Assembly (NCBI RefSeq): GCF_963678975.1
Contig: NC_089281.1
Span: forward strand, 28,045,151 to 28,109,150
Direction: 5' to 3'
Length of the DNA: 64,000 nucleotides
DNA from: Dysidea avara
Lineage: Eukaryota > Porifera > Demospongiae > Dictyoceratida > Dysideidae
Shown: one piece after another, positions 1 to 64,000 of the stretch
How positions within the stretch are numbered: position 1 is the first letter of the stretch
How the letters are laid out: every line of letters starts with the position of its first letter
Position numbers and translations under genes: made by a program
The notes under the pieces: model-generated
What the model was told of the DNA's origin: nothing
What the model saw: the letters and a program-made list of their open reading frames with translations, nothing else
Database searches by the model: none

Positions 1-563
1 TCCAAAGAATTATGAGGCTTTTTCCTGATAAAGTCAGCTTACTATTTATAAGACAATTACATCAATCCTCTTCAGAAGATTACATAAGGTGTGCCTATTA
101 AGGAAGATAAGAATCTATTTATAGTCATAGATGGTCTATTTATAGATACGATACTAAAATGAATATGCCTTCTATAGAAATGATGATTACTCACATGCAT
201 GTGTTGCAACAAATGCTCTTTGAATAAACAGGCCACCCAAGTGCACTTTCTCAACAGCTTTTCAATAGTCTTGATTCAAGACTATTGAAAAGCTATGCAA
301 CTCTGTTGTTTCCATAGAGCTTTGACTAAATAGGCATCTTGAGTTACACAATTATCTTGCAAATAACATATATTGATTTTCAAATTCATGGACAAACCAC
401 TTACAATTATATTAAAAAGGTTAAGTTACAGTACAGGTATTGATAATTATAATTACAAGTGAAATTTGGTATGACTATATATATATAATATAATTACATT
501 GTAATTACACCAGTATAGTGTTGGGTCAGCAATTATATCATTAGTAACATGATAGTTTAATCC
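1..563. other. 3' flank of the phosphatase gene
   Basis: No open reading frame here resembles a known protein. The stretch is AT-rich and lies downstream of the stop codon of the minus-strand phosphatase gene, so it should contain that gene's 3' UTR and polyadenylation site. I do not see a canonical AATAAA on the minus strand close to the stop. The one distinct structure is the hairpin at 256-294, listed separately. Confidence 0.5.
256..294. repeat. Perfect 19-base inverted repeat with a 1-base centre
   Basis: The left arm at 256-274 starts AGCTTTTCAATAGTC. The right arm at 276-294 is its exact reverse complement, and a single T at 275 separates them. With no loop it would form a cruciform rather than a normal RNA hairpin. 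It lies about 270 bases beyond the phosphatase stop codon. A second hairpin with the same one-base-centre design is at 19015-19063. Confidence 0.9.
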
Positions 564-2274
564 CTAGCATGTGTTTGGCACTGATACAGTTACACAGTTT
601 TGTTTGGTAAGGGGAAGCAGTTTTAGTCCATTCTTTCTGGCCTCTATTGAACAAGTAGAATTTCCTGCACAACAGAAGTCCACAGAAGTTCGATTTGCCT
701 TGACTGGTGATTGAGCTACTCTTTCTTCTACATTAGGCTTTATATGAGTTTCTGACTTTGATAAAAGTGAGATAGTTTCTTCTGACATAGGTGAAGTTCT
801 TTTTCCACTAGCTGCATTCTTAAGATGAAGCACTGATTGATGGTTAAACTGTAGTTGTTGTTGAAATGCTAGTAGCTGTCCCATGAAACTCAGGTTAGGT
901 GCAACACATGATCTCTTGGATTTCAAGTAATCGAATGCAATCTGTAACTCCCAGCACAAGTGTTTCATCAGATAGGCAATACACACAGTTGCTGATCGTG
1001 AAATCCCAGCCATGCAGTGTACAAAAGTGCATCCACCTTTATGCCTCACTGAATCTGTACAAGAAAACACAAACAACATTGTAACAACATGTCTGAAAAT
1101 GTAGGACTCTATTGACAACATAGAAATGTGCTGATATGCATAAACTGTGAATTGAAACAGATACAAGTGTTCACAAGCCACAACAACTCAACATACCTAT
1201 AAATTCTATAGCTGAATTGAGTTGTGATAACAAGTCAGCATGGTGGTTATCGAGTACACAGATCTGTTTGTATTCAAAACTACTTTCAAAATATTTAGGA
1301 GCGTTGCTTGACACATTGAGGACAGCCGTTACACCCAATTCCTTCAACAGCCTTTGGTTAGCTGCATTCTCTGCATTTCCAATATACAGGTACGGAAGAA
1401 CTTGAGATGGTGGCCTAGATCTTATCTCTTCTTGGTAACTTTGAATGTTGCAATGTCCAGTTGGACGACTGTTCTTGTGTTCACCAAGTGGAAAAGAAAG
1501 ACTTGGTTTCTTTCTGGGTGTACTGGGTGAAGCAGTGACCCCAGTTCCTTTACAGAAATGACAACATCTTCTACAAAACTCTTCAAATCCTCCTATATAC
1601 ACAAGAAACCAAATAGGTAATGACACATGACCTTGACAACATACGGGGAAAGTCATATGATTTCATAGTAAGTCAGGAAGATTATTTAATGAAGTGTGAA
1701 ACCACATAAAATCACTACAAATACAAATAGTGATATTATCATATTAGCTTGCTTGTGAAAACAACTTAAATAAAAATTTAACAACTCAGGTGGCAATTGC
1801 TAAGGTATTGCAAAACACTGCTACACCCACAGGTCTCACCCTACATACACACATACACATACCACACACAGCATGTTAGATAATCTCCTTACCATCAATG
1901 TACAGTATTGGGTTGGCTGTGCTTGGTTGCAACATTTCAACATACAAGTGAACATCTTTGTGGATGTTTTGCTTGGTGGACGATTCGTCATAGAGCACCA
2001 CACACACGTCACACTGTTTTCTACGTTCAATATCCATCTTGATGGTACTTGAGCACACATTCTCAACTGCTGCAGTGCCTCTAAATATCCTTCTCATCAG
2101 TAAGGTGGATAGACGTAAGTTCAATGAAGATTTAATATGTAATTTTTGATAAGTGACATGACCGCGAATGTCAACTAGTATCAGTTGTTTTCCACGTATC
2201 CCGGCACCCTCAGCTAACCAGGCGTACACAGCGTCAACAGAAATCGCTTCACAATGGCTCGAGCAGTTTTCCAT
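564..2274 (-). CDS. MAP-kinase phosphatase (dual-specificity phosphatase)
   Basis: Three exons on the minus strand, 2274-1893, 1592-1197 and 1054-564, join in frame through GT-AG introns to give 422 residues, a normal length for a typical MKP. Exon 1 is a rhodanese-like (CH2) domain with a basic kinase-docking motif, LLMRRIFR at about residues 58-65, at the place where DUSP1-type enzymes carry their arginine cluster. Exon 2 has the family's GGF..F segment at about 128-133, a proline-, serine- and lysine-rich linker, and the start of the catalytic domain with the general-acid Asp at about 242 in LDNHHAD. Exon 3 carries the signature VHCMAGISR, with catalytic Cys at about 273 and Arg at about 279, followed by AYLM. 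Such enzymes remove phosphate from the Thr and Tyr of activated MAP kinases. The VLDNHHAD segment is closest to the DUSP1/4 group, but I do not assign an orthologue. The start is the only sensible ATG before the rhodanese domain. The 64 or so residues at the C-terminus are not recognisable. Confidence 0.93.
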
Positions 2275-2610
2275 TCTAGAAATACAAAGGGAGCAGTAAA
2301 GACGGTTGAAAATATCACCACCCGCTATCTGTAGCTAAGTGAATGTATGCCTTGCTGCTTACCTAATTCGCACACTAATAAAGTATTGTAGGTAATGATT
2401 CTATACTCGGCTTACTCCAACATACAGCTTGTATACAAGATGACAGGGAGTTTTTTGCCTCGCTTTTTAAACTGTCTAGGAGAGGGTGGAAAGTTACACG
2501 TGTGAAATCTATTCTTAGCTTTGCGTAATGTATTACGAAATGTGTGGGCGCGCACTATTTGGAAAAGACTGGAGTTACCAGCCAAGACAAAGAGGATTGG
2601 CCGCTGAGTC
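2275..2610. promoter_or_regulatory. Shared head-to-head promoter region, phosphatase and sideroflexin
   Basis: The two start codons face away from each other across 336 bases, so both promoters should lie here. A GATTGG (inverted CCAAT box) at 2595-2600 sits just before the sideroflexin ATG. No TATA box is evident near either start. Transcription start sites cannot be placed from sequence alone. Confidence 0.6.
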
Positions 2611-5600
2611 ATGGATGACCCACCTTTTAAACTTGGCGAGCCCAGATATGATCAGGTATTTCACTATAGTGGACGTTAAAACCTAAAGTCTTGATATAAC
2701 TTGCACATTAAACTAGCGAATTCTGGAAAAGCCTTGCCATTTCCCGGCCAAGCCACTTCCTCACGCATTAAATAACACTGGAATGGACTGGTGTGCGTCT
2801 AAAGTGAACCCATCGTTCACTTTATAACGCTGTTATTCTTTTGTGCAGTGCTTGTACTAGTCTAGAAATGTAGGATTTTGGTTGTATGGTGGATGGTGCC
2901 CAGGGAGATGCCGAAGTGTGTGCCAAATTTAGTTGGTATGAATCAACTGTTTGTGTATAATTAACCATGAGTTGTCCACAAAATTATGCTCCCTAAACTA
3001 TGCTGAGTGTTGTACACTCATTTTTGGTGCTCATTCTACCAGCTAGCATACTAGTTTCTAGATGCAGTTCTGTTGGATAGAAAAGATTGACCACTTTGTT
3101 ATTAATTGCAACAATATTCCATAGTGTCAGTATTTTGCATCTATAGTTACTACTTTCTTTCTACTGTAATTAGCAATTGGTACCTGCCTAGGTTGTTGGC
3201 AAAAGTCACCCTAAAATTTTATCAGTTTGTTCCAATGGACCTTATCCGCAATGACATCATAATATTTGACAAAATGGCTTTGTTTAGTGTGGGCACTTCG
3301 TATGTAATCACTAAAACTGAGCTTTGTTTGTGGATTTCACGACATGAAACTATTGGATAATAAAGGTAAGAAGCTAGTTACCATGATGTGGCGATGCAAA
3401 ATAATCCCACCAGATGAAACCAGACTTAAGTTTTGATATCGACGCAAAACCATGTGCATTTGTCTTGTAAGTAAGTATGTATGCCTCACCTTGCCCCTTG
3501 CTTGCAGTATGTAAACGTAAACATAGCGAACCACCATCTCTCCCATACCCTCTGTACAAAAATGTCCACACTATATCAGGCGCTATTTTGTACTTTGACA
3601 TCATTGCGGATAAGGTCCATATGCTTTAGGTCTTATGTAATGAAAATTTTAAAATGTGTAATTAGCTATAGCAAGAGTTCACACACACATAATGAACTCT
3701 TGTTGGCTAAGTTTTTCATGTTTTTATATTTGCACCACCCACAGATATGGTTTTGTATTAAAATTTTTGTCCTAAACATTTTAAACCAGCCCCCTTGATG
3801 TTTAAGAAATTAACCAGGGTTCTTAAAACATGATGGGATACAACTACAAATGCATGGTTAAGTGGTAAATTCAGTAGTTCATGTTAATTATGATGTAATA
3901 TAATCTTTTTTCAACAGTGGGACCTGTGATGTAATCTGTAGGGGTGCATAGTTCTGTGAACTCTTGACCTGGACAATAGGGACCCTTGCCAAGGTGTTTA
4001 TATGCAACTATCCACACAGTATATAGAGTACAAAGAGTTCAGGGAACATAGGTCTGGATGGCAGGGTCTGGTACAAGTTATGTTTTTTGAAGTTCATTAA
4101 CACTCATGGTTAACACTTCTGGTGTTAATGTGTGATTGCTGGGGTTGCTTGTATGTGTGACTAGAACATGGTTGAGCTGTTATTGACTGTGTCAACTTCC
4201 AGTCATATGATGTATTAAGGGGATAATTAAGCATGAGTACTGCATGGTGCTACTATGGATATTATGTCACTGTGTGCTGCTTGCTTGTGATCTGTGCAGT
4301 TGTGTAGTGAGTGTGTGTACTGTGTAGTGAGTGTGAGTGTGTAGTGTCCACTGTGTAGTGTGTATATTAGCGTGTGTATGTGTGGGTTAATATGTTTATA
4401 ATTTCATCATTTTCTTCTAGTCCACCTTTCAAGGTCGTTTGAGACACTTTTTTGACATAGTTGATCCAAGGACACTATTCACTACTAAGGTAAGTCACAT
4501 GATGACATCACACTACACAATGTGACCTCATGACCTATGTCAGGTCTGCTAATCTTGAAAGGTTACTATTATAACCTGTTGCTGTGGTTACCACATGCCT
4601 TATAAGGTAGTAGACCTACAATACCCATATGACCAGTAAAATTCCATCATCAGGATTGTTAACACTGCAGTACTGTATGCTGTAGTGGCTTCCTGTTATT
4701 AATAGAGTACCCAAAATTACTAAATTTAGTGAATGTATTGTACTTACATACATATTAGCACAAGCTGTTTGAAAGATAAGCAACTTCTACATATAAAGTA
4801 TATCAGCTCTACCACACAGTATTATAGTTATATTGTGTTTATGCAGTTTTTAGTAAACTGTTCAACTAATCAGAATTGGGGTCGCTACTCTAAAAATGTA
4901 ACTCGTTACATATTACTAGTTACTTCTATATAATATAACACGTTACAGTGGCATATTACTCCAGAAAAATAGTAACTAGTTACATATTACACATTACTTT
5001 GAGGGCTGTAACTAGTAATATCAGCCTACAACTACAAGTGACATGAGTGAGACGTGTATTTCTCTGGTGTAGTTCAGCCTCATGAACATACTTTGTTGTA
5101 GTATCTTGGTCTCACAGGCACTCCCCATACACTATCACTCTTTGTTCTTGCCTGTACAGCTGTATTCAATGCTGTCAGGACCCAAAATGCAACTAATCAC
5201 CTGCATTAAAAAGAAGTAATATCCATTATATATTACTCTGTAGTGTAGTGTTCATTTGTGATCATTTGCAGTACATTTGTTCATGGTCTTGTTTGTATTA
5301 GTGTACACACCAGGACACCTCACTAGCAAAGGTACTTTAGCTGGGGCTCCACTGTATGTTGTTTCAAGGTGGGAAGCTTTCACTGTCACTGGTGGGAAGC
5401 CACGTAGCACCAAACATTATTCTTTGTCATTGCAGCTGCACATACAGTACATGTTGAAAGCCATCACTTAGTAACAATATGCGAACTTCCAGATAGTTTA
5501 TTAGTTGCTACGGAGCAACCTACTACCCAACGATAGTATAGTATAGCTTCCTATTAACATTGTTCTGTTTGTAATTCCTTTGAGGATGTAGCTGTACGGT

Positions 5601-8600
5601 AGAAAATGTTGTGATTGCATAGGAAGCAAATGATAAATGTCATCCAGATGTTCTGAATGAGTGTAACTATGTTATTGTATCATCTGTTTGAAGCGACCAG
5701 TGATAGGTAGGAAATGTGTAAGGCTACACAATAAGTGTCTTAATCAATTAGTATTCTAGGGCTGACCCTACAAAGGACACTAACTTCATTGGAACTTCAT
5801 ACTTTTTCACCTAAATACAACTTAAGTTTTATTGAAATAGTATTCCTTTGTTAATTTCAAACAATCAGTAGTCTTGGAAATATGCGAGAACAGAGGACAG
5901 TATGTTTTGTAGCAAAATGCACTACACAAACTAGCCTAGACATTATCGTAAAAGCCTTGCTCATTAATTGGGCTATTTATGAAGGAAGCATTTAATAGAG
6001 CTGTGTTTATGACCTACTGGTAGTGACTGTGTTAGTCTTATAAACAATTGTACCTTTGTTATGTCCCACGTTTAACAGTGTTCACATAGCGTAGTGATTT
6101 CAGCCAGCTTTCTACTAGAAGTCTTGCAAGTATTAAGTGCAAACAAACAGGGAGATTTCTGGTGGTTGAGCATTCATGACCTTATTTATGTACGCTTCTG
6201 TTCACAAGAGACATGTGTATGCACACAAGATTTATAGCTAGCTGTGCTATAGTATTTTAAACAAATATTAGTGCAGTACTAAGCAACTACAGCTAACTGT
6301 GCTATTCTACCAACCTGTAGAGATAATTGATCAGCTATTGGCTATATCAACCTTGTTTTTTCACATCAGTATCAGATCGGTAACATGTGTAAACAAGCAT
6401 CAAATACAGATATACATAAACATATTATATTTTATGGGCACTCATGCTCTAGAAACATCCTAGGAACACCTGTGTATGTAATGTCAACTTTTGATTAAAG
6501 TCCCACACTATCATTTTATAACTAAATTTAGAGAGCAAATTGTTAGAGAAAAGGTCTATGCTACCATATCGGATCAGCTTTGTTTATCAGCTTGATAATA
6601 TTATTTTATGTCGGTTATCGGAATATCAGCTAAAAGTTGTATCAGTATACTTCTACCAACTTGTAGATATCCATTAGTAGAAGAAAATCACGTATTGCAC
6701 ATAACACGTGCTACAAGAAATGGCAATATAAAATTTCACTATCTACAAATGGATATCTTGAACATTTTAACTGAAACGATAAACTAGGCTCCTGTAGTGA
6801 TGCTGTGCTTACATGCCCATAATCAAATGGGAAAATGAAAGTTACTTGGCTAAATATGTATTATTCAGCTTGTTATTGCTAATATATACAATTCCAAGCA
6901 GCAGCTTAATAAGGAGATAAGACTGCATCTGAGGGGATTATGATAAAATACGTGATGTTAATTAAACTACAAGTACAGCAACTTCATGTCTTCAATTGCA
7001 GTTTGTCGTACTGTCAAATGAAAAGAATAGAGAAAAGAAGAGATAATCCTGCCACATCATTTAGCTCATTCTGTGGTGAAATGTCACGGTGTTTAGATGC
7101 AGCTGTAGCTGTAACTGGCACTATTTCATCGTGTCCTTACACATGGTTATACAGGAGAATCTTAATGGCACAAAAAACTAACTAACTGAAATAGCTAGTG
7201 TAGGCAGGAGCTAGTTGACAAGACTGTAATGAATGGAACGTTGAATTTTCAATGGTATGTTTAGAAATTTAATGGTCTATTAAACCTACTCATAAGTACA
7301 GTTTAAGTTGCCATAGATATGCTGAAATTTACATGCATCTAAGGAGACATCAGAGGGATTTCCAATGGGTTTACCACCAATATTGGCACCTTATGTGATA
7401 TATTTAACACTGTGGCATATGTGTACATGATAGGTTGTTTGGGCTATGTGGATATTGCCTTCAGCCTAGCACAAAGATCTTACTTGGTAGCGGTCAAACA
7501 ACTAACAGTTTAGTTAGTGGAGCTACCAGCACCAGCACCTGTCTATGCAGCATTAGTGTATGACTCAATTTAAAAGTTACCCACTGGTAGATACATGCAC
7601 TACACACACACGCACATGTACACATGCATGTGCTCGGTGCACATTTATGCACATACACATCATAAGGTCTTTATCCAGTTGTATTGTGTTTACCAGAAAG
7701 TGAAGGTACTGTACTCCCAATAGTTTACAGCATGTGCTTCCATTTCCTTTTTTGAATAATCTTTCCTTTAAAGGAATGCCTGAGACACTCTACAGTAAAG
7801 GTACATATTCAAATATTCCTGTCATGGTACTTACCCCTGGACACTCACTTCCAAAGGAAGACCCATACTTGTTCTCCTTGTGATGTTGTTGAAACAGAGG
7901 CCACCATAATACACATGATAATCATATTTATGACATTTATATAATCCATATATTAACTGTGTATACTTCCTTGTATCTAATACAGTGGGTCATACCCCTT
8001 GTACATTAATGGGATGGTGTTTACTTAGCAACCATGCATGGTAACAAGTAGAGTGTTTCTTAGAGAGACAATTTCTAATTGAGTGTGAATTAGCTTTGAA
8101 AGTGAGATAGTTCATGAGTTATTCATTGTTTGCTACTGTTGCTATACACTCAGCATATTGACAGCCTTTACACCAGGAAATGAAGATGTAGAATATAAAG
8201 AAACCTTGTTGCTATGGCTATAGTTACAGACCTCACCTTGTGTGTTGGCCTGCTTTACTAAAATTTGGCAATGTGCCAATTGCTGTACTAGTTGAGTTGT
8301 GTCTTATGTTTTGTTGTAGAAACAACTTCAAGAGGCCATAGAGTTATTGGATAAGGTGAAGAAAAATGAGTCATTGCCAGGAGTTACCAATAGTCAATTG
8401 TGGGAGGCACAAAAGATTAAACAAGTGAGAGACAAACAATATGTAATGTGTACCCTTAGGGTGTGTTGTGTGTGGTAGTTAATTGTTTTGTTGCCCACTG
8501 ATACCATACCACATTTATCATAACATTTAAACTGAAAAATCATTAAACCACCCAAGCAGGTAATGCAACATTCTCTTTAGATAGTTTATTCTGATTCACT

Positions 8601-11600
8601 GTGTTCGTATTTATCAATGTACTGATACTGATACTACTAGTATCTTATTGGACTTGTATCAGTAAAACCATAAATGTCTGATGTCAACCGATACTTTGTA
8701 TGGTGAATTGCTTCTCAAGATGGTGGCATACTTAGCACATCAAACGGAGTTGAGCAAGAGTTGATATAATCCATAAATTCTTTGAAAGAGTCCAACCACA
8801 GAAATGGCAGAAAGCCATGAAATAGGATTTGCTGAAGCCATAAGTGATTGTTATCCTTGATGGCCAGGTGATTAGACTAGCTATTTCTTGTGAGTGATGG
8901 CTGTGTGCTGTGTGGAAAAGTATTAGTGGTATTGGCTATTTCCACCCAAGTTCGGATTGCTAGTGAAAATGTGGTATCAGTGCATCACTATTCATATTAG
9001 CAAGAGTATATAATAGAAACCAAGAGTATTGAACGGGTGTATTACCCTGTGATTAATCATTGCATAAAGTAACACGGATATTTCAGTAATCGTTCGTTTT
9101 CATTGCCATTAAGGGTTGCTGTATTTAGCCCAATTCGGCCACTAAACCAAGCGAAAACATGATAGCGTTAAAGGGAATTAGCTAATGTTAAAGTTCTGGT
9201 ACTGCCAAGCGGATCCCTGAAGGCGTGGCAACACGCTCGTTTGTGCAACCGTTGTTTTAGCGAGCTGGAGTTATCTTGGGTCCTTACTACACTTTCTTTG
9301 TACAATAACTGTTGAATACGTCTAGTACTTGGTTGATTAACACGGAAAACTGGCGAACAAAGACCCATTGCCACGTACACATTTAAAATTACCATTTCAC
9401 GTAAACAAACAATTACTGAAATATCCATGTTACTTTATGCAATGATTAATCACGGGCTAATACACCATTCGACACTCTTGGTTTCAGTTATATACTCTTG
9501 ATATTAATATGCTATCCCTTACATCCCATGTATACACAATTACACTATAGTCCTGATTCAAAACTATACAGGAAGTTTATCTATCTAAATCTAATCTATC
9601 TATCTGCCTGTTGGTTTCTTATGTTTGCAAAATTCTATTATTGGAGATATCCACCATTGGAACTCATGAGGTGTCTAACATTGTTTGTTGCTATGACTAC
9701 CTCATTTACAATGACAATAATATTATTGTGTTGTTATCTGATGAAATTCCATTGATCAGTGATAATGTTTTTGTTTGTTTATTCAGCAACTGATTATTGT
9801 GTTCCATTCCAGGCGATCATTCATCCTGACACGAATGAAAAGATATTTATGCCATGCAGGATGTCTGGTAAGGGATGTGGTTTGCAGTGTTTTTGTTTGG
9901 GTGTATTGTGTTTACCTTATCATATCCATTACAGGGTTTGTACCATTTGGGAGTGTTACTGTAATCGGGTTGTTGTTGCCTAACCAAACCTTAGCTCAAA
10001 TGGTGTTTTGGCAAGTATGTCGTTACATTATGTAACCTATACTTGTTGTGTTTGGTTGTTGTTTATTTACTGATTCTGTCCTCATGGTAACCAGTTTGTT
10101 TGTTTTGTTTGTGTCTTTCTTCACTGGTGATGTTTGCTAACTGATGGTTCCATGTGTTGTTTGTGTGTGTCTTTGTCTCTCTTGTAGTGGATTAACCAAA
10201 GCCACAATGCTTGTGTCAACTACTCCAACAGAAATGCAGGAAAGGTACACCCCTTTATCTTCGTTTCTCTGTCCTAGAATGCTCTTCTTTCTTCCTTATA
10301 CATCTGTTTTTCCACTGAAATATAGTTGGTCACTTTTGAGTGATGTATGTAGATAGTCTTACAGTTTTAATTATTGTTGAAGTCTTGTTTTCCTGCTTAA
10401 GCTGTGTAGAAGCCACAGGATTAGAATACCCTAGTAACCGTAGTAACCCACCTGCCTGCCTATCACAGTCAGCTAAAAATCTGTTCACCATTTTTGCCAA
10501 TTAGAATTACCATGTATTACGTAACATGATCATGTTTATACTATTTACCATGCTTAGACCACCTTGAAATCTTATTAACCCTGATCTATAACCATCTGTA
10601 TAAACTACTTAGAACAACTACCTGACTGAAATACCCAGTATCCCACTTCCAGTTCTTGGTAGTGTTGTTTTGTAAACTTGGGAGTGAGTCTCTAATTACA
10701 CATGTAACCCAGTATCCTCATTTGGGAGATGTATTTCTTTTTGCTCTCACAGTGTTGTGATGTTTGGAATCACAAGAAAATTTCATCAGTTCCTGAATAT
10801 GTAAGAGATACTAGCCCCTCATATCTCTTTAATACTAATGGGAATGTTGTTAAGAATCCCCCTGTGGCTATATTGAATTGGCGGGGGGCACCTGAGTATG
10901 TACTCTAGGACCAAGTACTTTGGTCTGTACATCTTCACTGCATTCTTGAGTGAGGTAAAGGTTGTATTGACGCATTGGAGTTTTTTGGGACTGATAAACT
11001 ATATCCTTATCATAGAAGAAAAGGCCTATAACTCGTTGCTCTTGGGCTGTAATTTTTTCTGTGTATCTGTTTGTTACATTGTGTTATTCCTTTCTGGTAC
11101 AGAATACTGACTACAAAAAGTTTGTAGCTGGCTACATCGGAGCAATCACCAGCGCATGCAGTATAGCTGTGAGTGGGTGTGTTTGTGTTGAACGTGACAG
11201 TATTTCATGTGTACACTATCAAATAATTGTTGTAAATAGCCCAACACAGGGCTTGAAATTATGTTTTGGAAAGGATCTGAAAAATCCTGTTATGTGGTTG
11301 GACATATTCCATAGTATTGTACAAAAACCTTCTAAATGTGTTCAGAAAGTAGCCAGAAATGGTCAGAAAATAGCAGATGTCTGACCATAATTTCAGGTTC
11401 TCCATAGAAGCACACATGAACAATTGGCAAACTCAGCCTGCCTAAGTTTGAAGTGTAGATTCCTAAGTTTTCAGCTCACACACTATTGGCAGCACTATAG
11501 TGAGTTAGTAACGACGTGTAGTACAAAGGATTTCTGTCTAAACCAGCCAACTTGAAATACTCCAAATATGACATTTGTATGCAAAATGACCTCCATAGTT

Positions 11601-14600
11601 TAACCGCTTCGCCTCATAAGTGACCAGGCTTCACTGTACGTATACTAGCAACTGTTTGAAATGTATTCAGCAGAGAAGTGATTCATCTCTGCCTATAGTT
11701 TGTTTTATTAACATTTTAACCCTGTCAGCAATTTTGCCACATTGTTGCTATAATGCATTGAGGCCCTTTTGTTCTGTTGTGGGCTGAGTAATGAACTAAA
11801 TCATTGTTTTATCTGCTGTATGGCAATATTATGTCATATAGCATGATGTAATGTTTCTCATTGTACAGGTGTACACTTGTATAGTTAGCTGCCAACTTGC
11901 TGTAGGTGTTTCATCTCTAAATATGTTCATAGTTTTTTATAGCCATTGGCTGTAACTATGTAGTGATTCTCAGTTGATTTAAGCAAGGCCTTTCCTATGC
12001 ATGTATGTCTTTATAGCCATGTCTGTCAACCAATCTCTGGAATTGCTGGAAATCCTGTTTATTTTCAGTGTATTTCCTATCCATTCTTCTACAGTACATG
12101 CTGTTTATATCCTTATACATTCTTGTATATACACCTGTATAATGGTCATTCAATGCTATTGAATAATGGACCTCTCTGTGTTTTGTAAACTGGATTTCCC
12201 TGCTTTGTTTATAAAAGCAGTCTTGTTTTTCTAAACTTCTGAAATTATTCTTCCTTCCTTTGGTTGCACTGCATTGCTGACATCAGCTGTTCCTGTTTGG
12301 AAATACTTGCCTCCCCTTGTGCAACAGGTGCATTGTGTATATACATTGCATGTGAGTCTTAATAATTGCAGTAAAATACCAGCAAACCATGAGGTTTAGT
12401 GCTTCACTTTCGTAAACTTCAAGAAAATGTAATTTGTTTTGAAAGTACCACTTGATAGGTGTATGAAACAGCATTATGTTCTATATTTTGTCAAGAAATC
12501 TGAAGGCCCTTACAAAACAAAGTATATACATAGGCCATGTGAAGTGCTATGTGTCTAAATATCTACCGAGCCCCATCATTTGCTGGTTTTGTACTGTGAT
12601 TATTGAGACTCATCCAATATGTAGTTAAATACAGTGGTGTGTAATGCATGTCCTAGTGCTGTTGTTAGCTTTCAAGACTAATGCTAGGGGAAACTGCATA
12701 GAATTTTCAAGTTAAATAGTTGAGATGATATCACTGAAATCCTCAAACACCTTGAGACCAGAAGGTGTCCTGATTTCAGTGGTCTGAATATATGACCAAT
12801 GGCAAGTGTCCAATATCAAGGTGTCATTTTAGTTCAATAAATTTTAAGAGGAGGTGCCAAAGCAATTCTGCTCCATAAAATTGCTATGTAGAAATATTTG
12901 TCATAGCTAGTGAACACTAGTGCAGTGTAACTATGGACTATGTTTTCCAGTATGACCATCAGTTACTGGTAACTATTATACAACACTGAACAATAGAATT
13001 GTAACTAGACTTATTGTTCAACTTCTTATGTGCGCTGCATGGCTGCCCTTCAGCACAGATTTTTATTGAACATTTGTTCGTAATGATATCAATGTTGTAT
13101 ATCCTGGGAGATGTTTATTAAACTCTAATTTTCTTGTAATGCCGGTATCCAAGGAATGGTGTATGTGTTCACGGTTGGCTTGGTGACAATGTTCCTAGTA
13201 CGTCCATGCTTCCACACATGTTGGATCTGTCAGTAGTTAGTTCTAATGACTGCTTTTTTTGGTACAACATGAGCTCTGTTTTATATTCAGACAGTTGCAG
13301 TAGATAAAAGGTTTGTAGAGCCTAAGTGACAAAATTGTATGTACATAGTTGTGAAGTAGACAATTCATAATTCGTTAATAAGGGTACTTCAGATCCCAGG
13401 TGTATCCGGAATATGTATGTAGAAGAATTCCATTGTAGTATATGCTTTGCAAATAATTTACCGTATATGAGAATAAGTGTAGAATATGTTTGTCTTGTAA
13501 GCATTAAAGAAAGGCATGTGGAGTTCTCATGTCCTGGAGCATGTTACAGAGGTAGTTGCTGGCAGGAAGGAAATTATAGGCACTAGCAGTTCACTGCATA
13601 TTTGAAATTTAATCATCTCCTCTTTACAATGAACCGGTGTGTGATACCAGGAGCCAGTTATGTAATACAGTGGAACCACATCGAAAAGGATATCCTAAAA
13701 ATGTGGACATTTTAATAATCGGGACTCTTGTCTATGGTCCCATTTAGTGCACGTAATGACAGCTCTCTAATAAGGATGAGATGGTATGTCACAAGCTGTC
13801 CAAATTGTAGGGTTTCACTATCTGGTGAGCAACCAATAGTGCTTTGTCCTAGATTAGTTCAAGTTTGGATACCTTAACTGGGTAGTGTAGATACAGTATC
13901 CTCAAATGTCTACAATTACACTACAGGTTCTAGTGCGACTCTCCCAACTTTCTTTGCCAGTATCTTATGACAAAAAGCCTTGTTATAGTTTCCTTTTAGT
14001 TGCTTTATGTTGTCACTATAGAATACTTGTTACCTGTTGGACTAAAATCGGTCGTTTTTGCACATTCCTCAAACTCCATTTTATCGCTTCTCTGTTATGT
14101 ATAGTAACAAAGGAGTGGACAGCCAGAGTTTCAGCCTTTTGTGATGAACAGTTTTGGAGTTATAGTGATAGACAGTTGGAAGAGGAAAATTCGATTTGTA
14201 CAACAATATGGCAAATTAATTGATTATAACTCACGACTGAAACAAGTTATTAAGACGGAATTTGGCTCAGTCTATTCACCATGAACTGGCTTTATGGTAT
14301 AGTGTTTTTTGTGTACTTCTCCATGCGGACAAAAAAGAAGGCATTCCAATGATGAAATGATGACCGTAAACTTTATTTCTACCACATCGTAACATCCTTA
14401 ACTCATGTGCCTTACACTGTACAAACATGAAACAAACATTCTCTTACTTCTCATGAAAAGGTGACTCTTGATTTGAGTTTTGTTTCACTGCGTACTGATA
14501 CGATTAAAACGTGTGTAAATTTTTTATGTAGCACGCGTACTTTTACCCAGTTTGTTATGAAGCAGAATTTTGCGAAAAGGACTGGTTTTTGCTCAGTGGG

Positions 14601-17600
14601 TCACTTTTACCAGTTTGAGTGCAGTAGATATTGTCGTACCAAGGTTGAGCCCTTTTAGAGGTAAAAATGTATGGTTTGTCTTATTAGCAAAAATGTTTGT
14701 CTTTTAGGAAATTTTTGTTGTTGATTAGGTACATGATTTCTGTAAGATTATATTATACTTCTGGTATTGTTAAACAACTTTTAAATTTCTTTCCTTCTCT
14801 CCCTCAAGGTTGGTCTCAGTATTCTACTAAAGAGATCCAATGCATTCAGGCCGGCTACAAAGATGATGATTCAGAGATTTGTGCCCTACCCAGCAGTGGG
14901 TGAGTGTTGTGTTGTGCAACTGCTGACATTACAAATCATGGCAGTAATGATGTAATATATCATGACATCACCTAGCTGACATCATAGTTGGTCAGCAGGG
15001 ATGATGTGACTGTATAAGCTGGATTAATAACTGTTATTGTAATTATCACCTCTTTACAATAGACAGTTATTTTTGGTGTGAATGTTTAACTGTTATAAAG
15101 AGGTTATCCTCTTTCAGTGTATTCACCCACTAGAGATATTTGTGCTCTTACTTTAGAGTCCTTGATTTTACAATGAGGCAGATATACTATAAAACTGCGA
15201 TAGTTATCTCACTGAGATGTGGTCATCATGTTACAAGTCTAAACCAGTCATCCCAATTGCATAATTTGTGTGTAAAGCAACCTACTCACCTTAACATTTG
15301 GCCCCAAAATGACTAAAATAGAGCATGTTTCACTGTTTCAAACCTTATCAGAGAGTTTCCATAATTCGAAATGTTAGCTAAGTGAATAAGTGAACTGTCT
15401 ATGCTTTTGTGTGTCACAAATGACCATTGTCCTAGAAGCATGCTGCTATACATGAATTGCCAACTGAATTTGTGTAGTGTCCTGGGTCATAGTGCAAGAT
15501 GTGAAATGTCTTATTTTACTTTTGAAGTGATTCAGATGAATAAACTTATAAGAGCTGTAGGAATGCCACCAGTACTGGTCTTCCTACATGTGAAAGTATG
15601 AATAATAGTTGTGTAATATTGTGAGATAAGGAATCCTGAAACCTTGAAGCTTTACTACCATGGAAACATTACCAGACAGTTTGTCTGCCAGTTTGAATGA
15701 GAAAGCTGTGACAAGTCATTTTCTGATGCCTGTGTTAACCCTTCACGTGAACGACTACCGAAACACCCAACCTGTTTTTGATTCATGTTGCTAGGTAGGC
15801 TAGGTGCTCGTTTTGGGGATGTATGATAGATTTACTCTGTGTATGATTTACTTTGTCTGTGAAGTTGAAAGAGAAGATTGCGGCTGGTAGACGAGAGCTG
15901 GGCTGAGTCTATATGATGTGAGTTGTTAGATAAATGAGGCTCGTAGAAGGCATATTGTTGGGCAATGACAGTGGATTACAAGGTCAAGACATAGTAAGCA
16001 CCGATAGAACATTGTAAGGCTTACTACTGGAGTATTAGTGTTGGCACTTATAAATTTAATAGATTGGTCTACATGGGATAGTTAGTACATAATAGTGTGT
16101 GTGATTCAGTATGTTGGAAGGACATCCCTGAATTGTGGTTATCCTGACCTCCGAATATGTACATTGGTACAGAGGTCTCAGATAGTTTTACTTTCTGCCA
16201 TCATCTCTTCCTACTTATATTCCAGAATATTGGAAAGTACATTGATAGTATAGTCTTCCAGTCAGATGCAGCTATTATTTCCGTTACTTGCCAAGAAAAC
16301 ATGCACCATTGTCAAAATGGTTTGCTTATTTTTCATATCATATAATACCCAAGTGTCCCATAAAATTTGAATATGTTTTAGTGTAATGATTTTCCCAAAA
16401 GATTGATGGTATCTCCCTCATGTGGATACCATCATCGAACAATTAGGACGAGTATTGCATTGTTTATTGTTCTTTTTCTGCATAGAGGTGGTCTCTCTGG
16501 ACTAGCAGTGTGTAGGTGAGCTGTAGGCATTTGTGTTTGCCAAGTTAGATATTTGCTGAGTTGACTCATATACTTTATCCTTGTTATAATCTGATTTGAT
16601 ATCTTCACTCCCTCTTTGTGAAGTTTGTGTTTCATGTACACTTGGCAAGTCTTCGTTATTTTCTTCTTGCTTGTCTCCTGGCACCATAACAGTGTTAACA
16701 CTATTTGTTAGGACTGAAACCAACACTGCAAATACTCACATACTTGTTCAGCATTTGGTACTCAGTCAGTATTTGAGTACTCATTAAGATCATGTGGCCC
16801 AGCTCATGTGATATATTTGCCATTAAGAAGTGACACTGTGAAGGCTGTGGAGAATTTAATGCACTTCATTGTTAGGAACAATTGTAGTACAGTGTGTTAA
16901 TTGAAATGTTGTAAACTGCTTATGGTCTAAACCATGTCACATAAATATGGTTACAAGCAGCAAAATAAATCCATGACCATTTCATCATCATTATAGCCAC
17001 TTGTCTGTCTCTTCTGCTTCCCTTCAGAGTAAGCAACTTCACTGAATGTGCTACACATCTTGTTTCCAATATATCTTGGGAAAGTATTGTGTATTGCGAT
17101 ATTTTTTTGTCGAATTGTAATTAGCTTTTACACTATCGTGATCAATGTAATACCTGTAAATTACTACTAAACATTTCTATTGTACCATAAGCTTGCTTCT
17201 TCACAAGAAAGGAGCAGTAAGCGAAACACACTGCTCACTTTACATGCAACTACCTGTGGGCAAGTACTATCTTAAGATACTCTAAAACACAGCCGAACAG
17301 AATTTGATTTTTGTCTTTCAGTTTTGTTGTTGGTCTTGACTTAAATGCTTTTTGTGTTAAAGAATTGTGTCACCTTGAAGTGTATGTATGTCACAATACA
17401 ACACTACACTTCCCCCCCAACCCACGCACACATGCACGCATGCCATGGATATGTATGTATTTAAGCTGGTATGTGTCTGTCTTGATCTAACAAATTACAA
17501 TAACTAATGACTATAAGTCGCTGTAGTATACATTATGTGTTCTGTTGTTAGCCACTGCCAGTGTGTCCAATCTGTACTTGATGAGACGCAATGAGCTTAA

Positions 17601-17721
17601 GGAAGGAATTGAAGTGAAGAACTCTAAAGATGAAGTGGTGGGCACTTCGTTTGTGGCTGCAAGAAGAGTAAGAATGATTTAACTGTAAAGTAAATTTTAA
17701 TTTTACTTTTGTGTGTGTAGT

Positions 17722-17795
<74 letters not shown>

Positions 17796-20700
17796 CGCAC
17801 ATGTGTGGTGAGGCGTGTAGGTGTGAACATGTTTTGTGTAAAGGATGTAAACATATAAACATTGAAACAAACCATGTAATTTTGCAGTGATTACACTGTT
17901 TTGCTAATTTTCTATTTGCCTCCTGTATTGTGGCTGAAAGTCAATTGTGTAACTAGGCAATTGTTTGAAACTGAATGATTTGATTTTGCTATATTTAGAT
18001 GTTGGAAGCTCCATCTTGTTATAGTGTTTATACAACCAGTCCATCTGTCAACTTATGAATTACTTACTATCAGAGTATACAATGGTAGTTTTTTATTTTA
18101 GAAGTGTAGTCTAACATGATCATGTGTGGTAAAATGTCAAGGAGGCTATATAACAGGGCTTGAAATTTAGTGATCCAGTGTTGAAGGGGTTCGTGTATGT
18201 ATGACAACATGCTAGGAGTATTCGAGTTTTTTATTATTAAATGACAGTTGTAGACAAGAAATCAATATTGTATTTCAAGAGCATCGTACAGTTATAGTGG
18301 AGTTTTGGGCTTTGTCATCTAAAAAAATTACCTTTACTTTTCTCTAAAGTATTGGTTTGGTATAACCAAACCCGTAGATGTCTTCCTAAACCCTTCCTAT
18401 ATATATATATATATATTTTTTTTATTTAATTTAACTGAATTTTTGCTGATTGACTAACTGACCGACTGACTGACTGACTGACTGACTGACTGACTGACTG
18501 ACTGACTGACTGACTGACTGACTGACTGACTGACTGACTGACTGACTGACTGACTGACTGACTGACTGACTGACTGACTGACTGACTGACTGACTGACTG
18601 ACTGACTGACTGACTGACTGACTGACTGACTGACTGACTGACTGACTGACTGACTGATACTTCCAGCATATTGTGTACTATTCTTCATTTGTAATGCTGT
18701 TTACGGGTGGAGCATAGCTGAAACTGAAGCAGAACACCCATAATTCAGTAATTGGTAATTTAGGCATGCGTTCAGTCGTAATTCCGGAAGTGACTGGATT
18801 GATTGCAGAGGCACTTCTCATACTTCACTTCATTTGTTACACTATATAAACAGGTGGCACATAGTGAAAGAGAAGCAGAAAGGCCATTACACTGCGTGTT
18901 TTAGTAATTGATAGGTTTTAGTAATTGATAGTTGGGACGCACACAATTTACTTTTATAATGTGACTGCATGGTGTCATTCCTGATGACCATCGCATACTG
19001 TATCAAACAATATTCTTGTTTGTTAACATTATTCATTACTAATGAATAATGTTAACAAACAAGTATATGGAAAAATTAGAAATTTTACATTTGAGTATAT
19101 AGGTATCATAGAAATGAAAAGCCAAGGTACACTTGCGGCTATACTAGTTACATCCCTACTTCTATGCTCTGTATATTACCGGAGTAGGAATTAAAATGTC
19201 CACTAGAATAGCTGCAGGTGTAGATGACCTCCCTTGTTTTGTTACTTTTTATTCTACCATCCCTACTCAAATTTTCTAATTTTTCCTTACACTTGTAGAG
19301 TGTTAAATTTCAAGGTGTGGGGAGGGCACTGACTCGAAAACAAACTTTTGAAATTGCCGTAAGAGTAAATTTGCTGTCAATTTTTCATGTTTGAATCAGT
19401 GTTGCTACAGTATGATGGGCTAGAGTAATTTTGTTGCAAATTCCTGTTATCCAGAAAGACACAGGAGTCCCTTAAAATTATATGCCATAGCTTATAAGTG
19501 CTCAAAGGGTTGACATTTATAAGCTGTTGCCATTTATAAGTGCCACTGCTGCTGCTGCTACTGCTGTTATATCATGTACTGGTGGTCATTGGTAGTGATC
19601 CTGTTAAAACAACCATGTATTCTAAATAAAACCTACTTTACAGCATGACATTACAGTTTAACAAAACTTTAGCATGTGCTGCTGAAAGATGTGTCTCATT
19701 TACTGGTTGGAAACCACATTCAGAATGAATAAGCTACATTAAGTGTTAGTGTGTGAGGTTAAAGCTATTTATTGCTATACCACCGCAACCTGTAGCCTCA
19801 TATAGGCATTGCAACTTTTAATTAGAGAGGGTAGGACATATGTACATTGCATGTCACTTAGTTTAATTGTACTACATGAATCGCCACTGTTGTAACAAAC
19901 AATGGGGTTTACATAATGTTTCACATAAGCTACAAGGCTTTGTACTTTGTACTTGGATTTCTTGGTAAAACAGTGAATAAAACCCCTCTACTGTATAGTA
20001 AAAAACTTTGGCAGTAAAAAAGTTTGGCAAAAACCCACTATTGCAAAATTTACAAAAAAAAACTTTGGCAAATAGGCTTCACCTGAAATTTTTTTAGCTA
20101 CTACGTATTGTACCGCTCGAATGCAACATTGCTACATGCGAGTGCAAGTGATTAAACAACTTGCCAATTAAGGGACGTGGCAGCCATTTCGATCACGATT
20201 CTTTAGGGATGACCAGTCATGATGAAAACAGCTGCCACACCCCTAAATTAGCAAGTCTTTTAATTGCTTGCATTTGTGCGTAGTGACGTTGGATTTGAGT
20301 GGTAGCTACCGTAAATGTGTAAGCATCGTTCACTGGTTCTTGTAACATCGCAAATGTCGAGAGCAGTGTTTGGATTTTTGTGAACTCTTATGGGACAATG
20401 AACCTCGCGACAATTGAAGGGAACACTTGGAAATACTCACGATACCTGTCACGATACTTCGATATCCATCCTTTCAACGTGGCTAATCTGCTCATGTAAT
20501 TGCTAAAAATAATTGGCGGATAAAACTTTGGTGATTGTAATGCTATTCGCCAAAGTTTTTTACCGCCAGAATTTTTTACTATACAGTATTTAGTGCATTT
20601 ACTGTATCAAGGGCTCTTTCACGCAAAGTACATTTCTGTGAAGCTTATGTGAAGTACCATCTAAATATTCAGTGAGCCCCAGTGAACCCGGTTTTGTGCT

Positions 20701-23700
20701 GTGTTATCCCTCTAGCTTTAAAGGAGTAGAATAGTATTAATGATTTGTTGTTACAGTGATAATCTAGTATTGATAATAAATGCTTTGTATCACCACCAAT
20801 ATTAAAGCTATAATGTATTCTTGCTGATCTGAGATCCACCAAAGTATATGTAAACTGAACAGCAATAGTGACTGTTTAATTAGAGCTTTTTACAAGAAAA
20901 CACTAGTCAGTGTATGTTGTATTAGAGTGATGGGTATTTTTTGAAGATAGCAGGCTCAGTACTTTATGTATTATAAACTTCAGACATACCTGGATGATGC
21001 AGTACCTTTCATAGCAATATGATTTTTAAGGATTGAGGACAAGCAGCTAATAAATCATGTTTCCTATAAGTACACAATTTGTTGTTCTACTTGTGATGCA
21101 TACCTTTATAAAATGATCCATAGATTGATGGTGGTTACTCCTGACAACTTCTGATCAGTTCCATTTGATTCACCGTTAAATGTCCACATGTGACTCACAT
21201 GATTAAACCCACAATCCAAAGTAATGATATGGCAAAAATTTTGAATCATGCAAACACAAGTAACCTTTGTAGTGTCATGAATAGACTTTTATCAATATGT
21301 AGTTTTAAGCTAATTGAGTTTAAGTTATTCCACCACGTGTTACCATGTATGCCTGTACTATGTAAGCACACATCCCCCTAAAGTTTTATTATTATTAAAT
21401 GCTATTCCACTAGGGACCTGTGAGGAGACTAAAGCCTGTGAATACAGGGAGTCAGAAACATGTAACTGAAACATGAAGAATGCAGAAAAAATCCCATCCC
21501 AGTGGTGACTTGATCCTCTGCAATATGCAGTCTAGGCATGCGCTAAAGGAGCCACAACAGCTGGGATCTGAGATCTCCTCTGCATTCATCCTGTTTTATG
21601 CTGGTGCAGATGATTTAGTATCTGTATGTTCTATTAGAGTGTTTATGATCACGCATGTAGCTCACATCCAAGTGCCCACAAAATTATTGAAAATTATTAG
21701 CTAAATTAGTTTTATATTATAGCTAAATTAGCCAATTGTTGACCTATAAACACTAGTGTAAATTAAGTAGGGATCCAATGAAACGAGGGATATGAATGAT
21801 GGTATTACAACATAGCTATGTGGGAATATCCCTACGTTGGCATGTTATTGTAATGCCAAGGTAGGGATATTTCCATGTAGCACCATCTTTTGTATCCTTT
21901 GTTTCATTAGTTTTTATTGTTGGATCCCTAAAATAATAATTTACACTAGTTTGTTTACTTTTTTGACTGTTTTATTAGAATTAATGACTGTGGTATTAGG
22001 ATTAATAGCTTTATTAGAATATTTCAATTTTAAATCTTATCTTGATGAGCTACATATCAAGAGTTATGGCTACCTCGTCTTATCAAAGAGTACAGTGGTA
22101 CTGTTTAAGTAGGGATCCCCCAAATGTGACCTGATGCCTTTAAAAATCTTCCTAGAGACATCTTACATGATAAAAATCACCTTTGTGGAATAGTATTAGT
22201 CCATCTAACATCAAATACAGCATTGATACAAGAAAACACTTATAGGCAGCTGGATATAGAATTTTTTTAAAAATCACCAAAACTCGAATTTTTGTCTGCC
22301 TGCCTGCCTGCCAGCCTGACTAGTCGCAAGGCTGGAGGCCAAACAAAGTAGCGCTCGGCCACCGTTTTATGCCACAATAGCAAACTCACCAGTGGCATGG
22401 GGCTGCGATGAGTGTGTGCCCTCTGTGCCTTACAAGTCTTTCCTTCTATCTTCAATCAAGCTGGTCGTTGTCTTCTTCAACCATATCAAGACTTTAATTT
22501 TCCCTATCAACACTTCTTGAGCAACATATTTAGACACCACAAACTTACTTAAGCACTTACGCTTGCTAGATACCTGTAGTTTCAAGACCACATTAATGAT
22601 CTTAGTTGATTTATAACAATCAAAAATGGAAACCACACTTCTTAACAATCTATTTACTCAATCATGATGACCACACCCCTATATCATTATTGGTCTAGCT
22701 GCATTCATAATGCTATCACGGTGACAGTAGGAAAGAGTGACATGCCCCCCGGTATATAAAAGGCCGACTCGAGATACTCTAATACAGCAGTCACCCTAAT
22801 AGAACAGTCACATGTGTATAGCTGTATGCTATAGCAAAAAACCAGTATATTAATTTAAAAATGAAGTAGGGATCCAAATGATAAAGAGTAGTGAAGCTAG
22901 AGATGAATGATGGTATTACAGCATAGCTCAGTGGGAAAATCTCTACTTTGCCATTGAACACTGAGCTATGCTGTACTGTAATACCATCATTCATCTCTTG
23001 TTTCACTACTTTTTATCACTTGGATCCCTACTTCATTTTTGAATTAACAATTTTTAATGTACTTTAAAGGACTTTGGAGTGAAAGATCAAAGTGAAAATA
23101 GTGTTATATTTGCCATACAGAACAGTTTAAGCAACCACAGTGCTATATTGGTGACCGCAGTACTATCATACAGTACGATGGTACTGTATAGTAGGGACAG
23201 CGAAGGTGTGTGTGTGGCCCGTGATAACCCAAAAAAACTGCCTCAATTTTTCCTCACAACATGACAGTATTGGTTGGGTAAAATCAAGCCAAAAAGTGTC
23301 TTCAGATCGACCCGAAATATTTCTGTCAAGTTGCTTCAGAATTTAAAAATAATTCAATGGAATTTTCTAATGCCTGCCTGCCTGATGCTTTCAGTCAAGC
23401 ATAGCAGAAAACTGGCTACGGCTACAACCTTAGTTCTTCACAGAAACGCTTCTACTTCAATGAAGAAAAAACTTTTGGCATATTGATAAACATACAATGC
23501 TTGCACTATTGTCTTACCTTTTATCTTTCTTTACCATGGCCATCAGTCAAGGTTCTCTGCTGATAGTGTTAATAGACTACAGTAGGGCTTCCATCTACGA
23601 GTGTATATTGCATCAAACTATTTGAATACACGTGGTTAGTTTAGCGTTGCACCAAACTATTTGAACACACATGGCTCGGTGGTTTTCGAAGTTGGTAGTT

Positions 23701-26700
23701 GATATTGATCAGTGAGAGCAACATGCGGTGAACTAGCAACATGTAAGTCAATAAATATAGTTTAGTAACAGCGTTAAAACTGAGTCAGGTCATCCAGGTC
23801 CTGCTTTACAGATTATCTGGGTCTGACCCGGCACATGCTAAATTATCGTAGATTTTTTCTTATACTTGTATCGAGGCAGTTGTAGTACTGTGCGTGGGCA
23901 TGAGACAATTAGTTATGCGGCACCCGACCCTAAAATTGAGACAGCAAGGACAATTAACTGGAGAAGAAAACATCTGAGAGGCAGAGGAAAAAGGTCTTCA
24001 TAGTACATCCATGTTTCACTGAGGGCTTGCTTGGTGAGTCTCGAATAATTTTGTGCATGTTTCACTCAAGCTCCAGTCGAAACTTGAAAGTTCTTTCACC
24101 TCGTGCTATATTTGTCTCTCGTCCACTCTTTTCATGCTATATTTTTCATATAGCACTCACGGCAATGCTTTAACTAATACATGTAACACTTTCACACCTC
24201 AGATCAAAGGAACCGCTTGGGCTACATACAAAATGTAGCCTGGGCTACAACTGGGCAGTGAATCACTTGTTACATGTAGTTGGTTTTCACAATATAGCCA
24301 GCCAATGGTTTATAATCTAATTTCTTCTAAACATCTTTTTATGGTAATTAGTCTACCTATGTACCAATTTTCAGCTTATTGAAGTAACTGGCTGGCTGAG
24401 AAAAACAAATTGTTTTCACAAAATTCTATAAAAACCTATTGAAATCTTCATACGGGACTTGAGCTATGAATGCTTATTTACAATGTGGTAGAAATAAAGT
24501 GTACCATTATCATTTCTTTGTTGTCTTCTTTGTGCATACGGAGGAATATCTGTATAGCTGGCTTCTTGACCGATGACACACTACCATGTGTCTTGATTCT
24601 CAGCAGCTGTGGCTGTCAACCAGTACTGAGTTATTCACCTGAGAACAGTAGGTCTGCCAAGGTTCTAAACCATAAAACAAACAAGCTCACCTCTTGCATG
24701 CAAGATGGACTTCTCATGGTCTGTACATTTGATAGAATGGTTATTAAATGTGACCGTCTCAGCAAAAAACCGACTTGTTTGCACAAGCATGCGTATTGAG
24801 AACAACAGAATTTAAAAATTATTTGTAAAATTATGCATGCTAATACACGCAAGTTTTTATCGGAAGAAATCAATTAAAACTATATACCATCTTATTCGCC
24901 TGCTCATGGAGAGTTTGAAAATCTTTGTTTCGTTTCTGTAGCTCTAACGGTATGCGTGTCATGTGCGTTTGTTTACAATGCGGTAAATGTAAGCAATCAT
25001 TTCTTCTACCAAACCACCTTCATATCCATATGTGCAAGTCACTACAGGGCTAACACTATATCTTGGCTGATGTGCTAATCCATGGTGAACATTTTAAGCC
25101 GAATTGCAATGTTGTAGACTAATCCAAACGGAAGTTATGGCTGTGAATGTAAGCGCCTGTAGTTTATTTTCAGTATAGTCGCTGTACAAATTGACTATCT
25201 TGCTCTTCCTACTGTCTAGCACTATAATTCCAAAACTACTCACCACAGAAAGCTGAAACTTTGGTGATCCATTCCTTGCATGGACACTGCAGATAATGCT
25301 GAGAAAAATTATTTTTAAATCCGAAATTGTGCGAACAAGTTAGGCTTTTGCTGAGACGGTCACAAATGTTCTATGAATTCATTTCTTGTGACTGGATTTG
25401 CAAGAATCTCACGTGTTCACATACAGGAGAGTGAGACGTTGAAGTAGTCAAGTAGTCATAGAATAGCACTTGGAAATTGAAGGCAAGTCACAAATCTGCT
25501 GGTAAACATGTCATGCACTAGTTATCCAACACCACAGAGACTGCTCAGGCCAGTCCAGAACCATGGAGGAGGTACCTCAGACCACCATTGAAGCGTTGTA
25601 CAAAAGCCTTCCAAGAAAGCACACAAAGCTTCTATGAAGCAAGGAGAGTATAGAAACTGATACTCTATGAACACAGCTATCAAGTTGATCTCTGAATCAT
25701 TATTTGCGCTAACCTGTTGGGTTTTGGCAAATCCATTTATCTCTCTGGGATCTTTTTCTACCTCAGAAATTTTCGCCCTTAGATATTGTATGATACCCAT
25801 AGACTTATTGATACCCATAGACTTATTGATACCCATAGACTTATTGATACCCATAGACTTCTCTTTATAAAGAATGGTGGTTCTTACTGCTTTTGCTTTA
25901 GCAGAGTAAATGTAGCTATGAGATTTTGGACTTTAGAATGTAATTTTAACCACCAGATAAAATGATGCCAGTTTGCTGCATTAGTCTAAATGCTGGCTGT
26001 GGAATATATACCTGATTGTTTTGAGAAAATCATACTGTAGTGTAGTGTAGTATGTACGTGTTGTGTAGTGTGGTATGTAGTATGTGTATTTCCTAATCCT
26101 TACACACACATGTACATGAAGTTTTTCTGTGTGAGAAGAAGAGGCTTGGGGTCTTAGCTAATAAACTTGAGAATGCAGGGTTAGGGTAAATAGTTACTTT
26201 TGTAACTAAGTTATGCAATATATTACTTTAAAAAGAACTAGTTACATCCCTTGTAACTAGTAACTTGTAATAGTTACAACTGTCCAAAAGTAACTAAGTT
26301 ACAATAATATTAACTAAAAATCAAAACACTTTGCATACAGCCAAACTAGTAGATACATTCTGTGTACTGTATTTAGGTTGTGTAGCAGACAGAATAATAG
26401 TTGAAACTGGACTGAAATGGTCACTTTCTTTGCTTGTAAGCAAGGGAAGCACACAATGTACATTACTATTCTTCCATTGGTAAGGCGTATCTGAGTGGAA
26501 TAACCATACAAATGTGTTTCAAAAGTTAACAAACAAGCCCTAGTAACTTAACTACTAGTTACTGTACAAAAGTAAGTTCTGTGCGATAAAAGTAATGAGT
26601 TAACTTTTTCTTTTATGTAACTACCCCAACTCTGGGAAAATGTGGTAGAAACTTATGTTAGGAAGACACTCCTCATTATTTCTGTGTTACAAAGGACAGC

Positions 26701-29700
26701 AGCTTACAAGCATGCAACTTGTGCTTCCTATCAGATACCATCACAATTCTAATGTGTTGTTGAATACTTTCATTACCTTGTGATGTTAAGCTGCATAGTG
26801 ACTGTGTGAGTGACAAGATAGCAAGATAGTAAAACTGTAAACCATGTTGTTCAGTAGTCGTGTATGAAAATATATGAGAAAGGTTATATAGACAGTGTCC
26901 AACAATCCATTCAACCTGACGCTGGACTCCCTCCTTCGTCAACATGAACACTCGTTTCTTGGCTCAAGTGTAGCCTCCTTCTTGGCATTGATGGAGTCAT
27001 CACTGTTTCCTCATTTTTAATTTACATCATCAGTGTAATGGGGCTAGTGACACAGTCATATGTAAGCAAGCTTGTGGTGTACAATTTGGCTCTTAAATTC
27101 TGTGATAAAGACAATTGCTCACAGTACCACACTGCAGGAAATTTTGACGAAAGGAAAAGTTGACGAATCCACACTACATCAGCATTGATGAATTAAGTGT
27201 TGACGAAAATCAAGAAACGTAAACATGTACTTTTAGGTGCTTTCGGTCGTTTGACAAAATTAACCAATTTGTCAACCTTTTCTTTTGTCAAATTTCCTGT
27301 CGTACAGTACTATCTTTCCATAGTAACCTCCTTAGGAACAGTGCATGTGAAAAAATGATTATATTATTTATGTAGGAATTAATTTCCTAATTTCAGATGT
27401 GTTTAAAATTTAGTTGCTGTGGATGTGGTTGACTAAGAACAAATTGCTTACAAAAGAGTATTTTCTTTATAGAGTGTTTTGTGTACAATTATGGTAGTTG
27501 TATATGCTTTCCCACTGTGGTCTTGTGAGAAAACTAAAGCTTGATGTTTACTTGTTAAAACCGTTTCATGGCTGAATTTCCCAGCACACTTTACAAGGCA
27601 CGCCGAATCATGCTGTATAAGCCTCACTGTACACTAAACCACTTGGTTACTATACTTCTACGTAAACGCTGTGGACTAACAATCTCGACTGGGTTGTTTT
27701 TGTTTACGTAAACAAAACCACAAGGTAATTATAAGACAACAAAACTACAAAATATGCTAAAAGCAGCCTTGAGAAACAGGCGGCTAATAAACTATCTACA
27801 AATAAGTGTTACAGTGTAAGAAACTATTTTATATTGTTTCCTTACTGAATCATCATCTTCATGGCTGGTTTCTTAGAGTTTTATCACTAATCCAGTGTCA
27901 CGCATGCGTATACGCACACGATTGAATTACGCCACACGTCTGAAAAACCATCTACAGCTACTTGCCAGTTGTCTTAGCCTATCTATAACAATGTATCTTT
28001 GTTCAAAACGTAACTACCAACTGAAATATAAGCGAAATAGTCCTATTTTCGAGAGAAAATTTTTACCGGGTTATGTAATAAACCTGCAATAGTGCGCAAA
28101 CTATCCGGTTATCCCAGAAACGGGATCTCTGTGGGTGTGCCCGCTTCAGGGTTAGCGCATCGTACTACGAAACACACAATAGAAGTGCTAGCGTGTTGGA
28201 ATTGCACTCAGCGCGTGTTTTATACTGCTGTGCCGGATAAATCCGGTTACAGCCATGAAAGGGTTAACTGATATTTGCTAGGATAACTTTGTAAGCTCTT
28301 AATAGATTTATATTCTAGAGGCAGTTGTTACAGTGATCGGATAGTCTTCTTTTAACATAAATATGTGCCAATGTGGTTGCAGACAGATGTGCAGACAAGA
28401 ACAAGTTTCTAGAATATACGGGGAGCCATTAAACCCAGAATAATGAAGTAGTGGAATAATAGAATAAGCAAAAAAATCTCCTAACATTTATGGTAGTCAT
28501 GTGCCTGGTTTATAAAATACAATTACAAAAATTTAACTACTAAAATGTTTGTTGCAATTACGTGGCACCAGTATTTAGATCTAACATATCAATTTATAAA
28601 TTGTATTGACAACTTTAAGAATGTCTGGATCATGTATTGCAGTGAAACCTTATTACTAAGGCCTTCTTTGGGATGAAAATGATGGTCATGTAATGAGGTG
28701 GTCTTATTAATGAGGTCATGAAGTACACCTTAGCTATGTTTGGGACCTACTTGACATGGTCACTATAATGAGGTGGTCTTATTAATGAGGTATGAAGTAC
28801 ACCTTAGCTATGTTTGGGACCTACTTGACATGGTCACTATAATGAGGTGGTCTTATTAATGAGGTCATGAAGTACACCTTAGCTATGTTTGGGACCTACA
28901 TGGTCACCATAATGAGGAATGAGGTCATGAAGTATATTTGGGGACATGCATGATATGGCCTTGTAATGTGGTAGTCTTGTTAATTAATAAGACCCCTAAG
29001 GGTATGTTTGGAGACTTGCATAACATGGCTATTATAATTGGGTGGTCTTGTTAAGGAGGTGACTACTGCTGCTTTAGTAAGATTTTACTGTCCCCATGCT
29101 GGCTGTTATTGTACGATGGTATTTGAGACATGTAGTAAGGTATACAAATCATGTAATAACACTTGTTATATAGCACCTGTACTTGTACTATACAAGCTCC
29201 ACATATCTGTCTGCAATGTCAGTCATTGCTGATGCTGTGAAGAGAGGAGGCCATCACAGCTATGGTATGGTTGAAACGTTTGATGGACAAAGTTTTTGAC
29301 ATTCCAGCGTGAAATATTTTATGGATACATTCACTACTTGAGGTATCAAGCTTGCATGACTACAGCAGTTTACACTACACAGCATTATTATGCATCTGGC
29401 CAAGGTTCTTGGGATGTCATCGGCAATTTCACTTGAGCACAACTCTAACAGCAATCATTGGCTTGCATAAGGAAAATATGCTGCTAGCTTACTAAAAGTT
29501 GTCATACTCCTCATATCAGGACTTTTATTATAAAATTCTTTTACAAAACTTATAAACTCTCCTACTAACTGTGTTTGTAGGCTAGTCAGGTTGATGTGAT
29601 AGAGGACATGTCAACCGTAGCTTCCTCATTTAATTTGTAGTTTATAATCAAAAGTATGCCACCCATTAGAAGGCTGCTGTCTTCAGTATATATTTAATCT

Positions 29701-32618
29701 ATGCCTTTTAACCCTCGGGCATTTACCATGTTTGGTATCATCTTCAAATGCTATGATCTCAGTTCAGTAATAAGACCACCTCTTTGTAATGACCATGTCA
29801 AGTAGGTGCATCCCAAACATAGTTAAGTTACATGTACTTCGTAGTCTCATTAATAATATCTTGTATTAAAGCCAGGTTTACCATAGAGGATTCCCTGTAG
29901 AAAATATTATTTGATTCACCAAATTTTGGGATGGAAGCCGCACTGTGACTTCTATTCAAGGAGAAGTAATGTCATATAGAACATTTCTGAGTATAAATCA
30001 GTCTTGTTGTTAATGCCATCAATGTCCACCCACTGAAGTCCACTTTGTGGTAGTTCCATAATTGTATCATCTGACAACATCGTCCTGTAATACAATCCCA
30101 AATATCTAGAACTACACAAATTTGTGTGGTACTGTAGTAACTGTACATCAGGATGTGTTGTGTGTTGAGCAGCTGATTCAATTATCCTTGTAGACATGTT
30201 GTTAATAGTTTTCTCATCTGTGTTGTGCTGGGTATGCAGTTTGTATTGTATTTGTCTGTTCATTGTTACAGGCAGTTACTGAAACAGCTGTCACAAGGGC
30301 CTTTCTTCCAGCTCCTATCCTTGTTGTGCCACCAATGTTGATGACATTACTGGAAAGGTCTGTGGCCTTTAGTGTGCGCGCGTGCGTGCGTCTGTGTGTG
30401 CGCGTGCGTGTGTGTGCGCGCGCGCGTGCGTGTGTGTGTGTGTGTGTGATGTAGTGTGTAGAGTGTGGTACACAATTCATTGCAATGGTTCTGAGCAGCT
30501 TCACATACCAAAATAATGTTTATCACAATAATATAATTAATTTTGTTTTCTGTTGAACACTATAGGGTGATTTATATCTCCATCCTCTCTATTTAACTAC
30601 TGTGGGATTACACCTGGAGGTAGTTATCATCATATGTCACCCTCAATAGTGTAGGATAGCAACTGTGTACAATTCTTAGTAGTTCTTTCTATGGATACAG
30701 GTATATCACTTGCTAAAAGCTATACACTTAGAACACTAGAGCATGGAGAACCCATAGCTGGGGAGAACCTAGCTCATTAGGTTGACAACAAGTTCAGTTG
30801 ACCATACTAGATCCATACATCTTTCACTTGTTTAAAGATGACGACTTTCTGAAAGTTTTGTGAACCATTACTTAAGAGGTTACATGATTTATCCCATTGT
30901 GGTGCAGACTCTGTTACCATTCAATTTACCTCACCAACCTGAGGCCATACATGTATTACAGCATGTATATGACCTGGAGCCAATGACGTGTTTGGACTGT
31001 GGATGTCTGGAAATTGTGAGAATTATTTATTGGTAACGAGTGTTTTTGATTGGCCATAGTGTATGGTGTAGAACTTGTTTGAAACTTTGTAGTTACCCAT
31101 CAAACGGATGATTAGTTTAGAAATTACACACATAAGTTACCCATACTTGTGTGAGTGGGAATCTCTTTGTTAGTAGCACTTGACATCAACTATTGAATTC
31201 AGAAGATATCCATTTTGTTGTCTGTTTGGAAAATAAGTGACAAGATAACTTTTTCACTTAGGATATCATATGTGTATAGTGCATAATTTTCAAAGGTGTA
31301 AATTTTCAAAGAATCTCTAAAATGACTCTTCAGGAAGTTTTGAAGCTCCAAATTGTGAGGTTTAAAGTTGAGAAAACATATCACAGATGTCTGCTCTTGA
31401 ATATTTTTGCAAACCAATATCAGCCATTGGGACCCTTTGAAGATTTTCTACATACGGTAGGACTCTGAACCAATGTGCTACATCACGAAAAGCTCCAACC
31501 CTGCATGGTGGTACAATAGCATAATTTTGTTGACTGATATACCACTTTTGGTAACTAATGTCGAAATAATCTGCACTGAAAAATGCAACTTTTTTTTTGC
31601 AAAAACCAGAATTTACATACTCTGCATGAATAAAAAAGTGAACAAATTTTAATACATTACCAAGTAAGACCCCCAACAGAATTCTTGGTAACACTACAAG
31701 GACTTCATATAACTGGTACATGTGTACATTACTTTGTACTGTAACTACATGATGTGTGTAGTGGTATATGAACAATAAAAGTATTGAAAATTGGTTACCA
31801 TTAGCCAATGGGTTCAAGGGCAATTGACTGAACTCACACAAAACTTTTAAGGGTAAAAATGTATGAATTACTGGTGCCAACAGCTGTATACTATCGACAA
31901 TTCATAAGTAAATTTTATGAACAGAATGTCAATTGAAAAAAATTTTTTTTTGTTCAAAATATGATATTTGTCATTTTCTACAAGGAAAGGTTTGTTCCAT
32001 TTAATGGTTTATTGGTCGTAAACATTATCATAGTGGTATCATTATAGTAGCTGATTGTGGTTTCTCGTGATCCCAAACTCGCATGTGTGAGAAAGACAAT
32101 ATAGTGTTATAATAACAGTCACCATACATGGGAAATTCTTTGACTATTCACATCAGAAAAATGTGTTTATCGCAGCACAGTAATACGTGCCTCTGATTTT
32201 TAAAAACAATATTATATTGTATTGATGGAACTGTGTGTCACGGGACATCCTGAAATTTTGACACCTGTTCATTAGATCTAGTTACCAATAAGGATGCTTT
32301 GTGACAATTCCAAGGTATCTGGTGGACTCTTAGAAGAAGGCTTTTTGATTTATCTGTATAAAAGGATCCTTGTTGTAAAAATTCTTTCATATTTGGGACT
32401 TAGGCAGGTGTTTGTTCTGGGGAAGGATTTTACTGTTTTCTTTTCACACCTCGTAATGTCTTTGCCAGTTGCCAAGTAAAATATAATTACCAGTTTGATA
32501 CAACACAGTTACTTCACAGGACCATTAATCCTACACAGACAGAAGCAATAAGTGGGAAGACTTGTTTTTAATCATGTACTTAGTTAAGTGATTAGAAGGG
32601 GGTACTTATTTTGCCATC

Positions 32619-32649
<31 letters not shown>

Positions 32650-33734
32650 CTGTGCACTATGTGTGAAGGGAAGTGTGCAATCATTGCAGCATGTAAAGTC
32701 ATGTCACTCTAAAGGCTTTTGCAGAGGAGTACAAGGAATTTCTATAGCTGTATTAATTAAATGCTTGCTGGCTTCACTGGCTGATATGACATGTTTACTG
32801 AAAGCATCAATTAGAATGGAGTAGTGTTACTATGAAAGAATTTTCACTGTGTTTGTTGAGCCAGGCTGAAAATCAAGTGCAAGTTAACCACAAAACCTTC
32901 ATGATTGTCGCTACCATCAATTGATTTCCTGGGGTATTTTTAAGGTCAAGTTTGTAAGGAAAGACACACAATGTACTAGTCAATTGTGTATGCATATTTT
33001 GGGATAAGCTGTTCTATTGTATAATGTGCTGACATGTGCTACCATCATAGGATGAGCTTCATGAGGAGGTTTCCTGGTCTGTTTGTTCCAATCCAATCTG
33101 TGGTCACGGTGGCTTGTTTTGGCATTGCTCTACCCATTGCAATTGCCTTATTCCCTCAAACTACTCAAGTGAGTGTGTGTGCCACTAATGTGTCTGTTTG
33201 CATACAGCATCCATTTCAGTGTTAACCCAATAATTGTAGCCACCAATTTGTAGTGCTTCATATGTACAATATTTATTGTAGCATAAGGCATTGTAGCTGC
33301 TTCTCCTCCATTATACTGGCTGATCCAGTTTCAATATTTCCATTATTCTATTATCCCTCAGCTATAAAGGCAATACCTAGTTATTACATAGAAGTACTCC
33401 CACACTTTGCTAGTATGTGGCCAGCTATTAGCTCAGACTGTGGGTGGTCCATTCATTTGAAATATAATCACCTTGGCATTTAGTTTGGTTTTATGTTGAT
33501 AACCATGTCCTGTGTATTGCTATATGGGGTGGGTCAGGTTTGTTTACGCCAAGGTTGGTTAGCACTCCAGTGAGAAATTTCTATCTCTTGTACCACTTTG
33601 CAATGGTCCTAACCTCTCTGGATGTTGATGTGTTTTTTGTTTCTTCCTTCTTTTAGATTGAAACTGGTAAGCTTGAGAAAGAAATACAAGACCAAACAGA
33701 TGAATCAGTATTGTTCTACAACAAGGGACTTTAG
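2611..33734 (+). CDS. SFXN: Sideroflexin (mitochondrial carrier, SFXN1/2/3-like)
   Basis: Twelve exons join in frame: 2611-2655, 4421-4489, 8320-8424, 9813-9867, 9935-10014, 10188-10244, 11103-11168, 14809-14899, 17552-17667, 30272-30357, 33051-33168, 33657-33734. All introns are GT-AG and the total is 966 bases, or 321 residues, about the length of human SFXN1. Recognisable landmarks in order are PRYDQSTFQGR and HFFDIVDPR near the N-terminus, the family HPDT motif at about residues 77-80, VFWQWINQS.N..VNYSNR, RFVPYPAV, LMRRNELKEGI, FLPAPILVVPP, RRFPGLFVPIQ, LFPQTTQ, and the terminal YNKGL. Sideroflexins are multi-pass proteins of the mitochondrial inner membrane; SFXN1 and its close relatives import serine for one-carbon metabolism. 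I infer that role from family, not from this sequence. Most of the 31 kb span is intron; intron 9 alone is 12.6 kb and full of repeats. The first exon encodes only 15 residues. Confidence 0.95.
3235..3620. mobile_element. 386-base TIR element (MITE) in sideroflexin intron 1
   Basis: The ends are perfect 20-base inverted repeats, 3235-3254 and 3601-3620, reading ATGGACCTTATCCGCAATGA from the left. No coding capacity for a transposase is visible. A target duplication is not clear; an AT may be part of it. The element lies in the sense intron and does not touch the splice sites. Confidence 0.8.
4871..5015. repeat. GTAAC-rich dispersed repeat, partial copy
   Basis: The stretch opens with a CAGAATTGGGGT-like end and then carries many copies of GTAACTAGTTAC-type words in both orientations. 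The same end and the same words occur at 26180-26637. I see only one convincing end here, so this is likely a truncated copy. Confidence 0.6.
9001..9500. mobile_element. 500-base TIR element in sideroflexin intron 3
   Basis: Inverted arms of roughly 95 bases begin CAAGAGTATATAA at 9001 and end with its complement at 9500, with a few mismatches between arms (for example AATAGAAACC against AACTGAAACC). Flanking bases are ATATTAG on the left and ATATTAA on the right, compatible with an eroded target duplication of about 7 bases. The interior has no transposase-like reading frame, so this is a non-autonomous element. Its right end is about 310 bases before sideroflexin exon 4. Confidence 0.82.
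11169..14808 (+). other. Sideroflexin intron 7 (3.6 kb)
   Basis: Non-coding between two verified exons. It holds a short imperfect hairpin at about 12733-12782 and, at about 13670-13830, a stretch starting CAGTGGAACCAC whose wording resembles old dispersed repeats. Reading frames of up to about 105 codons occur, but they lack recognisable motifs and I treat them as chance. Confidence 0.5.
17711..17797. repeat. (GT)n microsatellite
   Basis: An almost uninterrupted GT run of more than 70 bases lies about 45 bases beyond the donor site of sideroflexin exon 9. Its reverse strand reads as poly-His-Thr, which is not a protein. Confidence 0.95.
18446..18657. repeat. (GACT)n tetranucleotide array, about 50 units
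   Basis: An almost perfect run of GACT units about 210 bases long, with slight variation (CTAA, ACCG) at the left edge. The complementary strand reads as a Ser-Gln-Ser-Val repeat because the 4-base unit cycles through all frames without a stop; this is not evidence of a gene. Confidence 0.95.
19015..19063. repeat. Perfect 24-base inverted repeat with a 1-base centre
   Basis: Arms 19015-19038 and 19040-19063 are exact reverse complements, separated by one C. The arm begins CTTGTTTGTTAACATTATTC. The right side runs directly into a copy of the AACAAACAAGTAT sequence that flanks the large palindrome at 58068-58367. Confidence 0.9.
19050..19310. repeat. Diverged copy of the 58 kb palindrome family
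   Basis: The sequence starts AACAAACAAGTAT, continues with GGAAAAATTAGAAATTTTAC, and ends with CTACTCAAATTTTCTAATTT and CTTACACTTGTAG. These are the same words as the two ends of the element at 58068-58367. The arms here are much less alike, so this copy is older or was altered. Confidence 0.65.
19991..20586. mobile_element. 596-base TA-flanked TIR element (mariner-type MITE)
   Basis: The left end CTGTATAGTAAAAAACTTTG and the right end (complement) CTGTATAGTAAAAAATTCTG form TIRs, each followed by a second GGC(A/G)GTAAAAAA block. A TA at 19989-19990 and a TA at 20587-20588 flank the element, the target duplication typical of Tc1/mariner transposons. No transposase frame is present. It lies in intron 9 of the sideroflexin gene. 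Confidence 0.85.
21751..21950. mobile_element. Foldback element with GTAGGGATCC ends
   Basis: CACTAGTGTAAATTA followed by GTAGGGATCCAA at the left is mirrored at the right by TTGGATCCCTA and TTTACACTAG. Near the centre, copies of TAGGGATAT face each other. The same GGGATCC end is found in the elements at 22107-23047 and 39700-40290, so this is a short member of that family. Confidence 0.75.
22107..23047. mobile_element. Composite repeat ending in a perfect foldback (copy 1)
   Basis: The left end reads AAGTAGGGATCCCCC. The right end, GGATCCCTACTTCATTTTT, is its complement. The right 200 bases (22848-23047) are themselves a near-perfect palindrome with arms of about 85 bases. The middle contains TATATAAAAGG at about 22753-22763 and the box GAGATACTCTAATACAGCAG at 22771. 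A related element occurs at 39700-40290. No transposase frame was recognised. Both copies lie inside introns. Confidence 0.7.
23158..23830. repeat. Dispersed repeat family A, copy 1
   Basis: The stretch from TACAGTACGATGGTACTGTA through to the block ending TCTGGGTCTGACCC matches 56583-57710 over its whole length, apart from about 490 bases inserted in the second copy. Shared landmarks are TGACAGTATTGGTTGGGTAA, TGCCTGCCTGCCTGA and TAAGTCAATAAATATAG. It lies in sideroflexin intron 9. I do not recognise the family. Confidence 0.8.
24780..25260. repeat. Dispersed repeat family B, copy 1
   Basis: Blocks here (AAAATTATGCATGCTA, then a GTTTC(G/A)TTTCTGTAGC stretch, then CATTTCTTCTAC, and CTACAGGGCTAACA) recur in the same order at about 52140-52620 with moderate divergence. 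The function and class of the repeat are unknown. Confidence 0.55.
25792..25857. repeat. Minisatellite, 18-base unit, about 3.7 copies
   Basis: GATACCCATAGACTTATT is repeated head to tail with no visible change, which suggests recent expansion. Because 18 is a multiple of three, it produces a repeated peptide in several frames, but there is no gene here. Confidence 0.92.
26180..26637. mobile_element. TIR element rich in GTAACTAGTTAC words
   Basis: The left end (GGGTTAGGGTAAATAGTTAC) and the complement of the right end (CAGAGTTGGGGTAGTTAC) are imperfect inverted repeats. Both are followed by dense GTAAC/GTTAC words. A partial relative lies at 4871-5015. No coding sequence is seen. Confidence 0.65.
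27125..27312. mobile_element. Small foldback element with AAATTTTGACGAA ends
   Basis: The left side has GCAGGAAATTTTGACGAA and the right side has TTTGTCAAATTTCCTG; GTAC occurs just outside both. The same core word AAATTTTGACGAA marks the TA-flanked element at 57041-57241, so the two are probably related. Confidence 0.6.
27559..28263. mobile_element. TTAA-flanked TIR element (piggyBac-type, non-autonomous)
   Basis: TTAA stands at 27555-27558 and at 28264-28267. Just inside are AACCGTTTCATGGCTG on the left and the complement of CCCTTTCATGGCTG on the right. A TTAA target and CCC-type ends fit piggyBac-like elements. The left end has diverged. No transposase frame is visible. Confidence 0.55.
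28650..29060. repeat. Tandem repeat of about 75-base units
   Basis: Three close copies and two decayed ones of a unit containing GAGGTGGTCTTATTAATGAG, AAGTACACCTTAGCTATG and GGGACCTACTTGACATGG. A single inverted, decayed copy lies at 29775-29860 (CATGTCAAGTAGGTGCATCC). The array is in sideroflexin intron 9. Confidence 0.9.
30372..30448. repeat. (GT)n/(GC)n mixed microsatellite
   Basis: An alternating purine-pyrimidine tract, GTGCGCGCGTGCGTG and then (TG)n, begins 15 bases past the donor site of sideroflexin exon 10. Such tracts can adopt Z-DNA; that is general knowledge and not shown here. Confidence 0.92.
31199..32580 (+). other. Part of sideroflexin intron 10 with no recognised feature
   Basis: A minus-strand frame of 172 codons at 31362-31880 is the longest here, but its translation is hydrophobic, lacks recognisable motifs and lies between two confirmed exons. 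I see no gene in this stretch. A short (TG)n tract follows at 32621-32648. Confidence 0.4.
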
Positions 33735-33735
33735 T

Positions 33736-33741
33736 ATTTAT
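33736..33741 (-). terminator. Possible poly(A) signal of the minus-strand gene
   Basis: The plus strand reads TTTATT, which is AATAAA on the minus strand, 196 bases after the stop of the cysteine-rich gene. It begins one base after the sideroflexin stop codon, so the 3' ends of the two convergent genes may overlap. No canonical AATAAA is visible for sideroflexin close by. Confidence 0.45.
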
Positions 33742-33936
33742 TGTACATTTAGTTGAATGAATTTTTTGTTTATAATAATGAAGAACAAATGTTGGGTTGA
33801 TTCACACATGGTACAACACACGATACAACAACAATAATTTACAGTATACTGATATGAAATGACTGCAAAGTTTAAAAATGAAATGTACAACAGTATTGAT
33901 AATATAAGTGATCTGAAGAGATACCTGAAGCTATTC

Positions 33937-35035
33937 TTATGATAAAAATGTGATTAACGTCAGTAGTAGTGTGACAAGTAAAATAGAAGCACTTCTTGAT
34001 GCTGATGATGAATCAATTGGTCCTGGTAGTCCTGGAGTAGGCGGTACCTCTTCTGTAGATGTAGTTATAGTGGTTCTTGTAGTTGGTGATGGTGTGGGTG
34101 TTTCTGTAATCTGTGATATTGGTGTTGGAGTTGTTGATAGTCTCACTTGTGCACTTGGCAGAGAATCACATGCCAATGCAGGGGCAAGTGTAGATTGTAT
34201 ATCATCAGGAATACTGGAAAAGAGAACGATGTGTCACTACTGCTGCATATACCCTTACATGTACAATATTTAAATGTTTTCTGGAGACTTACCATCTTAC
34301 AGCTTCTCTGCAAGCTTCCAATGTGTTTATCCCTTCCAGCCGGTCACCTTGAGCCCAGCATTTACCAACTGACTGACAACGAAAGTTTCTGTATTTGGCC
34401 CAGCAGGAATCAGTACCTCCATTTGACATAAACGTTGGGTGCAAAGCATTTAATTCACTACTGATGACCTTCAAATACTGGTGGATCCATTCTGGTAGGT
34501 ACCAGTCCACTGTACAGTGAAGTAAGTTTAGTGGCTGCTCAGGGCTGGACGCCTCACAATTATCCACGGGGTAGCTACTGTTAGAGATCAAGCAAAGTCC
34601 CTCCTGAATAAAAGAAGTCTTTAAATAGCTGGGGCACAAATCTAACTGTTCATCGCAGTCGTCTTGCAGAGAGAAGCGAACTTCTATGTCTCCGCTAGGA
34701 AGCGTCACACACGCTGGAAATTTTTGGCTGCACTGAACATTCTTCACGGCCTCTGCACATGTAGCATTAACCCCATCGAGTCTTGACAACGAATTAAAAG
34801 TACGCTTGATGCTGTTTTCTCTATCTTCCATTTCGTGGGCAATAGTACATGGTATAAAATCTGGCAGGTCGGTGCAAATGTTAACATCACTTCTTGGTGT
34901 AGGGCAGCAACTGAGTGTTCCCAAATCAAACGGGTGTTCCATAGTTTCTCTGGTCTTTAGCGACGCAGCATTCGACAAAGTCAGTAGCAAGCTAAACACA
35001 AGCCCTACCCAGCTCCTATGAATATTTGATTCCAT
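33937..35035 (-). CDS. Secreted cysteine-rich protein, probably GPI-anchored
   Basis: Two minus-strand exons, 35035-34293 and 34213-33937, join across a short GT-AG intron into 339 residues. The start is ATG at 35035; upstream in frame there is only a GTG. Residues 1-25 form a classic signal peptide with the core VGLVFSLLLTL. The body has many cysteines; a segment with the pattern C.EAVKNVQCSQKFPAC faintly recalls frizzled-type cysteine-rich domains, and a second block (SCWAKYRNFRC...GKCW...EACREAVRC) repeats the ACREAVRC idea. A Thr/Pro-rich mucin-like stretch follows. The last 24 residues combine small residues (SSSASRSAS) with a hydrophobic tail, as in GPI-anchor signals. The product should sit on the outer cell surface. 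I cannot name the family. It is head to head with the CFAP99 gene and tail to tail with sideroflexin. Confidence 0.8.
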
Positions 35036-35325
35036 GACTTGCAGCACGTTGTTGCTATACTGAGATAAGACAAGTGTGAACTGGTTTAGTTTCCACGTTA
35101 CTTCAGCACTACTACGCTAGAAGCGCTACAAATGAAGTGAATCCCTTGCTTTCTAGCTTTTTAAACTGCTCGACACCCAGTCACGGGAATCTTAACTAGA
35201 AGCTATCGCCTTATTTAGCAGCAATTGTCATACTTGTGGTCAAGGTGATAGCTAATTGCAGCGGGTTCTTACGCCCGCCGCCTCGTTTGATGTTTATGAA
35301 TCCATGGTAACAGTACTACTTCAAG
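35036..35325. promoter_or_regulatory. Shared head-to-head promoter region, cysteine-rich gene and CFAP99
   Basis: The genes diverge here. A GC-richer patch at about 35260-35285 (CGCCCGCCGCC) stands out from the AT-rich surroundings. An X-box-like site at 35298-35311 and AAGATGGC at 35323-35330 lie at its CFAP99 side. Confidence 0.6.
35298..35311 (+). promoter_or_regulatory. X-box-like (RFX) site upstream of CFAP99
   Basis: The sequence GAATCCATGGTAAC has a perfect right half-site (GGTAAC fits RGYAAC), a two-base spacer and a left half (GAATCC) matching four of the six GTNRCC positions. RFX factors binding X-boxes control ciliary genes in animals. The position shortly before a ciliary gene fits, but a single imperfect match can occur by chance. 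Confidence 0.5.
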
Positions 35326-35364
35326 ATGGCTGACCATTTTTATCAACTCCATCTCCACCGCTGA
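35326..35364 (+). other. Upstream ORF in the CFAP99 leader (12 codons)
   Basis: ATG in the strong context AAGATGG opens a 12-codon frame ending in TGA. It is followed 11 bases later by a plausible GTAAGC donor (exon end at 35375), and the coding exon starts at about 35528. If transcription starts upstream of 35326, this uORF would reduce translation of the main frame. Alternatively the AAGATGGC is a YY1-like element at the start site. Confidence 0.45.
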
Positions 35365-35532
35365 CTCACAACAAGGTAAGCCACGAATAGACGTTGACGA
35401 GGTATTATGTAAGCACTTGATGTACGCGAGTTTGTAACACAGTTTGCACGTTCTGTTAGTATGTAGGAGTATTTTGCATACACCCTTCAGTCAAATTAGT
35501 TACTCATTGTGCTTGTAATATCTGCAGAAGAG

Positions 35533-38500
35533 ATGTCTGCCAACTACCGCTCACTCGTAACTCATTGTATGAAGGCCATATCAACTTATGATGCCAACAC
35601 AACAGGCCCAGATTCTTACATTGAGGCCTATTTGGCCTCCTCAGACCCAACCACAGTGAGTAGCTACTGTTGTTCTGGTACCTATCATACTGTATACAAC
35701 AGTTGACAGATTCAGAGCACACCTTCATATCAGAAGTGTTTGCAGGATGTGTCAGATTTAATTCTATAATTAAGGTATAGCTACGGAAACACATGCACAG
35801 TTTAGTTCTGAATACATTCACTATAAGTTTCAATATGTGCAGGTGGTCATCGATGGATTTTACTTAGCAGATGGACAAGGATGCCTTAGGGCTGATTCAA
35901 ACATGTATTCAAGTATAAAATAAAAGTAACTATTTTTCATTACATCTTAACTACTTCTTTCTTGGCATAGTTGTGACTTACCTCACCTTGTTCAGGATTG
36001 AGGAACTTGGAATGGGTCACTTCAAGAGGTTTATGGCCACACAAGACACAAGAAAAATACATAAAGTATTAGACCCATTGACTGCCCCCATGTTTATATT
36101 ATGCTATATCTAGTTCCTTAATTTCTTGCTCAATGATGCCAATCTGAAAACATGGATTTTAGATGAGGTTAGTGTTGTGCCCACAAGCACTAGTTGACCT
36201 CATTGTCTACCTGTTTTTGTCATACCTGTAGTGGTGTAAGCTGTATGACTCTAGTTTTGTACAAACACAAGTTCTGTCTCCACTTTTAAGGTATAGTCAT
36301 TTCACTTGTATATTTATAATTATAATATCAAGTTGATAGCACAGTATCATATCTGATAACTAATGCTAGCAGGATGTAGTTCGGGTTACCATTGCATGCA
36401 TATAACTAGGTAATTGACATTTCTCAACTGGTATTGTGAGTTGCTTTATGGGCTTGTTGCTTCAACATCTGCTGTATCAACAAGTTAACTGGCTGTGTTT
36501 AATTTTATTACAATGAAAGGTCAAGATACAAATAAATAAATATAACAACTAGCTAGCTACAATATGCAAAGATTTCATCACATCTATGCAAGGACCAATC
36601 AGTACAGTAATTCATTCTTCCTTACTCCTTAGATCGATAAGACTGTGGAATTCACTCCCACCTGACCTAATCCAACAACAATCATTACAAATTTTTAAGC
36701 ACCAACTGAAATTATTATTACTTTCCCCTACTAATCATTAATCCCATAATCAATCATATTGTAAAACATTTTGTATGCATGTTTCATATGTGTGTTAATC
36801 CTCAAACTGAGGCTGCACATTTCTTGTAAAAATAAAATGTACCTATATATTTATATGGTAATAACTGACTTAATACGAACTTATCTCAGCATCATGGTGA
36901 TTCCACCTGGAGGAGTTATTTAATTATGTTATTACTCACCACATTATAGGTTTGAACCTGAGCTGAAGGAATATATAGAATCTTTATCAGACAAGTTGGC
37001 TAATAAACTGAAGCCACAGACTACGACCAAGCCCGTTACAGGTAACCAACTGTGTTATGGGAATCTGACTTGGTTAACCCACTGTTGCTGTATCAGGCAT
37101 CAAGCCGTTCAACCTCACCAACCCCAAACCCAGAACTTTACCCACACCAGAGAAGGTATAATAGGTCAATAGCTGTGTTGTGTGACTTAGCAATGAACCA
37201 GCTAATCAAGTTAAGAATTTGTTTGGCCTGAAATCATATGCCTGTGTGAACTAATGATTGTGTAAAGTGTGATGGAATTTGTTCTCTGTTTATAGATACC
37301 GACGCTGAAGATCTACAAACCAGTAAGTGTAATATTATGTATAGTGTGTGTGTATGGAGCATCAGCCTGGTAACATCATGGTCCCTAATTCACTATCCTT
37401 TCCATAAGCAAAACCTGTTCAACCTGCTTTTCTTTATGGACATTGTTTTACTTCATCAGGGCAACACGTATTCAAATAGTGTTTTTTTACACTACTAAAA
37501 TGAGGATTGCAGGTATCAAGACAATTGAGTGCCATTAAATGTTCACCCTTCCAAGGTCCACTACATAATTCAATTCACAATTATACACTGATCTGAAAGG
37601 TAATTTCAGTAGTAAATTTCCTCGGATTCCTTCTATTTTAGCTTGTCTAAATCACTCTTCAAAATTAAATCTGGTCTGGTATCTATCACCTATTATGGCA
37701 TTTATTACATGGCCCCAAATGCCTAATAGAAAATGTATGGATGATATTCCTACACCGGGTTGGTTTAGGCCATTTAGACAAGCCAAAATTCCACAAATTG
37801 GACTTCTAACATCATTGTATTTGCAGAGGGTTACCCTATGCGTACCACACCCAGAAAATTATCTAACGGAGGCGGTATGCAGTTATAATTTCACACTTTT
37901 AATGGGTTTTAAATAGGAACTGTATTGAACATGCTCAGCTGTTCCAGCTGTCGGTTTTGCATGAACAAAGTAATAGCAAATGTCTGCAAACTTCTTCATA
38001 AAACTGTAGTAAATCATGACTATTTGTTATGTGATAATGTTTGAATAGATCATCATTGACTCTAATAGGTGATGTTTTATAGTCTGTGAATAACATGTAC
38101 CATATATACCTAATTTGCATGATTATGACCTGTATACAAGTCTTATGTTCACCATTAAACCATTAAGCTACCCACAGCCATGTTTGCTATAGTCTTCTGT
38201 TATTCTGCATCATAACTGTTAAATTGCTATGACAACTGGGCTCCAAACTGTTGATGTAATGGCTGATGATGAAATGACATGTTATTATCCAGCCTGTTAT
38301 GACAAAAGCCAGTGTTGTGGTTATCTCACTATATTCAGCACACAAGTGTTATGTTTATCACAACTCCTTGATGTTAGCATTCCACCAATCCGCATCCAAT
38401 TATGTACTTATCATAATCCTGACACACAGTACATTCCTGTGTCTACTTTTACAGCCTCCCAAGACAACATACAGCACACCTGCTGAGTTGGACACTATAC

Positions 38501-41500
38501 TGTTAACCAAAGAAAAGAACAAGCAACTAGCCAAAGTAATTATGCACAAGTGTGTGATAAATGCAATCCTTACATGCTTGTACTACCTATAGAAGAAACT
38601 ATCTGATGCATCCAGGATTCAGTTTTCTTGTGCTAACACAGAAAAGTCAGCCAAAACTAAGGTGAATCACATCTCATTAAGTATGTGTCAATGACTTCCT
38701 GATCATCACATCCTCCACAGACTATTCTACAACAGATAATTGATGAAAAAGTTTCACAGTTAGTCAATACTGTAATAAGATTATACGGCCTATTGATTCC
38801 TTTGTAAACAGGACTAGTTTTCTGCCACCAAAGCCACAGCCAGTGCCTCAGACTACTAGTGTAAGTAATACCTCAATAGAATAGGTTACTTGTTGATTTA
38901 CATATAATTTAATACAGGCTGATTCTGTTCCAGTGAAACTGAACACTGCTGCTATCTTGAGAGAAGGGGCACGAATACAAAGGGCAGAAGAGGAAGAAAT
39001 TAAAAAGTTAGCCAGCTTAGAGGCAGGTGGAAGAGACGACAGTGAATTTGTAAGATGGCAGGAAGACATGAAGCAGGTAGAAGTGTTTTGACAAGTTACA
39101 TTAAAGTATTACACTTTAATGCAGAGGGAGATAACAGAGAAGACAGCTGAAATAGAAAGAAAACACCTGGTAGGTGATGTGTTGGTAATGTGGTATTTAT
39201 GATCACTTACTCATCAACAGGAAGGACTGTTAAGTCATGAAGAAGCAAAAATTGCCAAACAAAATTTCATCAAAACAACACAACAGAATACACTATTGTT
39301 GAAAGAGAAGGTCAGTATTCTATTGGATATGGTTTGGAAGGTTTCTGGAAACTAAATTTCTTCTAGCTAGTATTCACATTAAATGGAACTATTCATCCCA
39401 TGAGTCCTATCCACATTTAAGTCCTTTGTAAATGGAATGGGAGTGTACAAGTACTACAAAGTTAGACATACAACACACAAATATTTTGTAAAGCCCTGGC
39501 AGCCAGAATTAACTTGTACTCATTGCAGTTAGTTTAAGACCATCATATGGTTATTGTTATTTGTTAGCACAGTATGCTAACTAGTTTGACCACACACACC
39601 CGGTTATCACTAAGTGTAGCATCTTTGCAGTAATTGACAGTATGTTCACACTGCCAGCTACTAACCTGTTGCCCTATATGCAAACAGTACAGTAGTACTG
39701 TTTAGTAGGGTTCCTCCTAAAATGAATGGCGCCCGCCAAAAATGATGCCGTTAAATACCATCATAAAAAATATCATATGTGACGAAAATCACCTTTATGG
39801 AATAGTCTTAGTGCTTCTAGTATCAAATCCACTTCAAATAGTTTTGTGGCATCTAAATACACTCCTCTAAGAAAACAAATTAATGCCTTGGTATAGTTTT
39901 CTTAACGCTGCTTTTACGCCTATGTAAACACCTGTGTTGCACTTATAAATGATTGCTTACCATGCCCTAGCTGCAATAAGCTACAGTTTTGCTGTAGAAA
40001 CCAGACACCATGATATCAAGATACTCTAATAAAGCATTCACAGCGACACTTGTATATCATAGCTATACTATAACGAAGTGCAATTATTAATTTTAAAATG
40101 AAGTAGGGTTCCATCAATGAAACAATATGATGGTAGCTATTAAACATAGCTATGTGCTACTTTGGCATTGAACAGATGGTGGTAGCATGTCTTGTAGCAT
40201 ATCAATTAGGGATTTCTCATATAAATATGTTGTGATAGCTACCATCATTCATATTTCTTGTTTCAATACTTTTTACAACCAGAACCCTTCAATTCACCAT
40301 CTAGCTAGCTAGTTTAATGTATTCCCTAACCCAGTGGAGAGGATTTCCTATCCCAATTAATTCTTGAGCTTAACTGCAATTATATATTCACTAAACACCT
40401 TGTTTTGTGCATTTATACTTGATTCAACTTACTGACATGTAAAAATGGAGCACCTGCTAAACAGGAGTTGTAGGATTGCATGACTTATTTTGGCTGGTTC
40501 ATTGCTTTGTTACTTAATTTCTCACGTTGTAGCATTAAATAAGTAACTGAGTCTGTTATCATTCAATGTACAAACTACAAAACATTTTGAGCAAGACCAG
40601 TTAACATGCTTTGTGTGTAACCCAATTTCAATATCTGCAAATTTGTCAGCATCACGGACCCTATAGATCCCCTACACCTGACATCTATATTATAACTGGA
40701 AACCATCCTAGAACCATCCCCGATCTCATGTGCAGTTGATATGGTAGTAACTCCACACAGTCTGAAAGGATAATGGCTGCTTATTTTGATCAACAAGAAG
40801 AACAAAGAAGAGAAATGAGACAACTGGTGGAAACCATTGCTCTGGGACACCAAAATGTTAAAGAGGCAAAGCAAAAGTTACAAGAAATGAAACAACAAAT
40901 AGGTCTGTAGCCTGGTGTCTGTACAAGTGATTACGACAATGTTAATAGTTAAACAAGTGGCTAAGGAGAGTCAGGAATTAATGGCTAGAGCACTGGAAGA
41001 GGTTTGTACATGATGTTGAAAGTTTAAATCACTAGACAACATTGTTGACAGGCAGAAGAAGAGATGAGAAGAAAGACAGAATTGATCCAGCAAATACGAG
41101 CAATGGAGAGCATACCGGTGGTGACTGCAAAGTTTGTAGACTTGACAAAAACATCTGGAGTTGGTCTGCTGAGTGAAATGTCAGTAGCAGAGGTAAGCTG
41201 ACAAGTGGTATACACAACATATCCATTGAACACTGTTAGCTAAGAGAAAGACTGGCACTACTAAAAGTTGCTGAACAAGAAGAAGCAGAAAAAAGACGTA
41301 ACGAGATAGTGGCTTCCAAGCAGGTATACACACAAAGTACAAAGTTATTGTGAAGTCTTGCACTAGATATGTTGTGTACTTTGATAACCAACTAATGGGC
41401 ATGCTATTCATATGACTTCACCATTAACTTTGTACTGTCAGAGATGAACTGTCTATTAAATTGTGTACATCAAAGGCCAAAGAGAGGTTGTTACATGATA

Positions 41501-42104
41501 CTAAACTTGTTATCTCCCGACATAAGGCAGAGCAGAATAGACAGGCAACTCTTCGGTGAGATGACCATGTAGCCATGCATACAAGTATTATAAGTGTTAT
41601 ATTTATGCTTAGTGAGAAACAACTTCAACAAACAGCCAAAGTATACAAAGAAGCGAGCAGTAAAGAACTAGAGAACTTACAACAAATACTTGAAAACAAA
41701 CGAAAAGGTATAATCAACCATATACGGCATATAAAAGTGTTGTAATACTTTGTTAGAAAGGGAAAGACTACAAGAAGAAGCAACACAGAGACTAAGCCAG
41801 CCATCAACCAGTAGAAGAACACAAAAGGTGATAGTCAACATTATGACATGTTGACTAATGATGTGTCACAGACTAACGCTACTTCAAGTGGAGCAGCTGG
41901 TGGATGGGAGACCATTGAAAAGAGCAGATCATCTTCTCAGAAGCGCTCCAGGCAATTGGCAAGCCTAACTACTGCTCCAGTTCAAAGGGGTTCATCTCAA
42001 AGTCCACTAATCACATCATTTCCACGGTATGTAGTCTATAACCATCACACTTATCATGGCTGCTTCACAGATCAGTAACAACAACCAGAAATACCATAAC
42101 ATAG
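35533..42104 (+). CDS. CFAP99: Cilia- and flagella-associated protein 99 (CFAP99)
   Basis: Twenty-five coding exons join in frame with GT-AG introns to 678 residues: 35533-35655, 35703-35774, 35843-35912, 35971-36065, 36114-36167, 36232-36290, 36950-37041, 37097-37155, 37296-37322, 38455-38535, 38593-38661, 38721-38758, 38812-38860, 38918-39076, 39125-39169, 39221-39310, 40761-40902, 40949-41001, 41052-41192, 41240-41323, 41476-41555, 41613-41707, 41757-41827, 41872-42026, 42071-42104. The first third is a helical globular region (VVIDGFYLADGQGCLRAD, then LTLFRIEELGMGHFKRF). A proline-rich hinge (KPFNLTNPKPRTLPTPEK) follows, then a long coiled coil rich in Glu, Lys, Gln and Arg, with FVRWQEDM and LIQQIRAMESIP...VDLTKTSGVGLLSEM. 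I recall these as CFAP99 features; the match is from memory, not from a search. CFAP99 is an axonemal protein of motile cilia. An extra non-coding first exon probably ends at 35375. Exon 9 is only 27 bases. The last intron is optional: reading through 42026 also soon reaches a stop. Confidence 0.75.
36560..36848 (+). mobile_element. 5'-truncated LINE 3' end in CFAP99 intron 6
   Basis: One frame of about 36609-36740 reads VIHSSLLLRSIRLWNSLPPD and then LIQQQSLQIFKHQLKLLL before a stop, the well-known C-terminal signature of CR1/Jockey-type reverse transcriptase ORFs. A short 3' UTR ends with AATAAAATGTACC and an AT-rich tail. The 5' part is missing, as usual for LINE insertions. Confidence 0.8.
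39311..40760 (+). other. CFAP99 intron 16 (1.45 kb)
   Basis: The largest intron of this otherwise compact gene; most of the others are under 150 bases. Its size is largely explained by the mobile element at 39700-40290. The rest is featureless AT-rich sequence. Confidence 0.7.
39700..40290. mobile_element. Composite repeat with foldback end (copy 2)
   Basis: It starts AGTAGGGTTCCTCC, shares AAAATCACCTTTATGGAATA and AAGATACTCTAATAAAGCA with 22107-23047, and ends in a partly palindromic block with AAAATGAAGTAGGGTTCCAT facing CAGAACCCTTCAATTC. It is shorter and more diverged than copy 1. It sits inside CFAP99 intron 16. Confidence 0.7.
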
Positions 42105-42235
42105 TCATGTCATGTGCCAGATCAGATTTTTTAAAATTAAATACGTATTAATAGACTATGTATATAGCAAACTATTTTGCAGAGTGAGTCTTAATTGTTG
42201 CAGCCAATTTTTTTTCATTGAGTCAAACCATCAAC

Positions 42236-42241
42236 AATAAA
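42236..42241 (+). terminator. Likely poly(A) signal of CFAP99
   Basis: AATAAA occurs 131 bases after the CFAP99 stop codon, the first canonical signal on this strand downstream. Confidence 0.6.
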
Positions 42242-42954
42242 AGGGTTTGGCTGTGTAAGCCTCGTGGCAGCGGTGCTTATGCTTGGCTGATGTCAATTCA
42301 CTTTTATCATCACTGGCCGCATGGTTTTACCTGTGTTTCTTGAATAGTGTCTAAAATTTCACAACAGCCGCTGCATAGTTTGTAGCTTTAACAGGTGTAG
42401 CAAAGGAGTGCCAAAGCACCATTTTGATTTCACTGGAGTCGTAAAATTTACTGCAACTGATCCTTCCCTTCTATATACTCTAATAGAGCAGTCACATAAC
42501 TACGTTCTATTATATCAATCAGAGTTGTACATGTGCAGTAAGAAAGCATGTATCCTACAGTTAAGTTGTATTTCGTGGTATGCAATGCATGAGCAAATAT
42601 GGTAATTTTATTCTAGGATTTAAAAGTCAATTTATTAGACAACTATCCCTATATGGACCTGCAAGGAGGCTAACAGCAAGCCTGTGAAGTAGGGAACATG
42701 TGTATATATTAAAACATGTACATCAGTGGGACTGTTTAAATGCACAAACACGAAATTCCAGCTGAATGGAAAATTCATGCCATCATTGTGCCTGTCTATC
42801 AAGTCTGGTGACAAAACTTTAGTATATACACAACTGAGTTGTGCATTACTTCTTAAATTTCTGATTTACAACCAACTGTTCAGTTAAGCACATATTTCCA
42901 GCAACATTTCACACTCAAGCGTCTACACTTCAATAGTTTATATACTTCCATGAT

Positions 42955-44000
42955 CTTGTCTCTAGTCCTGATGAAGTGGACACAATTATACAGACTTTCA
43001 TAAGGCATTTGACTGTGTCCCCCACAATGAACTGTTAAGCTTCACTCTATTGGCATTGCTGACTCCTTGTGGGAATGGTTTGCTAGCTATGCCTCTCTCA
43101 GTGTGTACTTGTTAAAGGTCAGTGCTCAGGAGGCTTTCTACCAGTCAGCTCTGGAGTACTGCAAGGTAGCATTCTGAGGCCATTATTATATGTAAATGAT
43201 CTCCCATCTACCATCAAGTTTAATTCACTGATGACACCAAGTGCTACAAAAGAAGTAAGGACATTGTGGACATAATTCATCTACAAGAAGACATTAAATT
43301 GATTCTGTTTTTTTCTTGGAGTATAGAGACAACCTATTACTCAATTTTTCCAAGTGTGTATTCTTCACGTTACCACCATCCACTTCCCATAAAGATCTCG
43401 GAATCTTCTTTTCATCTAATTTGAAGTGGAGTTGTCATTATGAGTACATCATTGCCAAAGCCCTCAAACTCTTGGCCTACTCTGCAGATAATTAAGTACT
43501 AGTAACTGCATTACAACTAAAAAGATACTATGCATATCCATAGTGTGATCTTGCTTACTATACTGTTCACCTCTTTGGAGGCCTCACCTTAGAAAAGATA
43601 TTTTTTTACTTGAGCGTGCACAGCGGAGAGCCACTATGTTTATTCTTAATGACTGCACTTCAAACTATACAAATCCCATTTGATCAAGCTTGGAATGCTA
43701 CCTTTAATGTATGTATACGAACTTGCTGACATCTTGTTTTCATGAAATCACTTAATTTTACTAATAGCTTTAACATACTCAATTTCATATCATTTAGTAA
43801 CAATCCTGCCAGATCATGTAGCTCTAAACTTCATCACTAGTTTTCCTCTACCAATAACTTTTACAGATTACCCAGATCATATAGGAATTCTCTCCCAGTG
43901 ATTAATACCTTTCTCCCTATCCAGCAAACCAAAAGACAGCTAAAAGCTTATTTTTGGAATCATTAGATTTTGTCAACAATTTTGATGTAAACAACAATTG
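42955..44000 (+). pseudogene. Decayed LINE reverse transcriptase (CR1/Jockey-type)
   Basis: Pieces in shifting frames give the order expected of a non-LTR reverse transcriptase: DFHKAFDCVPHNELL, then VSSGVLQGSILRPLLYVNDL, then KDLGIFFSSNLKWSCHY, KALKLLAY, SPLWRPHLRKDIFLLERAQR, and a final PIQQTKRQLKAYF. The catalytic (F/Y)xDD block is damaged (LMTPS in place of ADD), and several frameshifts and stops are present, so it is dead. No endonuclease domain is visible upstream. Confidence 0.85.
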
Positions 44001-44039
44001 TACCCTCCATTACTTGTGTCCCTGTTTTAAGTACTCTAA

Positions 44040-45000
44040 ACTCTCCTGCCCTGTAAATTTTAATCATTTACGTAGCTAAGTTTGTGTTTTGTAAGTTGTC
44101 TACATGTACAGTAGTTAAGTAATTAACTAGTATTATAAGTAATTAGTTTGGGCAGTTGGCACATGTTGCCATCTGACCCTCAACACCATCACACTATTTT
44201 TGTACATAGCCATGTAATCTTGCATCTGGTCATGATTCTGGTGTTGTAAAGCAATAATTAATAATTTTTTTGGGACTGTTTTAAGTAAATGAGTTAAACA
44301 TGGGACAGATTTAAGTCAAACGTGCTAGGCTAGTAGAGGTATGAAGAGTATTACTCTTGAGACGATTTTAAGTCACCAATATTTAATGAAATATCTTTAT
44401 CATTATGAATCTTGCACATATGCATAAAGTGAAACATCATGTGCCAGTGAAATGTGTTTCCTGGAGTGTATGGAATAGCCACTTTACAGGCCTATTTGAC
44501 CTATCATACTGGTGGCCAAAAGCTCCATTGAGTTGGAGAATGCTTGTTGATGTTACTTTCGATTCACTGTAGTATTTCACAAGATTCAGTGGTGGCAATA
44601 AACATAGCTTGCAACAGGATATGAGAGACTACTGCTGTTGCATGTAGCTTACTATTAAAATTGTATGGCCATGATTAATTTTGTTTCTTGTTTCACATCA
44701 CCTCGTTTGAATCAATTTTTAGGGGAGCCACTTTTCAATTCACTTTTGGTGTACCTGTTACTGAAAGTTATTTCACAAAAAGATGATTTAAACTATTCAG
44801 GGGTGTGTGCCTATAGGAGGGTCACCAGGGTTACAGGAAACCTCTAACAGAATAGCAAAGCCTAGGCCATTTACGTTGCTGCTGATATGTTCAAAAATTA
44901 GCACAAGTAGCTAATGTACAAGTGGACGATCCAGGGGGAGGGGGCATAGCCCTTCCCCAAAGAAGAGGTATGTAATGGAAGTGTTTTTGGCAATAATGCA
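44040..45000. other. Intergenic stretch without recognised feature
   Basis: AT-rich sequence downstream of the LINE remnant. Reading frames are short, and none has a recognisable motif. I see no gene or clear repeat boundary. Confidence 0.4.
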
Positions 45001-45009
45001 CATGCCCGA

Positions 45010-45400
45010 AAGTTGCCACTTTTGGCAACTTCTGGAATGTGCATAATTGCCAATTCCAGAAATCGCCAAAATTGGTCATTCCCAGAAATGCCAAATTAGG
45101 CTATTCCTGTACACATTGTGGTAGCTTCACAAAGTTACCAACATTGGAACTTACAAGCAGTAGCTGATAGTTCCCAAGTTTGGAATTTTGCGTACTCTGT
45201 TTATGATGTAAAGATTGATTGTGGGTTTTAGTATACAAATTTGGTAATCCAATGACTTGCCAAGATTGGTAATTTGCCGATTTTAGTTTAAAGTCATTCC
45301 ACAATTTTGCCAATTTTGGTAATAACAAAACTAGCCAATTTTGGCAATTACAAAACTTTCCAATTTTGGTAATTACAACATTTACCAATTTTGGCAATAA
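45010..45400. repeat. Array of CCAATTTTGG palindromic words (block 1)
   Basis: The ten-base word CCAATTTTGG occurs four times between about 45313 and 45393, separated by short TAATTACAA spacers (centres about 21-27 bases apart). Degenerate forms (CCAAAATTGG, CCACTTTTGG, CCAAGATTGG) run back to 45010. Block 2 lies at 47650-47835 beyond the TIR element. Confidence 0.8.
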
Positions 45401-46339
45401 TTGCTTGCCATCTCAATATTATGTAGCTCAATTAATACTCTTAAATATTCAACAAGATGGCCACGTTATTTGGGGGACCGCTAATGTACTGAGGATTTCA
45501 TGTCCGTTGAGAAATTCCATACTCCAATCGCGTATTGCATAAAGAATAATTCCCATGCAAAATTAGTGGTTGCATAATACAGGATTTTTCATCGGGCATA
45601 CACAGGCCCGTAGCCTGAAGAACCACCCTCTTGGAAAAAGGTCTACACACAATTCAAAGAGGTCCACAATTTAAGTATACACCTGCACAAGTCCAAATTT
45701 TCAGTAGCAAAAGTCCATTAGCTATGGTTTACTAAATACCACTAATAAGTAGCAACATCAAGCTAAATGAAGTGCTTCGAGTAGCTAATTCAGTGCTTGA
45801 AACGGAAGATTGAGATACTCTAATAAAGCAGTCAACCACTCTAATATAACAGTCACATTTACATTTTTCTTTTCAAAAATTAAAGTAATTAATTTTATTC
45901 AGTTACAAAAACATACTGAATGAGAACATCTAAACTAGAGCTTCCATTACAATATGCATCAACTCCATGCAATGTGTGTATTTCATTGTCTTAAAGCACT
46001 CTTGGCCTGCTCCGCTGCCCCTGGTGAGAGGCTTTCCCATCCATATTTACTGTGACATTCCAATACATTTAGACACAGATAGTATATTTACAGTAGCAGT
46101 AGAGATACTTTGCCAGATGATATCCACTGTATATCTGGTCTTGAGCTTGAATTTGCTGCCTAAAAATTGGATCATTTTTATTGACTGAAATGTCACCAAA
46201 TGCAGCCTTTTATCAAAAAAATTTCCTGGGGGAGGGGGGGGGGGCATGCATACCCAGACCCCATTAACTTCAGCATGCTTCACATGGTGGGGAAGCACAC
46301 CCTAAATGCTAAAAGGTCTACCTTTTCTTCTAAAAGAAC

Positions 46340-46450
46340 TAGAGCTGTACCGATAATCGGATCGGCCAAAATATCGGCCACCGATATGGCAATTTTTACC
46401 AATATCGGCATCGGTACAGAACAGTATGAGGACCGATATCGCTACCGATA
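46340..46450. repeat. Dispersed ATCGG-rich repeat fragment
   Basis: Dense ACCGATAT/ATATCGG words in both orientations (for example ACCGATAATCGGATCGGCC). Weaker relatives with the same ATCGG flavour appear at about 6580-6630. Probably a remnant of a TIR element. Confidence 0.55.
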
Positions 46451-46746
46451 TTTATACAGCAATAGTTTGTACATAAACGGATTATAATATTGGTTTTCTA
46501 CGTTATCCATGTGGCTGTTCAGTAGCAGTGGCTTATTGTTCACTGTACAGCAAGCGCTACCGGCGCTATGAGAAGCCATACAAATGCACGCGATTCTAGT
46601 GTTTGTTGCTGGAAAGCTTATCAGTCTTAAATAAATGAACGGCTGTTAGCTATACATATATATATATATAGTACCTTTGTAATATAAAAGAACAGTCACA
46701 GGATAACCAAGAAAACCTACTGTACCAACATTTTAATTTATTCTAC

Positions 46747-47570
46747 CATAGATAATAGAGTAAAGGGATAGGAAACGCAAGCGATTTCCGGTTTGATTTC
46801 CGTTACGCGTGACTTGAAAGGACAAGACAGTTTTGTGAGAATTAGTGTTCTAAGCAGCGTAAATAGTAATCCAACAGACTACAGTAAGTATTTAGGCCTA
46901 TGTGAGAGATTTTGGCGAGAGAATTCAGACCGTAGATTTTGTAACAAAGCGTATCGCATTAACCGTGATTCTTACACGCTGTCACACTTTCGCTCATCGT
47001 AACTTCATGCCTCGTCCATACCGCTTCTTTTATAGCCGGTTCCACTTTCGAATCTTGTGGTAAGCTAGGCGTGTCACCAACACAGTCTTTTACCGTTGCG
47101 TTGTACTGCAAGGTGGTTTAAACTTTTGGTTAAAAATTGAAGATACTTAGTCGTTTCTTCAAGCAACAGTTCCTGTTTTGCTCCAATATTTCCTCTGGTT
47201 CCCTCTGTTAAATGGTAAGGAATAGGTTTATCACAGTTAAAAGGATAGAATATATTTACGAAGAAAGTAAAGTGGTTTAAAGTAATTTTTGGGCCGTTTT
47301 TTTCACTTTCAATCTCCTTTAATTTTGCGTATAACTTCCTTGAGGGTTGGTACCATCCTATTTCCATCGATTACTTGAGTTCACTGTAGCGAAGTTTCAC
47401 AGTCGTTGGTTACAAAATTCTGTCGTTACAACAATTTGTTTCTCTTTGATACAAGCGCAGCAAACGTAACGAGTATGTTCGTGACGTACTACACGGAATT
47501 CCAATAGAAATGTACGTATTTTGTGACGCCACGTCATTGCGTTTCCTATCCCTTTACTCTATTATCTATG
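46747..47570. mobile_element. 824-base DNA transposon with perfect 34-base TIRs
   Basis: The ends 46747-46780 and 47537-47570 are exact reverse complements over 34 bases; the left end begins CATAGATAATAGAGTAAAGG. The element is flanked by ATTCTAC at 46740-46746 and again at 47571-47577, a perfect 7-base direct repeat. Two short frames inside (46793-47002 plus, 47074-47367 minus) carry no motif I recognise, so it is probably non-autonomous. Perfect ends and target duplication point to recent insertion. The superfamily is uncertain; target duplications of 7-8 bases occur in P-type elements. Confidence 0.9.
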
Positions 47571-47649
47571 ATTCTACCCAATACTATTTTTTATACTAAA
47601 ACCCACAAGTGATTGTTCATGTAGAAGAACATATAAAACATGCAATTAG

Positions 47650-47835
47650 AATCACCAAAATTGGCAGCTGTATATAAAATTTTCCAAAATTGGAAATTGC
47701 CAAAATTGATTGCTTTGGGAATTCCCAAACAAAAAATGGTATAATCCAGGCATGTGAAATAAATTACCAAAATTGGCTAGTCTGAAAACTACCAAATTTG
47801 GTATAATCCAAAGTTTCCAAAGTTGGACTTGTTTC
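47650..47835. repeat. Array of CCAAAATTGG-type words (block 2)
   Basis: CCAAAATTGG or a close variant appears at about 47655, 47682, 47700, 47769 and 47801 (CCAAATTTGG), the same word class as block 1. The two blocks flank the 824-base TIR element and its surroundings. Confidence 0.7.
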
Positions 47836-48263
47836 ATACCTGGAAAGAATGTTTATACAAGACCGAGATACTGTAATAGAGCTGTTTGTGAAATGCTCTA
47901 ATAGAACAGTCACCATATGTAATAATGTAACCCTTAAAATTTTCTACAGTTGTTTAGTATGAAAACTAGCACTATATCCCATGAGTGTACTTAGCCTACT
48001 AGGAATTTTGTATGTGTTCCTTTCTATAATTATGACAATTTACTTTAGGCTCTGAACTGAACTACATGAGTACTCATGACTGTAACTGATGACCAATTTC
48101 TCATACTGGGTTATGAAAATTAATGTTAACTGGTACTCTGTAGCTAATCTGTTAGCTAATTGATATAGTATACATATATGTTAATGCATGATATTGATGG
48201 AGGAAACACAATTATAATTTGCTTTATTCTTTTAATATACAATAAAGATGTCGATGATACAAT

Positions 48264-48280
48264 GTGTGTATGTGTGTGTG

Positions 48281-48312
<32 letters not shown>
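48264..48312. repeat. (GT)n microsatellite
   Basis: A GT run with a few GC and TA interruptions. Nothing else is notable. Confidence 0.9.
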
Positions 48313-48994
48313 ATTGTCAGGGAAGTAGTGATTAGATCAGTTCAGTGTATAAAGCCGATTATTGTTAATATTAATTTATAATGTAACACTCAGACTATTG
48401 GCATTAATTCTGATAATCTGTAAAATTAAACCTTCATAAGCTTCTGCAGGCTGTACCCCCAGATTTCTGCATCCTGGATCTACTTTCCAGTTGAAACCAC
48501 TTTTGGAATATCCTAGGCACACCCATGCTATTTTAAAAGCAAATGAAAAGATTCATGCAGGATTTGAACTCTGACCATTGACATTAAGCTGTACCACCAT
48601 GATACAAAAAGCCACTGATAGCATGATGCTAGATTTGTTAACTGGTAATTTCCACATCACCTCTGCAGTAAAAAAGCTGTCACACATGATGATACCAGAG
48701 TATGATCCCAGAAGCAGTAATTTAAAGCCTGGCTTTTTAAAATGTTAAAACTAATACCATTGTTTACTCCAAAAATTTTCAAAACTTAATTTCAACAGGG
48801 GCCCATCTTCTTAACATTGCCTATGAGTTCAGGGAAAGATCCTGCGGGGGGAGAGAGGGAGGTTTTTGAGATTTACAGAAACTGGTCAGACAATTAAAAC
48901 TGATTTTGCATCGATTTACCGTGTCAAAAGTTCAGATTGGAATACTCAGTATAGAATCGTCTACTACCCTAATAGAATGGTCACATTGATAGTT

Positions 48995-49125
48995 TATCTC
49001 AGACCCGACTTTTCCTGGGGGCATGCTCCACCAGACCTCCAGAATGGCATCCATGTTGGTTGTATACTTCATACATCATGCACATAGCTCCTGGACCACC
49101 TCTTAACTCTTTAGCCTGTTCCTGC
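48995..49125. repeat. Dispersed repeat family C, copy 1
   Basis: TCCTGGGGGCATGCTCC, CCAGAATGGCATCCATGTT and CACCTCTTAACTCTTTAGCC match 51840-51955 in the same order. A third, shorter relative with GGGGGCATGCATACCCAGAC lies near 46215-46262. Confidence 0.7.
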
Positions 49126-49605
49126 TTTTAATTAGCTTGCATGTGTAAATCTTGACATATAATAATTATGGATATTTTCAAGGTATAATCTCATCCATTA
49201 CATATCATACTCTGGCGTTATCATGTGTGACAGTTTTTGCTACAAAAGTGATGTAGCAATTACCAGTTAACAAATCTAATGAATTTTTAAGATGTACATT
49301 AATTGTTTCCTTGTCAAATGGGTCCACATTATCTTGCTAATCCATCACTTACTTATCATGAACCACTTTGGCTTTTGGAACACAATAAATTTTATAACTC
49401 AAACAAATACTTTTGGAGCATTATACAACAAAGTTTATGTGACTGCCTGCAACAATAGTATATGCCTTTTGTAAAAACAAACAATTTTTAAGAATGATAG
49501 AAATTTAAAAGGTGGATAAAAGCACCATTTTTGATATACAATTTCTTTATGGTGTACTTATCAATATTAGAAGGGGTGCCCACCAAACCTAATTATGTGT
49601 GGGGT

Positions 49606-50121
49606 GAAAACAAAAATGGCCATCAAGTAGCCTCAGTATAGTACATTTACAGTATATCATACACTTGAATGTGGAGAGAAATGCAGTTTTATATTAAGCT
49701 TTCAATGTGTACAGACTTGTCAAATGAAGTTAACTTTTGCATGTGTGCAATTTAATTAGCCAGTTAGTGGCAGTTACTATACCAACATTTAAGATGCATG
49801 TTCACAACCGTGATTTGGTTAATGCATTAACAACAGGCATTTGGACTAGTTAATAATACACAAATTTTGGCTCAAGCTATAGCTGATGCACACCAGTTTG
49901 GTAAATGTTAGACCCATAAAGAAGACATACACTCAAATTGCATACATGCAAAAGTTACCATTTACTAATTCATTTGACAAGTCTGTACATATTAAATGTC
50001 AAATATAATTCATTTCAAATAGGAAAACTAAGTGCATTTCTTCCATATTCATGCAAGCGTATGATATACCGGGTACCGTAAATGCACTATACTGGGGCTA
50101 CTTGACGGCCAATTTGTTTTC
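49606..50121. repeat. Large imperfect inverted repeat (foldback 1)
   Basis: The left arm from about 49606 (TGGCCATCAAGTAGCC, CAGTATAGTACATTTAC) pairs with the right arm ending near 50121 (complement reads GGCCGTCAAGTAGCCCCAGT). Inner parts of the arms share GTACAGACTTGTCAAATGAA. The arms differ by several small insertions. Confidence 0.75.
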
Positions 50122-50395
50122 AAACCATTTTATACATCTTTCCCAGCATGAACCTTTTAAGTTTCCACCAATTTTGAAGATTCAGCATTGTTTTTATGAC
50201 AAGCTAGTTTAAAGATTCAAGGGTAGGTTATTCAGCAAATGAATTGCATTTGCTGAGCAACCCATCCTTGCATCTTTGAACTATAGCTTGTCATAAAGAC
50301 AATGCTAAACTTTTAACATCGGTGGAAACTTAATAAGTGCTGGGAAAGATGCATAAAATTGTCTAGAATGTAGACAACTTTCTTGGATGGCTACT
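50093..50395. repeat. Large imperfect inverted repeat (foldback 2)
   Basis: It is centred near 50240. CATCTTTCCCAGCA at about 50140 faces TGCTGGGAAAGATG near 50345, and CAGCAAATG faces CATTTGCTGAG across the centre. Its left arm shares the GGCTACTTGACGGCC segment with the right arm of foldback 1, so the two palindromes overlap. Confidence 0.75.
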
Positions 50396-50399
50396 ATAA

Positions 50400-51840
50400 C
50401 TATATACACTTGCTACCATGCAAACACACATTCTTGCTTTTTTGAAAACAAAAGTTAGGTTGTAATATTGGAAAGTGTGAATTGGCTTTTTTTTCAAATT
50501 GCCTCAATATTTTGAAAGTGCATTCAGCAGCAGCGTCTAAGCAAACTAATAATCTGCATCAATGTTTGAGCCACAAGTGGCTATAGCTCATTAGACACAC
50601 TATACTACATAAGATGACTATGGCATTTAAGCATTTGCTCTGCAACCTTTCTTGCATGGGTATACATATCTGTATTATTACTATGTGGCATATTAAGCCA
50701 CAAAGCCACCACCGCTTTAGAACAGATAGTCTTGATGCAATGTTAGTAGTAAACTAGTTTGCATGGAGGTCTGAAGTAACCACATAGACAATTCAGTCTG
50801 TTTTCTGCTTTGCATTTCAGGTATCTCCACTATAACCAGGTACATAGATTTGTTTGCTGAGTCTCAGAGATATACTGTATGTTTCCATGTGCATCTTTTT
50901 GAATCTTGAGTTGCCTTGTACACTGTCTATTCATGTGACACTCTGTAATCATTTCATCTAAAATAGCATGTGGGTGAGGTTGCAATCAATTACTACACTA
51001 CCCATGACATGCAGTAGCTGAATGTACTTTTAAAAACTCAAAAAATGCTTGCAAACTAAACTCCCCAGCATGATAGATTTCTAGATCATCAAAGTAATTA
51101 TGTCACATATAAATATTAGTGGAAGTACACCAAAAATGTGAACTGTTAGTCTGTTACAATATTTACTGTGCTAGCTACCATGAGATTGTCATGGTCCTTG
51201 CAAGGTTAAGGCAAAATAATTAGATTTACTGTATACACTGCATAAGCAACTTGCCAAAGGAAGCACTGCTTTCCTTACCCCTATATACTCTTAACATGCA
51301 GCAAGCCAGGGAGTGCATGGGGATAGGGTAACTTTAGAAATTACACAGTGAAGTTTGAATAATGCAGCAATTTGGATGCCATTCTGTGGTCTGGGGGTCA
51401 TACTCCCCTAGAATATTTTAGATTATAGAAGGTCTGTTATAACATTTTAGACCATTTTTATACTGTGTTTTTACAGATAAATTATTAGCTATACAGCTTA
51501 TTAAAGGAGATATAATACAATATAATTGTTAATGGTCGACTGCTCTATTATAGTTTTTTTTTGTTACAAACAGTGACCAATAATAATGGGGGTGTGGCAC
51601 CCCTTCCAAAAATGGTCCAAATGCTGAACCTTCAGAAAACAATTGGTGCCTTTATCCATTTTGTGAAATCAATTTTCAATTGCCTGAATAACAGTTTCTG
51701 GAAATAATAGACGAAGGTATCAGATCAAAATACTCTAATAGAACAGTCAACTACCCTAATAGAACATCCTTAGTTTGTATTTTTTGTAAGTTACTTAGTT
51801 TATTTGGACCAACATAGTAAAAATAGTATCTCATATTGTG
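50400..51840. other. Intergenic stretch without recognised gene
   Basis: AT-rich and without long reading frames. It contains one copy of the TACTCTAATAGAACAGTCA box pair at 51730-51765. Nothing else is supported. Confidence 0.4.
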
Positions 51841-51955
51841 CTATAAGTCCTGACTTTTTCATGGGCATGCCCCCAGACCCCCAGAATAGCATCCATGTTC
51901 AAACATATCAGCTCCACCTCTTAACTTTTTAGTCTGTTCCTGATACTGTGCCGGC
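51840..51955. repeat. Dispersed repeat family C, copy 2
   Basis: Matches 48995-49125: GGGCATGCCCCCAGACCCCC, CAGAATAGCATCCATGTT, CCACCTCTTAACTTTTTAG. In both copies the CTAATAGAACAGTCA-type box lies upstream. Confidence 0.7.
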
Positions 51956-52139
51956 AGCCTATATCTATCAATTCCAAATGTATGCTTTAAAATTAATATC
52001 AGCTTTAAATTTTATTTAGTGGAAACTGTTACCAGTTAGTAATTTTCTAAAACTCCTATAATTATATAAGTATGGAAGCAACAGAAAACCTGTCACAAAA
52101 TTCCTGGAGCTGCCTTTGTAGTTTGTACACAAGTATACA

Positions 52140-52620
52140 TTTAAAAAAAAAAGAAATTATGCATGCTACAAAGAAAAAATGCAATATTATACTCAGGGAA
52201 GCAAATTAAACCAATACACCATTGATTTTCTTCTTTGCTTCTTCACAGAGAGGTTGAATGCCTTTTTGTTTCATTTCTATAGCCATAATGATATGCATGT
52301 CATGTTGGAAAACAAGATCGTCATCATTTCTTATTTATAAAGTGACTACAAGGCTATAACATGCTATCTTGGTGCATATGACAATTCATATCTGCATGAA
52401 ACATATTTGAAGCCTAATTTATTACAAGTATTCAACCATTACTAAGTGGACAATAAAGTTTTATTTCCTCTTCCTGTCCTTCTGCCATCTCTATACGGTC
52501 TATTTCAAGTAATTAAAGCATTAGAGTCACCAACATACTGTAGAACTCATCAATGCTAGCCACCAACCAGCAGTGACATACAGCATAAAAGCATTGATCA
52601 CAGGCATCTTGTAAAAAGAA
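52140..52620. repeat. Dispersed repeat family B, copy 2
   Basis: Diverged copy of 24780-25260, recognised by AAATTATGCATGCTACA, TTTCATTTCTATAGCC and ACTACAAGGCTATAACATG in the same order. Confidence 0.5.
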
Positions 52621-54005
52621 ATTTGCATAATAGTATGTGGTCAGATCTAGAGTCTGCTACATACTCATTACATACAGTAACAGTGCTGTATCTTCCATAT
52701 AGCACTAATGGAATTATAAAACAACCTTATCTGTTTGATCTTTCCATGTAAGTTAAATGCATGTAATAGAAGTTAACCTACTTGCAGTTACCATTAAACA
52801 TGCATGTTAATATCACTACGTTTGGCCTCCCCATGTTACATATTAAACTCTGCTGCATTCACATAATATTATGTAGTTTTTCTTGACAACTATTGTAACT
52901 AGCTATCCATTGCTGTACAATCATTATTTCATGCACTGCGAACATGCCATGGTACTTATCACAACATTTTTCATGGAATATTTCCATCCTGTTTGGCTTT
53001 TGGATACCCAAAGCATTAATTTTGAAATACTTTTATAATAGCAATATAATTGTATAGCTCTATACTGACATTCCACACAGTTGTATAATGTTGCATAGAC
53101 TATTTCACTTGCAAGTAAGGAAACTTAATGGTGCATGCATGCACGTAAAGGAACCAAACTGTACAAAATTACCATTAGCATATAGTTGGTTGATAGCAGC
53201 TATTAAAATGTGCAGCAACAAGTGCTAGAAAAGCATGATGCTGGAATCAGTTATTGATTAACAAATAGAAACATTCTACTAGTTACAAAATTTACCATGG
53301 TGCAACTACTTCCTCCTTAAGGCCACCATTGTTATATTTCTTGTTTCCCATCTCTAGGTGCAGCAAAAAACTGATGCAGGTGGGAAGTGATTATTGTTTT
53401 ATTCACTTGATTTTGTATGTGACTGCTGTATTAGAGTATTTCAATCTTGCAAGGTGCAAGGCTACGTGTGAAACAAAAGTGGAGGGACTCCAACTTATTA
53501 TATAGTACCCTATACTGCTATGTTAACATGCATAGTCAATGTATTTACCTGAACACTTGGTCATTCTGTATCTCCCTATGTCAAAAAAACCAGTGTTATA
53601 TGATCTTATAGCTATATAAGTCCTTGAAATTAGGTTAGGTAATCCTAAGGCTGCATGCAGCACATGTTGCTGCAGACCTTCAGTGTAAAGCATTGATACA
53701 ATACAATAATACAATATATAATTAATAATTAAAATTTGGTGTGGCTACATAAAAATTGGGAAATATTCTTTTCACAACCCTTGAATAACTTAGTTGTTAT
53801 GGATGTGTGATTATAAACCTAATGTTGACAATATTCAATTCATGGTATATACAAAAGTATGAGAGAGTAAAACATCATTAAGATGTCAAAAACACATACA
53901 ATTACAATTACATATACCTCAGACACATGTGACTATATATACTGATATATATAGGCATGCATATAGCAAGGAAGCTATAAAAATGAAATATAGTTACAGT
54001 AGTAC
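52621..54005. other. Intergenic stretch without recognised gene
   Basis: AT-rich and featureless except for an inverted copy of the dispersed box at 53420-53443 (complement GAAATACTCTAATACAGCAG). Confidence 0.4.

Positions 54006-54041
<36 letters not shown>
54006..54041. repeat. (AC)n microsatellite
   Basis: An uninterrupted AC run of about 36 bases. Confidence 0.93.
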
Positions 54042-54043
<2 letters not shown>

Positions 54044-54299
54044 AACAAACAAGCAAGAAAGACAAATTAAATGCTCCAATCAGCACAATAACATGCCAAA
54101 AAGATTCGTTGAGAACAACTGATTGCTTTATGAGCAGCAGTATCCAGTATAGTTCTACAAATAGCTGCATGCAGACTGTTGAATTACTGCTTGTAGGGCC
54201 CTTATGGAGTCTGAAAGATAATGACCCAAGCAACTGATTTCAATAGTGGAGTACTAAGAGACATAACCTAGGTGATCTAACTCTGAGATTAATTTTTAA

Positions 54300-55417
54300 G
54301 GGTGCTCGCTGATATTTGAAGCCGTTTAAGTGCCAGCCCAGAAACCACATTCGGCTGTTACATCATAATTGGCATTACTACGCATACTTGTAGTATCCGT
54401 GTTAAGCGCCTGTGTTTTGCGCCAGAGAACACAAGGAAGAGCAGCATGGTTTTTACTTTAAAATCGTCGCTGAAGTGTTAGCAAATGATTGTCTGTGGAT
54501 CAAGAGTTACACTAGCGTGAATTAGTCTAAAAGTAAGTGTTATTATAAGGCGACAAGTGTGAACGCATGTTTCGCTTGTAGCTAACATGCGTTCGTGCCT
54601 TGTTTTCTCGAGTGATAGGGTATGCTGGTAGTTTGTATTGTAATTGTAAGCTGCTTATGTAGGGGACTATGTTACCAGCTGGAATCACAAGGCGTTACAA
54701 GCTGCTGATGATGGCGTGCCTAGCGTAACCTAATGAAGAGCGGCTTGCTGGAGACTCCAGGCGTAGCAAGAAGCTGTTCCCGTGTGTGAAGAAGAGAAAA
54801 CAGAGCTTCTTTGTGTTTTGAACAGCGTTTATGACATGTTATTTTGAAAAGTTGGTGATTGCGGTTAATAGGAATTTGTGTGGTTATTATATCAATAATG
54901 TTGGGCGCACGCAATCTTTGCACATGTTTACTAAAAATAAAACTAGTTTTTGAGTGATAGCCGTAAAAGCTTCAAATTTTGCACGGAGATAGGCAGATAA
55001 ATTCTCTACAGGACTATGAAAAGATTTTGTCCGTAGCACTATGGCTTCGCGAGTAATGGCGATGGAAACACGAGGGTTTGGTTAGTGAAACACACTTTCA
55101 GGGCTTACTTATTATCAATGTAAGCTATGGATTAATACTTTTCATAGATATGTGAGTTGTAACCTTTAGTATATTTAGCGCAATTTCCAGCGCTCTAGTG
55201 GTAAAGATGAAGGACTAGTTTCGATTTAAGCGCTCTGGAAAGAATTTCACGTAGCTATAGAACGGTAAAGGCTAGTGAAATTCTGTTTGGTTTGTGTTGA
55301 AGAGAAGGGGAACCACTACCAATATAAGTACCATATGGATTCATTTTACACGTTGTCTGGTTATAAGAGGCAGTACAAAATCACGCATTGTATGGCTTCA
55401 AATATCCGCGAGCACCC
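54300..55417. mobile_element. 1.1 kb TTAA-flanked TIR element
   Basis: TTAA at 54296-54299 and TTAA at 55418-55421 flank ends reading GGGTGCTCGC(T/G)GATATT from both sides; the TIRs agree at 23 of the first 24 bases. TTAA duplications mark piggyBac-like (and some Kolobok) elements. The interior is GC-richer than its surroundings but has no reading frame above about 70 codons, so it is non-autonomous. Confidence 0.85.
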
Positions 55418-55919
55418 TTAATAGTTAATTAGTATTCAATCTTGCTGTACTTGTGTTCATGAGTGGTGTGGAGGTATTCTACAGAATTAACTGGACATGT
55501 AAGCTCCATTAGTTGGATCTCACACCTTGCTCACTAAAAATTGCAATATCAGGGCGATATGAAGTAGTCTAGAAGACTCTAGATAGATGATGGAATGATT
55601 GCTAAAGAAGCATATATATATATAGCTCTGTAACCATTGATATCAACAAAAACAGAGTATCACCACAGTATTTCTGGGTAAACAAAACAAGACTTCGTCA
55701 TGCTGGTAGGTGTATTATACCTTGCTGAAGTGCAATGGGATGGCCATTCAAAATACATGCAGATGTTATTCGAACAGAATTACAAAGTTGACTAGTAGAA
55801 CTGGTCTGAATTTGCCAACATATATTCATTGGGGTTGGAAGAGTATCAGCGGAGGCCCTCATGCAGGATGAATGATAGTTGTCCAGGATGCAAACTAAGT
55901 AACAGTCTGTTCCATATAC

Positions 55920-56560
55920 TTTACTCATGCAAATATCTACTCTGTGGAGGACTGCTTGACTCCTTAACACAGTGGGTACACAAGTGGTTAATGACCTTTA
56001 ATCCAATAAAATGCGAATAACAAACACTCATATGCATATACTATTCACTTATACCACATTGACAACTCCACAATCCAAGAAGTTACTCATGTTAAATATC
56101 TAGGTGTAGTCATTGATCAACATCTTAACTGGAACAAACACATAAAACAAGTTGCTAGTAAAGCCACCAGAATTAATGCGTTTCTTATATCGTAATCTTT
56201 ATCAATACCCTCCTACAGTTAAATGTAACATTTACAAAGAAATAGTTCACCTTATTATAGAGTACGTTTCCACAGTCTGGGACCCACACACATGCGTTAT
56301 TGTTAACATATCAATCAATTAGAAGGTGTACAGAGATCTGCTGTAAGAATTGATGCATTATATAAAGACTTTTCTAGTGCTTCCACATGCATGCAATGTC
56401 TTAATCTACCCACCCTGCATAGCAGAAGAAACAAATTAAAATTGCAAGTGCTGTATAAAATCATTTATCATTTAGTTGATATTCCAGATGATTGTTTAAC
56501 TCCCGTTTCCTTCTTTCTACAAAGTGGCTATATACTTGAGTGGACAGTTTTAAAATTTCT
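55920..56560 (+). pseudogene. Second decayed LINE reverse transcriptase fragment
   Basis: Frames read LLDSLTQWVHKWLMTFNPIK and, after a shift, HVKYLGVVIDQHLNWNKHIK followed by QVASKATRINAFL and EYVSTVWDPHT, the typical region between the palm and the C-terminus of a CR1/Jockey-type reverse transcriptase. There are several stops and shifts. Sequence divergence from the copy at 42955 suggests a different LINE family. Confidence 0.8.
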
Positions 56561-57040
56561 TTGGTGATTAAACTATAAGGCCATCATACAGTACGATAGT
56601 ACTGTATAGTAGGGACATCGAAGGTGTGGGGGCGATCCGTGATATAATATAACCCAAAAACCTGCCGCAATTTTTCCTCACAACAACATGACAGTATTGG
56701 TTGGGTAAAACCAAGCCCAAAAGTGTCTTCAGATCGACCCAAAACGTTTCCGTCAAGTTGCTACAGAATTTTAATTTAGTCAATGGAATTTTCTACTGCC
56801 TGCCTGCCTGACGCCTTCAGTCAAGCATAATGGAAAACTGGCTACAGCTACAGCCCTAATTCTTTCGCAGAAATGTTTCTAGATCACTTAAGAAAAAACC
56901 TTTGGTATATTGATAAACATACAATGCTTTCGCTATTGTCTTACCTTTTATCCTTCTTTACCATGCATGGCATGGCCATCAGTCAAGGTTCTACCGCTGA
57001 GTGTTAACAGACTACAGTACTGCTTCCATCTACCAGTGTA

Positions 57041-57241
57041 CCGTACAGCGTAATAATTTAATGAGGGGAAATTTTGACGAATTTATATAATTCGTCAAAT
57101 TTTTCCTTGTCAAATCTTACGTGACTGGTTAATTACAATACTGAAGTCAGTACATTCGTCAAAATTTTCCTCATAAATATTTGAAATGAGTGAATTCGTC
57201 AGAGTCAAAATTTTCCGCTGTCAAATTATTACGCTGTACGG
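57041..57241. mobile_element. 201-base TA-flanked MITE nested in repeat A
   Basis: The ends read CCGTACAGCGTAATAATTT from both sides, with TA at 57039-57040 and at 57242-57243. Copy 1 of the host repeat has GAGTGTATATTGCATC at about 23600, the uninterrupted site. Inside are AAATTTTGACGAA words shared with 27125-27312. Confidence 0.93.
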
Positions 57242-57258
57242 TATATTGCATCAAACTA

Positions 57259-57381
57259 CCGGGAATTTCAGTTCCGTTTGAAAATTATACTGTTTGCATG
57301 ATGATGTCAACATGTTTGAAACAACGTGATTACATCATGATGCAAAAGATCCTTGTTTTCAAACGGAACTGAAATCCCCGA
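57259..57381. mobile_element. TA-flanked foldback MITE (first of a tandem pair)
   Basis: Ends CCGGGAATTTCAGTTCCGTT and its complement. The interior is also palindromic (GCATGATGATGT facing ACATCATGATGC). TA precedes it at 57257-57258 and follows it at 57382-57383. Confidence 0.85.
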
Positions 57382-57383
57382 TA

Positions 57384-57532
57384 CCGGGAATTTCAGTTCT
57401 GTTTGAAAATTATACTGTTTTCGTGATGACGTCACCCGGTTCAAAACAACATGATTACATCATCACGCAAAACGCCTGTTTTCTTTATTTTCTTTTTTTT
57501 TTTTTTTGTTTTCAAACACTGAAATCTCCAGA
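57384..57532. mobile_element. TA-flanked foldback MITE (second of a tandem pair)
   Basis: Same ends as its neighbour (CCGGGAATTTCAGTTCTGTT), sharing the single TA between them; a T-rich run of about 17 near the right end has expanded. TA follows at 57533-57534. Confidence 0.82.
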
Positions 57533-58067
57533 TACACGTGGTCGCCAGGTGCACGAAACTATTTCGAACACGCGTACGTGACGTGCTGTTGGTATCGACT
57601 CGCGGCGAACTATATAGCAATATGTAAGTCAATAAATATAGTTTATTTAGTAACAATGTCGGGTCATCCAGGTATCGCTTTACAGAATATTCGGGTCTGA
57701 CCCCACTTGCTAAACTAAATGTGGACGTGTTACTCACGTTATAGCATAGCCCTGCTTCTTTCGTGAGCCACGTACCACACGTCATAGCGTATCCCTGCTT
57801 ATTTCGTGAGTCACACCCACTTACGTAAATTACTGTCTGTATACATATGGTAGCCACGCCCATTCATCAGTCTGTAGGTATGCACGAATCCATGTCCATT
57901 ATTGTCTGCAGGCTTATGTAGAGCCACGCCCACTGACCAGTTGTTATTGTATGAGTCATAATCTAGTATAATAGTTCTGTGATTAGCTAACTCTTAAAGT
58001 ACTGTGACTGGTTTTGTGAAAAGCAAGCTATTTTGTGGTCATGAACTTTCAAAAAAACTTAACAAAC

Positions 58068-58367
58068 AAGTATAAGAAAAAATTAGGAATTTTAAATTAG
58101 AGTAGGGACAGTGTATAGTGCTGCAATAAAAAGTACTGAAATGGCAAGCTGGATTGTAGTACGTAATGTCCAAATACTGTAAAACAATAAGAAGTGAATA
58201 TCCCTACTGTGCATTGAGTGTAGCACAGTAGGGATATTCATTTATTATTGTTTTACAGTATTTGGACATTACGTACTACAATCCAGCTTGCCGTTTCAGT
58301 ACTTTTTATTGCAGCACTATACACTGTCCCTACTCTAATTTAAAATTCCTAATTTTTTCTTATACTT
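58068..58367. mobile_element. 300-base near-perfect palindrome
   Basis: Arms 58068-58213 and 58222-58367 are almost exact reverse complements over about 143 bases, with only a few changes (AAATGGCAAG against AAACGGCAAG in the same strand sense). The ends read AAGTATAAGAAAAAATTAGG. A diverged relative is at 19050-19310. The low divergence between arms suggests recent insertion or ongoing arm correction. Confidence 0.9.
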
Positions 58368-58813
58368 ATTATTAAATTCCTTAATTGTTTCCCGTCACCG
58401 CCTGCATCAATTTTTAGGTACCTACATCAAATTTTAATTATTTGATTATAGATCACGTGAATGCACTATTTCATGATATAAGCAGGCACAGAATGACCAA
58501 ATTGTAAGGTAAATGCATTAGTTCTACATATATAATCATACTCGCTGAGCAGAAAGGTAGAAGTCCCACAACTCTTGGTCAACAGGGTGTGTGGGAGCCG
58601 GTACATTCCTGGCAGCCTTCAAGGTCGAGATACTCTAATAGAGCAGTCAGAGACTGAAATATAACAAGAGTAATGTGTATAATTAATAATCAATAATCAC
58701 CTCCCACCCGCATCCGAGTCAGATTTTGTTCCATTGGGTGACAGGAAACAAGCAATGTAATAATGGTGGCCTAACAATCTACCCCAGAACATTGTTATGC
58801 TCCCACATACACT

Positions 58814-59656
58814 CAGTGGCGGATGTAGGATTTTAAAAAGGGGGTTTCTGAAAGCTGGTATAGCTATAGCTGAATAAGGCATGCATCTGATAACAGTTCT
58901 CCGGAAATTTTTGAGATTTTAGAAGCTCTGAAATCAGATTTTAGGCTATTTTTAGTTAGCAATTACAATAAATCCCAGGGGCGGATCCAGGGGGGTTCAA
59001 AGGGTTCCATGGAACCCCCCTTTTGAAAGAGCCTCTCAGTCTTACTCGAGATACTCTAATAGAGCAATCACAGTAATCGGTTTGAGCAGCAGTGTAGCAA
59101 GCTATGTATGTAGTTATAAATAAGGAAATATAGTTGGTGAGGACATCTATGGTGAGGGGCAGCTATGTCAGCAGGTGATGACATTTTTTTTTTTTTTTGT
59201 CTTCAACTTACAGCTAGACTGAAGTTGCAATTCCAAAGTGGAACCCCCCTTTTTAAAAGTCTGGATCCGCCCCTGAATCCAATACAAAAATAAATAAATA
59301 AATCCAATACTTTAAACTGTAAATACTATAGCTAACTATAAAGTAAATATACATTTTTAAATAATATATAGCTAGTGACTAGCTACAAACTGTAGCTTTG
59401 ATTGCCCTATTAGAGTATCTCAATCGTTTTTAATGTAGTGGGAGATGAAAAGTGAAGTATTGCTGAGGGTTTAATAGCTGTAAATGGTGTTAGTTAAGTG
59501 CAACCGCATGCATGCTACTGAACTACGGTGGCATATATTATCTATGGTATATATGACAAATTGTCAGTACAACAATGTTTATGTATTTATACTGCCACTG
59601 AGCTAATTTTAAAAGGGGGTTTCTGGGGTTTCGACACCCATCTAGACCCGCCACTG
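58814..59656. mobile_element. Outer element carrying a nested MITE (tentative)
   Basis: CAGTGGCGGAT.TAG at the left and CTAGACCCGCCACTG at the right could be the two ends of one element interrupted by the 58976-59275 MITE. However GGGGGTTTCTG appears near both ends in the same direction, which an ordinary TIR pair would not show, so two adjacent fragments are equally possible. Confidence 0.4.
58976..59275. mobile_element. 300-base MITE with CAGGGGCGGATCCAG ends
   Basis: Perfect 15-base TIRs, 58976-58990 and 59261-59275. AATCC directly precedes and directly follows. hAT elements with similar ends normally make 8-base duplications; here I can support only 5 bases. The interior holds one copy of the GAGATACTCTAATAGAGCA box and a T-run. 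Confidence 0.85.
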
Positions 59657-59686
59657 ATGAGTTTTGTAATGATTTGGACACTTTTA

Positions 59687-60158
59687 CCGGGGTTTTCAAG
59701 TCCGTTGTCCTATTATAATTGCGCATGCGCCGAGGCATGCGCTAAAAACCTACTAACCGAAGGGCCATTCACTGGTGATAAAGGAGTCACAACAACACAT
59801 TGAGTAATAGTTTTACCACATTTACAATCATCCATCATGATAGGGCACACACAGTTACCTGATCTCACTTGAATCTGCCATTTCTTTCACACTGCTAAGC
59901 GCATGCGCCAAAATACATACTGCTGATTGCACGAATCTTTAAAAATTGCGTGACGCATGCGTTTATGCGCACACAAGAATTGAAATGTTTTGTTTCGCGG
60001 AACAAGTTGCTTACATTGGGAATCTTAGTCCCCGACATCAGCAACCTATTCCGTGAAACAAAATGCTTTTAAATCTTGTGTGCGCACACACGCATGCGTC
60101 ACGCAATTTTTAAAGTTTCGTGCAATCAGCAGTAGGACAACGGACTTGAAAACCCCGG
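59687..60158. mobile_element. 472-base TA-flanked TIR element upstream of the TRIM-NHL gene
   Basis: The ends CCGGGGTTTTCAAGTCCGTT and the exact complement (28 bases including the TA) lie at 59685-59712 and 60133-60160; TA flanks both sides. The right half is also a foldback: 59918-60012 pairs with 60040-60134. It carries two exact GCGCATGCGC words (59721-59730 and 59899-59908). It ends 136 bases before the TRIM-NHL start codon. Confidence 0.88.
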
Positions 60159-60294
60159 TACGGTAATTCCAGTGAACACGCATGCGCAGCCACACGTATT
60201 TCACACACACCCGATTTCGCACGAAATTGCAAGAAGTGCTGAGAACCCTGTACCTCGCCCTGTACGGATATTCAAAGCTTGTGATTAGAAGACT
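60159..60294 (+). promoter_or_regulatory. Proximal promoter and leader of the TRIM-NHL gene
   Basis: Between the TIR element and the ATG there are 136 bases. They include CGCATGCGCA at 60179-60188, a strong NRF1-type word, and no TATA box. The start context is GACTATGG. Confidence 0.5.
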
Positions 60295-62547
60295 ATGGCG
60301 TCTGGTGATGAGAAGGAATGGCAACAGATCGAGGAAGAAATAACTTGTTCAATCTGTGGAGATCTTTTTACTGATCCGAAGACCATCCCGTGTTTACACA
60401 CGTTCTGTAAGCGATGTATTGAGAGGAGTATAGAATCCAATAAGAAAATGGCGAATGTCGTTTGTTGTCCGTTATGTCGAGCACCGCTTCCAAAAGATGA
60501 GTTTCCCACTAATTTTACGATTAATCGTTTAGTAGAAATTTACGGGAAACGACAGAAATCGGGAGAAGCTTCAGTGGAGACAAAGTGCGGTAATTGCGAG
60601 GAGAATGCAGCGATCACGTGGTGCGTGGAGTGTGAAGATCCTTTGTGTCACGATTGCACTGAAGCGCACAAAAAAGTAAAATTGTCGAAGCATCACAAAA
60701 TCGTTCCAATTAATGAATTTCTCCGAAATCCCAAACAAGCTCTATCTGCACCTGAAAAGGCAGAATTCTGCAAGGCCCACACAAAACAACCACTAGACCT
60801 GTACTGTAAGACTTGTAGTAGTTTAATATGTCGAGACTGCACCATGAAGGATCATCCTCGTGGTCATCGAGATCATGATTATGACTTTGTTGGTGAAGTG
60901 GTGGATGAAGAAGGAGAGAAGATGAAATGTGTTGTTGCACCACTGAAACAATTGCTAGAACAAGTGAGAAATGGAGTGAAGAAAGTTGAAGATTGTGAGA
61001 AACAAGTTGATATAGAAAGTAAAGCAAATATTGAGAAGATACGAGCTACATATGGTGAAGTATACAAGTTGTTGAAGCAACAACAAGAAGAAACAGTAGA
61101 AAGGGTAAACACCATCAAGGCTTCATTCAAAAAGAGACTTGCATTACAAAAGGAGGAAGGTCGATCAATTGAAGGCCATCTGATGAGCTGTGATGATTTT
61201 TGTACAAAAAATATGACAGTTAACAGACCAAGACAATTACTAACATATAACAAATGGGTTGAGAGTAGAGTTGATGAACTAACGAAGCAAGTGGAACATA
61301 CTAGCCTTGATCCAGAGTGTAAACCAAGTGACATGATTATACATTATCGTAAACCAGTTGACTTTGTTAGTGATTCAGTTTGTGATGTGTCTTGTCTTCC
61401 ACATTTGCCTGATTGTACTGTGATTGTTCCATTAGTATTTAGCAATCCAGTTAAAGTGACTGTTACAATGAAAGACATTTTTGGATTTCCTGTAGTAAAC
61501 CAATCAAAATATCTAGAAATTCAATGTAACAAGGAGAGGGAGTTTTTACAGCATACACGCATTGAAGAAGAGTCAAGAGGACAGTACCATATATGGTATA
61601 ATTCTAAAAGAAAAGAAGATCATTCATTATCAGTTCACTGGAGAGGATTAGCACTGAATCATGAAGAAGTTAAAGTATCTGTGAATGTACAAAACTATGA
61701 TACCATCAAGGAGGAGGTGAGGAACATCAAAGAAGCTGATAACAAAAGCCTTAAAGACCCTTATGTGTTGGCTAAAGGACCAAATGGTGAACTTATCGTT
61801 CGAAACAATTCAGCCAATCAGGTAGTAGTATTTGATAGACACTTTCAGTACTCTCATGTTGTTGGCAGAGAAGGTGATGAAAATGGACAGTTTCAGAACA
61901 TCACTGGAATAGCAGTAGACAAAAAGGGATATTTGTATGTTGCAGATTATGACTTGAACTGCATTCAAAAGTTTAAACTAAGTGGAGAATTTATGTCTCA
62001 GTTTGGCAGTAAAGGTACTGCCAATGGCCTATTTAAATCTCCTTGTGGTCTAGTTATGTCTCAGTCTGAGCTGTTATTTGTGTGTGACAACGGCAATCAC
62101 AGAATTCAAGTCTTTCAAAAGGAACAATTCTCTTACTGCTTTGGACAACGTGGCTCAAAACCTGGTGACTTGGATGACCCCAAAGATTTAACACTCGGCA
62201 ATAATGAAGAGCAGTTGTTCATTACAGACCATCAAAACAACAGAGTCCAGGTGTTTACTATAAAAGGACGATTACTTAAAATATTTGGTGTCGGCTATAC
62301 TGATGTTCCCTTCAAGTTGCAACATCCAACTGGAATACACTACACACCAGATGGGCACCTCTTGATTAGTTCCAGTGGCAATAACTGTGTGTTGGTGTTT
62401 AAGGAAGATGGTAAGTTTATATCGGCCATCGAAGGTATCTACCAAGACAAGAAAAGATTTGTTTATCCCTGTGGAGTAGTGATGATGGATGATGGACGGA
62501 TAGTAATAGCTGCTGGCTCTAATGGTGACAAACTTGTTGTGTTTTAA
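60295..62547 (+). CDS. TRIM-NHL protein, probable RING E3 ubiquitin ligase
   Basis: One uninterrupted frame of 750 residues. A RING finger has all eight ligands (C18, C21, C33, H35, C38, C41, C58, C61). B-box 1 (C98, C101, C110, C113, C118, C121, H125, H133) and B-box 2 (C159, H162, C171, C174, C179, C182, H187, H191 or H194) are complete. A coiled coil runs over about 200-340. A filamin-like domain is likely at about 370-470. NHL repeats fill about 490-750, with typical blocks GIAVDKKGYLYVADYDLNCIQKF, GLVMSQSELLFVCDNGNHRI, LFITDHQNNRVQVF, and HLLISSSGNNCVLVF. This is the full TRIM2/3/71 (class VII) plan. Such proteins ubiquitinate targets and some bind RNA through the NHL propeller; which applies here is unknown. 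The gene has no introns while neighbouring genes have many, so retroposition or membership in an expanded intronless family is possible. No poly-A tail trace is obvious. Confidence 0.95.
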   Translation: MASGDEKEWQQIEEEITCSICGDLFTDPKTIPCLHTFCKRCIERSIESNKKMANVVCCPLCRAPLPKDEFPTNFTINRLVEIYGKRQKSGEASVETKCGNCEENAAITWCVECEDPLCHDCTEAHKKVKLSKHHKIVPINEFLRNPKQALSAPEKAEFCKAHTKQPLDLYCKTCSSLICRDCTMKDHPRGHRDHDYDFVGEVVDEEGEKMKCVVAPLKQLLEQVRNGVKKVEDCEKQVDIESKANIEKIRATYGEVYKLLKQQQEETVERVNTIKASFKKRLALQKEEGRSIEGHLMSCDDFCTKNMTVNRPRQLLTYNKWVESRVDELTKQVEHTSLDPECKPSDMIIHYRKPVDFVSDSVCDVSCLPHLPDCTVIVPLVFSNPVKVTVTMKDIFGFPVVNQSKYLEIQCNKEREFLQHTRIEEESRGQYHIWYNSKRKEDHSLSVHWRGLALNHEEVKVSVNVQNYDTIKEEVRNIKEADNKSLKDPYVLAKGPNGELIVRNNSANQVVVFDRHFQYSHVVGREGDENGQFQNITGIAVDKKGYLYVADYDLNCIQKFKLSGEFMSQFGSKGTANGLFKSPCGLVMSQSELLFVCDNGNHRIQVFQKEQFSYCFGQRGSKPGDLDDPKDLTLGNNEEQLFITDHQNNRVQVFTIKGRLLKIFGVGYTDVPFKLQHPTGIHYTPDGHLLISSSGNNCVLVFKEDGKFISAIEGIYQDKKRFVYPCGVVMMDDGRIVIAAGSNGDKLVVF

Positions 62548-63596
62548 TAGTAGTCTTCCATAGTAACATTAGTTGTAGTGTAGAAACCATGGCTATTGCT
62601 ATAGATTTTACTGTTATTAGTTTATTTTTAAAGTGAACGTTATAACTGTTAGTGGTAGCAGTTTAGGGTATTGTGTTATAAATAGCTAGACGGTAGAAGA
62701 GGAACAGTGATGGCATCAGAATGACTATATAGTCCTTAATGGTGTTTGTCTGTGGTCTGTTTGAAAAGGTGTTTTTGATGTATTCTAATTGTTTATGTGA
62801 TGACTGTGCAGAATGGGCCATTAAAAACATGGATATTATACCGTGATCATTGATAGCAAAATGAATGTGGAGTTAAGTAATTTTATAGTGTGTTGATGAG
62901 TGTGTGCTGTGGCTATAGCAGTGCTATTAGGGCATCGTTGAGGAAGTGCAGAATGGAGTTGATATCTTTTCGATGAGGTTACCAAGAGCACATATTTTGT
63001 CCCCTAAAAGCAGGACACTTGCCCATAGTCCGTTCATATTAGTGTACACACATATTAGCTCCTGAAATCAGGACACCTTGATGACACTTGTCCATGGTCC
63101 CATGATGTCGACGCTATGTATACAAAGTTGTGCATGCACGTACATGGTTCTCCTAAAAGAATGGACTGCATGCATGGGCACCACAGCATGCAATGGTGAG
63201 ACCATCTTATCATTATAGGGACCTGTGAGAAAGCCCTCAAAAATTTGTCAGTACAGGGAGTTAAATAAAACCCTTTTATACTTATTTCCCTGATCAATAG
63301 TGATTCAATCCTCTGCAGTCTGCCATATAGGATCTGGAATTTCTTCTAAACATGCAACATCAACTTCTTGCCAGGAAAGGTAGGTCATTTTACAATTTGC
63401 ACTATTGAGTATCTTAAAGATCTAATTGACAGTTAATATTATTTGTACGCATCGCATAGCACACTTTATACATGTACATTTGCACAGTTCTGTGCAGTAC
63501 ATATAATTTAATTGAATCTTGGTCATTCCATATATGTTTTTTCATAATTATATCATATGTTGTTGTTTTTTTGAGATCTTAGCTCAGTTCACACTA
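62548..63596 (+). other. 3' flank of the TRIM-NHL gene
   Basis: No gene recognised. At about 63219-63345 there is a copy of a dispersed sequence beginning GGGACCTGTGAGAAAGCC and containing CAATCCTCTGCAGTCTG; relatives are at about 21415-21540 and 42654-42710. A canonical AATAAA occurs only within that repeat, so the gene's true poly(A) site is unclear. Confidence 0.5.
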
Positions 63597-63935
63597 AAAT
63601 GAGATACAATTAACTTCAGCAACAGTCAAAGTACATTATACAAGATGTGAGCAATAAAAAACTAGAGGACTCCAACAAAGACTTTGAGACAGATGGAAAG
63701 GTAGACACACAGTCAACCATATGGCGCACAATAAAATACTTTGTAGGAAAGGAAAGACTATAGGGCTGGCAATATGCACAGAAACTGATTCGATGGTATA
63801 TAGAATACTAAAGGTGGTCACAAATCAATAGCACTGATGTTACTACTTATAATAATGTGTCACAGACTAGATAAAACTAATTCAAGTGGAACAGCTTGGG
63901 ATGGGAGGCCATTCAAAAGAGCAGATCATCATTAT
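63597..63935 (+). pseudogene. Decayed partial duplicate of CFAP99 exons 22-24
   Basis: The stretch aligns in order with 41613-41940 of the CFAP99 gene: TGAGATAC, CAGTCAAAGTA and GAGCAATAAA correspond to exon 22; CAACCATAT...AATACTTTGT to the intron; GAAAGGAAAGACTA to exon 23; TAATGATGTGTCACAGACTA to the next intron and exon 24; and AGTGGAACAGCT and AAGAGCAGATCATC to exon 24. Because introns are retained, it arose from a DNA duplication, not from an mRNA. Stops and frameshifts make it non-coding. It runs in the same direction as the parent, about 22 kb away. Confidence 0.88.
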
Positions 63936-64000
63936 TATTTGATATGTGGTGTGGTCAGGAAATAAAATGTCTGTATTCACTGGCTTTTCACAGGATAGCA

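What the first reader, a model, noticed from the sequence alone, without database searches (positions are those of the whole stretch)
46747..47570. Undescribed-looking 824-base transposon with perfect 34-base TIRs and a 7-base target duplication
Both TIRs are identical over 34 bases (starting CATAGATAATAGAGTAAAGG), and ATTCTAC flanks both sides exactly. Such intact ends suggest recent mobility. A 7-base duplication does not fit hAT (8), mariner (TA) or piggyBac (TTAA); P-type elements are a candidate. The source transposase is not in this window.
Basis: partly seen in the sequence, partly recalled or inferred. Interest (0 to 1): 0.72.

Follow-up and report, generated by a model that had tools for sequence, protein, structure and literature searches.

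The report
Non-autonomous P-type transposon, split-gene parent
The 824-base sequence is a short jumping gene without its own enzyme, one of a large family in this animal genome, and its full-length relatives are P elements that seem to carry one part of their cut-and-paste enzyme as a second gene facing the other way.

Summary
The window's own genome (550.8 Mb, unnamed) holds 201 copies of the end. Of 56 short copies read with both ends, 52 have an exact 7-bp target duplication and 4 have one mismatch. The duplication prefers a palindrome, GTWNWAC, like the 7-bp GTANTAC of Galileo, a P-superfamily element. A 5.56-kb relative (L058:61-5621) shares the ends, has an exact 7-bp duplication and encodes P-transposase domains. 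Unexpected: the long form has a second gene, convergent with the transposase. Of 104 loci of this gene family, 72 have a convergent P transposase within 7 kb, 0.4 expected. The family resembles the C-terminal domain of Drosophila P transposase, for which the catalytic gene leaves little room. I read this as a split P transposase; that resemblance is short and weak, and activity is untested.

The parts
46740..46746 (.). left target-site duplication ATTCTAC
46747..46780 (+). left 34-bp terminal inverted repeat
   Evidence: its first 28 bases occur at 201 places of the genome with up to 2 mismatches
46747..46813 (+). left end shared with the 5.56-kb P element L058:61-5621 (94% over 68 columns)
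46814..47464 (.). interior without evident coding capacity (longest stop-to-stop frame of the whole element 98 aa) and with no significant match to the long element (best E 0.16)
47465..47570 (+). right end shared with the 5.56-kb P element (86% over 106 columns)
47537..47570 (-). right 34-bp terminal inverted repeat
47571..47577 (.). right target-site duplication ATTCTAC

Best explanation
The element at 46747-47570 is a non-autonomous (MITE-like) member of a P-superfamily cut-and-paste transposon family. It keeps only the ends (34-bp TIR plus about 30 to 70 bp of subterminal sequence) and is moved in trans by the transposase of about 5.5-kb relatives. The transposase cuts at the TIRs and inserts at palindromic GTWNWAC-like sites with a 7-bp stagger; repair leaves the 7-bp duplication. 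Shown here: the ends, the duplications, the ends shared by long and short forms, and the transposase domains on the long form. Inferred: mobilisation in trans, the cutting mechanism, and recent activity. The long relatives belong to a lineage that encodes a second, convergent protein. I infer that this is the detached C-terminal domain of the P transposase, working as a second subunit; that part is less certain (0.6) than the P assignment, to which the confidence given here refers.
For: 40 full-length copies scored of 417 candidates in the window's genome, 39 of them at 98% and one the window's own; 201 ends. Exact 7-bp duplications in 52 of 56 two-ended short copies and in 3 of 3 long copies with both tips: GAAAAAC, CTACTAG and GTAGCGG. 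Palindromic target motif, like Galileo's GTANTAC. The long element L058:61-5621 shares 67 bp at one end and 106 bp at the other and carries PF21787, PF21788 and PF21789. Acidic motifs FDEMH, CDGAS and LEQFFG are present (taking them as catalytic is recalled). Second gene: 72 of 104 loci convergent with PF21787, 0.4 expected; 4 of 4 fetched of the genome's 13 PF12596 (Tnp_P_element_C) matches belong to the second-gene family; best PDB match of a profile of it is 6p5a_B, P transposase, E 0.0013.
Against: The interior of the short element does not come from the long element found, so it is not a simple deletion derivative of that copy. The transposase of L058 shows a change of frame between its third and fourth blocks that I did not resolve, so this copy may be inactive. 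Against the PDB neither the 561-aa frame nor a three-sequence profile of the RNase H part found the Drosophila P transposase; membership rests on Pfam. P elements of Drosophila, Anopheles and zebrafish have 8-bp duplications (passages), not 7. No THAP domain was found.
Confidence: 0.93

Rival explanations
1. The second gene of the long element is not part of the transposase. It is an accessory protein (for example a regulator or a captured host gene) kept by this P lineage, and its AGY/GGL motifs resemble the P C-terminal domain by chance or very distant ancestry.
For: The similarity is short and weak. PF12596 matches 3 of 8 first-set members at E 0.0054, 0.063 and 0.13, all under its cut-off, beside other chance-level families; L099 and L101 reach 2.1e-4 and 1.2e-3, also under the cut-off in that search, and these two are 95% alike. 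The genome-wide PF12596 search was run with a limit of E 1; its best match has E 0.02. The first profile, without L099-L102, did not hit P transposase in the PDB; in the second, each block alone is not significant (i-E 0.17 and 18) and 4 of its 10 members had been chosen for matching PF12596. A direct comparison with the transposase of the same element finds nothing.
Against: Of the 13 PF12596 matches in 550 Mb, all 4 that I fetched (2 of the 4 over the cut-off, 2 under) belong to the second-gene family, at 79 to 145 bits with a profile built without them. The PDB alignment has two collinear blocks, AGY then GGL, and is the best of 177,635 sequences. The catalytic frame ends 78 residues after its E motif, and in Drosophila a separate helical domain follows the RNase H part on a disordered linker.
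Confidence: 0.3
2. The short element belongs to another superfamily with a 7-bp stagger, such as Dada (6-7 bp, recalled), and only resembles P.
For: 7 bp is unusual for classic P elements (8 bp).
Against: The long copy with the same ends and a 7-bp duplication encodes TNP-like (P) domains. Galileo, a P-superfamily element, makes 7-bp duplications. The insertion sites read are varied 7-mers, not one repeated gene sequence.
Confidence: 0.03
3. The element is a relic with no mobilising source left in this genome.
For: L058 shows an unresolved change of frame; two other long copies lack tips as far as I read them; the C10 copy has only a 233-aa open frame around PF21787.
Against: Low divergence among the nearest 39 copies (0.96% mean, biased). 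Long copies are 98-99% alike in the end pieces compared. The frame around PF21787 is open without stops at L058 (561 aa) and at the C15 copy (541 aa).
Confidence: 0.25

Closest known systems
Galileo (P superfamily, Drosophila)
   Same: 7-bp duplications with palindromic consensus GTANTAC over six species (PMC4168063, passages; GTAGTAC in D. buzzatii, PMC2775673, passages); P-superfamily transposase
   Different: Galileo has long, internally repetitive TIRs (PMC3573991, start of abstract in the listing); here the TIRs are 34 bp. A few D. willistoni copies have 8-bp duplications; none of the 40 checked here do. No second convergent gene is mentioned in the Galileo passages that I saw.
P-MITEs of Anopheles gambiae
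   Same: short elements with P-element TIRs and ends around a centre unrelated to any P; autonomous P elements there have 27-31 bp TIRs (PMC1562414, passages)
   Different: 8-bp duplications there, 7-bp here
Drosophila P element / zebrafish Pdre2
   Same: the Pdre2 TIR begins CATA (CATACCTGTCAAC, PMC10983969, passages), as here; RNase H with GTP-binding insertion
   Different: 8-bp duplications; P transposase has an N-terminal THAP domain and an in-line C-terminal domain (PMC7776569, passages); neither was detected on the long element here

Membership tests
P superfamily | transposase with RNase H domain of P/THAP9 type | tested here: met
   PF21787 E 4.4e-23 and PF21789 E 2.7e-7 on L058, the long form with the same ends
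P superfamily | GTP-binding insertion domain inside the RNase H fold | tested here: met
   PF21788 E 3.6e-11 on L058 when the frame is read with X at stops; GTP use not tested
P superfamily | terminal inverted repeats and 7- or 8-bp target duplication | tested here: met
   34-bp TIRs; 52 of 56 short copies exact 7 bp, 4 with one mismatch; 3 of 3 long copies with both tips exact
P superfamily | N-terminal THAP domain (present in Drosophila P and THAP9; I do not treat it as defining for the superfamily) | tested here: not met
   no PF05485 in the three + frames of L058:95-1242; 0 of the 99 top PF21787 rows have one of the 150 listed THAP rows within 6 kb, 1 within 12 kb in another orientation (150 of 586 THAP candidates scored, so not exhaustive)
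P superfamily | in-line helical C-terminal domain (as in Drosophila P; not treated as defining) | tested here: inconclusive
   the L058 frame ends 78 residues after the E motif, about 110 bases before the second gene. At two divergent loci about 300 bases lie between the end of the PF21789 match and the second gene (coordinates compared by hand). A short or spliced in-line domain is not excluded.
Galileo | 7-bp duplication with consensus GTANTAC | tested here: met
   consensus GTWNWAC
Galileo | long, internally repetitive TIRs | tested here: not met
   34-bp TIRs
hAT / mariner / piggyBac | 8-bp, TA or TTAA duplication | tested here: not met
   7 bp of varied sequence

The most novel reading that the evidence does not exclude
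A large P-superfamily lineage has a split transposase: a catalytic protein (RNase H plus GTP-binding domain, without THAP and without C-terminal domain) and a separate protein, encoded convergently on the other strand of the same element, that supplies the C-terminal DNA-binding domain in trans. The short element in the window is a non-autonomous member of this two-component system.
Probability: 0.6. Interest if true: 0.75.

Novelty: new variant of a known kind. Interest (0 to 1): 0.56.

Why it matters
P transposase is a main model of DDE transposition, and its C-terminal domain, on a flexible linker, contacts both transposon and target DNA. A natural lineage in which that domain is a separate gene would show that it can act as an independent subunit, would offer a two-component P system to dissect, and would help to ask how a 7-bp rather than an 8-bp stagger arises. 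For the window itself, the result turns an unassigned element into a non-autonomous family with an identified type of source.

Tried and rejected
Hits of the 20-base end in IMG/VR (L001) and in a GTDB contig (L002) are one place each; I take them as chance and did not read them.

Viral-contig searches for the second protein, the transposase and an alignment of the second family found no relative; PHROGs gave only weak matches (E 0.035 to 0.21).

Direct similarity between the second protein and the transposase of the same element: none (E 3.1). Close-copy dN/dS had too few changes to use: second gene 1.19 from 18 changes and 0.57 from 6; transposase piece 0.20 from 5.

That the short element is a plain internal deletion of L058 was rejected, because its interior does not match.

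L037 and L038 looked like exceptions; reading them showed rearranged ends and 7-bp duplications, one exact and one with a mismatch.

Three copies (L054, L055, L070) aligned with one end only and were left out of the count; L038 was left out of the divergence figure. Of the 201 end places, 100 were listed; all 30 without a partner among these were followed (20 over 10 kb, 10 over about 360 bases). One (L058) is a long copy; L081 matches over 74 columns only and stays undecided; the rest match the short form, L070 in part. The other 101 places were not listed and not read.

Two-gene or split P elements in print: searches listed no paper whose title or abstract start describes one. Most subscription papers and Repbase are not held.

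Full report
What was claimed and whether it is there. The window holds an 824-bp element at 46747-47570 with two 34-bp terminal inverted repeats that match at every position and the 7-mer ATTCTAC on both sides. Its longest stop-to-stop frame is 98 aa. In a scan of the window for inverted repeats with flanking direct repeats, 7 pairs were printed and this is the only one with both a TIR of 18 bp or more and a duplication of 4 bp or more. The first 20 bases, with up to 3 mismatches, occur only at its two ends in the window, 0.01 expected.

Copies in the genome. A DNA search gave 417 candidates; the 40 that were scored are full-length, 39 at 98% and one the window's own copy. The first 28 bases of the end, with up to 2 mismatches, occur at 201 places; the reversed control pattern occurs at none. 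I fetched the 39 other copies with 60-bp flanks. Of the 40, 39 have an exact 7-bp duplication and 1 has one mismatch; none extends to 8 bp. A second set came from one-ended hits: of 16 copies with both ends, 13 are exact and 3 have one mismatch; 3 more had one end only and were left out. Together 52 of 56 are exact and 4 of 56 have one mismatch. The 39 copies aligned (L038 left out) differ by 0.96% on average, but they were chosen as the best matches to the window; copies of the second set are mostly at 92-98% and one partial copy is at 86%.

Target preference. In the 40 sites, position 2 of the duplication is T in 35, position 6 is A in 32, position 7 is C in 24 and position 1 is G in 18. The preference is palindromic, about GTWNWAC, and continues outside the duplication: the third base out is T on one side in 29 of 40 and A on the other in 31 of 40. 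Galileo of Drosophila, in the P superfamily, makes 7-bp duplications with consensus GTAGTAC in D. buzzatii, GTATTAC in D. willistoni (where 3 copies have 8 bp) and GTANTAC over six species (PMC2775673 and PMC4168063, passages). The mean match of our 40 duplications to GTAGTAC, best strand, is 3.8 of 7, against 2.0 for random 7-mers of the window.

The source element. Among the 100 listed end places, 30 had no partner nearby. Of the 20 read over 10 kb, one (L058) holds a 5561-bp element at L058:61-5621. It shares 67 bp with one end of the short element (94% over 68 columns) and 106 bp with the other (86%), and is flanked by GAAAAAC on both sides. The other 10, read over about 360 bases, match the short form, except L081, which matches over 74 columns only. 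Two more long copies with both tips exist: C10:26206759-26212331, duplication CTACTAG, and C15:6147243-6152782, duplication GTAGCGG. Two near-identical long copies on C5 lack 12 bases at one tip, and the stretches read at the other side begin at base 390 of the element.

What the long element encodes. A 561-aa frame (L058:1238-2920, +) matches TNP-like_RNaseH_N (E 4.4e-23). Two following blocks match TNP-like_GBD (E 3.4e-4 and 2.1e-6 apart, 3.6e-11 read as one frame with X at stops), and a fourth block matches TNP-like_RNaseH_C (E 2.7e-7). These are the catalytic and GTP-binding parts of P-type transposases. Acidic motifs FDEMH, CDGAS and LEQFFG are present (taking them as catalytic is recalled). 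The gaps between blocks have GT and AG at plausible borders, judged by eye. Between the third and fourth block the frame changes in a way that I did not resolve, so I do not claim that L058 is active. Neither the 561-aa frame nor a small profile of its RNase H part finds the Drosophila protein in the PDB. No THAP domain was found upstream, and none of the 150 listed THAP rows lies within 6 kb of the 99 top P-transposase rows (150 of 586 THAP candidates were scored).

It is not a simple deletion of the long copy found, since its interior is unrelated. The P-MITEs of Anopheles have the same build: P ends around an unrelated centre (PMC1562414, passages).

The unexpected part: a second, convergent gene. 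The long element carries another frame of 371 aa on the opposite strand (L058:4415-5527, -), whose stop lies about 110 bases from the end of the transposase frame. It has no Pfam match at E 1. In the genome, a protein search gave 111 matches (381 candidates, 110 scored), 94 of the 111 rows at 25-36% identity and many with open frames of 320-350 aa. They form 104 loci. Of these, 72 have a P transposase (PF21787; 150 rows listed of 447 candidates) within 7 kb in convergent orientation, 1 on the same strand, 1 divergent and 30 none listed; 0.4 would be expected by chance. Seen from the other side, 73 of the 150 PF21787 loci are paired; both lists are capped, so the unpaired ones say little. I read 3 of the divergent loci directly: all 3 have PF21787 and PF21788 matches in the convergent position (the PF21788 match is under its cut-off in 2), 2 have PF21789, and in the third the corresponding block matches by tblastn at E 1e-26. 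A gene kept in the same arrangement while its sequence fell to about 30% identity is probably under selection as part of the element; this is inference, since the close pairs had too few changes for dN/dS.

What the second gene is. Three of 8 members of the first alignment match Tnp_P_element_C (PF12596) weakly around the same conserved motif (E 0.0054, 0.063, 0.13); other families also match at chance level there. Searching the whole genome for PF12596 with the limit at E 1 gave 13 matches, 4 of them marked over the curated cut-off; the best (24.1 bits, E 0.02) lies convergent to a P transposase at C8:18761838. I fetched 4 of the 13 (2 over and 2 under the cut-off), and all 4 belong to the second-gene family, at 79 to 145 bits with a profile built without them; two of the 4 are 95% alike. 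A profile of 10 members, these 4 included, has as its best match in the PDB the 135-residue chain B of the Drosophila P transposase structure 6p5a (E 0.0013), in two collinear blocks that are not significant singly. Because 4 of the 10 were found through PF12596, this result is not independent, and the profile without them had missed it. In the Drosophila protein the C-terminal domain is entirely helical, joined to the RNase H part by a disordered linker, placed against another subunit, in contact with transposon and target DNA, and ends in basic residues (PMC7776569, passages). Here the catalytic frame stops 78 residues after its E motif, little room is left before the second gene at the loci read, and most full-length second proteins end in basic, LRK-type tails. 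The simplest reading is that the C-terminal domain has become a separate gene on the other strand.

How it would work. The catalytic protein pairs the two ends and cuts; the second protein supplies the C-terminal contacts; the complex inserts at GTWNWAC-like sites with a 7-bp stagger. Short elements such as the one in the window need only the ends. The ends, sites and genes are shown; the biochemistry is inferred.

Limits. Paper searches for a two-gene or split P element listed none, but most subscription papers and Repbase are not held.

Noticed in passing
window 58976-59275: 300-bp element with a 15-bp inverted repeat CAGGGGCGGATCCAG and AATCC on both sides; hAT-like by recall, but the direct repeat seen is 5 bp, not 8.
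   Followed up: partly
window 24749-25364: 19-bp perfect inverted repeat TGTGACCGTCTCAGCAAAA at the ends of a 616-bp stretch, with only AA as flanking repeat.
   Followed up: no
window 45307-45400 and about 47640-47790: CCAAAATTGG-type repeats on both sides of the element, in part a 25-bp tandem array.
   Followed up: no
L058, about 2905-3235: The gap between the first two transposase blocks holds a GGGGTGTAC...GTACACCCC piece that looks like a small nested element.
   Followed up: no
L066: A 1242-bp copy of the short element with about 400 extra bases inside and an exact 7-bp duplication.
   Followed up: no
G000 C5:17743124 and C5:18108044: Two near-identical long copies lacking the same tips, 365 kb apart, which suggests a segmental duplication.
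   Followed up: no
30 of 104 second-gene loci: Second-gene loci without a listed P transposase within 7 kb; solo genes, truncated elements or the limit of the search.
   Followed up: no
window 60295-62547 and 564-2334: A long open frame for a RING/B-box/NHL (TRIM-type) protein, and rhodanese and dual-specificity phosphatase domains on the minus strand, which suggest an animal genome.
   Followed up: partly
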